From: Gemmatimonadota bacterium
Lineage (GTDB): Bacteria > Gemmatimonadota > Gemmatimonadetes > Gemmatimonadales > GWC2-71-9
Assembly (NCBI GenBank): GCA_003222055.1
Contig: QHUT01000080.1
Coordinates: 1 to 41,638 of the forward strand
DNA: 41,638 nt
Direction: 5' to 3'
Shown: positions 1 to 41,638 of the stretch, one piece after another
How the letters are laid out: the number at the start of each line of letters is the position of its first letter
Numbering within the stretch: position 1 is the stretch's first letter
Notes under the pieces: model-generated
The model's input: only the letters and a program-made list of their open reading frames with translations
Databases searched by the model: none
Told to the model about the DNA's origin: nothing
Program-made: the position numbers and the translations under genes

Positions 1-1353
1 GGCGATAATCGCCGAGATTTCACTCCAGGCATTGATCCGCCACCAGTACCAGCGCAGCAGCAGCACCGCTCCGGTGCCGGCCCCGGTGATGATCAGGAGC
101 TTCCAGGCACCGCCGATCGACTCGATGCGGAACGCGACCGCGGCCGAGATCACGGTAAGCAGGCCCGTCACAACTCGCGACACCCGGACGTAGTGCGCCT
201 CGCTATCCTGCCGGCGCAGGAAGCGTCGATAGAAATCGTTCACGAGGTAGCTCGCGCCCCAGTTGAGCTGCGTCGCGATCGTCGACATGAAGGCCGCTGC
301 GAACGCGGCGACCATGAGCCCGCGCAGCGACGAGGGCAGGTAGTCGATCATCACCCGCACATAGCCCGTCTCCGGGTCCTTGAGGTTGGGGTACAGGATC
401 AGCGAGGCGAGCGCCGCGAGGATCCAGGGCCAGGGACGTACGGCATAGTGCGCGATGTTGAACCACAGCGTGGCGAGCAGGGAATGCTTCTCGTCCTTCG
501 CGCTCAACATCCGTTGCGCGACGTAGCCGCCGCCGCCGGGCTCGGCCCCGGGGTACCACGTGGCCCACCAGTTCACACCGATGTAGACGAAGAACGTGAT
601 CATCGGCATCCACGCCGAGCCGAGGTCGGGCACGAAATCGAGCACCGATCCCTGGCCGCCGGCGGTGGCGCCGCGCACCTGATCGATCGCCGCCAGCTTG
701 ACCCGCATCGCCTCGATGCCGCCCACGGCGTTCACAGCGAACACCGCCAGCACGATCACCATCCCCATCTTGATGATGAACTGAAACAGGTCGGTCACGA
801 GCACGCCCCATAGCCCCGACAGCGTCGAGATCGCGGAGGTGAGGAGGATCATCCCGACCACGATCCACAAGGCCTGCCCCTTCGAGATGCCGAACACCAG
901 CCCGAGAATCTTCGCCATCGCGAGGTTCACCCAGCCGAGGATGATGCAGTTGATGAGCAGACCCAGGTAGACCGCTCGGAAGCCGCGCAAGAACGCCGCC
1001 GGCGGACCGCTGTAGCGAATCTCCGAAAACTCGATGTCGGTCATCACGCCGGCCCGTCGCCACAGCCGGGCGTAGAAGAACACAGTGAGCATGCCGCTGG
1101 CGAGCAGGTTCCACCACAGCCAGTTGCCGGCGATGCCGTTGCGCGCCACGAAGCCGGTGACGACGAGCGGGGTGTCGGCGGCGAACGTCGTGGCGACCAT
1201 CGACGTGCCGGCGAGCCACCACGGAACATTGCGGCCGGAAAGGAAGTATTCCGCGGTGCTCTTGCCGGCCCGCCGCTTGTAATACAAGCCAACCGCAATG
1301 TTGAACAGGAAATACAGGGCGACGACCAACCAATCGGCGAGCGTAAGTCGCAT
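1..1353 (-). CDS. Sodium:solute symporter family protein (3' end beyond window)
   Basis: Reading leftwards from an ATG at 1353 the frame is open to the window edge (451 codons), so the C-terminus is missing. The protein starts MRLTLADWLVVALYF and is a chain of hydrophobic helices. Between them lie the features of the SSS/SLC5 family: an early 'SGRNVPWW' loop, 'TTFAADTP' in the second unwound helix, and a long helix pair near residues 150-210. The family couples Na+ entry to uptake of sugars, amino acids, vitamins or sialic-acid-type compounds through the inner membrane. Nothing in the sequence fixes the substrate. It is divergent from the Fe-S carrier gene, with 78 bp between the two starts, and a second symporter of the same family lies at 1865. 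The long open frame antisense to its codon phase around 203-1333 is only a shadow. Confidence 0.88.
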   Translation of the reverse strand, partial: MRLTLADWLVVALYFLFNIAVGLYYKRRAGKSTAEYFLSGRNVPWWLAGTSMVATTFAADTPLVVTGFVARNGIAGNWLWWNLLASGMLTVFFYARLWRRAGVMTDIEFSEIRYSGPPAAFLRGFRAVYLGLLINCIILGWVNLAMAKILGLVFGISKGQALWIVVGMILLTSAISTLSGLWGVLVTDLFQFIIKMGMVIVLAVFAVNAVGGIEAMRVKLAAIDQVRGATAGGQGSVLDFVPDLGSAWMPMITFFVYIGVNWWATWYPGAEPGGGGYVAQRMLSAKDEKHSLLATLWFNIAHYAVRPWPWILAALASLILYPNLKDPETGYVRVMIDYLPSSLRGLMVAAFAAAFMSTIATQLNWGASYLVNDFYRRFLRRQDSEAHYVRVSRVVTGLLTVISAAVAFRIESIGGAWKLLIITGAGTGAVLLLRWYWWRINAWSEISAIIA

Positions 1354-1380
1354 GAGCGCGCGGGCCTCGCGGGGCGAGAG

Positions 1381-1409
1381 TTGACAGGGCCGTCGGGACT
1401 TTCTAAGTT
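1381..1409 (+). promoter_or_regulatory. Sigma-70-like promoter of the Fe-S carrier gene
   Basis: A perfect -35 hexamer TTGACA (1381-1386) is followed after exactly 17 bp by TAAGTT (1404-1409, 4 of 6 to TATAAT). This places transcription start near 1416, about 16 nt before the ATG at 1432, with a GGAGG ribosome site (1421-1425) in the leader. Among the clearest promoters in the window. Confidence 0.65.
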
Positions 1410-1431
1410 CGCATGTGACAGGAGGATCGCA

Positions 1432-1791
1432 ATGGCGACGACGCAACGCTCGGCTCCCATCACCCTGACCCTGACCGACACGGCGGCGGTCGAGGTGCGC
1501 AAGTTCATGGCGGAGGAGAAGGTCTCCCCCGAGAGCGCCGGGCTGCGGATCGGCGTGCTCCCGGGCGGGTGCTCGGGGTTCCGCTACAGCCTGAGCATCG
1601 AAGACAAGCCCGCCGAGGACGACCTCGTGATCGAAAGCGCCGGCGTGCGCTGCTTCGTCGACGGGTTCAGCGCTCAGTACCTGAACGGCGTCACCCTGGA
1701 CTACAAGAGCAATTTCCAGGAGTCCGGGTTCGCCTTCGAAAACCCCAACGCCACCGGCGGCTGCGGCTGCGGATCGTCCTTCACGGTCTGA
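1432..1791 (+). CDS. A-type iron-sulfur cluster carrier (HesB/IscA/ErpA family)
   Basis: A 119-residue protein of the HesB/IscA/ErpA family, whose members accept an Fe-S cluster from the assembly scaffold and pass it to apo-enzymes in the cytoplasm. The three family cysteines are present: Cys47 in 'PGGCSGF' and Cys111/Cys113 in the C-terminal 'GGCGCGS'. The 'DGFSAQYLNGVTLDYK' stretch and the length are also typical. The ATG at 1432 is chosen over the upstream TTG because GGAGG lies 6 nt before it and the upstream codons are inside the promoter. The gene stands alone, with a promoter before it and an intrinsic terminator behind it. The sequence does not separate ErpA from IscA or SufA; no isc or suf neighbours are present, which favours a stand-alone ErpA-like role. 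Confidence 0.93.
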   Translation: MATTQRSAPITLTLTDTAAVEVRKFMAEEKVSPESAGLRIGVLPGGCSGFRYSLSIEDKPAEDDLVIESAGVRCFVDGFSAQYLNGVTLDYKSNFQESGFAFENPNATGGCGCGSSFTV

Positions 1792-1822
1792 GGCGGTTGG
1801 CCCTCTTCCCATCGGCACTTCG

Positions 1823-1848
1823 AGCCCGCGCGCGGCGCGGGCTTTTTG
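1823..1848 (+). terminator. Rho-independent terminator of the Fe-S carrier gene
   Basis: A perfect 8-bp GC-rich stem (1823-1830 with 1836-1843, loop CGCGG) runs directly into a five-T tract (1843-1847), 31 nt after the stop codon. The next gene starts only 17 bp later, so that gene needs its own start signal or read-through. Confidence 0.8.
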
Positions 1849-1864
1849 TTGCTCCGCTCCGCCG

Positions 1865-3325
1865 GTGCGTCCGCTCGACGTAGCCGTCATCGCGGCCTAC
1901 TGCGCCGCCGTCGTCGTCTTCGGCCTGGTGCTCTCGGGGCGCCAACGCGACGCGAGCGACTATTTCCTCGGCCACCGCGGCCTGCCCTGGTGGGCCATCA
2001 TGCTGTCGATCGTGGCGACCGAGACCTCCGCCCTGACGGTGATCTCCATCCCCGGTATCGCGGCCCGCGGCGACCTCAGGTTCCTGCAGCTCGCCTTCGG
2101 CTATCTGGTCGGTCGGATCGGCGTGGCGGCGTTCCTGCTCCCGGGCTATTTCGAAGGCACCCAGGACACCGCCTATCAGCGGCTCGAGCGCCGCTTCGGA
2201 CCGGGCGCGCGGCGCGCCGCCTCCGGCGTGTTCCTGCTCACCCGCGCACTCGCCGACTGCGTGCGGGTTTTCGCCACCGCCATCCCCCTCGCCATCCTCA
2301 CCCATTGGAGTCTGCCTGCGGGTATCCTCGCCATCGGCATCGTCACCGTGATCTACACGTGGGTCGGAGGGCTGCGGGCCGTCGTGTGGGTGGACGTGAT
2401 TCAATTGGGCGTGTACCTGCTGGGCGGCGTGGCCACGCTCGTGGTCGCCACCAGGCTCGCGGGAGGCGCCGCCGCGTTCACCCGGGCGTGGGACGCGGGG
2501 AAGCTCATCACGCTCGACTTCACACCCTCGTTCACGGTGCTGTACACGTTCTGGAGTGGGGTCGTGGGCGGCGCGCTGCTCGCCGGCGCGTCGCACGGTA
2601 CTGACCACGTGATCGTGCAACGGCTGCTGGCCGCGCGCGCGCTGAAGGACGCGCAGCGCGCCTTGATCGGATCGGGTGTGTTCATCATCGCCCAGTTCGC
2701 GCTGTTCCTGCTCGTGGGCACGAGCCTGTGGCTCGCCGGCATGGATCAGGGCGGGATACGAAGCGACACCATTTACCCGACCTTCGTGATCACCCGGCTT
2801 CCCGCGGGGCTGGCGGGCCTCGTAGTCGCGGGGATCCTTGCGGCCGCCATGAGCAGCCACGCCTCCGCGGTGAACTCCCTCGCCTCCGCCTCCACACACG
2901 ACTTTTACACGCCGCTGTCGGGCCGCCAGGAGCCGGCGCATCTCCTGTGGGTCGGGCGCTGGCTCACCCTGGTGTGGACGGCGGTGCTCGTCGCGGGCGC
3001 GATCGCGTTTCGCAACCAGAACACGCCCGTCGTCCAGCTGGCGCTCAGCATCGCATCGATCACGTATGGCGGCCTGCTCGGCACCTACATCCTCGGGGGC
3101 CTCTGGTCGCGCGCCCGCCAGCGCGACGTCATCGTGGCTATCGTCGTGAGCGTGCTCGCGATGACCCCCGTGGTGCTCGGCGTACCGTGGCGCTGGTTGC
3201 CTGGGCTCGCCTGGCCCTGGTACGTGCCGCTGGGGACGGCGGTGACCGTGCTAATGGGAATGGCCTCGTCGCTCGTCCGTCGGCCGGACGGGCGGACGGA
3301 CGGACAGGCCGCGCAGGCAGCATGA
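1865..3325 (+). CDS. Sodium:solute symporter family protein
   Basis: A 486-residue SSS-family transporter with about 13 membrane helices, starting at GTG 1865. Family marks include 'DYFLGHRGLPWW' near residue 35, 'ATETSALTVISIPG' in helix 2, and 'AGILAAAMSSHASAVNSLASAS' in the late Na+-binding helix, where the serines belong to the Na2 site. No good ribosome site is visible before the GTG, which sits just behind the terminator of the preceding gene. Its last codons overlap the following kinase gene by 4 nt (ATGA), so the two are translationally coupled. The transported solute is therefore likely the sugar phosphorylated by that kinase. N-acetylmuramate or N-acetylglucosamine is an inference from the kinase family and from the NamZ-like gene downstream. 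Confidence 0.88.
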   Translation: MRPLDVAVIAAYCAAVVVFGLVLSGRQRDASDYFLGHRGLPWWAIMLSIVATETSALTVISIPGIAARGDLRFLQLAFGYLVGRIGVAAFLLPGYFEGTQDTAYQRLERRFGPGARRAASGVFLLTRALADCVRVFATAIPLAILTHWSLPAGILAIGIVTVIYTWVGGLRAVVWVDVIQLGVYLLGGVATLVVATRLAGGAAAFTRAWDAGKLITLDFTPSFTVLYTFWSGVVGGALLAGASHGTDHVIVQRLLAARALKDAQRALIGSGVFIIAQFALFLLVGTSLWLAGMDQGGIRSDTIYPTFVITRLPAGLAGLVVAGILAAAMSSHASAVNSLASASTHDFYTPLSGRQEPAHLLWVGRWLTLVWTAVLVAGAIAFRNQNTPVVQLALSIASITYGGLLGTYILGGLWSRARQRDVIVAIVVSVLAMTPVVLGVPWRWLPGLAWPWYVPLGTAVTVLMGMASSLVRRPDGRTDGQAAQAA

Positions 3326-4236
3326 CGTCACCGTCCGCGGTGTTTCTCGGTGCCGATGCCGGTGGCTCGCACTCGAGCGTGGTCATCGGCTCGCCGTCGC
3401 AGGTGCGGGGCCGGGCGGACGGGCCGGGCGCAGCGATGCGGCCGGGCGCCGCGGCCGGGCCCGCCGCCGTGCTGGCGGAGACCGCCCGGCGGGCAGCGGC
3501 CCAGGCCGGCGTCCAACTCCCCGGCGATGCCGCCGTCGTCGGAGCGGCTGGCGCCGGACGGCGGCAGGAGCAGGCCGAGCTCGAAGCGGCGCTGGTAGAC
3601 GCCGGCGTCGCCCGCCGCGTGCGCGTGCTTGCGGACGGCGAGGTCGCGTTGACCACCGCTTTCGCGCGCGGCCCGGGCGTGCTCGTGAACGCCGGCACCG
3701 GCTCGATCGCCTACGCGCGCGTGCCGGGCGGCGAGATCCACCGCGCGGGCGGCTACGGGTGGCAGCTGGGCGATGAAGGCGGGGGGTACTGGCTCGGTCG
3801 CCGCGCGCTCGACTTGGCGGGGCGGGCGCAGGACGGCCGGGGCGAGGGCTCCACCCTCCTGGCCCGGCTGCTCGGGGCACTCGGTCTACAGCGGTTCGAC
3901 GATCTGGTGCGATGGGCGACGACGGCGACGCCGGCTCAAGTGGCGGCGCTCGCGCCGCACGTGCTCAACGCCGCGCGGGAGGGCGAGGTGGTGGCGCAGC
4001 GGGCGGTCGACGAGGCGGCGCACGAGCTCGTCGAGCTAGTCGTGATGCTGGGGCGCCATTTTCCCGACACGAGTGTGGTCCCAGTTGCGATCACGGGCGG
4101 CCTGCTCCTGCCGCAGTCGCCGCTCACCGCGGCGTTCCGCGATCGGCTGGCCGCGGCCTTCAAGCGAGCGCGCCTCGTGTCCGATCGCATCGATCCCGCG
4201 CTCGGCGCGCTGAAGCTGGCCGCGGAACTCGTGTAG
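3322..4236 (+). CDS. BadF/BadG/BcrA/BcrD-family sugar kinase (MurK/NagK-like)
   Basis: A 304-residue ASKHA-fold ATPase. Visible parts are the phosphate-1 loop 'GADAGGSHS' (residues 9-17), the phosphate-2 loop 'NAGTGS', the family signature 'GDEGGGYWLG', and the adenosine loop 'ITGGLL' near the C-terminus. Members of this length include N-acetylglucosamine kinase and Clostridium MurK, which phosphorylates both N-acetylmuramate and N-acetylglucosamine; the longer 2-hydroxyglutaryl-CoA activators have extra cysteines that are absent here. The ATG at 3322 overlaps the symporter stop (ATGA), giving coupled translation with the presumed sugar importer. The gene ends 9 bp from the convergent S9 peptidase. 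A MurQ etherase, expected if the sugar is MurNAc, is not seen in the window. Confidence 0.85.
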   Translation: MTSPSAVFLGADAGGSHSSVVIGSPSQVRGRADGPGAAMRPGAAAGPAAVLAETARRAAAQAGVQLPGDAAVVGAAGAGRRQEQAELEAALVDAGVARRVRVLADGEVALTTAFARGPGVLVNAGTGSIAYARVPGGEIHRAGGYGWQLGDEGGGYWLGRRALDLAGRAQDGRGEGSTLLARLLGALGLQRFDDLVRWATTATPAQVAALAPHVLNAAREGEVVAQRAVDEAAHELVELVVMLGRHFPDTSVVPVAITGGLLLPQSPLTAAFRDRLAAAFKRARLVSDRIDPALGALKLAAELV

Positions 4237-4245
4237 GCTGGGTCG

Positions 4246-6219
4246 TCAGTCGCGCGCGTCGAGCACCCAGCGCCGGAACCACTCCAGGTTCCGCCGCATC
4301 ACGTCGAGCTGGAGCTTCGGCTCGCCGACGCCGTGCCCCTGGCGGGGGTACACCACCATCGTGACCGGCACCTGGCGCCGCTTGAGCGCCGTGTACAGCT
4401 CGTAGCCCTGCGAGATCGGCACCCGCAGGTCGTTCTCGCCGTGCTGAATGAGCGTCGGTGTCGTCACGGCCTTGACGCGGAGCACCGCGGAGCGCGCCTG
4501 CCACAGCTCGGGAGCGTCCCAGAACTCGCCGCCAAAATACGACCCGATGAACCCTGGGATGTCGGCCACCCCCGCGTAAGAGACCAGGTTCGTTATGCCC
4601 GCGCCCACGGACGCGGCGCGAAACCGGGTCGTCTGGGTGATCGCGAAGGCCGTCAGGTACCCGCCGTAGCTCCACCCCATCACGCCGAGCCGGTCGCGGT
4701 CCGCGACGCCGCGCTCCACCAACGCGTCGATGCCGGCCATCGCGTCCCGGAAGTCGCCGCCGCCCCAGTCGCGGACGTTCGCATACCGGAATTCGCGGCC
4801 GTAGCCGCTGCTTCCGCGGACGTTCGGGCGGAGTACCGCGAAGCCGGCGGACGCGAAGGCGGCGATCGGGTATGAACCCACACCCCCGATGAACGTGCGC
4901 GTGAAGCTCGAGGGCGGGCCCCCATGCAGGATGGTGAGCAGCGGCACGGGCGCGCCAGGCCGGTAGCCCTCCGGGTAGGTCACGAGACCCTCGATCTCCC
5001 GGCCGTCGAATGACCGCCAGCGAATCGGTTCGGTCCTGCCGAACGGAATGGCGGGGAGTGACTGCAGCTCGGCGACCCGAGTCGGCGCGAATCGCGCGAG
5101 CCGGCTGACGTACGGCTCCGGCGCGCGATCCGGCGCCTCGGATACGAACCCGACATACGTTCCCGTGCCGTTCAGGGCCGGCGCGGACACCATGAGCGTG
5201 TCGGGCGAGAGATCCACCGCGGCGCCGCCATCCGACGGCAGGGCGCTGAGACGCGACACCGTACCGCGCGCCTCGCTGATGACCACGGCGCGCGCATCGC
5301 CCGTCCAACCCACGACCGCCGGTCGCCGGTCGAAGCTTTCCGCCAGCGATCGGACCGCGCCATCCACCGGCGAGACGAGTACGACGCGAAACGTGAGCGC
5401 ATACGTCGCCGGCGCGTCCGAGACCGTCACCGCGATCGAGCGACCGTCGGGGGACCACGCCGGGCCACCCTCGGCCGCAGACGTCGCCACGAGCGGGCGC
5501 GTTCTGCCCGTCGCGACGTCCACCACCGACACATCGGCCCGCACCCAATCGTCTCCCGAGGGCGAGGGCGAGTGCGAAAAGGCGATCGCGGCGCCGTCCG
5601 GCGACCAGTCGAACGCGGGGCCACTCATTCCCGCACCCACGTGCCCGCCCACCTGGACGTCCTGCGGGGTGAGCAGTCGGGCGGCCGCCCGGGCAGCGTC
5701 CCCCGCCACGTCGACCAGATAGAGGCGCGCGAACCGTTGTGCGTCCCCGACAACGCGCGCGTCGCGCGCCGACACGGGCGGGTCCGTCAGCACGAACGCC
5801 ATCCGGCGCCCATCCGGCGACCAGCGAAACTCCCCCACCTCCCCGGTTACGTCGGTGAGCCGCTGCGCCGGCGATCCGTCGAGCGCCACGCGCCACAGGT
5901 CCCGCTTCCCCGATCGGTTCGAGGCGAAGCCGAGCCAGCGCCCGTCCGGCGACCAGGCGGGGGAGCTCGCCGGGGTCTCGACCCGTCGGGCCGTCCTCTG
6001 CCCCGCGTCACCGACGGCATACACGTACACGGACGTCCGCCACTCACTCGGCTCCGCCTCCATGATCGGCTCCGACACTTCGACGGCCGCCCAGCGGCCG
6101 TCCGGCGAGACCGCCACGCTCCCTACGCGTTTGACCGAGAACGCCAGCTCCGGCGTCCAGCGCGGGACCGGAGCCTGCACGCTCGCTGTGAGGAGGAGAA
6201 CCAAGAAAGCCGTGGGCAT
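4246..6219 (-). CDS. S9-family prolyl oligopeptidase-like serine peptidase, exported
   Basis: A 657-residue protein with an N-terminal signal peptide (about residues 1-16). A TolB/WD-like beta-propeller follows, seen as repeated SPDG motifs at about 38, 90, 134, 206 and 256. The C-terminal alpha/beta hydrolase carries the full triad: Ser517 in 'GWSYGGY', Asp597 in 'HGENDLRVP' and His629 in 'PRQGHG'. The 'HGGPPSSF' oxyanion region is near 432. This is the dipeptidyl-peptidase IV / acylaminoacyl-peptidase layout; such enzymes clip short peptides in the periplasm. It faces the NamZ-like operon across a 43-bp divergent promoter region. With the muramidase it could digest stem peptides or peptidoglycan-derived peptides, but that is inferred from position only. 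Confidence 0.9.
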   Translation of the reverse strand: MPTAFLVLLLTASVQAPVPRWTPELAFSVKRVGSVAVSPDGRWAAVEVSEPIMEAEPSEWRTSVYVYAVGDAGQRTARRVETPASSPAWSPDGRWLGFASNRSGKRDLWRVALDGSPAQRLTDVTGEVGEFRWSPDGRRMAFVLTDPPVSARDARVVGDAQRFARLYLVDVAGDAARAAARLLTPQDVQVGGHVGAGMSGPAFDWSPDGAAIAFSHSPSPSGDDWVRADVSVVDVATGRTRPLVATSAAEGGPAWSPDGRSIAVTVSDAPATYALTFRVVLVSPVDGAVRSLAESFDRRPAVVGWTGDARAVVISEARGTVSRLSALPSDGGAAVDLSPDTLMVSAPALNGTGTYVGFVSEAPDRAPEPYVSRLARFAPTRVAELQSLPAIPFGRTEPIRWRSFDGREIEGLVTYPEGYRPGAPVPLLTILHGGPPSSFTRTFIGGVGSYPIAAFASAGFAVLRPNVRGSSGYGREFRYANVRDWGGGDFRDAMAGIDALVERGVADRDRLGVMGWSYGGYLTAFAITQTTRFRAASVGAGITNLVSYAGVADIPGFIGSYFGGEFWDAPELWQARSAVLRVKAVTTPTLIQHGENDLRVPISQGYELYTALKRRQVPVTMVVYPRQGHGVGEPKLQLDVMRRNLEWFRRWVLDARD

Positions 6220-6223
6220 GAGG

Positions 6224-6251
6224 TTGCAATCTAGGCCGCAGCGCGTAGCAT
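6224..6251 (+). promoter_or_regulatory. Candidate promoter of the NamZ-like operon
   Basis: TTGCAA (6224-6229), a 16-bp spacer and TAGCAT (6246-6251). Transcription would begin near 6258, about 5 nt before the ATG at 6263, so the mRNA would be almost leaderless; no strong ribosome site is present. It overlaps the opposing promoter of the S9 peptidase. Confidence 0.45.
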
Positions 6252-6256
6252 GTCAC
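6228..6256 (-). promoter_or_regulatory. Candidate promoter of the S9 peptidase gene
   Basis: On the minus strand GTGACA (6256-6251) is followed after 17 bp by TAGATT (6233-6228). The expected start is near 6221, next to the ATG at 6219, so the transcript would be leaderless. It shares nearly all its bases with the divergent promoter on the plus strand. Confidence 0.5.
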
Positions 6257-6262
6257 GGAATC

Positions 6263-7456
6263 ATGTCACGCTCCGTCGCACTGTTCGTCGCAGCCATCTC
6301 GGCGTGCGCATCTGCGCCCGTCGTCCGCCCGGGCATAGAGGTCTTCGTCGATCGCCCGCCCGCGCTGGTGCGCGGCAAACGGGTGGGGCTCATCACGAAC
6401 CAGTCCGGCATCGATCGCCGGCGACGCAGCACGATCGACTTGCTCCGCGGCGTGCCGGACCTGAGGCTGGTCGCGCTCTACTCACCCGAGCACGGTATCC
6501 GCGGCGTCGCCGAGACGCGCGTAGCCTCGACCGTAGACGAGACGACCGGGTTGCCCGTCCATTCGCTGTACGGCGACACCGAGAAGCCGACGCCACAGAT
6601 GCTCGAGGGGATCGACGTCCTGGTCTACGACATCCAGGACCTGGGCGTGCGGCAGTACACGTTCGAGTCCACGCTCGCGCTCGCGATGCAGGCCGCGGCC
6701 GAGAAGGGGATCCCCATCGTCGTATTGGACCGGCCGAACCCGGTCACCGGAACCATTCTCGAGGGGAACATCCTCGAGCCCGCATACCAGTCGTTCGTCG
6801 GCATCTATCCCGTCCTCTCGCGCCACGGCATGACGCTGGGCGAGCTGGCGAAGATGTACAACGCCGAGCAGCGGATCGGCGCCGACTTGACCGTCGTGCC
6901 GGTCGAGGGCTGGCGGCGCGACATGTGGTGGGACGAGACGGGACTGCCCTGGGTGAACCCGTCGCCGAATATCCGGCGGCTCGAAGCCGCGATCCACTAC
7001 CCCGGCACGGTGTTCTTCGAGGCGACGAATGTCTCGGAGGGGCGAGGCACGGACCTGCCGTTCGAGCAAATCGGTGCGCCCTGGCTCAGGAACACCGAGG
7101 TGGTCGCGACCATGAATGCGATGAACCTGCCCGGCATCCGATTCGAAGCGGTCGAGTTCCCGACCGCGGAGACAGCGCGGAAGTATCCCGGGCAGGTACT
7201 GAAGGGCGTGCGCTTCACCCTGACGGACCGCGCCTCCTACCGGCCGTTGGCGACGTCCTTGCTGATGATCGACGTCATCCGGCGACTCCACCCCGATCAA
7301 TTCCAGTGGGCGGGCGCGACCGTCGAGCGCCACGGCGGCAGCGCACGGCTGCGGCAGGCGATCGAGGCCGGCACGCTTCCCGAGCTACTGCGGGAGTGGG
7401 AGCGCGACCAAGCGACGTTCCGGACAAAGCGGGCCCCGTACCTCATCTACCGATGA
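6263..7456 (+). CDS. namZ: DUF1343 / NamZ-like exo-beta-N-acetylmuramidase, lipoprotein
   Basis: A 397-residue DUF1343 protein. The first 15 residues form a lipoprotein signal with lipobox ISAC (lipid Cys15). The body holds the family landmarks 'GLITNQSG', 'LYSPEHGIRG', 'HSLYG', 'VYDIQDLGVRQYTF', 'VLDRPNPV' and 'PNIRRLEAAIHYPGTVFFE...SEGRGTD'. The DUF1343 family was shown through B. subtilis NamZ (YbbC) to release terminal N-acetylmuramate from peptidoglycan chains. ATG 6263 is chosen because it gives the lipobox; an upstream in-frame extension would run through the promoter. The stop overlaps the next start by 4 nt (ATGA). Placement next to a MurK-like kinase and symporter fits murein salvage. 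Whether MurNAc is the actual substrate is inference. Confidence 0.88.
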   Translation: MSRSVALFVAAISACASAPVVRPGIEVFVDRPPALVRGKRVGLITNQSGIDRRRRSTIDLLRGVPDLRLVALYSPEHGIRGVAETRVASTVDETTGLPVHSLYGDTEKPTPQMLEGIDVLVYDIQDLGVRQYTFESTLALAMQAAAEKGIPIVVLDRPNPVTGTILEGNILEPAYQSFVGIYPVLSRHGMTLGELAKMYNAEQRIGADLTVVPVEGWRRDMWWDETGLPWVNPSPNIRRLEAAIHYPGTVFFEATNVSEGRGTDLPFEQIGAPWLRNTEVVATMNAMNLPGIRFEAVEFPTAETARKYPGQVLKGVRFTLTDRASYRPLATSLLMIDVIRRLHPDQFQWAGATVERHGGSARLRQAIEAGTLPELLREWERDQATFRTKRAPYLIYR

Positions 7457-9711
7457 ACATCCTGCTCGGTGGGCTGCTCGCCGTCGCCGCGGCGGACACG
7501 CTCTGGCTCCAAAACGCCCGCATGCGCCTCGGTTTCGACTCGAGCAACGGCTCGCTATTCGCACTCACGGACCGTCCGAGCGGTCAGTCCTTCGTCGACG
7601 GGCGGCAGACCACTGCTATCTGGCGGCTCGACCGGTTCGGCCCGGGCGACTTGAGCGTCGTTCCGAGCTCCGCGCGCCGCTTCGCCTGGCGCGAGCTGAC
7701 GGGCGAGGGGCCGGGACCGGGGGTGGCGCTGGTCTGGAGTGACTTCGGGCTGAGCGAGGCGCCTGCCCTGCGGGTCACCGTCACGGTTCACCTGTTCACA
7801 GACTCTGCCCTGTCGGAGTGGCGCATCGTAGTCGACTCGCCGGGCGCACTGGCGATCGAGCAGGTGCGCTTCCCACGGCTCGCCCGCATACCGCCGCTCG
7901 GGCGTGGCGAAGAGCTCGCGGTGCCCCGCTGGATGGGCGCATTGGCGCGGGACCCGGCCACGCTGCTCGGGGGGGGACCGGACGGCAAAGGTCGCCGGCT
8001 CGAGTGGTCGTATCCCGGCACGTTGTCGCTCCAGGTGATGGCGCTGTACCGCCGCGGCGGCGCCGGCCTGTACGCCGCCGCAGACGACACGCTGGCCTAC
8101 CGCAAGACATTCGCTGTGTGGGGCGATTCGGACGGCTCGCGTGGCTACGAGCTGATCCACGCGCTCGAGAACCCGGCGAGCCCCAGGACGCAGTGGGCAC
8201 CACCGTACGCAGCGCTCCTCGGGACGTTCCAGGGCGACTGGATCACCGTCGCCGAGCGGTACCGCGCTTGGGGTACGCGCCAGCCGTGGGCGCGCGAGAG
8301 CCGGCTGGTCCGAGGGCGCGTCCCGGAATGGCTGCTCCGCACCGGCATGTGGGTCTGGAACCGCGGCCGCTCGCCCGGCGTGGTGCCGCCGGCGCTCGCG
8401 CTGCAGCGTGCCCTGGGCCTGCCCGTCAACATCTACTGGCACTGGTGGCACCACGGCCCGTACGACACGAGCTTCCCCGACTACCTCCCGCCGCGCGAGG
8501 GCGTCGATTCGTTTCGCGCCGGCGTAGCGGCGGCGCACACCGCCGGCAGCCGCGCCATGGTCTACATGAACCAGCGGCTGTGGTGTACCGGCACGCCCAG
8601 CTGGTCGAGCGAGCACGCCGCGCGCTGGGCGGTGAAGGAAAAGGACGGCCGTGTGCGCGAGGAGACCTACAACACGTTCGATCCTGAGCCGTGCGCCACG
8701 ATGGACGTGACCACGCCCTTCTGGCGCGCCAAGTATGCGCATATCGCGGACACCGTGTTGGACGACTACGGCGTCGATGGGATCTACATGGACCAGGCGG
8801 TCCAGTCGCTCGTGTGTTGGGATTCGACGCACGGACATCCCGTAGGCGGCGGCAACTACTGGATGGGCGGGTTCCGTGCCCTCGCGGCGCAGATCCGGGC
8901 CGCCGCCGGGCGCCCGGTGTTGCTCGCGGGCGAGGGCGCCGGCGAGCCGTGGCTGCCGGAGCTGGACCTCATGCTCACCCTCCAGGTCAGCCAGGAGCGC
9001 TACACCGACCCGGGCAGCGGCTGGGAGCCGATCCCGTTCTTCCAGGCGGTCTACCACGCGTATGGCGTGACCTACGGCAGCTACTCGTCGCTCGTCATGC
9101 CGCCTTATGATGAGCTGTGGCCCGCGCAGTTCGCGCCGCCCGAGCAGCTCAAACTGTTGGACACGCGCTTCCGCCGGCAGTTTTACCTCGAGCAGGCGCG
9201 TTCGTTCGTCTGGGGGATGCAGCCCACAATCGCAAACTTCCGCGCTGCGCAATTGACCGATCGGCCGGAGGAGACCGCGTACATGATGCGGCTGGCCCGC
9301 ATCCGCGCGCGGGCGCTGGACTATCTGCTGTACGGCGAATTCTTGCGCCCGCCGGAGCTGAGCGTCCCGTCGGTGGACGTGGACCTGTCGCGCGTCTCGA
9401 TCTACGCGGCACGGCGCGGGGGGCCGACCGCATCGGCGGGGCGGTACCCGGCGGCGATCGCCGGGGCGTGGCGCGCCGCCCAGGGGAGCGTCGCGATCGC
9501 CGTGGCGAGCATCGTCGACCAGCCGATGTCCGTGTCCTTTGCCTTCGACCCGGCCGCCTACGGCCTATCGAGCGGCGGGCAAATCGAGCAGATCGATGAG
9601 CGCGGGCGCCGTCCGTTCGGCGAGTTCTCGAGTGACGCCGTGCCGATCGTGCTGGGGTTGCCGGCGGGCGGAGCCTACGTAATGGAGTTCCGGCGGAGTC
9701 GCCGGCGCTGA
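7453..9711 (+). CDS. Exported TIM-barrel glycoside-hydrolase-like protein (possibly DUF6259)
   Basis: A 752-residue protein with a short signal-like N-terminus. An N-terminal beta-rich part (about 1-270) is followed by a probable (beta/alpha)8 domain, seen in 'VNIYWHWWHHGP' (near 325), 'GSRAMVYMNQRLW' and 'GVDGIYMDQA' (Asp442 and Asp447). 'LLAGEGAGEPW' carries Glu494. The acidic residues at the ends of predicted barrel strands are candidate catalytic groups. I do not recognise a precise GH family; the pattern resembles the DUF6259 group of amylase-like barrels. It is translationally coupled to the NamZ-like gene (ATGA overlap), and the TonB receptor follows 32 bp later. A role on the same polymer, or on a glycan imported by the receptor, is inferred from context. 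Confidence 0.7.
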   Translation: MNILLGGLLAVAAADTLWLQNARMRLGFDSSNGSLFALTDRPSGQSFVDGRQTTAIWRLDRFGPGDLSVVPSSARRFAWRELTGEGPGPGVALVWSDFGLSEAPALRVTVTVHLFTDSALSEWRIVVDSPGALAIEQVRFPRLARIPPLGRGEELAVPRWMGALARDPATLLGGGPDGKGRRLEWSYPGTLSLQVMALYRRGGAGLYAAADDTLAYRKTFAVWGDSDGSRGYELIHALENPASPRTQWAPPYAALLGTFQGDWITVAERYRAWGTRQPWARESRLVRGRVPEWLLRTGMWVWNRGRSPGVVPPALALQRALGLPVNIYWHWWHHGPYDTSFPDYLPPREGVDSFRAGVAAAHTAGSRAMVYMNQRLWCTGTPSWSSEHAARWAVKEKDGRVREETYNTFDPEPCATMDVTTPFWRAKYAHIADTVLDDYGVDGIYMDQAVQSLVCWDSTHGHPVGGGNYWMGGFRALAAQIRAAAGRPVLLAGEGAGEPWLPELDLMLTLQVSQERYTDPGSGWEPIPFFQAVYHAYGVTYGSYSSLVMPPYDELWPAQFAPPEQLKLLDTRFRRQFYLEQARSFVWGMQPTIANFRAAQLTDRPEETAYMMRLARIRARALDYLLYGEFLRPPELSVPSVDVDLSRVSIYAARRGGPTASAGRYPAAIAGAWRAAQGSVAIAVASIVDQPMSVSFAFDPAAYGLSSGGQIEQIDERGRRPFGEFSSDAVPIVLGLPAGGAYVMEFRRSRRR

Positions 9712-9743
9712 CCTCACCGATTCCTTCACAGGAGGGTCGTCCG

Positions 9744-12569
9744 ATGGTGTCGACACTTGCTCACCGACTCCGCACCGTCCTGCTGGCCGCCGCATGGCTC
9801 GTCGCGGCCGCCGGCCTGCGCGCCCAGAATACGGTCAACCTCCAAGGGCGCGTCAGCGGAGCGGCGGGCGCGCCGCTCGTCGCCGCGCAGGTCACGGTGA
9901 CGAACCGTGAGACCGGGCAGCAGCGCAACGCGGTCACATCGGCGGAAGGCAACTACACCATCGTCGGGCTGCCACCCGGCGCCTACCACGTCGGTCTCCG
10001 TCTGCTGGGCTATCAGCCCCAGGAGCGCGACATCGAGCTGTTGGTGGGCCAGCACGCGACGCTCGACGTCCAGCTCCAGGAGGCCGCGGTGGCGCTCGAG
10101 GGTGTGGAGGTCGTGCACCAGCGGGAGCCCAGCTTCGAGGTGCAGCGCAACGACGTCTCCGCGCTGGTCGTGACGAACGAGATCCTCAACCTGCCCTTGA
10201 ACAGCCGCAACACGATGAACCTGGCGGCGATTGTGCCGGGCATAAAGACCTTCGCGCCCACCGCGGGGCGGTCGCTGCCCGCCGCCGGACCGCTGCCGGA
10301 CCTGCGTTTCTGGAACTTCTACTTGGACGGCGCCGAGTGGAAAAGCTTCTTCAACGGCAACCTCGTGGGGATTCCCCAGACGGGCTCGCCGTTGCCGCAG
10401 GAGGCGATGCGCGAGTTCCGCGTCCACCTGAACCCGTACGACGCGCAGTACACGCGCGGGGCGTCGTTCGTCATCAGCGCGGTGACGCAGCGCGGCACCA
10501 ACGAACTCCACGGGTCCGTCTTTGGCTATGGCCAGGCCACGAGCCTGAGGGCGCTCGACTTGTCCCAGCGGGAATACCTGGCTGCGCACCCCGGCCTCTC
10601 CATCCCAGACTACGGCCGGGCCCAGTTCGGCTTCAACCTGCGCGGCCCGATCCGGCGCGATCAGCTGTTCTTCGCGGTCAGCTACGAAGGGCAAAGCATC
10701 GACGACGGCTTCAACGTCGTGCCCCTGCGGCCGCCCGAGCGGCCCGACATCTGGGACGCGTCCGCGGGAACGTACAAGGCACCGACCCAGAACCACACCG
10801 GCGTGGTGCGCCTCACGGCGCCCCTGCGCAGTGCCCACACGCTCGACCTGGTGTGGGCCGGTCGCTACTACAACAGTGAGACGAACTTCGGTGACCAGGT
10901 AGCGCACAATGCCGGGATCAAGGCCAAGTATTGGATTCACAGCGTGCAGCTCCGGGACACCTACACGCCCAGCTCGGGGTTCGTCAACGAGCTGTCCCTG
11001 AACGTACTGTCTTGGAGCCACAACGAGTCGCCGCTCGAGCCCGGCGTCACGCTGCTGTACCCCAGCATCACCTTCGGCACGGCGGGATTCCCCCTCGTCC
11101 TCAAGGAGACGCACGTCCGGCTGATCGACCGCGCCACCCGTACTCTGGGCGAGGGCCGGCACATTCTCACCGCCGGCGTCGAGCTGGCCCGCGTCCACAC
11201 CAACAGCTGGCTGCCCAGCAACGTGAACGGCTTGTTCCGGTTCCAGTTCGACACGAGCTCGCTCCCCAACCTCGGCCGCATCGGCGTCGGCTTCTTCGAC
11301 CCGAACTCGACCGAAGACGCCCGTGCCGTGACGGGTGGCTGGAGCACGGGTGCGTACGTTCAGGACCAGTGGCAGGCGCGGACCAACCTCCAGCTCACAC
11401 TGGGCCTACGCTACGACGCCGAGATCAACACGCTCGACAACGGCTACACCGTGCCCTGGGCGAGCGACACCACGCTCCAGAAGATCCCGCTACTCCGGGA
11501 CTTCCTGAACACGGGCCACCGCAAGAACGACCTGAACAACCTCGGCCCGCGCGTCGCCTTCTCGTGGGACCTGTTCCCCAACCACCGGACCTTCCTGCGG
11601 GGTGGCGCCGGCATCATGTACGACCGCATCACCACCTTCATGGCGTTCTTCGAGAAGCAGTCGGCGGGATGGCGCTCGTACGACTTCGCGAACCCGGGCA
11701 CCACCGACCCCGACTCGCTGCGGCGCATCGTCTTGTCCGGCGGGGGCACGACGCCGCCGAACATCAATCTCCTCAAGACCAACATGAAGACGCCCGAGAA
11801 CCGCCAGTTCTCGGTCGGCATCGGGCACCAGCTCACGGATCGGCTGGCGGTCAACCTGGACTACATTCACCAGAACGCGCGCCACCTCTACGTCCAGCTC
11901 ACGCCCAACTGGCTCAACACGACGACGGGCCAGCGCAACCTCACCAACAGCTACGGCACCATCACGCTGTACGACGACGTGGGCCGCGCCAAATTCGACG
12001 CCCTGATTTTCGGGCTGACCTACGACCGCCCCGGACTGCGTGTCAGCGCGGCGGGCACGGTGGGCTCGTACCAGTCGGAGTTCGAGGGCCTCGGGAACTA
12101 CAACGACCGCTCCTGGTTGGTCATGCAGCCGACGACCGCGGATGAGCGGTGGCGCCTGGTCCTTTCGGAGATCGGCGATCTGCCGTATGGCCTGAAGCTT
12201 TCGACGGTCGCGACCTTCGCGGCGCCGCGGCCCTACGTCGCAACGCTCGGGCAGGACAGGAACCACGACAGCAACGTCGCGGACGACTTCCTGAGCGACA
12301 GCGCCAACCGGGTCATCCGGCCCGTAGCGGCTTGGAACAACATGTACCGGACCGTCGACCTGCGCCTCGCCAAGAGCGTAGCCGTGGGGGGCGGCGTCCA
12401 CCGCCTCGCCGTGAGCGCGGAGGCGTTCAACATCTTCAACTGGGACAACTACTCCGGCTTCGCTGGCCGCCGGATGAACGCGGCGGGCGCCAACCTCTCT
12501 TCTTTCAACAGGAAGAATGGCGTGTTCGCGCCGCGGCAGGGGCAGCTCGGGTTGCGCTACGAGTTCTGA
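9744..12569 (+). CDS. TonB-dependent outer-membrane receptor with carboxypeptidase-like N-terminal domain
   Basis: A 941-residue receptor. It has a signal peptide ending near 'GLRAQ' (residue 28), a carboxypeptidase-regulatory-like domain (about 30-112, 'GRVSGAAGAPLVAAQVTV' then 'YTIVGLPPGAYHV'), a plug (about 115-240, with 'NSRNTMNLAAIVPG') and a 22-strand-type barrel ending in an aromatic residue (LGLRYEF). Such receptors pull bulky ligands across the outer membrane using TonB energy, supplied here probably by the TonB/ExbB/ExbD genes at 17.6-21.5 kb. A GGAGG site (9731-9735) lies 8 nt before the ATG. It is the last gene of the NamZ operon, so its ligand may be a peptidoglycan fragment or glycan; this is not shown by the protein itself. 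The 33-bp gap to the convergent DAACS gene holds no clear terminator. Confidence 0.92.
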   Translation: MVSTLAHRLRTVLLAAAWLVAAAGLRAQNTVNLQGRVSGAAGAPLVAAQVTVTNRETGQQRNAVTSAEGNYTIVGLPPGAYHVGLRLLGYQPQERDIELLVGQHATLDVQLQEAAVALEGVEVVHQREPSFEVQRNDVSALVVTNEILNLPLNSRNTMNLAAIVPGIKTFAPTAGRSLPAAGPLPDLRFWNFYLDGAEWKSFFNGNLVGIPQTGSPLPQEAMREFRVHLNPYDAQYTRGASFVISAVTQRGTNELHGSVFGYGQATSLRALDLSQREYLAAHPGLSIPDYGRAQFGFNLRGPIRRDQLFFAVSYEGQSIDDGFNVVPLRPPERPDIWDASAGTYKAPTQNHTGVVRLTAPLRSAHTLDLVWAGRYYNSETNFGDQVAHNAGIKAKYWIHSVQLRDTYTPSSGFVNELSLNVLSWSHNESPLEPGVTLLYPSITFGTAGFPLVLKETHVRLIDRATRTLGEGRHILTAGVELARVHTNSWLPSNVNGLFRFQFDTSSLPNLGRIGVGFFDPNSTEDARAVTGGWSTGAYVQDQWQARTNLQLTLGLRYDAEINTLDNGYTVPWASDTTLQKIPLLRDFLNTGHRKNDLNNLGPRVAFSWDLFPNHRTFLRGGAGIMYDRITTFMAFFEKQSAGWRSYDFANPGTTDPDSLRRIVLSGGGTTPPNINLLKTNMKTPENRQFSVGIGHQLTDRLAVNLDYIHQNARHLYVQLTPNWLNTTTGQRNLTNSYGTITLYDDVGRAKFDALIFGLTYDRPGLRVSAAGTVGSYQSEFEGLGNYNDRSWLVMQPTTADERWRLVLSEIGDLPYGLKLSTVATFAAPRPYVATLGQDRNHDSNVADDFLSDSANRVIRPVAAWNNMYRTVDLRLAKSVAVGGGVHRLAVSAEAFNIFNWDNYSGFAGRRMNAAGANLSSFNRKNGVFAPRQGQLGLRYEF

Positions 12570-12602
12570 GCAACAGGGAGGTCTTGGAGGCTGGGGGAGG
12601 TT

Positions 12603-13898
12603 CTACGCCGCTTGCGGCAGGCGCGACGTCTCGTTCACGGCGCGCGGATCCCAGTCGGTCTCCGTTCTCGCGACGTACACGGCGGCGGTGAGATCCCCGC
12701 ACACGTTGAGCGTGGTGCGGCTCATGTCGAGGACGCGCTCCACGCCGTAGACCACGCCCACCACCTCGGGCGGAACGCCGACCGTCGCACACACGACCAT
12801 CAGGAGGGGGAGGGAGCCGCCGGGCACGCCCGCCGTCCCCACGGCCGTGATCACGCTCAGCACCATCGCGATCACCTGCTGGCCGACCGTGAGATTCACG
12901 CCGAACAGTTGGGCGAGAAACAGCACCGTCACGCCCTCGTACAGGGCGGTCCCGTTGTGGCACATGGTGGAGCCCAGCGGCAACACGAATCCGGCGATCG
13001 TCGACGGGATCTTCAGATCCTGCTCGGCCACGGCGATGTTGGTCGGGAGCGTCGCGTTGCTCGAGCTGGTGGTGAAGGCGGTGACGATGCTCGGCGCGAT
13101 CCGGCGCCAGAACACGACCGGGTTCAGGCCCCCGAGGAAGCGAACCAGGAGCGAGAGGCTCACCGTGCCGTGAATCAGCAGGCCGACGAGCACCACGAGC
13201 ACATAGGCGAGCAGTTTCCGCAGGATATCCCACCCCAGGAGCGACGTGACGACGAAGATCAGCCCGAACACGCCATACGGAGCCAGATGCATCGCCATCC
13301 CGATGATCTTGGCGATCGCATCGCCGACGGCGTCGAGCACGGAGACGAGCGGCCGCGCCTTCTCCTCCGGGATCAGCGTGAGGGCCGCGCCGAACACCAG
13401 CGCGAAGAAGATGATGCCGAGCATATCGAGGTTCGCGGCCGCCTGGATCGGGTTGCGCGGCACGATGTTCACGAACAAGTCGACGCCGAACGTCGTGGTC
13501 CCACCCGCCTGGAGGCCGGCGACCTGCCCGCGGTAGGCATCGAGCAGCTGCTGGCGCACCTCGACGGGCACGCCTACGCCCGGACGCACGACATTCACGA
13601 GCAGGATGCCGATCACGGCGGAAATCACGGTAGAGAGGAGGAAGTAGGCGAGCGAACGCACGCCCACGCGACCCACTTTGCGGATGTCACCGAGTTGTGC
13701 CACGCCCAGCGTGATGGACGTGAAAACGAGCGGTACGACCGTCATCAGGAGAAGCCGCAAGAAGATCTGACCCAACGGACCGGCGACGTTCGTGTCCACC
13801 CAGCGCACCCACGCCGCCCCGCTCGCCCAGAAGTTCACCGCGAGACCGCACAGCCCGCCGGCCAATAGACCCACGAAGATCTTGGTGTACAGCTTCAC
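12603..13898 (-). CDS. Dicarboxylate/amino acid:cation symporter (DAACS family)
   Basis: A 431-residue secondary transporter of the GltPh/DctA family (8 helices plus two re-entrant hairpins). HP1 is 'SSSNATLP' (278-285). TM8 has Asp391, Arg394, Thr395, Asn398 and Asp402 in 'LDMSRTTLNVCGD', matching the substrate and Na+ ligands of GltPh. The usually conserved NMDGT of TM7 is replaced by CHNGT (313-317), which removes an Asn and an Asp that take part in cation binding in characterised members. The start is GTG 13898, overlapping the stop of the upstream permease by 4 nt (GTGA). It is last in an operon after hppA and the APC permease. The substrate (glutamate/aspartate or C4-dicarboxylate) is not decided by sequence. 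Confidence 0.88.
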   Translation of the reverse strand: MKLYTKIFVGLLAGGLCGLAVNFWASGAAWVRWVDTNVAGPLGQIFLRLLLMTVVPLVFTSITLGVAQLGDIRKVGRVGVRSLAYFLLSTVISAVIGILLVNVVRPGVGVPVEVRQQLLDAYRGQVAGLQAGGTTTFGVDLFVNIVPRNPIQAAANLDMLGIIFFALVFGAALTLIPEEKARPLVSVLDAVGDAIAKIIGMAMHLAPYGVFGLIFVVTSLLGWDILRKLLAYVLVVLVGLLIHGTVSLSLLVRFLGGLNPVVFWRRIAPSIVTAFTTSSSNATLPTNIAVAEQDLKIPSTIAGFVLPLGSTMCHNGTALYEGVTVLFLAQLFGVNLTVGQQVIAMVLSVITAVGTAGVPGGSLPLLMVVCATVGVPPEVVGVVYGVERVLDMSRTTLNVCGDLTAAVYVARTETDWDPRAVNETSRLPQAA

Positions 13899-15403
13899 GG
13901 CACCGCTGTTGGTGTCACGTGCAGCTTACTGTGGCGATAACCGTAGAAGATGTAGAGCGCGAGTCCGATGACGAGCCAAACCGCGAAGCGCACCCAGGTT
14001 TCGAATGGCAACCCGACCATGACGAAGAGGCACAACACGGCACCCGTCAGGGAGACGACCCACACCAACGGCACCCGGAACGGACGGGGACGTGCGCGGT
14101 CCGTGTAGCGCAGCACCAGGACCCCGATGCACACGAGGACAAACGCGAAGAGCGTGCCGATGTTGGTGAGGTTATAGGTCTCTCCCGCGTCTCCGATGAG
14201 GGACCACAACCCCACGAAGATGCCGGTAATGAGCGTGGTGATGTGCGGCACGCGTGTCTTGGCGTGTACCTTGGCCGCCCACGGCGGCAGCAGGCCGTCC
14301 CGGCCCATCGCGAAGAAGATGCGCGGTTGACCGTACTGGAACACGAGCAGGACGGCCGACATCGAGACGATCGCCCCGAGCGCGACGATCCACCCCACGG
14401 TCGTGAATCCGGCGCTGTTCAGTGCCTTCGCGAGCGGATCGGCGACGCCCAGCTCCGTATAGGGCACCATCCCCGTGAGGACGCCGCCGACGATCATGTA
14501 GATCACCGTGCAGATGGCGAGTCCGCCCAGAATCCCGATCGGCAGGTTGCGTTGTGGGTTCTTCGTCTCCTCGGCGGCGGTGGAGATCGCGTCGAACCCG
14601 ATGTAGGCGAAGAACACGATCGCGGCGCCCTGGTGAATGCCGCGGAATCCGTTGGGGGCGAAGGGGTGGTAGTGCGTCGCGTCGATGTGGGTGAGCCCGG
14701 CGACGATGAACAGCCCGAGCACGAGCAGCTTGATGGTCACCATGATGTTGTTCGCCGTAGCGCTCTCACGCACGCCGAGCATGAGGAGCCAGGTGATCAA
14801 CATGACGATGACGAAGGCCGGGACATTGACGAGCAGCGGGATCCCCGCCATGTGGGGCGCGTGCTGCAGCAGTGCGTGGACGGACGGATCGGGAGAGAGG
14901 AGCGCCGTGCGGTACCCGGTCGTGAGCCACACCGGCAGGTGAACGTGGAAGCTGCCGAGCAGCGACGTGAAGTAATCACCCCACGAGATGGCGACGGCCA
15001 CGTTGCCGACCGCGTACTCGAGAATGAGGTCCCACCCGATGATCCACGCGACCAACTCTCCGAGGGTCGCGTACGAGTACGCGTAGGCGCTGCCGGCCTG
15101 CGGGATCATCGCGGCAAGCTCGGCGTAGCAGAGGCCCGCCAGCGCACACGCAACGCCAAGGAGGAGGAAGGACAGTACCAACGCAGGCCCTGCCCCGCTC
15201 CGCACCAGGTGACCCGCCGCGTCGTATTGCCCCGCCGCGGCGGTGCCGATGGCCCCGAAGATGCCGGCACCGATCACCGCGCCGATGCCCAGCATGATGA
15301 GGTCGCCCGCTCCGAGCGCCCGCTTCAGTGCGTAGGGACTTTCTCCCTCGACCAGCAGCTCCGAGATCGGCTTGCGCCGAAGGAGCTGCCGCGCGCTAGA
15401 CAA
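13895..15403 (-). CDS. APC-superfamily amino acid permease (CAT/YfnA-like)
   Basis: A 502-residue, 12-13 helix permease. The first helix holds 'GIGAVIGAGIFGAIG', the signature of the broken TM1 in APC transporters, and the middle has 'FFAYIGFDAISTAAEETKNPQRNLP', the TM6/loop hallmark of the cationic amino acid transporter group. The best start is a TTG at 15403, which gives the family-typical N-terminus '...ISELLVEGESPYALKRALG'. No ribosome site stands out, but the TTG overlaps the end of hppA by 8 nt, so translation is probably by re-initiation. The downstream DAACS gene overlaps its stop by 4 nt. Likely function is proton-coupled or facilitated amino acid uptake. Confidence 0.87.
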   Translation of the reverse strand: MSSARQLLRRKPISELLVEGESPYALKRALGAGDLIMLGIGAVIGAGIFGAIGTAAAGQYDAAGHLVRSGAGPALVLSFLLLGVACALAGLCYAELAAMIPQAGSAYAYSYATLGELVAWIIGWDLILEYAVGNVAVAISWGDYFTSLLGSFHVHLPVWLTTGYRTALLSPDPSVHALLQHAPHMAGIPLLVNVPAFVIVMLITWLLMLGVRESATANNIMVTIKLLVLGLFIVAGLTHIDATHYHPFAPNGFRGIHQGAAIVFFAYIGFDAISTAAEETKNPQRNLPIGILGGLAICTVIYMIVGGVLTGMVPYTELGVADPLAKALNSAGFTTVGWIVALGAIVSMSAVLLVFQYGQPRIFFAMGRDGLLPPWAAKVHAKTRVPHITTLITGIFVGLWSLIGDAGETYNLTNIGTLFAFVLVCIGVLVLRYTDRARPRPFRVPLVWVVSLTGAVLCLFVMVGLPFETWVRFAVWLVIGLALYIFYGYRHSKLHVTPTAVP

Positions 15404-17528
15404 AGAGCGGCGCCAACACCAGCGTGACCGTGCTCAAGAGCTTGATGAGCACATGCAGCGACGGACCGGCGGTGTCCTTGAACGGATCACCCACCGTGTC
15501 GCCCACCACGCCGGCCTTGTGCGCCGGACTGCCTTTCCCGCCGTACTCCCCGGTCTCGATGAACTTCTTGGCGTTGTCCCAGGCCCCACCGCCGTTGTTC
15601 AGCAGCGTGGCCATGAGAATGCCGCCGATCGTGCCGACCATCAGGAACGCCGCGACGGTCTCGGCGCCGAGGTGGAACAGCTTGAAGAACAGGCCGACCG
15701 CGATCGGCATCCCCACCGCGAGCAGGCCCGGAGCGACCATGGCTTTCAACGCGCCAATTGTCACGATGTCGACCGCAGTGCCGTAATCGGGCTTGGACGT
15801 CCCCTTGAGGATGCCGGGATCGGCCTGGAACTGGCGGCGCACTTCCTTGATAACGTTGACAGCGGCCTTGGTCACCGCGCCGATCGCGAGCGCCGAGAAC
15901 CAGAACACCAGCATGGCGCCCAGCAGGCCGCCCACGAACACCTCGGGCTTGGAGATATCGACTGATGCGAGCGGCGAGCCGAGCGCCGCGACTTCGTCCA
16001 GGTACGCCGAGAACAGCAGGAACGCCGCGAGCGCCGCCGACCCGATCGCGTAGCCCTTGGTGAGCGCCTTGGTCGTGTTGCCGACGGCGTCGAGCCGGTC
16101 GGTCCGCTTGCGGACCGCCTCCGGCTGGTGCGACATCTCGATGATGCCGCCGGCGTTGTCCGTGATGGGCCCGAAGGTGTCCATCGCGAGGATGTAGGCC
16201 GCGGTGCCGAGCATGCCCATCGTGGCCACGGCCGTCCCGAACAGCCCCGCGTGGGCGAGGCCGCTCGACGCGCCGAGCCTGTACGAGGTGATGATGGCGG
16301 CGGAAATGGTAAAGGTCGGCAACGCGGTGCACTCGAGGGCCACGGCGAATCCGGCAATGATGTTCGTCGCCGGGCCGGTGACCGAAGCCGCCGCGATCGA
16401 CTTCACGGGACGGTAGCGGTATTCAGTGTAGTACTGGGTGATGTAGACGAAGGCGATGGAGGTGACGATGCCGATGACGCCGCACAGCGCGAAGTGCCAC
16501 CAGGCGTCGGGGTGGGATGCCGGATTGAGCAACCAGTAGGTCCCGCCCACGAACGCGACCGCCGCGAGCAGCGCGGTCCACATATACCCGCGGTTGAGCG
16601 CGTGCATCGGGTCTTCGTCCTCGCGGGCCTTCACGACCAGCACGCCGACGATCGACGCCACCAATCCGAACGCCCGCGCCACGAGGGGGAAGAGCATCAG
16701 GCCCACCACCTGGACTGGCGTAAACACGCCCAGATTCGCGGCCGCCAGACCCGATCCCAGGATCATGGCGCCGATGTTTTCGGCGGCCGTCGATTCGAAC
16801 AGGTCGGCACCGCGCCCGGCACAGTCGCCCACGTTGTCACCCACCAGGTCCGCGATCACGGCCGGATTGCGCGGGTCGTCTTCCGGGATCCCCGCCTCGA
16901 CCTTGCCGACCAGGTCGGCGCCGACGTCGGCGGCCTTGGTGTAGATGCCACCGCCTAGCTGCGCGAACAGGGCCACGAACGACGCCCCGAAGCCATACCC
17001 CACGATCATCAGCGGGATCTTGGTGGGCGCGAAGTGCAGCCCGTCGAGCACGGTATAGAGGAGGCCGACGCCGAGCAGGCTCATGGCCACCACGAACAGG
17101 CCGCTCACAGCCCCGCCGCGCAGCGCGATCTGCAGCGCCTTGTTGAGGCTCGAGCGCGCTGCGCTCGCGCTCCGGATGTTCGAGCGCACCGCCACGTACA
17201 TGCCGACGAGGCCCGCGATCCCGGAGCAGAGGGCGCCGAACAGGAAGGACAGCGTCGTGGTGAGCGCCAGCGTCGCGGCGGCGGGCTCGCCCTCGTGCGG
17301 TTTGCGGAAGAACGCGTACAGTACGTAGATGAGAGCGCCGAGCGCGATGCTCAGGAGACCGATCGTGCGGTACTGCCGCCGCAGGAACGCTTCGGCGCCT
17401 TCCTGGATCGCGTCGGAGATCTTGCGCATGTCGGCGGTGCCGGTGTCCTGCCGCAGCACGTAGCCCCGCAGGCCCCAAGCGACGACCAGGGCGAGGACCG
17501 AGAGGCCCAGGACGAGAGCGATGAGCAT
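15396..17528 (-). CDS. hppA: Membrane-bound proton-translocating pyrophosphatase (K+-independent type)
   Basis: A 710-residue, 16-helix integral membrane pyrophosphatase that uses pyrophosphate hydrolysis to pump cations out of the cytoplasm. The PPi/Mg site motifs are complete: 'YTKAADVGADLVGKVE' (196-211), 'DNVGDCAGRGADLFES' (231-246), 'DTFGPITDNAGGI' (450-462) and the C-terminal 'DTVGDPFKDTAGPS'. In 'GNTTKALTKG' residue 487 is Lys and 490 is Thr; in this family Lys at that place (Ala in the K+-dependent group) marks the K+-independent H+-pumping type. A GGAG site lies 12-13 nt before the ATG at 17528. It heads an operon with two ion-coupled amino acid/dicarboxylate transporters, so it may build the gradient they consume. 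Confidence 0.95.
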   Translation of the reverse strand: MLIALVLGLSVLALVVAWGLRGYVLRQDTGTADMRKISDAIQEGAEAFLRRQYRTIGLLSIALGALIYVLYAFFRKPHEGEPAAATLALTTTLSFLFGALCSGIAGLVGMYVAVRSNIRSASAARSSLNKALQIALRGGAVSGLFVVAMSLLGVGLLYTVLDGLHFAPTKIPLMIVGYGFGASFVALFAQLGGGIYTKAADVGADLVGKVEAGIPEDDPRNPAVIADLVGDNVGDCAGRGADLFESTAAENIGAMILGSGLAAANLGVFTPVQVVGLMLFPLVARAFGLVASIVGVLVVKAREDEDPMHALNRGYMWTALLAAVAFVGGTYWLLNPASHPDAWWHFALCGVIGIVTSIAFVYITQYYTEYRYRPVKSIAAASVTGPATNIIAGFAVALECTALPTFTISAAIITSYRLGASSGLAHAGLFGTAVATMGMLGTAAYILAMDTFGPITDNAGGIIEMSHQPEAVRKRTDRLDAVGNTTKALTKGYAIGSAALAAFLLFSAYLDEVAALGSPLASVDISKPEVFVGGLLGAMLVFWFSALAIGAVTKAAVNVIKEVRRQFQADPGILKGTSKPDYGTAVDIVTIGALKAMVAPGLLAVGMPIAVGLFFKLFHLGAETVAAFLMVGTIGGILMATLLNNGGGAWDNAKKFIETGEYGGKGSPAHKAGVVGDTVGDPFKDTAGPSLHVLIKLLSTVTLVLAPLFV

Positions 17529-17550
17529 AGTGAGTTGTGACTCCTTGGAG

Positions 17551-17568
17551 CCCGCCCACGGGGGCGGG
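17551..17568 (-). other. GC-rich hairpin between tonB-like gene and hppA
   Basis: A perfect 7-bp stem (17551-17557 with 17562-17568, 4-nt loop) in the 45-bp spacer after the tonB-like stop. It lacks a T tract, so it is at best a weak or partial terminator, or a leader structure before the hppA ribosome site. Confidence 0.3.
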
Positions 17569-17573
17569 GCGGG

Positions 17574-18290
17574 TCAGTTGCCGATGCGCAGGGGGACGAT
17601 GACGACGTCCGCCAGGGTCCGTCCGCCCCGCGTGTGCGCCGGGTAGAACTGATACGCCATCATGCGCCGTTGGAACTCCCGGTTGTACGCCGCGTCGGCG
17701 ATCGGGGGGTCCACTTCCACGCGAGTGACGCGTCCGTCGGCCGCCACCCAGAACGACACGTGCAGGGTGCGGCCGGCCACTGAGCCGGGCACCTGCGCCA
17801 GCGGCGGAAGAATCGCCGTCCGCGGCGCGGCGTGAACAATGTAACCGCCTTCGTCGCCCGTTCCAGGCCCCGCCCCCGCCGCCGTCCCGACCCCGGTTGC
17901 CGGGCCGCCACCACCCGCCCGCGCTCCCTCAGCACCACCCGTGCCACCGGACACCGGCATCACGGGGAGCGGCAGGGTCGCGCGCGGCAGGTCGACGGGT
18001 GGCAGCTCGATGGCGATGCGGCGAAGCCCGGACAGATCGGCCAGCGGCACGTGGGGCGTGAGGGCGACATCGACCGACGCCGGCGTCCCACGGGACAGCA
18101 CGAAAAAGTTCACGGCGTTGGGCGCCACCGGCGGGGCCGCCCGGCCGGTCGACTCATGTCCCCGAATAAGGAGCGCACCGATCACGCTCGCGTGCGCGAG
18201 CACGGCGAGCGCCGCGCCCGGCGCGACGCCCCGGGAGGGGAGCGGCAGGCGAAGCCCAGGGATTGGGGGTCGGGCGTCGGGTGGGTTCAC
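17574..18290 (-). CDS. TonB-family energy transducer-like protein
   Basis: About 238 residues from a GTG at 18290. The layout is a short cytoplasmic N-terminus, one membrane helix ('AALAVLAHASVIGALLI'), a Pro/Gly/Ala-rich periplasmic stretch (about 100-155), and a C-terminal TonB-type domain with 'LHVSFWVAADGRVTRVEVDPPI' and 'YQFYPAHTRGGRTLADVVIVPLRIG'. TonB proteins carry proton-motive energy from ExbB/ExbD to outer-membrane receptors. A TTG at 18311 could also start the frame, but it would put the palindrome at 18297-18310 inside the coding region. It lies downstream of the two exbD genes in the same direction, and is more diverged from the two other TonB-like proteins than those are from each other. 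Confidence 0.8.
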   Translation of the reverse strand: MNPPDARPPIPGLRLPLPSRGVAPGAALAVLAHASVIGALLIRGHESTGRAAPPVAPNAVNFFVLSRGTPASVDVALTPHVPLADLSGLRRIAIELPPVDLPRATLPLPVMPVSGGTGGAEGARAGGGGPATGVGTAAGAGPGTGDEGGYIVHAAPRTAILPPLAQVPGSVAGRTLHVSFWVAADGRVTRVEVDPPIADAAYNREFQRRMMAYQFYPAHTRGGRTLADVVIVPLRIGN

Positions 18291-18296
18291 GATGCC

Positions 18297-18310
18297 TGGG
18301 GTATACCCCA
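18297..18310. promoter_or_regulatory. Perfect 14-bp palindrome TGGGGTATACCCCA
   Basis: An uninterrupted perfect palindrome 6 bp upstream of the GTG start of the tonB-like gene. Such symmetry and position suggest a binding site for a dimeric regulator or a leader structure. I do not recognise it as a known operator. Confidence 0.4.
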
Positions 18311-18320
18311 AAACGAATGC

Positions 18321-18344
18321 AGGGGCGCAACATGCTGCGCCCCT
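18321..18344. repeat. REP-like palindromic hairpin between exbD and tonB-like genes
   Basis: Arms AGGGGCGCA (18321-18329) and TGCGCCCCT (18336-18344) are perfectly complementary around a 6-nt loop. It resembles the short GC-rich palindromes scattered between genes in many high-GC genomes. On the minus strand a TTTT follows about 7 nt later, so it could also act as a weak terminator or attenuator inside the operon. Confidence 0.45.
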
Positions 18345-18373
18345 ACACCACCGCGCGCCCCGCAGCGCGCCGG

Positions 18374-18793
18374 CTACTTCTTGCCCTGTTCGGGCGGTGT
18401 GAAGCCGATCACCTGGACGCCCGCGCCGTGCGCGATGTCCATCGCCTGCATCACGTCGACGTATTTGCGCGTCGGCGCCGCCTTGATAAACAGCAGCTTG
18501 GCCGGCCGCGGGTCGTAGATCTGATGGAACGCCTGGTCCAGCTGGCTCACGCTGTACGGCTGGCCGTTGATCGCGTACGAGCCGTCGGCCTTGAGCTCGA
18601 GTACGATCTGGCTCGACTGCTGTTGCTTCTGCTTGCTCTGCTGCTCGGGCGGGACCTGGACGTCGAACGCCTTGCGGGACAGGGGCTGCGTGATCATGAA
18701 GATGATCAGCAGGACGAGCAAGACGTCGATCAACGGCGTGACGTTGATCTCGGAGCTGAGCCCCTCACCCCCGCCGGACGACCCCATCGCCAT
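18374..18793 (-). CDS. exbD: ExbD/TolR biopolymer transport protein (second copy)
   Basis: A 139-residue inner-membrane protein with one helix after a Gly-rich N-terminus. The helix region 'INVTPLIDVLLVLLIIFMI' contains the conserved Asp that carries protons in ExbD/TolR. The rest is periplasmic, with a Gln-rich linker (about 48-58) and the usual 'LLFIKAAPTRKYVDVMQAMDIAHGAGVQVIGF' fold. It works with ExbB and TonB to energise outer-membrane transport. It starts 3 bp after the stop of the first exbD, so the two are co-transcribed. The pair are clearly different sequences and not a recent duplicate. Confidence 0.93.
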   Translation of the reverse strand: MAMGSSGGGEGLSSEINVTPLIDVLLVLLIIFMITQPLSRKAFDVQVPPEQQSKQKQQQSSQIVLELKADGSYAINGQPYSVSQLDQAFHQIYDPRPAKLLFIKAAPTRKYVDVMQAMDIAHGAGVQVIGFTPPEQGKK

Positions 18794-18796
18794 GGG

Positions 18797-19252
18797 TCAG
18801 CCCCCTTCTTTCTTCTTCGTGAGGGTCTGCTTCTGCTCGGTGATGGCGCCGACGACGCGCACGCCGGCCCGCCGGGAGATTTCGATGGCCTGCTGCACGC
18901 GACCGAACTCGATGTTCTGGTCGGCCTTCAGAAACAGGATCTTGTCCTTGGTGCGGCTCGCGTAGATCGCCTCCAGGCGCCCGGGCAGCTGGTCGTCCGG
19001 GATCTGCCTCGGCCCCGGTCCCAAGTCGAGCCAGAACTTGCCGTCCTTGTCGATCCCGAGCTTCACCTCGTCCTGCCCCTCCGGCCGGTTCTCCGGGTTC
19101 TGCGAGCGCGGGATCGTGGCCTGGAAACCCGCGGCGATCAGGGGCGTGACGATCATGAAGATGATCAGCAGCACCAGCATCACGTCGATGAGGGGCGTGA
19201 CGTTGATGTCGGCCTTGACGGCCGCCCGGGCGCTAGTGGCTGACAGGGCCAC
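18797..19252 (-). CDS. exbD: ExbD/TolR biopolymer transport protein (first copy)
   Basis: A 151-residue ExbD/TolR. The membrane helix 'INVTPLIDVMLVLLIIFMIV' carries the proton-relay Asp, and the periplasmic part has 'ILFLKADQNIEFGRVQQAIEISRRAGVRVVGA'. Compared with the next copy it has an insertion rich in Pro, Glu and Gln near residues 50-65 ('RSQNPENRPEGQDEV'). The GTG start at 19252 lies inside the end of exbB (20-nt overlap), which ties their translation together. ExbB with two ExbD subunits of different sequence suggests a mixed ExbD dimer, as proposed for some ExbB-ExbD-ExbD operons; this is inference. Confidence 0.92.
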   Translation of the reverse strand: MALSATSARAAVKADINVTPLIDVMLVLLIIFMIVTPLIAAGFQATIPRSQNPENRPEGQDEVKLGIDKDGKFWLDLGPGPRQIPDDQLPGRLEAIYASRTKDKILFLKADQNIEFGRVQQAIEISRRAGVRVVGAITEQKQTLTKKKEGG

Positions 19253-19982
19253 TGGTCTGCGACGCCTTCTGCGTCTGGAATTCCTTGGTGAAGATCGACC
19301 GACCGAACTCCGACCCGACGCTCTTGATCAGGTAATCGATCAGCTCTTTCGACGTGTACGTCATCTCGACGGAGAGGAAGTCGATCTTGGTGGTGAAGTA
19401 GTTGTAGAGCCACACCGCCGGAATGGCGACGATGAGTCCGAAGGCGGTGGTGATCAACGCCTCGGCGATACCAGCCGACACCGACGCGAGCGAGCCGCCG
19501 CCGCCCGAGGCCGACATGCCGACGAACGCGTTCACGATGCCCATCACCGTGCCCAGCAGTCCCACGAACGGGGCCGTGGAGCCGGTGGTGGCCAGGATGC
19601 CGAGACCGCGCTTCAGCTCGGCCGCCACGATGAGAATCTCGCGCTCCACCGCGCGCTCCACCGAGTTGATGTCGGCCGCGGTGATGGTGGCGCGATCACG
19701 CAGCAGCGGCTTCACCTCGGAGAGCGCCTCGCCGACCACGCGCGCCACGTGACTGCGGTTCTGTTTCTCGGCCAGCTTGATCGCGCCGTCCAGCTGCTCC
19801 TCCTGGAGGAAGCGCGAGAACTCGGGTGCGAATGTCCGCGTCTGCCGCTCCGACCGCACGATTTGGACCAGTTTCTGGACGGCGTTCGCCCACGAGATGA
19901 CCGACATGACGGCCAAGACGACGACGATGAACTTCGCGAACGGACCCATCGTCACGAACAGGTCGTAAAGCGAGAGACTCAT
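19233..19982 (-). CDS. exbB: MotA/TolQ/ExbB proton channel family protein
   Basis: A 249-residue ExbB/TolQ protein with three membrane helices: one near 15-35, and a pair near 135-160 and 172-200. Signature parts are 'LATTGSTAPFVGLLGTVMGIVNAF' and 'AEALITTAFGLIVAIPAVWLYNYF', where the Thr and Ala residues line the proton path with the ExbD Asp. It forms the pentameric motor that, with ExbD, energises TonB. The gene follows a TonB-like gene by 21 bp and overlaps the first exbD by 20 nt, so tonB-exbB-exbD-exbD-tonB form one transcription unit. A GGAG-type site lies just before the ATG at 19982. Confidence 0.93.
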   Translation of the reverse strand: MSLSLYDLFVTMGPFAKFIVVVLAVMSVISWANAVQKLVQIVRSERQTRTFAPEFSRFLQEEQLDGAIKLAEKQNRSHVARVVGEALSEVKPLLRDRATITAADINSVERAVEREILIVAAELKRGLGILATTGSTAPFVGLLGTVMGIVNAFVGMSASGGGGSLASVSAGIAEALITTAFGLIVAIPAVWLYNYFTTKIDFLSVEMTYTSKELIDYLIKSVGSEFGRSIFTKEFQTQKASQTSGPVSH

Positions 19983-20003
19983 GTGCGCAGGCTCCTTTGG
20001 GCG

Positions 20004-20681
20004 CTACTGTTTGAGGCGGAAGTCGATGGGGATCTGCACCAGCACCCGGACCGCGCGGCCGTGCACGCGCGCCGGGCGGAACAAACACTTGAGCACATAG
20101 TTCTTCGCGGATTGATCGAACCCGGGGTTCGGGCTCTGCAGCACCTTCACGGAGGGCGGCTCGGCGCGACCCAAGGTGTCGACGATGGCCTGCACCAACA
20201 CGCGCCCGGTAATCTGCGCCTGCTTGAGCAGCTCGGGGTACACGGGGACCGGCCCCGAAAGCACCGCGGGCTTCTCCTCGACGATCGCTTCCATGAAGAC
20301 TTCGTTGCCGGTCGGCACAATCCCGGTCGCCACTCCGCCCTCCACCCCCGACCCCGAGTAGTCCTTGGGATCGAAGTGCTCCTGGAGGTTCACCGGCGGA
20401 ATGTTGGTGGGGATCACGTCGGGTGCGACGACGGTCTGGAATCCCTTGAGCGGCACGTCGAGCTGGACCGGCTGCTGCTCGGGCGGCTTCTCCTGCTTCG
20501 GTTGATCGACGAACACGAGCGCCGTATCGACTCTGACGGAGTTATCCGTCTGACCAGCGTTCAGGGTCGCGTATACCGCCGCCGCGATCACCGCCGTGTG
20601 CGCGATCAACGAGACGGCGTTCAGGCCGAACGTCCGTTTGCGGTTCTTGGTGCGCTTGGACTCGATCAGATGGTCGAACAC
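20004..20681 (-). CDS. TonB-family energy transducer protein
   Basis: A 225-residue TonB-like protein. The GTG at 20681 is chosen because GGAGG lies about 10 nt upstream and it gives the N-terminus '(V)FDHLIESKR', which parallels the start of the neighbouring paralog; the frame continues upstream without a better start. After a basic stretch there is one helix ('AVSLIAHTAVIAAAVYATL'), a Pro/Gln/Lys-rich linker ('KQEKPPEQQPVQ'), and the C-terminal domain 'PVYPELLKQAQITGRVLVQAIVDTLGRAE...'. It ends with 'RVHGRAVRVLVQIPIDFRLKQ'. It sits immediately before exbB and is the natural partner of that motor. Confidence 0.88.
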   Translation of the reverse strand: MFDHLIESKRTKNRKRTFGLNAVSLIAHTAVIAAAVYATLNAGQTDNSVRVDTALVFVDQPKQEKPPEQQPVQLDVPLKGFQTVVAPDVIPTNIPPVNLQEHFDPKDYSGSGVEGGVATGIVPTGNEVFMEAIVEEKPAVLSGPVPVYPELLKQAQITGRVLVQAIVDTLGRAEPPSVKVLQSPNPGFDQSAKNYVLKCLFRPARVHGRAVRVLVQIPIDFRLKQ

Positions 20682-20740
20682 GAGTAGTCGCCCTCCGGCG
20701 TGATCGGTGTCTCCATATGAAATAGTGGCCTGAGCGCTTT

Positions 20741-20759
20741 GCCCGCTAGTGGAGCGGGC
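20741..20759. repeat. Short inverted repeat in the spacer between two tonB-like genes
   Basis: GCCCGCT (20741-20747) and AGCGGGC (20753-20759) pair perfectly around a 5-nt loop in the 148-bp spacer 20682-20829. There is no T tract on either side, so a regulatory role is possible but unproven. No convincing promoter was found in this spacer. Confidence 0.3.
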
Positions 20760-20829
20760 ATTACAATACGATGACAACCGCGTGAGCTTGAGGCGCCGCT
20801 GCAGCAGCCCCCAATCCGCCTCAGCCTGC

Positions 20830-21495
20830 TCACAGCACCCCCTGCAGCGTGAAATCGATCGGGAGGCGGATGAGGACGCGCACGGCGCGCCCATGCACCC
20901 GCCCTGGTCGGAACAACGCTCGCCGCACGTAGGCGAGGGCCGCGGCGTCGAACCCGCGGTTGGAGCTCTCGACGACCACTGCGGCTCCCTCCGCCCGGCC
21001 GAGCGTGTCGATCACGGCCTGGAGAACCACGCGACCCTGGATGCCAGCGGCCCGAAGCAGGTCGGGGTACGCGGGCGGCGGGCCGGCGAGCAACAGGGGG
21101 GGCTCCTCCACGGACATCCAGTCCGCGGGCGCCTCGCCGGCGTCGGCCGCCGGTCCCGTCCCGGTCACCCCGAGCATCACCACGAAGGGCTCGATGCGCC
21201 CTCCCGCGTCGATGGGCGAAAGCCCGACGGGGGGCACGCGTGGCGCGTCGACGACGATCTCCGCGGGCCCCGGAATGTCGTCCGCGACGTCGCCTCGTCG
21301 GTCACGCCCGAGCGGCTCGGGCCAGGCAATGATCACGGGCGAGTGCTCCGCGCTCACCGCGCGCGCGGGCTCGAGCGTGGCCAGTACGGCGGTCGCGATG
21401 ATCGCGGCGTGGGCCATGACGGCGATCAGCCCGCTGGGCACCAACTCGCGGCGGGCGGTCGCTCGTGTGCCGGATTCGATCAGCAGGTCGAGCAT
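20830..21495 (-). CDS. TonB-family energy transducer protein (paralog)
   Basis: A 221-residue TonB-like protein starting at ATG 21495, with GGAGG 8 nt upstream. N-terminus 'MLDLLIESGTRATARREL', one membrane helix ('LIAVMAHAAIIATAVLATL'), then a linker without the usual Pro-Lys repeats. The C-terminal domain 'PAYPDLLRAAGIQGRVVLQAVIDTLGRAEGAAVV...' ends 'RVHGRAVRVLIRLPIDFTLQ'. The last 60 residues align almost without gaps with the adjacent TonB protein (20004-20681), so the two arose by tandem duplication. The linker and helix have diverged more, suggesting different receptors or motors. Confidence 0.87.
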   Translation of the reverse strand: MLDLLIESGTRATARRELVPSGLIAVMAHAAIIATAVLATLEPARAVSAEHSPVIIAWPEPLGRDRRGDVADDIPGPAEIVVDAPRVPPVGLSPIDAGGRIEPFVVMLGVTGTGPAADAGEAPADWMSVEEPPLLLAGPPPAYPDLLRAAGIQGRVVLQAVIDTLGRAEGAAVVVESSNRGFDAAALAYVRRALFRPGRVHGRAVRVLIRLPIDFTLQGVL

Positions 21496-21585
21496 GGAGA
21501 TCCTCCCCATACGAGGTCTCCAACACACTGTCTCGTCCGGCTTACGGTGCGATGGACCCGGCGTGACAAAGCGATGACGAGCGGG

Positions 21586-23043
21586 TTAGGAGTTTGCGGC
21601 GGGCGGCTCCCACGGCAGGGTGACGATGAACGTGGTGCCGCGTCCCGGGCGGCTCACGACGTCGATCCGCCCGCCGTGCGCCTCGGCGATCCACTTGCAA
21701 ATGGCGAGTCCCAGGCCCGCCCCCGGCCGTTCGCCCGTGCGGGTACGCGCCGAGTCCGCGCGCCAGAACCGGTCGAAGATGTGGGGCAGGTCGCCGGGCG
21801 CGATGCCGATCCCGGTGTCGGCGACGCTGAGGGTGAGTTTGCCGTTGACGGGCCCCAGCTGCAGGCGCACGCTCCCGCCCGCCGGCGTGTACTTCACGGC
21901 GTTGGTGAGGAGATTGAGGATCAGCTGGCGAATCCGGGTCGCGTCGACCGACACCACCACCGGGTCGGCAGGCGTCGTCACTTCCATCTGCACTCCCGCC
22001 TCCTCGGCGAGCAGCTCACCCGTCTCACGCGCCTCCTCGACGATGCCGCGCAGGTCGACGGGCTCGCGGTGCAGCGGCGCGATCCCCTCGTCCGCGCGCG
22101 CCAGCGTGAGCAGCGCCTCCACGAGCTCGGTCATGCGCTTGATCTCCTGCAGGGTCTCCTCCAGCGTCGCGAAGGTGTCCTGGGGCAGGTTGGGCGTGGT
22201 GATGGCGCGCTCCACACCGGCGCGCAGCACGGTCAGCGGCGTCTTGAGCTCGTGACTGGCGTCGGCGGTAAAGCGTCTCAGGGTGGCGAAGCTCCGCTCC
22301 AACCGGGTCATCATCTGGTTCAGGGTTTCGGCGAGGCGGCCGAGCTCGTCCTTCACCAACGGCTCCGCCAGCCGGCGATGCAGGCTCCGGCCGTCCGTGA
22401 TCTCGCGAACCTCGGTGATGATCTGGTCCACCGGGCCGAGCGCGCGTCGTGAGATCCAGGAGCCCATGAGCAGGGCCACGGCGACGCCAAAGGGCAGGAC
22501 GAGCGCGAACGTGGAGAGGAGCTGATCGGGACCCAGCTCGGCCGAGCGCACGTTCGCCCCGGCGAGGATGGCGCCGAACTGCGGACCCGCGTCGGTGAGA
22601 GAGCGGACCGCGTGGCGAATCGTGGGCCCGTCGGGCTCGATGCGGAAGCTCCCCGGGACCTGGCCGGACACGGGGGCGATCGCGATGCGGCGCAGCTGCT
22701 CCACCTGCTGAAACGTGAGCGCCCGGGCATCCGACGACGCGAACAGCAGACTGCCGTCGCGCGCGGTGACGATCAGGATGTCGGGGACCGCTTCGAGCAG
22801 CGCGGCGACGTCGGGGATGAGCACCGGCCGTCCGGCGCTGTCCGGCCGCACCAGCACGCCGCGGGCCCGGTAGCTCTCCGCCAGGATGCCCGCCGTGAGC
22901 GACGCCTCCGAGCGCATCCGCTGGTCCAGGTCCTGGTAGGAGGCGCTGCGCCGGTCCAGATAGAGGACTGCGGCGAACGCCGCGAGCGTGAGCGCGAGGG
23001 CCGCCGAGTACCAGGCGGTGAGCCGACCACGGATCGTCTGCAT
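21586..23043 (-). CDS. Membrane sensor histidine kinase (OmpR-type partner)
   Basis: A 485-residue kinase. TM1 is at about 10-28, followed by a periplasmic region of about 145 residues, TM2 at about 177-196, and HAMP at about 198-250. The H-box 'FTADASHELKTPL' places the phospho-acceptor at His264. The N box is in 'LLTNAVKYTPAGG', G1 'VADTGIGIAP', and G2 'GAGLGLAICKWIAEAHGG'. This is the classic membrane kinase that pairs with PhoB/OmpR regulators, and it starts 1 nt after the stop of such a regulator. The extracytoplasmic segment ('PDILIVTARDGSLLFASSDA') has a PAS-like look; no ligand is evident. Confidence 0.93.
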   Translation of the reverse strand: MQTIRGRLTAWYSAALALTLAAFAAVLYLDRRSASYQDLDQRMRSEASLTAGILAESYRARGVLVRPDSAGRPVLIPDVAALLEAVPDILIVTARDGSLLFASSDARALTFQQVEQLRRIAIAPVSGQVPGSFRIEPDGPTIRHAVRSLTDAGPQFGAILAGANVRSAELGPDQLLSTFALVLPFGVAVALLMGSWISRRALGPVDQIITEVREITDGRSLHRRLAEPLVKDELGRLAETLNQMMTRLERSFATLRRFTADASHELKTPLTVLRAGVERAITTPNLPQDTFATLEETLQEIKRMTELVEALLTLARADEGIAPLHREPVDLRGIVEEARETGELLAEEAGVQMEVTTPADPVVVSVDATRIRQLILNLLTNAVKYTPAGGSVRLQLGPVNGKLTLSVADTGIGIAPGDLPHIFDRFWRADSARTRTGERPGAGLGLAICKWIAEAHGGRIDVVSRPGRGTTFIVTLPWEPPAANS

Positions 23044-23044
23044 G

Positions 23045-23713
23045 TCAGGCCTTCACGACGTAGCCCACCCCGCGCACCGTGTGAATCAGCTTCGGCTCGC
23101 GCGCGTGGTCGATCTTCTTGCGGAGCCGCGTGATCACGACATCCACGATGTTGGTGCCGGGATCGAAGTGATAGTCCCAGGCGTACTCGGTGATGAGCGT
23201 CCGCGACATGACGCGTCCATGGTGGCGCATCAGATACTCGAGGACCGCGTATTCCTTGGGTGTGAGCTCGATGAGCCGGCCGCCGCGCCGCACCTCGCGA
23301 CTCCCGGTGTCGAGCGTCAGGTCCGCGACCCGCAGCACCGGCGGCGCAATCGCCTTGGGGCGCCGGCCCAGCGCCTCCACCCGGGCGAGCAGCTCTTCCA
23401 GGGAGAAGGGCTTCGTCACGTAGTCGTCGGCGCCCATCTTGAGCGCCTGGACCTTGAAGTCCACGGCGTCCTGCGCGGTGAGCACCAGCACCGGGATCCC
23501 CTCGCCCCGATCACGCAGCGTGCGCAGCACCTCGAGCCCCGACAGCGCGGGCAACCGCAGATCGAGCACTAGCATGTCGTAGTGCCCGCCCGCCGAGAGG
23601 CGGAGCCCTTCGGCACCGTCGCCCACCAGATCCGCGTTGAACCCCGCCTCGGTCAGGCCGCGCTTGACGTATTGCCCGACGGTCTTGTCGTCTTCGACGA
23701 CCAGAATCTTCAG
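23045..23713 (-). CDS. OmpR/PhoB-family response regulator, apparent CTG start
   Basis: A 222-residue regulator: receiver at about 1-115, winged-helix DNA-binding domain at about 128-220 ('LTPKEYAVLEYLMRHHGRVMSR', 'VDVVITRLRKKID', 'HTVRGVGYVVK'). Receiver residues are Glu7/Asp8/Asp9, phospho-acceptor Asp51, Thr79 and Lys101. No ATG, GTG or TTG exists upstream in frame near the start. The first usable one (GTG 23626) would delete the first beta strand and the acidic pocket. A CTG at 23713 restores a perfect '(M)KILVVEDD' and overlaps the upstream kinase stop as CTGA, exactly as ATGA/GTGA overlaps do elsewhere in this window. ATT two codons later is the only close alternative. The regulator sits between two kinases. 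Confidence 0.88.
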   Translation of the reverse strand: MKILVVEDDKTVGQYVKRGLTEAGFNADLVGDGAEGLRLSAGGHYDMLVLDLRLPALSGLEVLRTLRDRGEGIPVLVLTAQDAVDFKVQALKMGADDYVTKPFSLEELLARVEALGRRPKAIAPPVLRVADLTLDTGSREVRRGGRLIELTPKEYAVLEYLMRHHGRVMSRTLITEYAWDYHFDPGTNIVDVVITRLRKKIDHAREPKLIHTVRGVGYVVKA

Positions 23714-25266
23714 CCGATGGGGAGATATACCCTGAAGTTCGAACCGACGCCCACCTGCGATTCGACGTCGATCCGCCCCCGGTGCTCGGCGATGATGCCG
23801 TAGCAGATGGAAAGACCCAGGCCGGTGCCGCGTCCCTGGGGCTTGGTGGTGAAGAACGGCTCGAAGATCTTGGGGAGGTCCTCCCGCTTGATCCCGGTGC
23901 CGGTGTCGATGAACTCGAGCAGGATCTCGTCCACCCGGTCCGGGTTGATGCGGCTGCGGACGGTGAGCGTGCCGCGGGAGTCCATCGCGTCCAGGGCGTT
24001 GAGCATGAGCGCCATGAAGCTCTGGATCAACCGCTCGTGGTCGGCGAGCACCGCCGGCAGGCCCGTCGCCAGCTCCCGCACCACCGTCAACCGTTTGAAC
24101 CGCGCGTGGTGCTTGAGCAGGAACAGCGTGCGCTCCACGACGCCGTTCACGTCCGTGGGCTTCTTGTCACCGCCCTTGGGGCGCGAAAAGTCCAACAGGC
24201 TCTCCACGATGCGACGGCAGCGCTGGACTTCGGTGTCGATGATCTTCAGGTACTCGTCGTAGCCGTGGCGGTCCGGCGGCGCCAGGTCCGCGGTCCGGAG
24301 CGCCAGCGCCTCGCAGCAGGCGAGGATCGTCGCCAGGGGGTTGTTGATCTCGTGCATCACACCGGCCGCGAGTTGGCCGACCGCAGCGAGCTTCTCCGTC
24401 TCCGTGAGCCGCTGCTGAGCCTGGCGCCACTCGGTGATGTCCTCGCCGATGGTGATGACGTGCGAGATGGCGCCGCCGTCCTGATGCATCGGAATCTTGG
24501 TGATGCGGTAATGGCGCGCCTCGCCCGTCGCCTGCGATTCCATTTCGACCTGCTGCAGCTCGCCCGTGTCGAACACGCGGTCGAACTCCTGCTTCAGGAG
24601 GTCGCGCGGCTGTCGGTCGAGCACGTCGAAGATCTCGCGCCCGACGGCGTCCTCGCGCGACACGCCCTGGGTCCCCGTCTCACGCTTGCGGTTCCAGGCC
24701 CGGATCCGGTAGCCGCGGTCGATCACGTACAGCCCAACCGGGAGGGAGTCGATGATCTGGGCGGCGAAGCTGCGCTGCGCCTCCATTTCGTGGGTGCGCA
24801 GCGCCACCTCGGAGGCGAGGTCCTGCGACAGCTCCGTCGCGGCGATCATGGGGGCGAGAATGCGGGCCACCACGACGACCACGTCGTGCGCGATCCCTTC
24901 GTAGCGCCCCGTGGGGATGACGACCTCGAGCGCTCCGAGAGGCTCGTCGTCGTGGATCAGGGGCAGCCGCACGACCGAGCCGCCCGGAACACCCTCGCGC
25001 TGCGGCCCGTGTCGCACCCACTCGGCGACCGGCGGCGGGTAGCCCGGCACGTCCTCATCGTCCCCGGACGTGGTGACCGATGCGAAGCGCGAGCCGTCGG
25101 GTGTGCGGAGCCAGAGGCGGCAGCGGCGCAGGTTGAGACCGCGCCGCAGCGCACTCACCACGCCGTGCAGGGCCTCCCCGGACGCGAGGCCCGCCTGCAG
25201 CACCGACGCTACTTCCGCGATGACCCGGATACCGGGATGCTCGGTATCGAGGGAGGGGACTGCCAT
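23710..25266 (-). CDS. Soluble GAF/PAS sensor histidine kinase (NtrB-like)
   Basis: A 518-residue kinase without membrane helices. A GAF-like domain covers about 10-145 and a PAS domain with PAC tail about 168-280 ('LPVGLYVIDRGYRIRAWNRKRE', 'DITEWRQAQQRLTETEKL'). The H-box 'AAGVMHEINNPLATILACCE' gives His305. The ATPase domain has 'MLNALDAMDSRG', 'FIDTGTGI' and 'GTGLGLSICYGIIAEHRGRI'. The HEINNPL type of H-box belongs to NtrB/AtoS-like kinases, which normally pair with NtrC regulators, yet the coupled downstream gene is an OmpR-type regulator. The start at ATG 25266 removes an implausible N-terminal extension. It lies 10 bp after the preceding small gene. Confidence 0.92.
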   Translation of the reverse strand: MAVPSLDTEHPGIRVIAEVASVLQAGLASGEALHGVVSALRRGLNLRRCRLWLRTPDGSRFASVTTSGDDEDVPGYPPPVAEWVRHGPQREGVPGGSVVRLPLIHDDEPLGALEVVIPTGRYEGIAHDVVVVVARILAPMIAATELSQDLASEVALRTHEMEAQRSFAAQIIDSLPVGLYVIDRGYRIRAWNRKRETGTQGVSREDAVGREIFDVLDRQPRDLLKQEFDRVFDTGELQQVEMESQATGEARHYRITKIPMHQDGGAISHVITIGEDITEWRQAQQRLTETEKLAAVGQLAAGVMHEINNPLATILACCEALALRTADLAPPDRHGYDEYLKIIDTEVQRCRRIVESLLDFSRPKGGDKKPTDVNGVVERTLFLLKHHARFKRLTVVRELATGLPAVLADHERLIQSFMALMLNALDAMDSRGTLTVRSRINPDRVDEILLEFIDTGTGIKREDLPKIFEPFFTTKPQGRGTGLGLSICYGIIAEHRGRIDVESQVGVGSNFRVYLPIG

Positions 25267-25276
25267 CGGCGCTAAA

Positions 25277-25819
25277 CTAGGGATGCCGCTCCCGCCGCGC
25301 CAGCGGCACGTCGAAGCGCACGCCCAAGAATGCCCGGACCAGGGTGGCGGTGCCGAAAAAGGCCGTGGGGCCGAACACGAGCCCGAAACCGCCGACCCGC
25401 AGGCCCGGAAGGACGGAGACTGCACCCCACGGAGACCCGATCCCGAGCGGCGAGTGCGCGCCGGCGTAGCCCGTCGTCTCGACGGTGACGTCGACTCCCA
25501 CGCGGCTCGGCGCCGTGTCGGAACCGAACTCGGCGATGGTCAGGGCGCGGGTCCGGGCGGCGAGGGTGGCGCCGAAGACAAACCCCTGCGAACCGCCGAT
25601 GATCGCCCGCTGATCGATGAATTCACCGAGGCGCGCACCGAGCGACAACGCCGCAATCGGTCCGGAGCGCAGCCCGCGTCCGTAGCCCACATCGAAGCCT
25701 TGGATTTGCCATCCGCTGCCGACCGTGTAGGCGAGGCCGAGCGTCAACAGTCCGCCGCGCGTCTCCTGCGCGGCGAGCGGCGTAGACAAACCGGCGAGGG
25801 CCGCCAACATTGTGACCAT
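25277..25819 (-). CDS. Small exported protein, probably a beta-rich outer-membrane or periplasmic protein
   Basis: About 180 residues. From ATG 25819 (or ATG 25810) there is a signal peptide ending 'STPLAAQ'. The mature part is rich in Gly, aromatic residues and alternating hydrophobic stretches ('GGLLTLGLAYTVGSGWQIQGFDVGYGRGL', 'VRAFLGVRFDVPL'), which suggests a small beta barrel; I recognise no family. A GTG at 25852 would lengthen it, but overlaps the divergent glycosidase gene further. It lies 10 bp before the PAS kinase in the same direction, so it is probably co-transcribed with the two-component genes and may be an accessory sensor or a target. That link is positional only. Confidence 0.6.
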   Translation of the reverse strand: MVTMLAALAGLSTPLAAQETRGGLLTLGLAYTVGSGWQIQGFDVGYGRGLRSGPIAALSLGARLGEFIDQRAIIGGSQGFVFGATLAARTRALTIAEFGSDTAPSRVGVDVTVETTGYAGAHSPLGIGSPWGAVSVLPGLRVGGFGLVFGPTAFFGTATLVRAFLGVRFDVPLARRERHP

Positions 25820-28553
25820 GGACCGACGCACGTTCGTTCTCCTCACCGGCACGGTTTCGAGCGGCCTGATCCGCGCGCCGCAGGCACGGCGCGCGGCCGC
25901 AATCGGGAGGCTGCGGTTCGAACTGGACGACCGCCGCCGCTGGTCACTGTGGTACTACGGGGACGGTGCTCCCGTTCCGCTGATCCGCGACGCGGAAGTG
26001 GTGACCTGGCTGGCCGACCGCCCCCTCGGCCTCGCCGACTTGGAAGATAGCACTGTCGGCAGCCGTCGCCCCCCCGGCGGCGACGCCGTCGTGGTGCGCG
26101 GCCGTGCCGCCGGCGTGTGGGTGGAGGCGGAGTTTCTCACGGCCGGCGCGGCCGAGGCCCCGCAGGCCGTCGTCACGGTCACCGTGTTCCCCGATCGCTA
26201 CCTGCCCAGCGTGAAAGGAATACGCTTCTTCCAGCTCCCCGAGGCCGGCGTGCTGGGCGGGCCGGGCCCGCTGGTCGCCCTCGTGAACGGCTATCACTCC
26301 CTCGACCCGTGCCGCGTGGTGGCCGTAGGCGCACCAGGGGCGGCGACCCTGGCGAGCCACGGCGCCCTCGGGCTCACTCGGGCGGGCCGGGGACTCGCGA
26401 TCGCCTTCGATACGGGGGAGCCCGGCGAGGCCCGCGTCCAGCTGGGACCCGCTGGGCTCGAGGCGGCGAGCGAGTGGCTCCCGATGCGACCGCTCCGACC
26501 CGAAGGCGACGCCTCGCGCATGCGGTTGGCGTTCGACCCGCAGGGCGACGGGCTCACCGCCCTGCGGGCCGTGTTCGTCCCCTCTTCCCCGATCGATCAG
26601 GAGCGGCTGGCACAAGCGGTGGCCCCCGCGGGGTGGTGCTCGCGCCAAGAGCTGGCGGGCGGCGTCAGTGAAGCGGACGTGGTGGCGAACACGGAATTCT
26701 GCGCCGCGAGCTTCGACCGCAGGTTTTTCCGCTACATCGAGCTCGACGACGGATATCAGCGGGCGGCCGGTGCGTGGGACACCAACGACAAGTTCCCGCA
26801 CGGCCACGCCTGGCTGACCGATCAGATCCACGCGAAGGGGTTCAAGGCCGGGCTGTGGCTGGCGCCGTTCGCCGTCGCGGAGCGGGCGGGCGTCCCCGCC
26901 GAGCATCCCGACTGGCTGCTGCGCGACGCCGGCGGCCCCGTGGTGTGCGACACGCGCGAGTCGTGGGGCGGCGCGATCTACGCACTCGACGGCGCTCATC
27001 CCAAGGTCCAGCAGTGGCTGTTCGACCTGGCCCGCCGGGTCGTGCGCGACTGGGGCTACGATTATCTCAGAATCGACGCGCTCCGCTGGGCCACGCTGGG
27101 GACGAGCCACTACGGCGGCCTGACGCACGCGGAAGCGTACCGCGGCGGACTGGGCGCGATTCGCGATGGACTCGGCACCGAGGCGTTCGTGGTGGGGAGC
27201 GCCGCCCCGCTACAGCACGCCGTCGGACTCGTGAACGGGATGCGGATCGCTCCGGACGTTGCCGCCAGCTGGGGCGGGCTCCAGCCCGCGGCGCGCGCGG
27301 CGGGGCTGCGCAGCTTCTACCAGCGCTCGGCCTGGCTGAACGATCCCGACTGCCTCGTGGTACGGCCGCCCCTCACACCGACCGAAGCGCGGGCGTGGGC
27401 ATCGCTCGTCGCGGTGACGGGCGGACTCACTCTCTTCTCGGACAACCTCCCGAAGCTCCCGCCCGAGCGACTCGCCCTGCTGCAACGTACCCTCCCGGTC
27501 GCGCCCGTGGGGGCCCGCCCCATCGATGCCGCCGTGGTAGAGCGCGACGTCGCGCCGGCGATCGTCGCCGGCGACGACGTGGTCCCGCTCAAGGGGCCAT
27601 GGCGCTTCCGAACCGGGGACGACGCGGCGTACCGCACCCGTGAATTCGACGAAGCGGCGTGGGAGACGATCCCGGTGCCACAACGCTGGAACGAGGCGGG
27701 GCATCGGGACTACAGCGGGTTTGGCTGGTACCGGACGCGGTTCTCGCTGCCACCACTCGTCCCCGCGCGGCCGGTGTACCTCGAGCTCGGGAAGATCGCG
27801 GACGCCGACGAGGCGTTCTTGAACGGCGTGAAAGTCGGCCAGACCGGAGACTTGCCACCCGGCGACCGCGGCGCGTCACAGGCGTACCGCCGCTATCGCG
27901 TCGCCTCCGAGACCCTGAACTGGGGCGGGGACAACGTGCTCGCCGTGCGGGTGTTCGGCGGCACGGCAGGGAGTGGCGGCCTCTGGAGCGTGCACCGGGA
28001 TGCGCCGCCGCGCGCCTGGGTGGTCGAGGGCGCACCGCGCTGGTGGACCGTGGTGCTGGTGAATTGGGACGACGAGCCACTCCCCACGGCGCTTTCCCTC
28101 GGCGCGCTCGGCATGGCGGGCGCCCGGTTCACCGCCTATGACGTGTGGCGCGACGTACCCGTCGCCGATCTCAAAGACGCGGTCACGGTCACGCTCGAGC
28201 CGCGCGGCACGCTCACGCTCGGAGTGCGGCCTGCCGCGGCGCGCCCGCTGGTGATCGGGACGACGCGACACGTCGTGCAGGGTGCGGTCGACATCACGGA
28301 GGAGACGTGGGACGCCACGGCGCGCACGCTCGCCGCGAAGTCGGTAAACCTCGACGCTCGTGCCTATGCCGTCACCGTCGCCGTCCCGAAAGGGATGCGG
28401 CCCGGGACGTGCAAGGCGGACGTGCCTTGCACGGTAAGGAGGCTGGAAACGGGGCACGCGGTGATCGAATGGGCCGCCGGGGGAGACGGACGGGATATCA
28501 AGTGGGAATTGAGCTTCCTATCGACGGCAAAAACGAGGAAAGGCAAGAACTAG
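25818..28553 (+). CDS. Exported GH36-like glycosidase with inserted GH2-type sugar-binding module
   Basis: A 911-residue protein. The N-terminus 'MDRRTFVLLTGTVSSGLI' with a twin-arginine motif looks like a Tat signal. An N-terminal beta-supersandwich (about 30-270) leads to a TIM barrel typical of alpha-galactosidase clan GH-D: 'YIELDDGYQ', 'GHAWLTDQIHAKGFKAGLWLAPF', nucleophile candidate Asp420 in 'YDYLRIDALRW', and 'LNDPDCLVVR' with Asp509/Asp511 as acid/base candidates. Residues about 588-730 are a separate jelly-roll like the sugar-binding domain of GH2 enzymes ('GPWRFRTGDDAAY', 'WYRTRFSLPP'). A GTG at 25812 is an alternative start. Its stop overlaps the convergent ABC permease by 4 nt. 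It probably supplies sugars to that transporter. Confidence 0.85.
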   Translation: MDRRTFVLLTGTVSSGLIRAPQARRAAAIGRLRFELDDRRRWSLWYYGDGAPVPLIRDAEVVTWLADRPLGLADLEDSTVGSRRPPGGDAVVVRGRAAGVWVEAEFLTAGAAEAPQAVVTVTVFPDRYLPSVKGIRFFQLPEAGVLGGPGPLVALVNGYHSLDPCRVVAVGAPGAATLASHGALGLTRAGRGLAIAFDTGEPGEARVQLGPAGLEAASEWLPMRPLRPEGDASRMRLAFDPQGDGLTALRAVFVPSSPIDQERLAQAVAPAGWCSRQELAGGVSEADVVANTEFCAASFDRRFFRYIELDDGYQRAAGAWDTNDKFPHGHAWLTDQIHAKGFKAGLWLAPFAVAERAGVPAEHPDWLLRDAGGPVVCDTRESWGGAIYALDGAHPKVQQWLFDLARRVVRDWGYDYLRIDALRWATLGTSHYGGLTHAEAYRGGLGAIRDGLGTEAFVVGSAAPLQHAVGLVNGMRIAPDVAASWGGLQPAARAAGLRSFYQRSAWLNDPDCLVVRPPLTPTEARAWASLVAVTGGLTLFSDNLPKLPPERLALLQRTLPVAPVGARPIDAAVVERDVAPAIVAGDDVVPLKGPWRFRTGDDAAYRTREFDEAAWETIPVPQRWNEAGHRDYSGFGWYRTRFSLPPLVPARPVYLELGKIADADEAFLNGVKVGQTGDLPPGDRGASQAYRRYRVASETLNWGGDNVLAVRVFGGTAGSGGLWSVHRDAPPRAWVVEGAPRWWTVVLVNWDDEPLPTALSLGALGMAGARFTAYDVWRDVPVADLKDAVTVTLEPRGTLTLGVRPAAARPLVIGTTRHVVQGAVDITEETWDATARTLAAKSVNLDARAYAVTVAVPKGMRPGTCKADVPCTVRRLETGHAVIEWAAGGDGRDIKWELSFLSTAKTRKGKN

Positions 28554-29356
28554 ACGCGCAACTGAATCCCGCGCATGAAGTACTTGTGTGCGACCCAGTA
28601 CAGGACCACCATCGGGATCACCGCCGCCGTCGCCGCCGCCATCTGATATGGCCAGTTCAGGTCGTACGCGCCGTGCAGGCGCGCGATCCCCACCTCCAAC
28701 ACCTGCATGTTCGGGGACGACGTGGCGACGAGCGGCCAGAAGAAGCTCTTCCACTGGTCGGCGAGGGCCAGCACGCCCAGCGTCGCGACCGCCAGCCCCG
28801 ACTGCGGCAGGACCACGCGCCGGAAGACCGTCCATTCCCCCGCCCCTTCAAGCCGGGCGGCGTCTTCGAGATCTCGTGGAATAGCGAGAAAGAACTGCCG
28901 TAAGAGGAAGATCCCGCTGACGGACACCAGCTCCGTCGAGATCAATCCCTGGTAGCTGTCCACCCAGCCAAGCGCGCTGATGAGCAGGAACCGAGGGACG
29001 AGGAGCAGGACGACCGGAAGCATGAGCGCCAAGAGATAGCAGGCAAATACGCGGTCGCGTCCGGGAAATCGCAGCCGCGCGAAGGCGTAGGCGGCGGTGG
29101 TGCTGGTGAGCACCTGCCCCAGAGCCACGGCGACCGAGAAGATCGCGCTGTTGAGGAAGAACCGGCCGAACGGCGCCGCAGCGAGCGCGGCCGCGAAGCT
29201 CTCTGGATGCGCGCGGCGCAGAGTGTCCCCCTCTCCCAGCAGGGCGGTGGCGACCATATAGAGGAATGGCGCAAGCATGAGGAGCGCCATCGGCAGGCCC
29301 AGTCCGTAGGCAAGCCAGTCCCATCGCTGCACTCGTCGCGGTTTCGGTCTACGCAT
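28550..29356 (-). CDS. Carbohydrate ABC transporter permease (MalG/LacG-like)
   Basis: A 268-residue inner-membrane permease with six predicted helices. The EAA loop 'PRDLEDAARLEGAGEWTVFRRVVLPQSG' (about 180-207) is the surface that docks on the ATPase. The short C-terminus 'YWVAHKYFMRGIQLRV' with the final '(G)xxKG/RGI' pattern is typical of MalG-type proteins. It is the last gene of the four-gene ABC operon, and its start overlaps the preceding permease by 8 nt. Its TAG stop shares a CTAG with the stop of the convergent glycosidase. Confidence 0.92.
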   Translation of the reverse strand: MRRPKPRRVQRWDWLAYGLGLPMALLMLAPFLYMVATALLGEGDTLRRAHPESFAAALAAAPFGRFFLNSAIFSVAVALGQVLTSTTAAYAFARLRFPGRDRVFACYLLALMLPVVLLLVPRFLLISALGWVDSYQGLISTELVSVSGIFLLRQFFLAIPRDLEDAARLEGAGEWTVFRRVVLPQSGLAVATLGVLALADQWKSFFWPLVATSSPNMQVLEVGIARLHGAYDLNWPYQMAAATAAVIPMVVLYWVAHKYFMRGIQLRV

Positions 29357-31184
29357 ATTCCACCCGCCGATCGAGCAGCCTCAACTGTGTTCGTGTGGCC
29401 GCGAGCAGCAGCACGAACAGCAGGAGCGAGAGTACGCTGGCATCGCCGAACTGGAGCTGCTCCCAGGCGGTCCGGTAAATCCGATACACGATGACGTCCG
29501 TGGTGCCGACCGGGCCTCCCCCCGTGAGGACCGCGACCAGAGCGAACACCTGGCACGCGCCGAGCATCCCCGTGACCAGCACGAACAGGATCACCGGGCG
29601 GAGCAGCGGGAGTGTCACGCGCCGGAACCGCTGCCACGCGTTCGCGCCGTCCACGCGCGCGGCATCGACGTACGCCCGAGGGATGCTCTCCAGCCCGGCG
29701 TGGAACACGGCCATCTGATACCCGAGCTGCGTCCAGATCGAGACGATCATCACCGCGATGAGCGCAACTCCGGGATCGCCGAGCCAATCCACCCGTCCCA
29801 GTCCGGCGCGCGTGAGCAGCTGCCCAAACAGGTGATTGATGATGCCGACGTCCGGCTGATACATCCACCGCCACACGAGGGCGACCGCTACCACCGACGA
29901 TACGGCGGGCAGTAAGAACAGCGCCCGCACGAGCCTCGCGCCCCGCGATCCACCGCGGAGTAGCAGGGCGAAGGCGAGCGCCAACCCCATGGAGACCGGG
30001 ACGTAGCCGGCGTAGAGCAGCGTGCGCCCGAGCGCCGCCCAAACGAGCGGGCTTCCGAGCGCTCGGGCGAGACCCGCCAGCCCGATGAGCGGCCGGGCCG
30101 GCTCGACGGGGCTGAATCGGTGCACGGACAGATACAAGGCGAACAGCAGCGGCGCGACGGTGAACGCGAGGAGGTGCAGCGCCGACGGCGCCAGGAAGCC
30201 CCACGCCGCCAAGGTCTCGTCCCGCTGCCGCGGCGATGTGGCGAGGCTCCAGCCGGCCAGCAGCGCTCCGAGCGGACCGAGCCCGGCCACACCGAGCAGG
30301 ACCGCGAGCCAGGGCGCCGTGCCGGCTTCCAGGGGGCGGGCCCTCAGCTCGACCCAGCGTCCGGGCGCGAGCCGCACGGCGACCACGGCGCGCACGACGC
30401 CGGCGACATCGCGTCGCACGACGCCCGAGCCGAGCGAGTCCCCCGGTACCACCTCGGCGCCGCGAGCGATGGCCCCGAGGCCCGTGGGCGCGGCGCGGGT
30501 CTCGGGGACGCGGGCCACCGCCTCCTGCATGAGCAGCCGTGCATCGGAGAGCCAGTGATCCGTGGCCTCGCGGCCGGCCAGCCGCACGTCGGCAAACATC
30601 GCCACGCCGAACAGGCCGGCGGCCGCGCCGTAGCGCCCCAGCGCCTGGCGCCACGGCTCGCCCGTCCCGCCCATCGCGCGCACCGCCTGCACGCCGGCCA
30701 CCACGAACAGCAACAGCGCCGCGAAAGACCACGGCGACATGGGCCAGCCTCCCCCTTGCGGTTGGGCCGCGACCGCGCCCACGACAGCCCACCCGTCACG
30801 ATCGAGCAGCGGCGCGAGCATCGCCTCCCCCGTCCAGCGCACGGCGACCTCGCGACGCAGTCGCTCGAGCGCCGCGGGCGGTAGCGGCGACGCCGTGGCG
30901 TGGACCAGGGGCGCGGTGCGGTCGTAGATCTCGAAGGCCGCCGCGAGTCCCGGAAGCCCGGCGAGCGCCCGCGCCCGGATCAAGAGCTGCGGCAGGTCGT
31001 ACCCGCCGCCGCTCCGGGCCATCGGTGTGACGATCGCCAGGTACCCGGCGGCGGCGGCTGCGTCGCGCGCCGCGAGCCCCCGCTCCCATCGAGCGCGCGC
31101 CCAGCGTGCGGCGGCGAGCGGGAGCAGGACGGCCGCCGCAAGGGCGACGAGTGCCGCCCACCGGGCGCGCGCGCGCAGTGTCAT
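29349..31184 (-). CDS. Carbohydrate ABC permease (MalF-like) fused to an N-terminal extracytoplasmic sensor-like region
   Basis: A 611-residue protein starting at ATG 31184, coupled by ATGA to the binding-protein gene. Residues about 320-611 are a normal MalF/UgpA-type permease, with the EAA loop at about 500-530 ('PRAYVDAARVDGANAWQRFRRVTLPLLRP'). The first 310 residues are extra: a helix at 9-27, an extracytoplasmic segment at 30-150, helices near 151-170 and 182-200, a second outside segment at 205-285, and another helix at 288-314. Both outside segments ('FEIYDRTAPLVHATASPLPP', 'GWAVVGAVA'; 'GVVRRDVAGVVRAVVAVRL') read like the Cache/PAS-type sensors of kinases. Ordinary permeases of this family are about 290-320 residues long. 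The frame is continuous, so the fusion is real in this sequence. Confidence 0.85.
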   Translation of the reverse strand: MTLRARARWAALVALAAAVLLPLAAARWARARWERGLAARDAAAAAGYLAIVTPMARSGGGYDLPQLLIRARALAGLPGLAAAFEIYDRTAPLVHATASPLPPAALERLRREVAVRWTGEAMLAPLLDRDGWAVVGAVAAQPQGGGWPMSPWSFAALLLFVVAGVQAVRAMGGTGEPWRQALGRYGAAAGLFGVAMFADVRLAGREATDHWLSDARLLMQEAVARVPETRAAPTGLGAIARGAEVVPGDSLGSGVVRRDVAGVVRAVVAVRLAPGRWVELRARPLEAGTAPWLAVLLGVAGLGPLGALLAGWSLATSPRQRDETLAAWGFLAPSALHLLAFTVAPLLFALYLSVHRFSPVEPARPLIGLAGLARALGSPLVWAALGRTLLYAGYVPVSMGLALAFALLLRGGSRGARLVRALFLLPAVSSVVAVALVWRWMYQPDVGIINHLFGQLLTRAGLGRVDWLGDPGVALIAVMIVSIWTQLGYQMAVFHAGLESIPRAYVDAARVDGANAWQRFRRVTLPLLRPVILFVLVTGMLGACQVFALVAVLTGGGPVGTTDVIVYRIYRTAWEQLQFGDASVLSLLLFVLLLAATRTQLRLLDRRVEYA

Positions 31185-32473
31185 CGCGTGGCGCCCAGAA
31201 GCCGGTCCAGCTCGCGCGCCGTGGCGCCCGCCACGCGCGCCGGGTCGTCGTGGGTGATCACGATGCGGTCCATGAGATCGGCGAGCCGCTCGGCGACGTC
31301 TCGCCACAGCCCGACGCGCGCGCTCCAGGACGGTCGGCCGTGCGCGGCCGCGCGCAGGAACGCCGCGTCCCATCCGAGTGCGTCCGCCGCCGCCACGGCC
31401 CTGGCCGCCGCTGCGACCGCCGGCAGCTCCAGCCCAGCCTCTCCCCACGCCGCCGCGGCGGCGGAATCAGTGAGGTCCGCCGCGAGTTCCACCGCGGCTT
31501 TGCGCCGCAGGGTCATTGCAGGTACGGCGTAGCCCGACACGTAGAGCACGGTGGCGGACGGGACGCCCTCGCGGTGCGGGATGGCGACGAATCCGACGTG
31601 CAGGCGCCCGGCGGCGACGCTCGCACGCAGCCCGGGAATCGCCCAGTGACCCGTCGTCATGAGCGCGAGCCGGCCGCTCGCGAACAGGCGCGCGATGGCC
31701 CCCGGCGCGTCACGGGCATCGTGGATCCGCAGCGCTAGCCCGTCGCTCGTAGCCCAACCGGCATACCAGCGCAGCGCCTCGACCGTGGCCCGCGAGTCGA
31801 GACACCCTGATGCACGCCGGCCATCGGCGCACAACACGTCGCCGCCGCCCGCCCAGATCCACGGCAGCCACAGGGCGAGGCGTCCGTCGAAGGCGCTCCC
31901 CCACTGATCGATCGACCCGTCGCCATCCGTGTCCCGCGTGAGCTGTTTCGCGACGCGGAGGAAGTCGTCCCACGTCCAGTCGTCCGTGGGATAGGGAAGC
32001 GCGGCACGATCCAGCAGATCCTTGTTGTAGGCGACCACCACGGGCGTATAGCCCCGCGGGAGCCCGTACAGCCCGGCGCCGCGGCGGAACACGGCCAGGA
32101 GCGTCTGGTCGTAACGCGCCGGGTCGACACCGATCCGCGCGAGATACGGAACGAGGTCGAGGGCCACACCCCGCTCCACGACCTGCGGCACGTCTTCGGC
32201 GTCGAGCAGGAACACGTCGGGAGGGTCATCGCCGGCCAGCGAGGTGAGCAGCGCGCGGCGGTACTCGTCCCGCGCCGCGCTCGAGTGTCGCACGAGCTCG
32301 AGGCCGGGATGGCGGGCGAGATAGGGTGTCACCAGCCGCTCCTGAAGCTCGACCTCGGCCGCGCCTGCGCCCGAGTCGACGCGATCGGCGAGCACGAGTG
32401 CGCCCCGTCCTCCCTCTTCCCGGCCGCCGCCGCACGCCCAGCACGCGAGGCACAGCGCGACGACGCGCCTCAC
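31181..32473 (-). CDS. ABC transporter sugar-binding protein, probable lipoprotein
   Basis: A 430-residue extracellular solute-binding protein (family 1, MalE/UgpB type). Typical parts are 'LLTSLAGDDPPDVFLLDAEDVPQ' (about 65-88), 'GLPRGYTPVVVAYNKDLLD', 'WTWDDFLRVAKQLTRD' and 'GHWAIPG'. The start is GTG 32473, which overlaps the ATPase stop as GTGA and gives a short hydrophobic leader with several Cys. Cys11 or Cys14 may be lipid-modified, though the lipobox is not ideal. It delivers the sugar to the two permeases. Substrate is unknown; the facing GH36-like glycosidase suggests an alpha-galactoside or its product. Confidence 0.9.
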   Translation of the reverse strand: MRRVVALCLACWACGGGREEGGRGALVLADRVDSGAGAAEVELQERLVTPYLARHPGLELVRHSSAARDEYRRALLTSLAGDDPPDVFLLDAEDVPQVVERGVALDLVPYLARIGVDPARYDQTLLAVFRRGAGLYGLPRGYTPVVVAYNKDLLDRAALPYPTDDWTWDDFLRVAKQLTRDTDGDGSIDQWGSAFDGRLALWLPWIWAGGGDVLCADGRRASGCLDSRATVEALRWYAGWATSDGLALRIHDARDAPGAIARLFASGRLALMTTGHWAIPGLRASVAAGRLHVGFVAIPHREGVPSATVLYVSGYAVPAMTLRRKAAVELAADLTDSAAAAAWGEAGLELPAVAAAARAVAAADALGWDAAFLRAAAHGRPSWSARVGLWRDVAERLADLMDRIVITHDDPARVAGATARELDRLLGATR

Positions 32474-33540
32474 GCGAGTCGCGCTCCCGCCGCGTCGAAC
32501 AGATAGAGGTGCTGCCGGTCGAGCGTGACCCCGACGCGGTCGCCGGGTCGGAAGCCGGGGAAGCCGCCGACCCGCGCGACCACGCGCTGGCCGCCTGCGT
32601 CGACGTGTATGAGCGTGTCGGCACCCAGCGGCTCGACCACGCGCACCTCCGCCGTCGCCGTCCCCTGGTCGGGCGCGCACAGGCGCACGTGCTCGGGACG
32701 CACCCCCAGGTGGAGCTCACCCTCGTAGTGCTCCAGCGGGACGGCAATCGACCAGGTGCCGCAGTCGACCACTCCCCCGCCCCGCCCCGTTCCCCGCCCC
32801 CGGCCCTTCAGCACGTTCATTCCGGGGCTGCCGATGAAGCGGGCGACGAACACGTCGGCGGGCTGGCCATACACCTCGGCGGGCGTGCCCAGCTGCCGCA
32901 GCCGCCCGGCATCGAGCACCGCGATGCGCTGCCCCATCATCATCGCCTCGACTTGGTCGTGTGTGACGTATACGACGGTGACGCCGAGGGCGCGGTGCAG
33001 CTGCAGCAGCTCGGCGCGCAGCTCGCTGCGCAACGTTGGATCGAGGCTGGAGAGCGGCTCGTCGTAGAGAAAGACACGGGGCTCGCGCACGATCGCCCGG
33101 CCCAGCGCCACGCGCTGTCGCTCTCCCCCCGAGAGCTCCGCCGGCCGGCGCTCGAGCGCTGCGGTGAGGCCGAGCCGCTCGGCGGTCTGCTCGACCCGCC
33201 GCGCGATCTCCGCCGCCGGGACCCCACGCACCTCGAGGCCGAAGGCGATGTTGCCCCGCACCGAGAGGTGCGGGTAGAGGGCGTGGCTCTGAAACACCAT
33301 CGCCACGTCGCGCTCACCGGGAGAGAGATGCGCGACGTCGTGGTCTCCGATGAGGATCTCGCCTGCGCTCGGCTCCTCGAGCCCGGCGATGCAGCGGAGC
33401 ACGGTCGTCTTGCCGCAGGCCGACGGCCCGAGCAATACGAAGAACTCGCCGTCGCACACGTCGAGGGACAGGTCCGCGACCGCCTGCGTGCCGACAGCAT
33501 CGTAGGTCTTGGTGAGATGGCGGAGCGTGACGGACGCCAT
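32470..33540 (-). CDS. ABC transporter ATP-binding protein (MsmK/UgpC-type, sugar import)
   Basis: A 356-residue ATPase. Walker A 'GPSACGKTT' (38-46), Q-loop 'MVFQSHALYPHLSV' (81-94), signature 'LSGGE' (136-140), Walker B 'VFLYDEP' (156-162) and the H-loop 'YVTHDQ' (191-196) are all intact. A C-terminal TOBE/MalK-type domain follows from about 235, as in ATPases of sugar importers. The ATG at 33540 begins the four-gene operon ATPase / binding protein / permease / permease. No clear promoter could be assigned in the 33541-33575 stretch before it; the remnant of a peroxiredoxin gene lies just upstream. Confidence 0.93.
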   Translation of the reverse strand: MASVTLRHLTKTYDAVGTQAVADLSLDVCDGEFFVLLGPSACGKTTVLRCIAGLEEPSAGEILIGDHDVAHLSPGERDVAMVFQSHALYPHLSVRGNIAFGLEVRGVPAAEIARRVEQTAERLGLTAALERRPAELSGGERQRVALGRAIVREPRVFLYDEPLSSLDPTLRSELRAELLQLHRALGVTVVYVTHDQVEAMMMGQRIAVLDAGRLRQLGTPAEVYGQPADVFVARFIGSPGMNVLKGRGRGTGRGGGVVDCGTWSIAVPLEHYEGELHLGVRPEHVRLCAPDQGTATAEVRVVEPLGADTLIHVDAGGQRVVARVGGFPGFRPGDRVGVTLDRQHLYLFDAAGARLA

Positions 33541-33575
33541 GCTGGTGCGACCCTAGCGCCGGCTCGGCCCGCCGC

Positions 33576-33716
33576 TCACAGCGACAACGCGAGCAACACG
33601 TGGCGCCGGCCACGGAAGCTCGAGAGCGTCACGTCGGTCCCGGCCGTGGACGGGAGCGTGAAGTCGGGGGCGGCGGCACCGACGCAGGGGCCGGCCCCGG
33701 AGGCGGTCACGGTCAC
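33576..33716 (-). pseudogene. Truncated peroxiredoxin (AhpC/TSA family) N-terminal fragment
   Basis: From GTG 33716 the minus strand encodes 46 residues including 'VGAAAPDFTLPSTAGTDVTLSSFRGRRHVLL'. That is the beta1-beta2 start of AhpC/TSA peroxiredoxins ('G..APDF.L....G..V.LS.FRGK.VVL'). A TGA then stops it exactly where the catalytic 'FFP...TPVC' segment should begin, and no continuation is visible in other frames before the ABC operon starts. An AGGAG lies 9 nt before the GTG, so it may still be translated. It lies in the otherwise gene-free stretch 33541-33958, next to superoxide dismutase, which fits a former oxidative-stress pair. Confidence 0.55.
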
Positions 33717-33833
33717 AGCGCGTGCTCCTTGGCTCCTAGTCGGGGACGCGGAACGGATCGCGACCCTGCGGGGTTACCAGCGTACACAATGTCATCGCGC
33801 AAGACTCGGCGGGCAACCCGCGCGCGTGCCGGT

Positions 33834-33862
33834 TTGAAATGGACGCCCGCGCGGTGCATCTT
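33834..33862 (+). promoter_or_regulatory. Candidate promoter of superoxide dismutase gene
   Basis: TTGAAA (33834-33839) followed after 17 bp by CATCTT (33857-33862), with TG just before the -10 element. It would give a leader of about 90 nt to the ATG at 33959. The -10 match is poor, so the call is tentative. Confidence 0.35.
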
Positions 33863-33958
33863 TCGCGCGGCCCGCCACCCCGCAGCGAAAGGAGTGGCCG
33901 ACCTATGGCACAGAGCGTAAAGGATCGGACGACCAGTCAGACCGCCAAGGAGCGGACC

Positions 33959-34579
33959 ATGGCGCATTCCCTGCCGCCACTGCCGTACGAGTTCGGGGCG
34001 CTCGAACCCCACATCGACGCCCAGACGATGCAGATCCACCACGACAAGCATCACCAGGCGTACGTCAACAATCTCAATGCCGCGCTCGACAAACACCCCG
34101 AGCTGCACAAGAAGACGCTCGAAGACCTGCTCCGCGGCATCAACGGCATCCCGGAAGACATCCGCATGGCGGTCCGCAACAACGGCGGGGGCCATCACAA
34201 CCACTCGCTCTTCTGGACGATCATGGCGCCGGCCGGCAAGGGCGGCGGCGGCGAGCCCAGTGGCGCCCTGGCCGACGCGATCAAAAAGACCTTCGGCGAT
34301 TTCGCCAAGTTCAAAGAGCAGGTGGCGAGCGCCGCGACGAGCCGGTTCGGCAGCGGCTGGGCCTGGCTCGCCCTCGCGGGCGGCAAGCTCGAGCTGTTCA
34401 GCACGGCGAACCAGGACAGCCCGCTGATGGACGGCAAGATTCCGGTGCTCGGGCTCGACGTGTGGGAGCACGCGTATTACCTCAAGTACCAGAACCGGCG
34501 GCCGGACTACGTGGCGGCGTGGTGGAACGTGGTCAACTGGCCTGAGGTGGGAAAGAGGTACGAGGCCGCCAGAAAATAG
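33959..34579 (+). CDS. sodA: Manganese superoxide dismutase
   Basis: A 206-residue Mn/Fe superoxide dismutase that converts superoxide to hydrogen peroxide and oxygen. The metal ligands are His27 ('QIHHDKHH'), His82 ('HHNHSLFW'), Asp167 and His171 ('[15 protein letters not shown]'). The 'STANQDSPL' segment with Gln152 is the Mn-type second-sphere pattern; Fe enzymes place this Gln elsewhere. ATG 33959 is preferred because AAGGAG lies 6 nt upstream and '[10 protein letters not shown]' is the standard family start. An in-frame ATG at 33905, with a weaker AAGGAG, would add 18 residues with no signal-peptide character. The gene is monocistronic. Confidence 0.95.
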
Positions 34580-34593
34580 GACGAGCAACGGCT

Positions 34594-34621
34594 GGACGCG
34601 CAGACGCGCAGGGGTGAACAG
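34594..34621 (+). repeat. 28-bp dispersed intergenic repeat, copy A
   Basis: A 28-bp element beginning GGACGCGCAGACGCGCAG, just after the sodA stop. It matches copy B (36859-36886) at 25 of 28 positions and the inverted copy C (36921-36948) at 21 of 28. All three copies lie between genes, never inside them. Confidence 0.6.
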
Positions 34622-34632
34622 CTACGGGGGGT

Positions 34633-34648
34633 CAGGAACGCGTTCCTG
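34633..34648. repeat. Perfect 16-bp palindrome between sodA and the CPXCG gene
   Basis: CAGGAACGCGTTCCTG is fully self-complementary, and the stem can extend with GGGG/CCCC across one mismatch. It lies between two convergent genes and may act as a bidirectional transcription stop, but neither side has a T tract. Confidence 0.4.
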
Positions 34649-34659
34649 GCCCCTCGTCG

Positions 34660-34917
34660 TCACTCGTCGAGCGCTTCGGTGAACACCTCCGCCGTCCCAT
34701 CCTCGGCGTAACGCACCGTGACTCGCCAGGGGCGGCAGCAGACCTGGCAATCCTCCACGTACTCCTGCACCGACCCGCCCCCGGGATCGAGGCCGAGCTC
34801 GTTGACCTCGCCGCAGTGGGGGCACACGACCACCACCTCGCTTTCGGCCGTGCCGTCACCGGGCGGGAAGTCTTCGTCGTCGAGCGGATCGACGTCCGGC
34901 GGCTCCGGGAGAAGCAT
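34660..34917 (-). CDS. CPXCG-motif cysteine-rich protein
   Basis: An 85-residue acidic protein with two Cys pairs: 'CPHCG' (Cys32, Cys35) and 'EDCQVCCRPW' (Cys57, Cys60, with Cys61). These very likely bind one zinc in a small ribbon fold. Separating residues 'LDPGGGSVQEYVEDC' match the CPXCG family, whose function is unknown. The ATG at 34917 overlaps the DUF411 stop by one base (TGATG), so it is the final gene of the coupled msrB-phosphatase-DUF411-CPXCG cluster. Confidence 0.85.
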   Translation of the reverse strand: MLLPEPPDVDPLDDEDFPPGDGTAESEVVVVCPHCGEVNELGLDPGGGSVQEYVEDCQVCCRPWRVTVRYAEDGTAEVFTEALDE

Positions 34918-35372
34918 CACCGCGCGCCGTACACCGACGTCGTGCCGTTCTTGTCGAACGTCAGGATGTAATACCGCGCGGGTGTGTCCGACTCCATCCC
35001 CGGCGCCCCGGCCGGCATGCCGGGGACGGCGACCCCTGCGATCTCGGGCCGCTCCTTCAGGAGGCGCTGGATCACGTCGGCGGGAACGTGCCCTTCGACG
35101 ACGTAGCCGTCCACCACGGCCGTGTGGCACGCGGTCAGTTTGCGGGGCACACCGTATTGCGCCATCACCCCGGCGAGGGTGGACGTGTCATGCACCGTCA
35201 CGCGGAATCCCGCGGTCTGCAGGTGCTCCACCCACTTCTTGCAGCAGCCGCAGCTCGGGCTCTTGTATACGGTGACTTCTGGTCCGGGCGCCCGCGCCGC
35301 GATGGCGAAACCGCCGACGACCGCGACGGTCGCGACGAGCATCGGAGCGCCCCACTGGCGACGAGCGATCAT
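34917..35372 (-). CDS. DUF411 protein, probable periplasmic metal (copper)-binding protein
   Basis: A 151-residue protein with an N-terminal hydrophobic export or anchor segment (about 9-27). It has the DUF411 signature 'YKSPSCGCCKKWVEHL' (Cys41, Cys43, Cys44), followed by 'KLTACHTAVVDGYVVEGHVPA' (Cys82, His83, His95). The family has a thioredoxin-like fold and is repeatedly found with copper-resistance genes; metal binding is therefore likely but not proven here. GGAG lies 5 nt before ATG 35372. The start overlaps the stop of the upstream phosphatase by 4 nt (ATGA). Confidence 0.87.
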   Translation of the reverse strand: MIARRQWGAPMLVATVAVVGGFAIAARAPGPEVTVYKSPSCGCCKKWVEHLQTAGFRVTVHDTSTLAGVMAQYGVPRKLTACHTAVVDGYVVEGHVPADVIQRLLKERPEIAGVAVPGMPAGAPGMESDTPARYYILTFDKNGTTSVYGAR

Positions 35373-36151
35373 ACGACTCCCTCCGTGGCGCGGCACAGCA
35401 TGTCCAACATAGCCTCGTGCAGCGCGCCGTTCGAGCTCACGAGGCTGCCGGCATGGATCGAGCGCTCGCCGCCCAGGCTGGTGGCACGGCCGCCCGCCTC
35501 CTCCACGATCACTTGCAGCGCCGCGATGTCCCACGGGTGCATCACGGGATCGATCGCGACCTCTCCAGCGCCTTCCGCCACCAGCATGTGCTGATAGAAG
35601 TCTCCGAACCCCCGTGTGTGGCCCACGCGGCCGACGAGCCGAGCGAAGCCGGGCGGCGGGCCACCCTCCCTGAGACCGAGATTGCCGTGGAACAACAGGG
35701 CCGCGTCGAACGAGCGCGTGCCCGATACCCGCAGGCGGCGCGCGTCGCGAAAGGCGCCGGTGCCGCGCGCGGCGCGCCAGCGCGCGCGCAACGCGGGAGC
35801 GCTGGCGACTCCCGCCAGGACCTCCCCGCCCGTTTCGATCGCCAGGAGGGTCGCGAACACCGGAATCCCCCGCACGAAGTTACGCGTGCCGTCGATGGGA
35901 TCGATGATCAACCGGGTGCCGCCTGCGCCTGCCACCTCGCCCTGCTCCTCGCCCAGCACTCCCAGCGCCGGCTGCCGCTCCCGCACCAACGCTCGCGCCA
36001 TCGTCTCGATCGCCTGGTCGGCCTCCGTAACCGGACTCGAGTCGGGCTTCTCGTCGACCCGCAGTCGCTTGGCGCCGAAGAACGTGAGCGCGATCTCGTC
36101 GGCGCGATCGGCGATGTCGCCGAGCAGGGGAAGCCAATCGACGGGCGGCAC
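35369..36151 (-). CDS. Inositol monophosphatase-family phosphatase (possibly histidinol-phosphatase)
   Basis: A 260-residue Mg2+-dependent phosphatase. It has the three family sites: 'VTEAD' near residue 41-45, 'GEE' (67-69), and 'DPIDGTRNF' (84-92), with 'HPWDIAALQVIVEEAGG' near 208-224. All metal ligands are present. Members hydrolyse inositol-1-phosphate, histidinol phosphate, fructose-1,6-bisphosphate or PAP. The short length and 'PVFATLLAIE' context resemble HisN-type enzymes, but no his genes are nearby. The start is GTG 36151, 4 bp after the msrB stop, and the end overlaps the DUF411 start (ATGA). Confidence 0.88.
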   Translation of the reverse strand: MPPVDWLPLLGDIADRADEIALTFFGAKRLRVDEKPDSSPVTEADQAIETMARALVRERQPALGVLGEEQGEVAGAGGTRLIIDPIDGTRNFVRGIPVFATLLAIETGGEVLAGVASAPALRARWRAARGTGAFRDARRLRVSGTRSFDAALLFHGNLGLREGGPPPGFARLVGRVGHTRGFGDFYQHMLVAEGAGEVAIDPVMHPWDIAALQVIVEEAGGRATSLGGERSIHAGSLVSSNGALHEAMLDMLCRATEGVV

Positions 36152-36155
36152 CGGG

Positions 36156-36734
36156 TCAGGGGCGATGGACCTTCGCCGCCTCGAAGAGCGGGAGGAACTG
36201 CCCGTACCCCTCCGCCTCGAGTCGCTCGAGCGGAATGAACCGCAACGCGGCGGAATTCATGCAGTAGCGCAACCCGGTGGGGGGCGGGCCGTCGTCGAAC
36301 AGGTGCCCGAGGTGCGAGTCAGCGCGCGTCGAGCGGACTTCGGTGCGCACCATGAACAGGGAGCGATCCGTCTTCTGGCGAATGTTGCCGGGCTCGAGCG
36401 GCTTCGTAAAGCTGGGCCAGCCGGTCCCGGAATCGTACTTGTCGAGTGAGCTGAACAGCGGCTCGCCCGACACCACGTCCACGTAGATCCCGGGCTGGTG
36501 GTTGTCCCAGTACTCGTTGTTGAACGCCCGCTCGGTGGCGTCGCGCTGCGTCACCTCGTACTGCAGCGGCGTGAGCGAGCGTCGCAGCTCGCCGTCGGTC
36601 GCTTTCTTGAAGTCCATGGGATTCCATCCTTTCGATCGCGCCTGGGCGGCGGCCGTTTGCGCCTGTGCGGCGGCGGCACTCAGCAGGATCAGCGCGAGCC
36701 ACCCGCGCGCCGCGCCACTCGTCCTTGGCAGCAT
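36156..36734 (-). CDS. msrB: Peptide-methionine (R)-S-oxide reductase MsrB, exported, single cysteine
   Basis: A 192-residue MsrB with an N-terminal signal peptide (about 1-26, '[13 protein letters not shown]'), so it repairs oxidised methionine outside the cytoplasm. Family motifs are 'GTGWPSF' (103-109), '[12 protein letters not shown]' (139-150) and the catalytic '[13 protein letters not shown]' with Cys158. Both zinc-binding CxxC pairs are replaced (Asp86/Ser89 and Ser135/Ala138), and Cys158 is the only cysteine in the whole protein. The sulfenic acid must therefore be reduced by an outside thiol. The ATG at 36734 has GGGGTG upstream. The gene starts 20 bp behind tRNA-Ala and heads a coupled stress cluster. 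Confidence 0.93.
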
Positions 36735-36753
36735 GGTCGTCACCCCCTGAACG

Positions 36754-36826
36754 TGGAGCGGATGGGATTCGAACCCACGACCCCCTGGTTGCAAACCAGG
36801 TGCTCTCCCAGCTGAGCTACCGCCCC
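36754..36826 (-). tRNA. tRNA-Ala (anticodon TGC)
   Basis: A 73-nt cloverleaf on the minus strand. The acceptor stem GGGGCGG pairs with CCGCTCC and includes the G3:U70 wobble pair that identifies tRNA-Ala. The D-arm is AGCTCAGCTGGGAGAGC, the anticodon stem CTGGT/ACCAG holds loop TTTGCAA (anticodon TGC), and the T-arm is GTGGGTTCGAATCCCAT. The discriminator is A and the CCA end is not encoded. It lies directly upstream of msrB on the same strand. Confidence 0.97.
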
Positions 36827-36858
36827 TGGTACGGCTAGTAAGATAGCTCAGAGAAAAC

Positions 36859-36886
36859 AGACGCACAGACGCGCAGCGGTGAACAG
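36859..36886 (+). repeat. 28-bp dispersed intergenic repeat, copy B
   Basis: Begins AGACGCACAGACGCGCAG and matches copy A (34594-34621) at 25 of 28 positions. It forms one arm of a long imperfect inverted repeat with copy C, 34 bp away, so a large stem-loop could form between tRNA-Ala and the TupA gene. Confidence 0.6.
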
Positions 36887-36920
36887 TGTCCAGGGGGCGG
36901 GACTACCTGTCTCCTCCCCG

Positions 36921-36948
36921 CTGTTCTCCCCGGCGGGTCTGTGCGTCT
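36921..36948 (-). repeat. 28-bp dispersed intergenic repeat, copy C (inverted)
   Basis: On the minus strand it reads AGACGCACAGACCCGCCG and onward, with 23 of 28 positions shared with copy B. Farther out, the sequence to 36980 contains a 'TGTGTCTCCGCGT' phrase, which resembles widespread intergenic repeats of high-GC soil bacteria. Confidence 0.55.
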
Positions 36949-36991
36949 AGCCCTTTGCCTTTCCTGTGTCTCCGCGTGGAGATTCCCCGTC

Positions 36992-37792
36992 GTGAGACGC
37001 CTGAGTGCCCTATGCGCGATCGTGGCCGCCTGCCGGCCGGCATCCACCCCGTTTCGCCTCGGCACCACCTACACCGTCCAACAATCCGGCGTCCTCGCCG
37101 TGCTCGAGTCGCTCTGGGCGGGCCCTCGATTCGCGACCGTCGTCGCGCCCTCGGGACAGATCCTGCGTGCCGCAGCGAGCGGCGATCTCGACGTGGTGAT
37201 CACGCACGCGCCGGCGCTGGAGCGGCGCTTGCTGGTCGGGCCCGGCCACGCCCTGCGCCGCTGCCCGTTCGTCGCGAGCCGGTTTGCGATCGTCGGGCCG
37301 GCGGCGGATCCCGCACGCGTGGCCGCCGCCCCTTCGGCCGCCGCGGCATTCCGCCGCATCGCCGCCGTGGGCGGTCCGTTCGTGTCACGCGGCGATTCGT
37401 CCGGAACGCACGTGAAGGAGCTGGCCTTGTGGCAGGCGGCGGGAGTGACACCCCTGTCACCCTGGCGTATCGAGTCGGGGGCCGACCAGGCGGCCACCCT
37501 CCACCTCGCCGACGAGCGCGACGCGTACGCCCTCGCCGATCTGCCCACGTATGCGAGGCTCCGGGGCTTGAGTCTGCGGATCCTGTTCGTGGCAGACACG
37601 GCGCTCACCAACCCGTACACCTTGTACGTGGTGCGCCATCCCAACGCCCCGGCGGACGCGGGCGGGTTCGCGCAGTGGGCGACGCAGACAGGTCGGGCCG
37701 CGATCGCTGAATTGCGTCTCCCTGACAGCACGCCGGCGTTCGCTATGGTGGCAGGGGCGTGCATGACCCCGCGGGCTGCCGCGGCGCCGTGA
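36992..37792 (+). CDS. TupA-like tungstate/molybdate-binding lipoprotein
   Basis: A 266-residue periplasmic binding protein. GTG 36992 gives a lipoprotein signal with lipobox VAAC (Cys14). The body carries the landmarks of the tungstate-binding TupA family: 'LGTTYTVQQSGVL' near the N-terminus, 'SGDLDVVITHAPALERRLL', 'FVSRGDSSGTHVKELALWQAAG' (about 129-150), 'ESGADQAATLHLADERDAYALAD', and 'NPYTLYVV'. The Ser/Thr/Arg of 'SRGDSSGTH' and 'TYTVQQSG' are the oxyanion ligands in this fold. The permease and ATPase genes (tupB, tupC) do not follow it; the next genes run the other way. A relic of a second copy of its 3' end is found at 40453-40590. Confidence 0.88.
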   Translation: MRRLSALCAIVAACRPASTPFRLGTTYTVQQSGVLAVLESLWAGPRFATVVAPSGQILRAAASGDLDVVITHAPALERRLLVGPGHALRRCPFVASRFAIVGPAADPARVAAAPSAAAAFRRIAAVGGPFVSRGDSSGTHVKELALWQAAGVTPLSPWRIESGADQAATLHLADERDAYALADLPTYARLRGLSLRILFVADTALTNPYTLYVVRHPNAPADAGGFAQWATQTGRAAIAELRLPDSTPAFAMVAGACMTPRAAAAP

Positions 37793-37808
37793 CGCTCGCC
37801 GCTGGGCG

Positions 37809-38210
37809 CTACGGCGCGATCGTGACGGCCCGGCTTCCAGGCGCCACGGCGGCGAACGATGCGTCCGCGACGTCCAGAATCATGGCCGTGTAGCCGCTCG
37901 CCTGGCTCTTGGCGGGCACCGAGAGCCGCAGCAGTGCCCCGTCCGAGAGATTGCCCGTGATGATGGCGCGCCATTGGGTGGCGGACAGGCGTTGCGTGAA
38001 TAGACGATAGCTCGAGCCGGTGGGCGCCAGCACACTGTCGATCCCTGCGCTCGGGTCGGCTCCGACGAGCTGCACCAGGATCGCCCGATCCGTCGATCCC
38101 GCGTTGGCGAGCTGTGCGGAGAGGGTCACCGAAGCGGGGGCGGCGGGCTCACTGCAACCGCCCGCGGCGATCGCCCAGGCCACGCCGAGAGCCGTCAGAT
38201 ATCTGTTCAT
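37809..38210 (-). CDS. Small lipoprotein with one beta-sandwich-like domain, coupled to the M6 peptidase
   Basis: A 133-residue protein with a lipoprotein-type signal (Cys19 in 'AAGGCSEP'). A single beta-rich domain follows ('ASVTLSAQLANAG', 'RAILVQLVGAD', 'LLRLSVPAKSQASGYTAMILDVADASFA', 'SRAVTIAP'). It is homologous to the lipoprotein at 40574-40969: same order of strands, 'ITGNLSDGALLRLSV' against 'VTGTLTNGAVVTIGL'. The ATG at 38210 overlaps the stop of the M6-peptidase gene (ATGA). The strand pattern resembles the jelly-roll of cohesin-like modules, which bind dockerins; this is a hypothesis from the dockerin-like end of its coupled partner. No firm family is recognised. Confidence 0.72.
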   Translation of the reverse strand: MNRYLTALGVAWAIAAGGCSEPAAPASVTLSAQLANAGSTDRAILVQLVGADPSAGIDSVLAPTGSSYRLFTQRLSATQWRAIITGNLSDGALLRLSVPAKSQASGYTAMILDVADASFAAVAPGSRAVTIAP

Positions 38211-40321
38211 GGCCGTGCCCTCGCGGTCGCGACCGGCACGCCTGCCGGCGCCACGTTCCCCGTGCGCCCGAGCCAGCGCAGGAAGTCGCCGATGTCGAAC
38301 GTGTTGTTGCGATTGCCTTGCAGATCGAGGTAGCGTGTCTGGTCGCCATTCGCGAGCGCCGGGCCCTGGAACTCGAGACTCAGGACCTGCTGCAGCGTGA
38401 GGGACGGCTCCACGACGTGGAGGGTCATCCCCCGCCCCGCGGTCTGCGTCTGGTCGGTCACGCTGACCTGGAACGTGTAGGTGCCCGTGTCGGTCGGCCA
38501 CCCGCTCAACACGCCGCCCTGCGACAACCCCACCCCCGGAGGCGGCGTCCCCGACACGACGCTCCACCGGTAGTTGCCGCCACCACACGTCGCTCTCAGA
38601 ACCGTGTTATAGGAGTATCCCCACTGGCCACCGGGGAGCTGCGGCACCGTGGTCACGGCCAGGGGCTGCACACCCGTGTTCAACACGAAGCGCACCGCTC
38701 CATTGGGCACGACCTGGCTGATCGTGTCCAGGCTGAAGCCCGGGCAGCCGGTCGCGTTGAGGCCGTCGCTCGGCAGCGTGGCGATCGACAGCGTCGCGTT
38801 TCCGGTGGTACCGGGATAGAGGTCGCCCGCATCGCCACGATCCGAGCAGCCGACGACCGGAGCCCCCGGATAGCAACGACGCGCGGGGTCCGCGTCGAGG
38901 TTGCCGAATCCGTCTGCCTGGATGGACTCGAGGCCGTGAATCGGGCCCACGTTCACATGATTGAAGTCGCGGTTCGGGCCCGGTGTGGTCACCCCGTCGG
39001 CAATTTGCGCCGAATCCACATGCCAGACGATGAGGCCCCCACCGCACGACGCGGGTGGATTCGCGGAGGCATACCACGCCTGGCAGTGGTAGCGAATCAT
39101 CGCGCTGTCCGACAACACACGCTGACGGTTTTCCAGCAGGAAGTACTCGCCGCGCGGGTTCGATCCGGTGACGGGGACGAACAACGCGGTGTCCACGGTT
39201 GCTTGCGCCGGGCCGAACGTGTACGCCCCGCTGGCGAGCGGTGCGACGACCACCCAGCCCAGCTCGTTGAGCGACCACACGTCCATGCGCGAGGGACTGA
39301 ACGGGGACGTGTAGTTCCCACTCCCCATCAAGCTGTATTCGCCCACGCCCTCGCTCGACTCGTCGGTGTCGTACAGATCGGGGAGCCCGAATCCGTGTCC
39401 GGTCTCGTGAGCCACCGTGCCGATCGGCATGATCGTGGTGGTGTCGCACCCGCTCGCACCGCCCACGCCGCTCTCCAGGATGTAGTCGGCCACCTGCACG
39501 TTCACCGTCCGGCCGTTCACCACGGTGGTCGAATGCGTGCGATACGGCCCCAGGAAGAAGCGGTGTGCCCACAGGTGATTGTTGCCGCGCGGCCCACACG
39601 CTCCGTCGAGCGCCGGCTGCATGAACGCCACCAGATCCACGAAGCCGTCGCCATCGCTGTCGTATTGCGTCCAGTCGATCTGGCCGTCGAGCTTGCGCAG
39701 CGCCTCGGTGAGCGCGCTCTGCATGCGTGCGACCGCATTGGGTGAGAACAGGCCGTTGCAGTCCGTCGAGCCCGTATACGGGTTTCCGGTGCAGGTGCCG
39801 GGAACGCCGGTGTAGGTCACTTCATTGGAGTCGAGCGCGGCGTAGCCGTACGTCTGCCCCTGCACGTTCAGCAACCCGTTCGACAGCTCGGCGTAATACG
39901 ACGCGTACGTGTAGGGCCGGCCGGCGGACGCGCCGGTGGGTGTCGGCGCGAACAGCACGTCGTCGAACTGGCTGGTGGGACGGATCTGGCTCGCCGGTGT
40001 GTTCTTGAACTTGAACAGGATGGCCGGCACGCGCAGCACGCCGGAGACGGCGGGCCCGGCCGCGAGCGGCGCGCCCTGCGACCGCGGGGCGCGGCCCCCG
40101 GTCACGAGCGGTGCGTTCAGCGCCGGGAAATTCCGCTGCCGCAACAGTTGCTGGCGGGCGCTCCGCACGGCGCGCACCTGTTTGCGCCACACCCCGTCCT
40201 TGCGGAAATCGAAGCCGCTAATCTCGCGGCGCACACGCGGCGGGCCCTGCTGCGATCGGCCGGCGCCCGGCAGGCAGACGACGGCCACCACGGTCAGCAA
40301 CAGGGTGTGTCGAGCCTTCAC
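38207..40321 (-). CDS. Secreted M6-family metallopeptidase with Ig-like and dockerin-like C-terminal modules
   Basis: A 704-residue secreted protein: signal peptide (about 1-23), then the M6 (immune inhibitor A-like) catalytic region. The zinc site is 'HETGHGFGLPDLYD' (His305, Glu306, His309, third ligand Asp315 or 318). An EF-hand-like 'DSDGDGFVD' lies at 221-229. A putative-Ig domain covers about 550-637 ('GNYRWSVVSGTPPPGVGLS', 'TYTFQVSVTD'). The end (about 640-688) has the dockerin-like motif 'LDLQGNRNNTFDIGDFLRWL'. Start GTG 40321 has GGAG 7-8 nt upstream. Translation is coupled to a small lipoprotein. The last module recurs in the neighbouring protein at 40966, and likely attaches the enzyme to a partner. 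Confidence 0.9.
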   Translation of the reverse strand: MKARHTLLLTVVAVVCLPGAGRSQQGPPRVRREISGFDFRKDGVWRKQVRAVRSARQQLLRQRNFPALNAPLVTGGRAPRSQGAPLAAGPAVSGVLRVPAILFKFKNTPASQIRPTSQFDDVLFAPTPTGASAGRPYTYASYYAELSNGLLNVQGQTYGYAALDSNEVTYTGVPGTCTGNPYTGSTDCNGLFSPNAVARMQSALTEALRKLDGQIDWTQYDSDGDGFVDLVAFMQPALDGACGPRGNNHLWAHRFFLGPYRTHSTTVVNGRTVNVQVADYILESGVGGASGCDTTTIMPIGTVAHETGHGFGLPDLYDTDESSEGVGEYSLMGSGNYTSPFSPSRMDVWSLNELGWVVVAPLASGAYTFGPAQATVDTALFVPVTGSNPRGEYFLLENRQRVLSDSAMIRYHCQAWYASANPPASCGGGLIVWHVDSAQIADGVTTPGPNRDFNHVNVGPIHGLESIQADGFGNLDADPARRCYPGAPVVGCSDRGDAGDLYPGTTGNATLSIATLPSDGLNATGCPGFSLDTISQVVPNGAVRFVLNTGVQPLAVTTVPQLPGGQWGYSYNTVLRATCGGGNYRWSVVSGTPPPGVGLSQGGVLSGWPTDTGTYTFQVSVTDQTQTAGRGMTLHVVEPSLTLQQVLSLEFQGPALANGDQTRYLDLQGNRNNTFDIGDFLRWLGRTGNVAPAGVPVATARARP

Positions 40322-40452
40322 GCGGAACTCCCGGTCCTCGAGGGATGAGCGCGACGTTCCAATCTAAGGCGCGGCCGAGGGAGCGGCCGTGGCATGCCTC
40401 ACGCCCCGCCTCGCGAGTACTACACCGAGCAGCATGAATCCGATCACGCCCG

Positions 40453-40590
40453 GCGCCGCATCCCGACGCGCGGGCCTTCGCGACGTGGGCGACACAGGGG
40501 CGCGAGGCGGTGCTCGCGCTCCGGCTGCCGGACGGTACGCCGGCGTTCGTGCCGCGGCCAGGCGACTGCGAAGCTACTGCGAAATCGTGA
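40453..40590 (+). pseudogene. Relic of the 3' end of a tupA-like gene
   Basis: The plus frame encodes 'HPDARAFATWATQGREAVLALRLPDGTPAFV' and ends at a TGA. The intact TupA-like protein (36992-37792) ends 'HPNAPADAGGFAQWATQTG...AIAELRLPDSTPAFA', so this is its last 45 codons. No start codon or upstream body is present: an in-frame TGA lies about 20 bp before the homology. It occupies the gene-poor stretch 40322-40573 and overlaps the convergent lipoprotein tail by 17 nt. In the intact copy the gap to the equivalent lipoprotein is 16 bp. Confidence 0.75.
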
Positions 40591-40969
40591 GGGAGTACCC
40601 GTTGAGCGGGCGCAGTTGGAAGTCCGACCCGGCCACGGCCTCGATGGTTGCGGCGTATTGGCTCAGCTTCCGGGTGTCGGCGAGGCCGATCGTCACCACC
40701 GCGCCGTTCGTCAGCGTCCCGGTGACGGCCATCCGGGTCACCATGGTCAGGGGCTGGGAGAAGACCCGTAGCCCCGGCGCGGCCGTAATGCTCGTGGGCG
40801 CCAGCGGCCCTGTGAACCTGAACTGAATCGCGCCGTCCGAGCCGGCCTTGGGCGTCGTCAGCGAAACGGTGAGCACTCCCGCCACCGGACCCGTGCCCGC
40901 GTCGCTGCTGCAGCTCCCGGCGCCTCCCAGTGCCAGCGTGACCAGCAGCCATCGCCCGAGCCGCTTCAT
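40574..40969 (-). CDS. Small lipoprotein, paralog of 37809-38210
   Basis: A 131-residue protein. Signal with lipid Cys20 ('GGAGSCSSD'), then one beta-rich domain ('LTVSLTTPKAG', 'GAIQFRFTGP', 'MAVTGTLTNGAVVTIGLADTRKLSQYAATIEAVAG', 'GYSLTISQ'). It shares strand order and several motifs with the lipoprotein at 37809. Its ATG overlaps the stop of the upstream secreted protein by 4 nt (ATGA), as in the first unit. Proposed role: surface or periplasmic anchor/partner for that protein, by analogy with cohesin-dockerin pairs. I recognise no named family. Confidence 0.7.
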   Translation of the reverse strand: MKRLGRWLLVTLALGGAGSCSSDAGTGPVAGVLTVSLTTPKAGSDGAIQFRFTGPLAPTSITAAPGLRVFSQPLTMVTRMAVTGTLTNGAVVTIGLADTRKLSQYAATIEAVAGSDFQLRPLNGYSLTISQ

Positions 40970-41638
40970 CGAGACGCTCCTTTCCGCTTAGCCGCGCTCA
41001 CGCGCGCCCGTTGCTGGGCCGTGAGCGGCGCCCCGGTCGCCTGCACCCAGGCGAGAAAATCGCCCAGATCGAACTCGCCGCTGTTGTTCCCCAGCTGGTC
41101 GAGGTCTGTGAGCTGCGCCGCTGTGAGCGCGCTCGACCCGTTGAGCAGCTGGGAGACCACGTCCACCGTGTTGAAGGTCTCGAGGAACACCGCCCGCACG
41201 GAGTACGGCCGACCCATCGGCAGCGTGACGCTCAAGTTCTTGGTGACGGTATCGCCCGCCCAGCCTTGGAACGTGCGCACGACGCTCGTGTCGGTGGCCA
41301 TGAGGGTCACCGGCGTCCCGTCCGTGACGAACGTGTCGCTCGGCACCGAGCCCGAAATCGTGCCGCCGCTGGTGGCGGTATAGTGGACCTGGTGCGACCG
41401 GGCCAGCGTCACGGTGAGGGTTTCCGGGGTGGCGGTCGGCGTGTAGCTGAAGCTGCGCGGCTGCCCGCCGGACCAGGAGACGAAGACTTGCCGGGTGCGA
41501 CCGCCCACCGTCAACTGCGTATCCGCGACGCTCACGCTGTGCACCGTGCCGGGCGTGAGAACATCCCGGAACAGGTGATATGTGACGGCGTCGAACTGGA
41601 TCACCGCGGCCGTGTCCGTCGCGCGCACCACCCAGACA
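40966..41638 (-). CDS. Secreted protein with repeat domain and dockerin-like C-terminus (5' end beyond window)
   Basis: The frame is open to the window edge, so only the last 224 residues are seen. They contain an InlB-type bacterial repeat ('TLARSHQVHYTATSGGTISGS', 'FQGWAGDTVTKNLSVTLPM', 'SVRAVF'), followed by the same C-terminal module as the M6 peptidase: 'LDQLGNNSGEFDLGDFLAWV' with a preceding helix. A basic tail follows. The catalytic part, if any, lies outside. The gene is coupled to the lipoprotein at 40574. A signal peptide cannot be checked. Confidence 0.8.
   Translation of the reverse strand, partial: VWVVRATDTAAVIQFDAVTYHLFRDVLTPGTVHSVSVADTQLTVGGRTRQVFVSWSGGQPRSFSYTPTATPETLTVTLARSHQVHYTATSGGTISGSVPSDTFVTDGTPVTLMATDTSVVRTFQGWAGDTVTKNLSVTLPMGRPYSVRAVFLETFNTVDVVSQLLNGSSALTAAQLTDLDQLGNNSGEFDLGDFLAWVQATGAPLTAQQRARVSAAKRKGASR

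What the first reader, a model, noticed from the sequence alone, without database searches (positions are those of the whole stretch)
37809..41638. Two coupled 'dockerin-like secreted protein + small lipoprotein' units: candidate anchoring system
Seen: an M6 peptidase (38207-40321) and an unrelated secreted protein (40966 onward) end in the same module, with core pattern LD..GN.....FD.GDFL.W and a helix before it. Each gene overlaps the next by ATGA, and in both cases the next gene encodes a small lipoprotein with one beta-rich domain; the two lipoproteins are homologous. Known: in cohesin-dockerin systems a short Ca-binding C-terminal module on enzymes binds a beta-sandwich module on an anchor. 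Inference: each lipoprotein binds the C-terminal module of its coupled partner and holds the secreted protein on the cell surface. The motif differs from classical dockerin (one residue shorter loop, Asn/Gln in place of some Asp), so it may be a separate, undescribed pairing.
Basis: partly seen in the sequence, partly recalled or inferred. Interest (0 to 1): 0.75.

Follow-up and report, generated by a model that had tools for sequence, protein, structure and literature searches.

The report
Lipoprotein–peptidase docking pair in Gemmatimonadota
In a group of soil and sponge bacteria, secreted peptidases and adhesin-like proteins carry a short C-terminal plug, and the gene that almost always sits next to theirs encodes a small lipid-anchored socket predicted to grip that plug, so the cell appears to tether each exported protein with its own anchor, by a design like the cohesin–dockerin couplings of cellulosomes but not described before.

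Summary
Two genes overlapping by ATGA with a small lipoprotein gene end in the same module (L-D-x-x-G-N-x-[ND]-x-x-[FY]-D-x-G-D-F-x-x-W). One correction: the second 'unrelated' protein is the tail of another M6 peptidase cut by the contig end (82% identical over 223 aa to a full-length orthologue). Across 298 sampled genomes of the phylum, 120 have both families, 3 only the lipoprotein, 12 only the module, 163 neither. Of 115 distinct lipoprotein loci, 97 are next to a module gene, 1 lies 4.6 kb away, 16 are fused to the module in one frame, and 1 is at a contig end. The 'module only' genomes inspected also have a diverged lipoprotein next door. AlphaFold2 folds module (three helices) and lipoprotein (β-sandwich) confidently, and the pTM values (0.79; 0.73 for a natural fusion) fit a docked arrangement. 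Foldseek's best matches to the sandwich are cohesins. Neither part matches Pfam cohesin or dockerin, and the module has one calcium-type loop, not two. Best reading: a dedicated one-to-one cohesin–dockerin-like anchoring pair of the Gemmatimonadota, new as a family. Binding, calcium and localisation are untested.

The parts
38207..40321 (-). M6 (immune inhibitor A-like) peptidase, 704 aa, signal peptide, He_PIG-type Ig domain, C-terminal module
38210..38404 (-). C-terminal dockerin-like module of the M6 peptidase (three helices around one D-x-x-G-N-x-N-x-x-F-D-x-G-D loop)
   Evidence: sequence, family alignment A2, conservation; fold inferred from homologue models
38207..38210 (-). ATGA stop/start overlap, M6 gene with lipoprotein gene 1
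37809..38210 (-). lipoprotein 1, 133 aa (MNRYLTALGVAWAIAAGGC|SEP...), cohesin-like sandwich
   Evidence: fold inferred from homologue models
40966..41638 (-). C-terminal 223 aa of a second M6 peptidase, truncated by the contig end; carries an InlB-type domain (PF18998) and the module
40969..41178 (-). C-terminal dockerin-like module of the second M6 peptidase
40966..40969 (-). ATGA stop/start overlap, second M6 gene with lipoprotein gene 2
40574..40969 (-). lipoprotein 2, 131 aa (MKRLGRWLLVTLALGGAGSC|SSD...), homologue of lipoprotein 1

Best explanation
Each unit is a dedicated plug-and-socket pair. The secreted protein (usually an M6 peptidase) ends in a roughly 50-residue three-helix module with one EF-hand-like, probably calcium-filled loop. 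The translationally coupled next gene makes a small lipoprotein whose mature part is a cohesin-like beta-sandwich. The sandwich binds the module and, through its N-terminal lipid, tethers the exported protein to the envelope. The pairing is one-to-one rather than scaffold-based, and in some families the two halves are fused into one polypeptide. Shown: gene linkage, conservation, natural fusions, predicted folds and predicted docking. Inferred: actual binding, calcium, membrane tethering and the membrane face.
For: Linkage: 114 of 115 distinct lipoprotein loci have a module on the same contig and strand (88 module gene then lipoprotein, 10 the reverse order, 16 fused; the exception ends at a contig edge). 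89 of the 98 two-gene loci have a start codon overlapping the previous stop by 4 nt. Genome co-occurrence is 120 both / 3 / 12 / 163 neither, Fisher p about 1e-64; the 'module-only' genomes inspected have a diverged lipoprotein adjacent or end at a contig edge, and the two 'lipoprotein-only' ones inspected are at contig ends. The constant partner is the module, not the host protein: hosts are M6 peptidases, an M11/M12-like metallopeptidase, a sortilin/BNR propeller, and giant Calx-beta/fn3/cadherin proteins. Natural fusions occur in both orders. Structure: AlphaFold2 on an in-frame module-lipoprotein locus gives pLDDT about 97 in both domains and pTM 0.79 with about 40 disordered linker residues; a natural fusion gives pTM 0.73 with 67 low-confidence residues. 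My estimate for undocked domains is about 0.55 and 0.47. Foldseek: best hits 2xdh (E=3.5e-3, probability 1.00) and 2jh2, then other cohesins and cohesin-dockerin complexes, which make up most of the top ten; 2xdh is again first for the second model. Lipid anchor: Cys at the expected place in 110 of 113.
Against: No binding data. No PAE or coordinates were available, so the interface itself was not seen; docking rests on pTM. Foldseek E-values are modest (none below 1e-3). Sequence profiles do not link the parts to cohesin or dockerin. In the fused proteins tethering would need either the internal hydrophobic segment or cleavage at the internal Cys. One genome (L198) has a lipoprotein-module fusion without a host enzyme, which anchoring does not explain.
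Confidence: 0.68

Rival explanations
1. The lipoprotein is a dedicated export or folding chaperone: it binds the module transiently in the periplasm to help the large secreted protein fold or leave the cell, and is not a lasting anchor.
For: Small, lipid-anchored, co-translated one-to-one with its client; module at the very C-terminus. The same linkage and docking evidence applies.
Against: Natural fusions keep the two parts in one chain for good unless cleaved; the fold is a cohesin-type binding sandwich, a class known for very stable complexes (established knowledge).
Confidence: 0.15
2. The lipoprotein is an inhibitor that protects the cell from its own M6 peptidase.
For: Most hosts are M6 or related metallopeptidases and the genes are coupled.
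Against: The same pair occurs on non-peptidases such as a sortilin/BNR propeller and Calx-beta/fn3/cadherin giants; the conserved partner feature is the module, not the catalytic domain.
Confidence: 0.05
3. Module and lipoprotein do not bind each other; they form a conserved operon for regulatory or co-sorting reasons, for example a C-terminal sorting signal plus an unrelated envelope lipoprotein.
For: No direct binding data; the fused proteins carry a short hydrophobic patch and an Arg-rich stretch after the module that resembles a sorting tail.
Against: High pTM in two constructs, gene fusions in both orders, parallel divergence of module and lipoprotein between the two window units (34% and 33% identity against 69% for the catalytic regions).
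Confidence: 0.1

Closest known systems
Cohesin-dockerin pairs of cellulosomes (PF00963, PF00404)
   Same: Short C-terminal helical Ca-loop module on secreted enzymes; beta-sandwich partner on an anchoring protein; best structural matches of the lipoprotein are cohesins.
   Different: Dockerins have two F-hand repeats with 12-residue loops; this module has one loop of 14 residues. The partner is a single-domain lipoprotein, one per enzyme, in the same operon, not a multi-cohesin scaffoldin. No Pfam match.
Non-cellulosomal cohesins and dockerins (Archaeoglobus fulgidus 2xdh; ANME and syntrophic sulfate reducers, PMC9012536, PMC10553843)
   Same: Outside cellulose degradation; 2xdh is the top Foldseek hit; adjacent cohesin/dockerin domains are reported in syntrophic sulfate reducers.
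   Different: Those are recognised by existing domain models; these are not. No lipoprotein-coupled one-to-one operon was found described in the papers searched.
C-terminal sorting systems (GlyGly-CTERM/rhombosortase, PEP-CTERM/exosortase; from my own knowledge)
   Same: C-terminal module that fixes the fate of secreted proteins.
   Different: The window module lacks a transmembrane helix and sortase motif; its partner is a binding sandwich next door, not a protease.

Membership tests
Cohesin (PF00963) | Sequence match to the family profile | tested here: not met
   No match at the lipoprotein loci, although the profile does match classical cohesins elsewhere in one of the same genomes (G027:C1:459-460 kb)
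Cohesin (PF00963) | Cohesin beta-sandwich fold | tested here: met
   Foldseek top hits are cohesins (probability 1.00, TM-score 0.56 by target length for 2xdh), but E-values are only 1e-3 to 1e-2
Cohesin (PF00963) | Nine-stranded jelly roll | tested here: inconclusive
   Seven strands assigned in both models; a shorter version of the sandwich
Cohesin (PF00963) | Binds a dockerin | not testable with these tools
   Only predicted docking through pTM
Dockerin (PF00404) | Sequence match to the family profile | tested here: not met
   profile-profile p=0.018, probability 2.6%
Dockerin (PF00404) | Two tandem F-hand calcium repeats with 12-residue loops | tested here: not met
   One loop only, 14 residues from first to last Asp; helix order matches half a dockerin
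Dockerin (PF00404) | Calcium binding | not testable with these tools
   Loop positions D, N, N/D, D/N, D are conserved at 95-100%
Peptidase M6 (PF05547/TIGR03296), host protein | Family profile above cut-off and HExxH-type zinc motif | tested here: met
   TIGR03296 122 bits against a 110.8 cut-off; HETGHGFGLPD in the sequence
Bacterial lipoprotein (partner) | Signal peptide ending in a lipobox Cys | tested here: met
   Cys invariant in 29 of 29 aligned and present in 110 of 113; by sequence inspection, no dedicated predictor

The most novel reading that the evidence does not exclude
A class-wide, independently reduced plug-and-socket anchoring system in which, in some families, host protein, plug and lipidated socket are made as one polyprotein with an internal lipoprotein signal. 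Signal peptidase II would cut at the internal Cys, releasing the socket, which then re-binds the plug. Pairs within one genome would be insulated from each other by parallel divergence.
Probability: 0.25. Interest if true: 0.8.

Novelty: new variant of a known kind. Interest (0 to 1): 0.66.

Why it matters
It would give the Gemmatimonadota, abundant but little-studied bacteria, a defined way to hold exported peptidases and adhesin-like proteins at the envelope, and would extend cohesin–dockerin logic to a minimal one-plug, one-socket, one-operon form. It assigns a testable function to two large families without any profile-library match, and offers many naturally diverged pairs, sometimes several per genome, as candidate orthogonal docking parts.

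Tried and rejected
Sequence routes to known families: Pfam, NCBIfam and PDB-sequence searches of single proteins and profiles gave nothing; profile-profile comparison with dockerins and cohesins was not significant. 'Basic C-terminal tail' as a sorting signal: rejected for the two-gene loci, because the terminal Arg/Lys codons coincide with the Shine-Dalgarno-like stretch before the overlapping ATG. Unpaired modules: the apparent cases that were followed had a diverged lipoprotein next door or lay at contig ends, apart from a few where lipoprotein and module gene are 2-5 kb apart. Spread outside the phylum: not testable; no plasmid hit for the lipoprotein. Direct modelling of the window's own pair: not possible, since the two genes are out of frame; an in-frame locus (L155, TAG read as Gln) and a natural fusion (L121) were used instead.

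Full report
What is there. The window is the end of contig C143 of a Gemmatimonadota genome (G000:C143:1-41638; contig length 41638; the related records are titled Gemmatimonadetes). On the minus strand lie two tandem units. Unit 1 is an M6 peptidase (38207-40321) followed by a lipoprotein gene (37809-38210). Unit 2 is the 3' end of a gene cut by the contig end (40966-41638) followed by a second lipoprotein gene (40574-40969). Stop and start overlap as ATGA in both. The M6 assignment is by TIGR03296 (E=4e-35) and PF05547. The two lipoproteins are homologous (33% identity).

The second host is not unrelated. Its 223-aa remnant is 82% identical, over its full length, to the C-terminus of a 790-aa M6 peptidase of a sister genome, itself 69% identical to the window's M6 over the catalytic region. 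The window therefore holds a tandem pair of M6-lipoprotein units. Between the units the module cores (34%) and mature lipoproteins (33%) have diverged much more than the catalytic regions (69%). This parallel divergence fits diversified pair specificity, though relaxed constraint could also give it.

Linkage. A search of 61 relatives with lipoprotein 2 found it in 30 genomes, and nearly every hit had a module-bearing gene directly upstream with the same 4-base overlap. Profiles of both families were run over the same 298 genomes of the phylum: 120 have both, 3 only the lipoprotein, 12 only the module, 163 neither. I collected 115 non-redundant lipoprotein loci: 88 module gene then lipoprotein, 10 lipoprotein then module gene, 16 with both in one reading frame, and 1 at a contig end. 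In one of the ten (L161, and similarly L177) the two genes are 2-5 kb apart. In 89 of the 98 two-gene loci a start codon sits 4 nt inside the previous stop; any TGA stop preceded by A, G or T would offer one, so the weight lies in the constant frame relation, the conserved N-terminus and the Shine-Dalgarno-like stretch in front of it. The module-only genomes that were fetched have a diverged lipoprotein next door or end at a contig edge, and the two lipoprotein-only genomes fetched are at contig ends. Host proteins vary: M6 peptidases with different accessory domains, an M11/M12-like metallopeptidase, a sortilin/BNR propeller, and giant Calx-beta/fn3/cadherin proteins. The module, not the host, is what travels with the lipoprotein.

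Fusions. In two families (f5, f7) module and sandwich share one frame. Between them lie, in most, a short hydrophobic patch, an Arg-rich stretch, and a hydrophobic segment ending in Cys, which looks like an internal lipoprotein signal. In one genome a 215-aa lipoprotein carries the sandwich and then the module, with no host enzyme (L198). Fusion of two proteins that are otherwise separate neighbours is classical evidence for physical association.

Structure. At locus L155 module and lipoprotein genes lie in the same frame, separated by a TAG and 9 nt, so reading TAG as Gln gives one chain. With 132 aligned rows (checked) AlphaFold2 gave mean pLDDT 86.7, about 97 within both domains, pTM 0.79, helices 8-15, 23-32, 41-51, and seven strands from residue 103. 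About 40 of 204 residues are disordered linker, so 0.79 is near the maximum for a docked pair; if the two domains floated freely I estimate about 0.55. The natural fusion L121 gave pTM 0.73 with 67 of 246 residues of low confidence, estimated 0.47 if undocked. Neither coordinates nor PAE were available, both alignments included natural fusions, and no non-cognate control was run, so this is support rather than proof. Foldseek placed cohesins first: 2xdh, 2jh2, 8ajy, and further 2zf9, 7uvg, 2w1n, 9gvb, 2vo8, and again 2xdh for the second model, with modest E-values (best 3.5e-3).

The module. In 113 copies the loop residues D-x-x-G-N-x-[ND]-x-x-[FY]-[DN]-x-G-D are nearly invariant. The helix order matches the second half of a dockerin preceded by one helix. 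Profile comparison with dockerins places it in that register, with a two-residue insertion and without significance. So it works like half a dockerin, but is not a PF00404 member.

Reading. The most likely mechanism is a one-to-one anchoring pair: the lipidated sandwich grips the C-terminal module and keeps the secreted protein at the envelope. The steps shown are linkage, conservation, fusion, and predicted folds and docking. Binding, calcium and anchoring are inferred. Which membrane and which face is unknown; the residue after Cys is mostly Gly or Ser. Chaperoning and inhibition are rivals; inhibition is weakened by non-peptidase hosts.

Novelty. No paper found links Gemmatimonadota to such pairs. 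The library lacks most subscription papers, including the key review of non-cellulosomal cohesins and dockerins. Classical cohesins and dockerins do occur separately in one of these genomes (G027), so the new pair is distinct from them. I file it as a new variant of a known kind.

Noticed in passing
L181/L187, G027:C1:448-460 kb: A classical cluster with three PF00963 cohesins and several PF00404 dockerins in a Gemmatimonadota genome that also has the new pairs.
   Followed up: partly
L198:2974-3621: A 215-aa lipoprotein with the cohesin-like domain followed by the module and no host enzyme, next to a large gene that looks like a TonB-dependent receptor; not explained by anchoring.
   Followed up: partly
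L111-L117, L120-L123, L173: Fused proteins carry a cysteine pair after the module (RCxxGEAxCG), a hydrophobic patch, an Arg-rich stretch and an internal lipobox-like Cys: possible polyprotein cut by signal peptidase II.
   Followed up: partly
L161, L177: In genus g45 the lipoprotein and a large module protein lie 2-5 kb apart on the same strand, unlike the usual overlap.
   Followed up: partly
window 36941-37792 (+): PBP-like substrate-binding protein (PF12849) convergent with lipoprotein 1; a similar gene lies beside the lipoprotein in L005, L006, L009, L031, L032.
   Followed up: no
window 36753-36826 (-): tRNA-Ala (TGC) gene just upstream of a secreted MsrB-like (SelR) gene at 36159-36740.
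   Followed up: no
L032: Module gene appears frameshifted: the conserved loop is split over two frames next to an intact lipoprotein.
   Followed up: no
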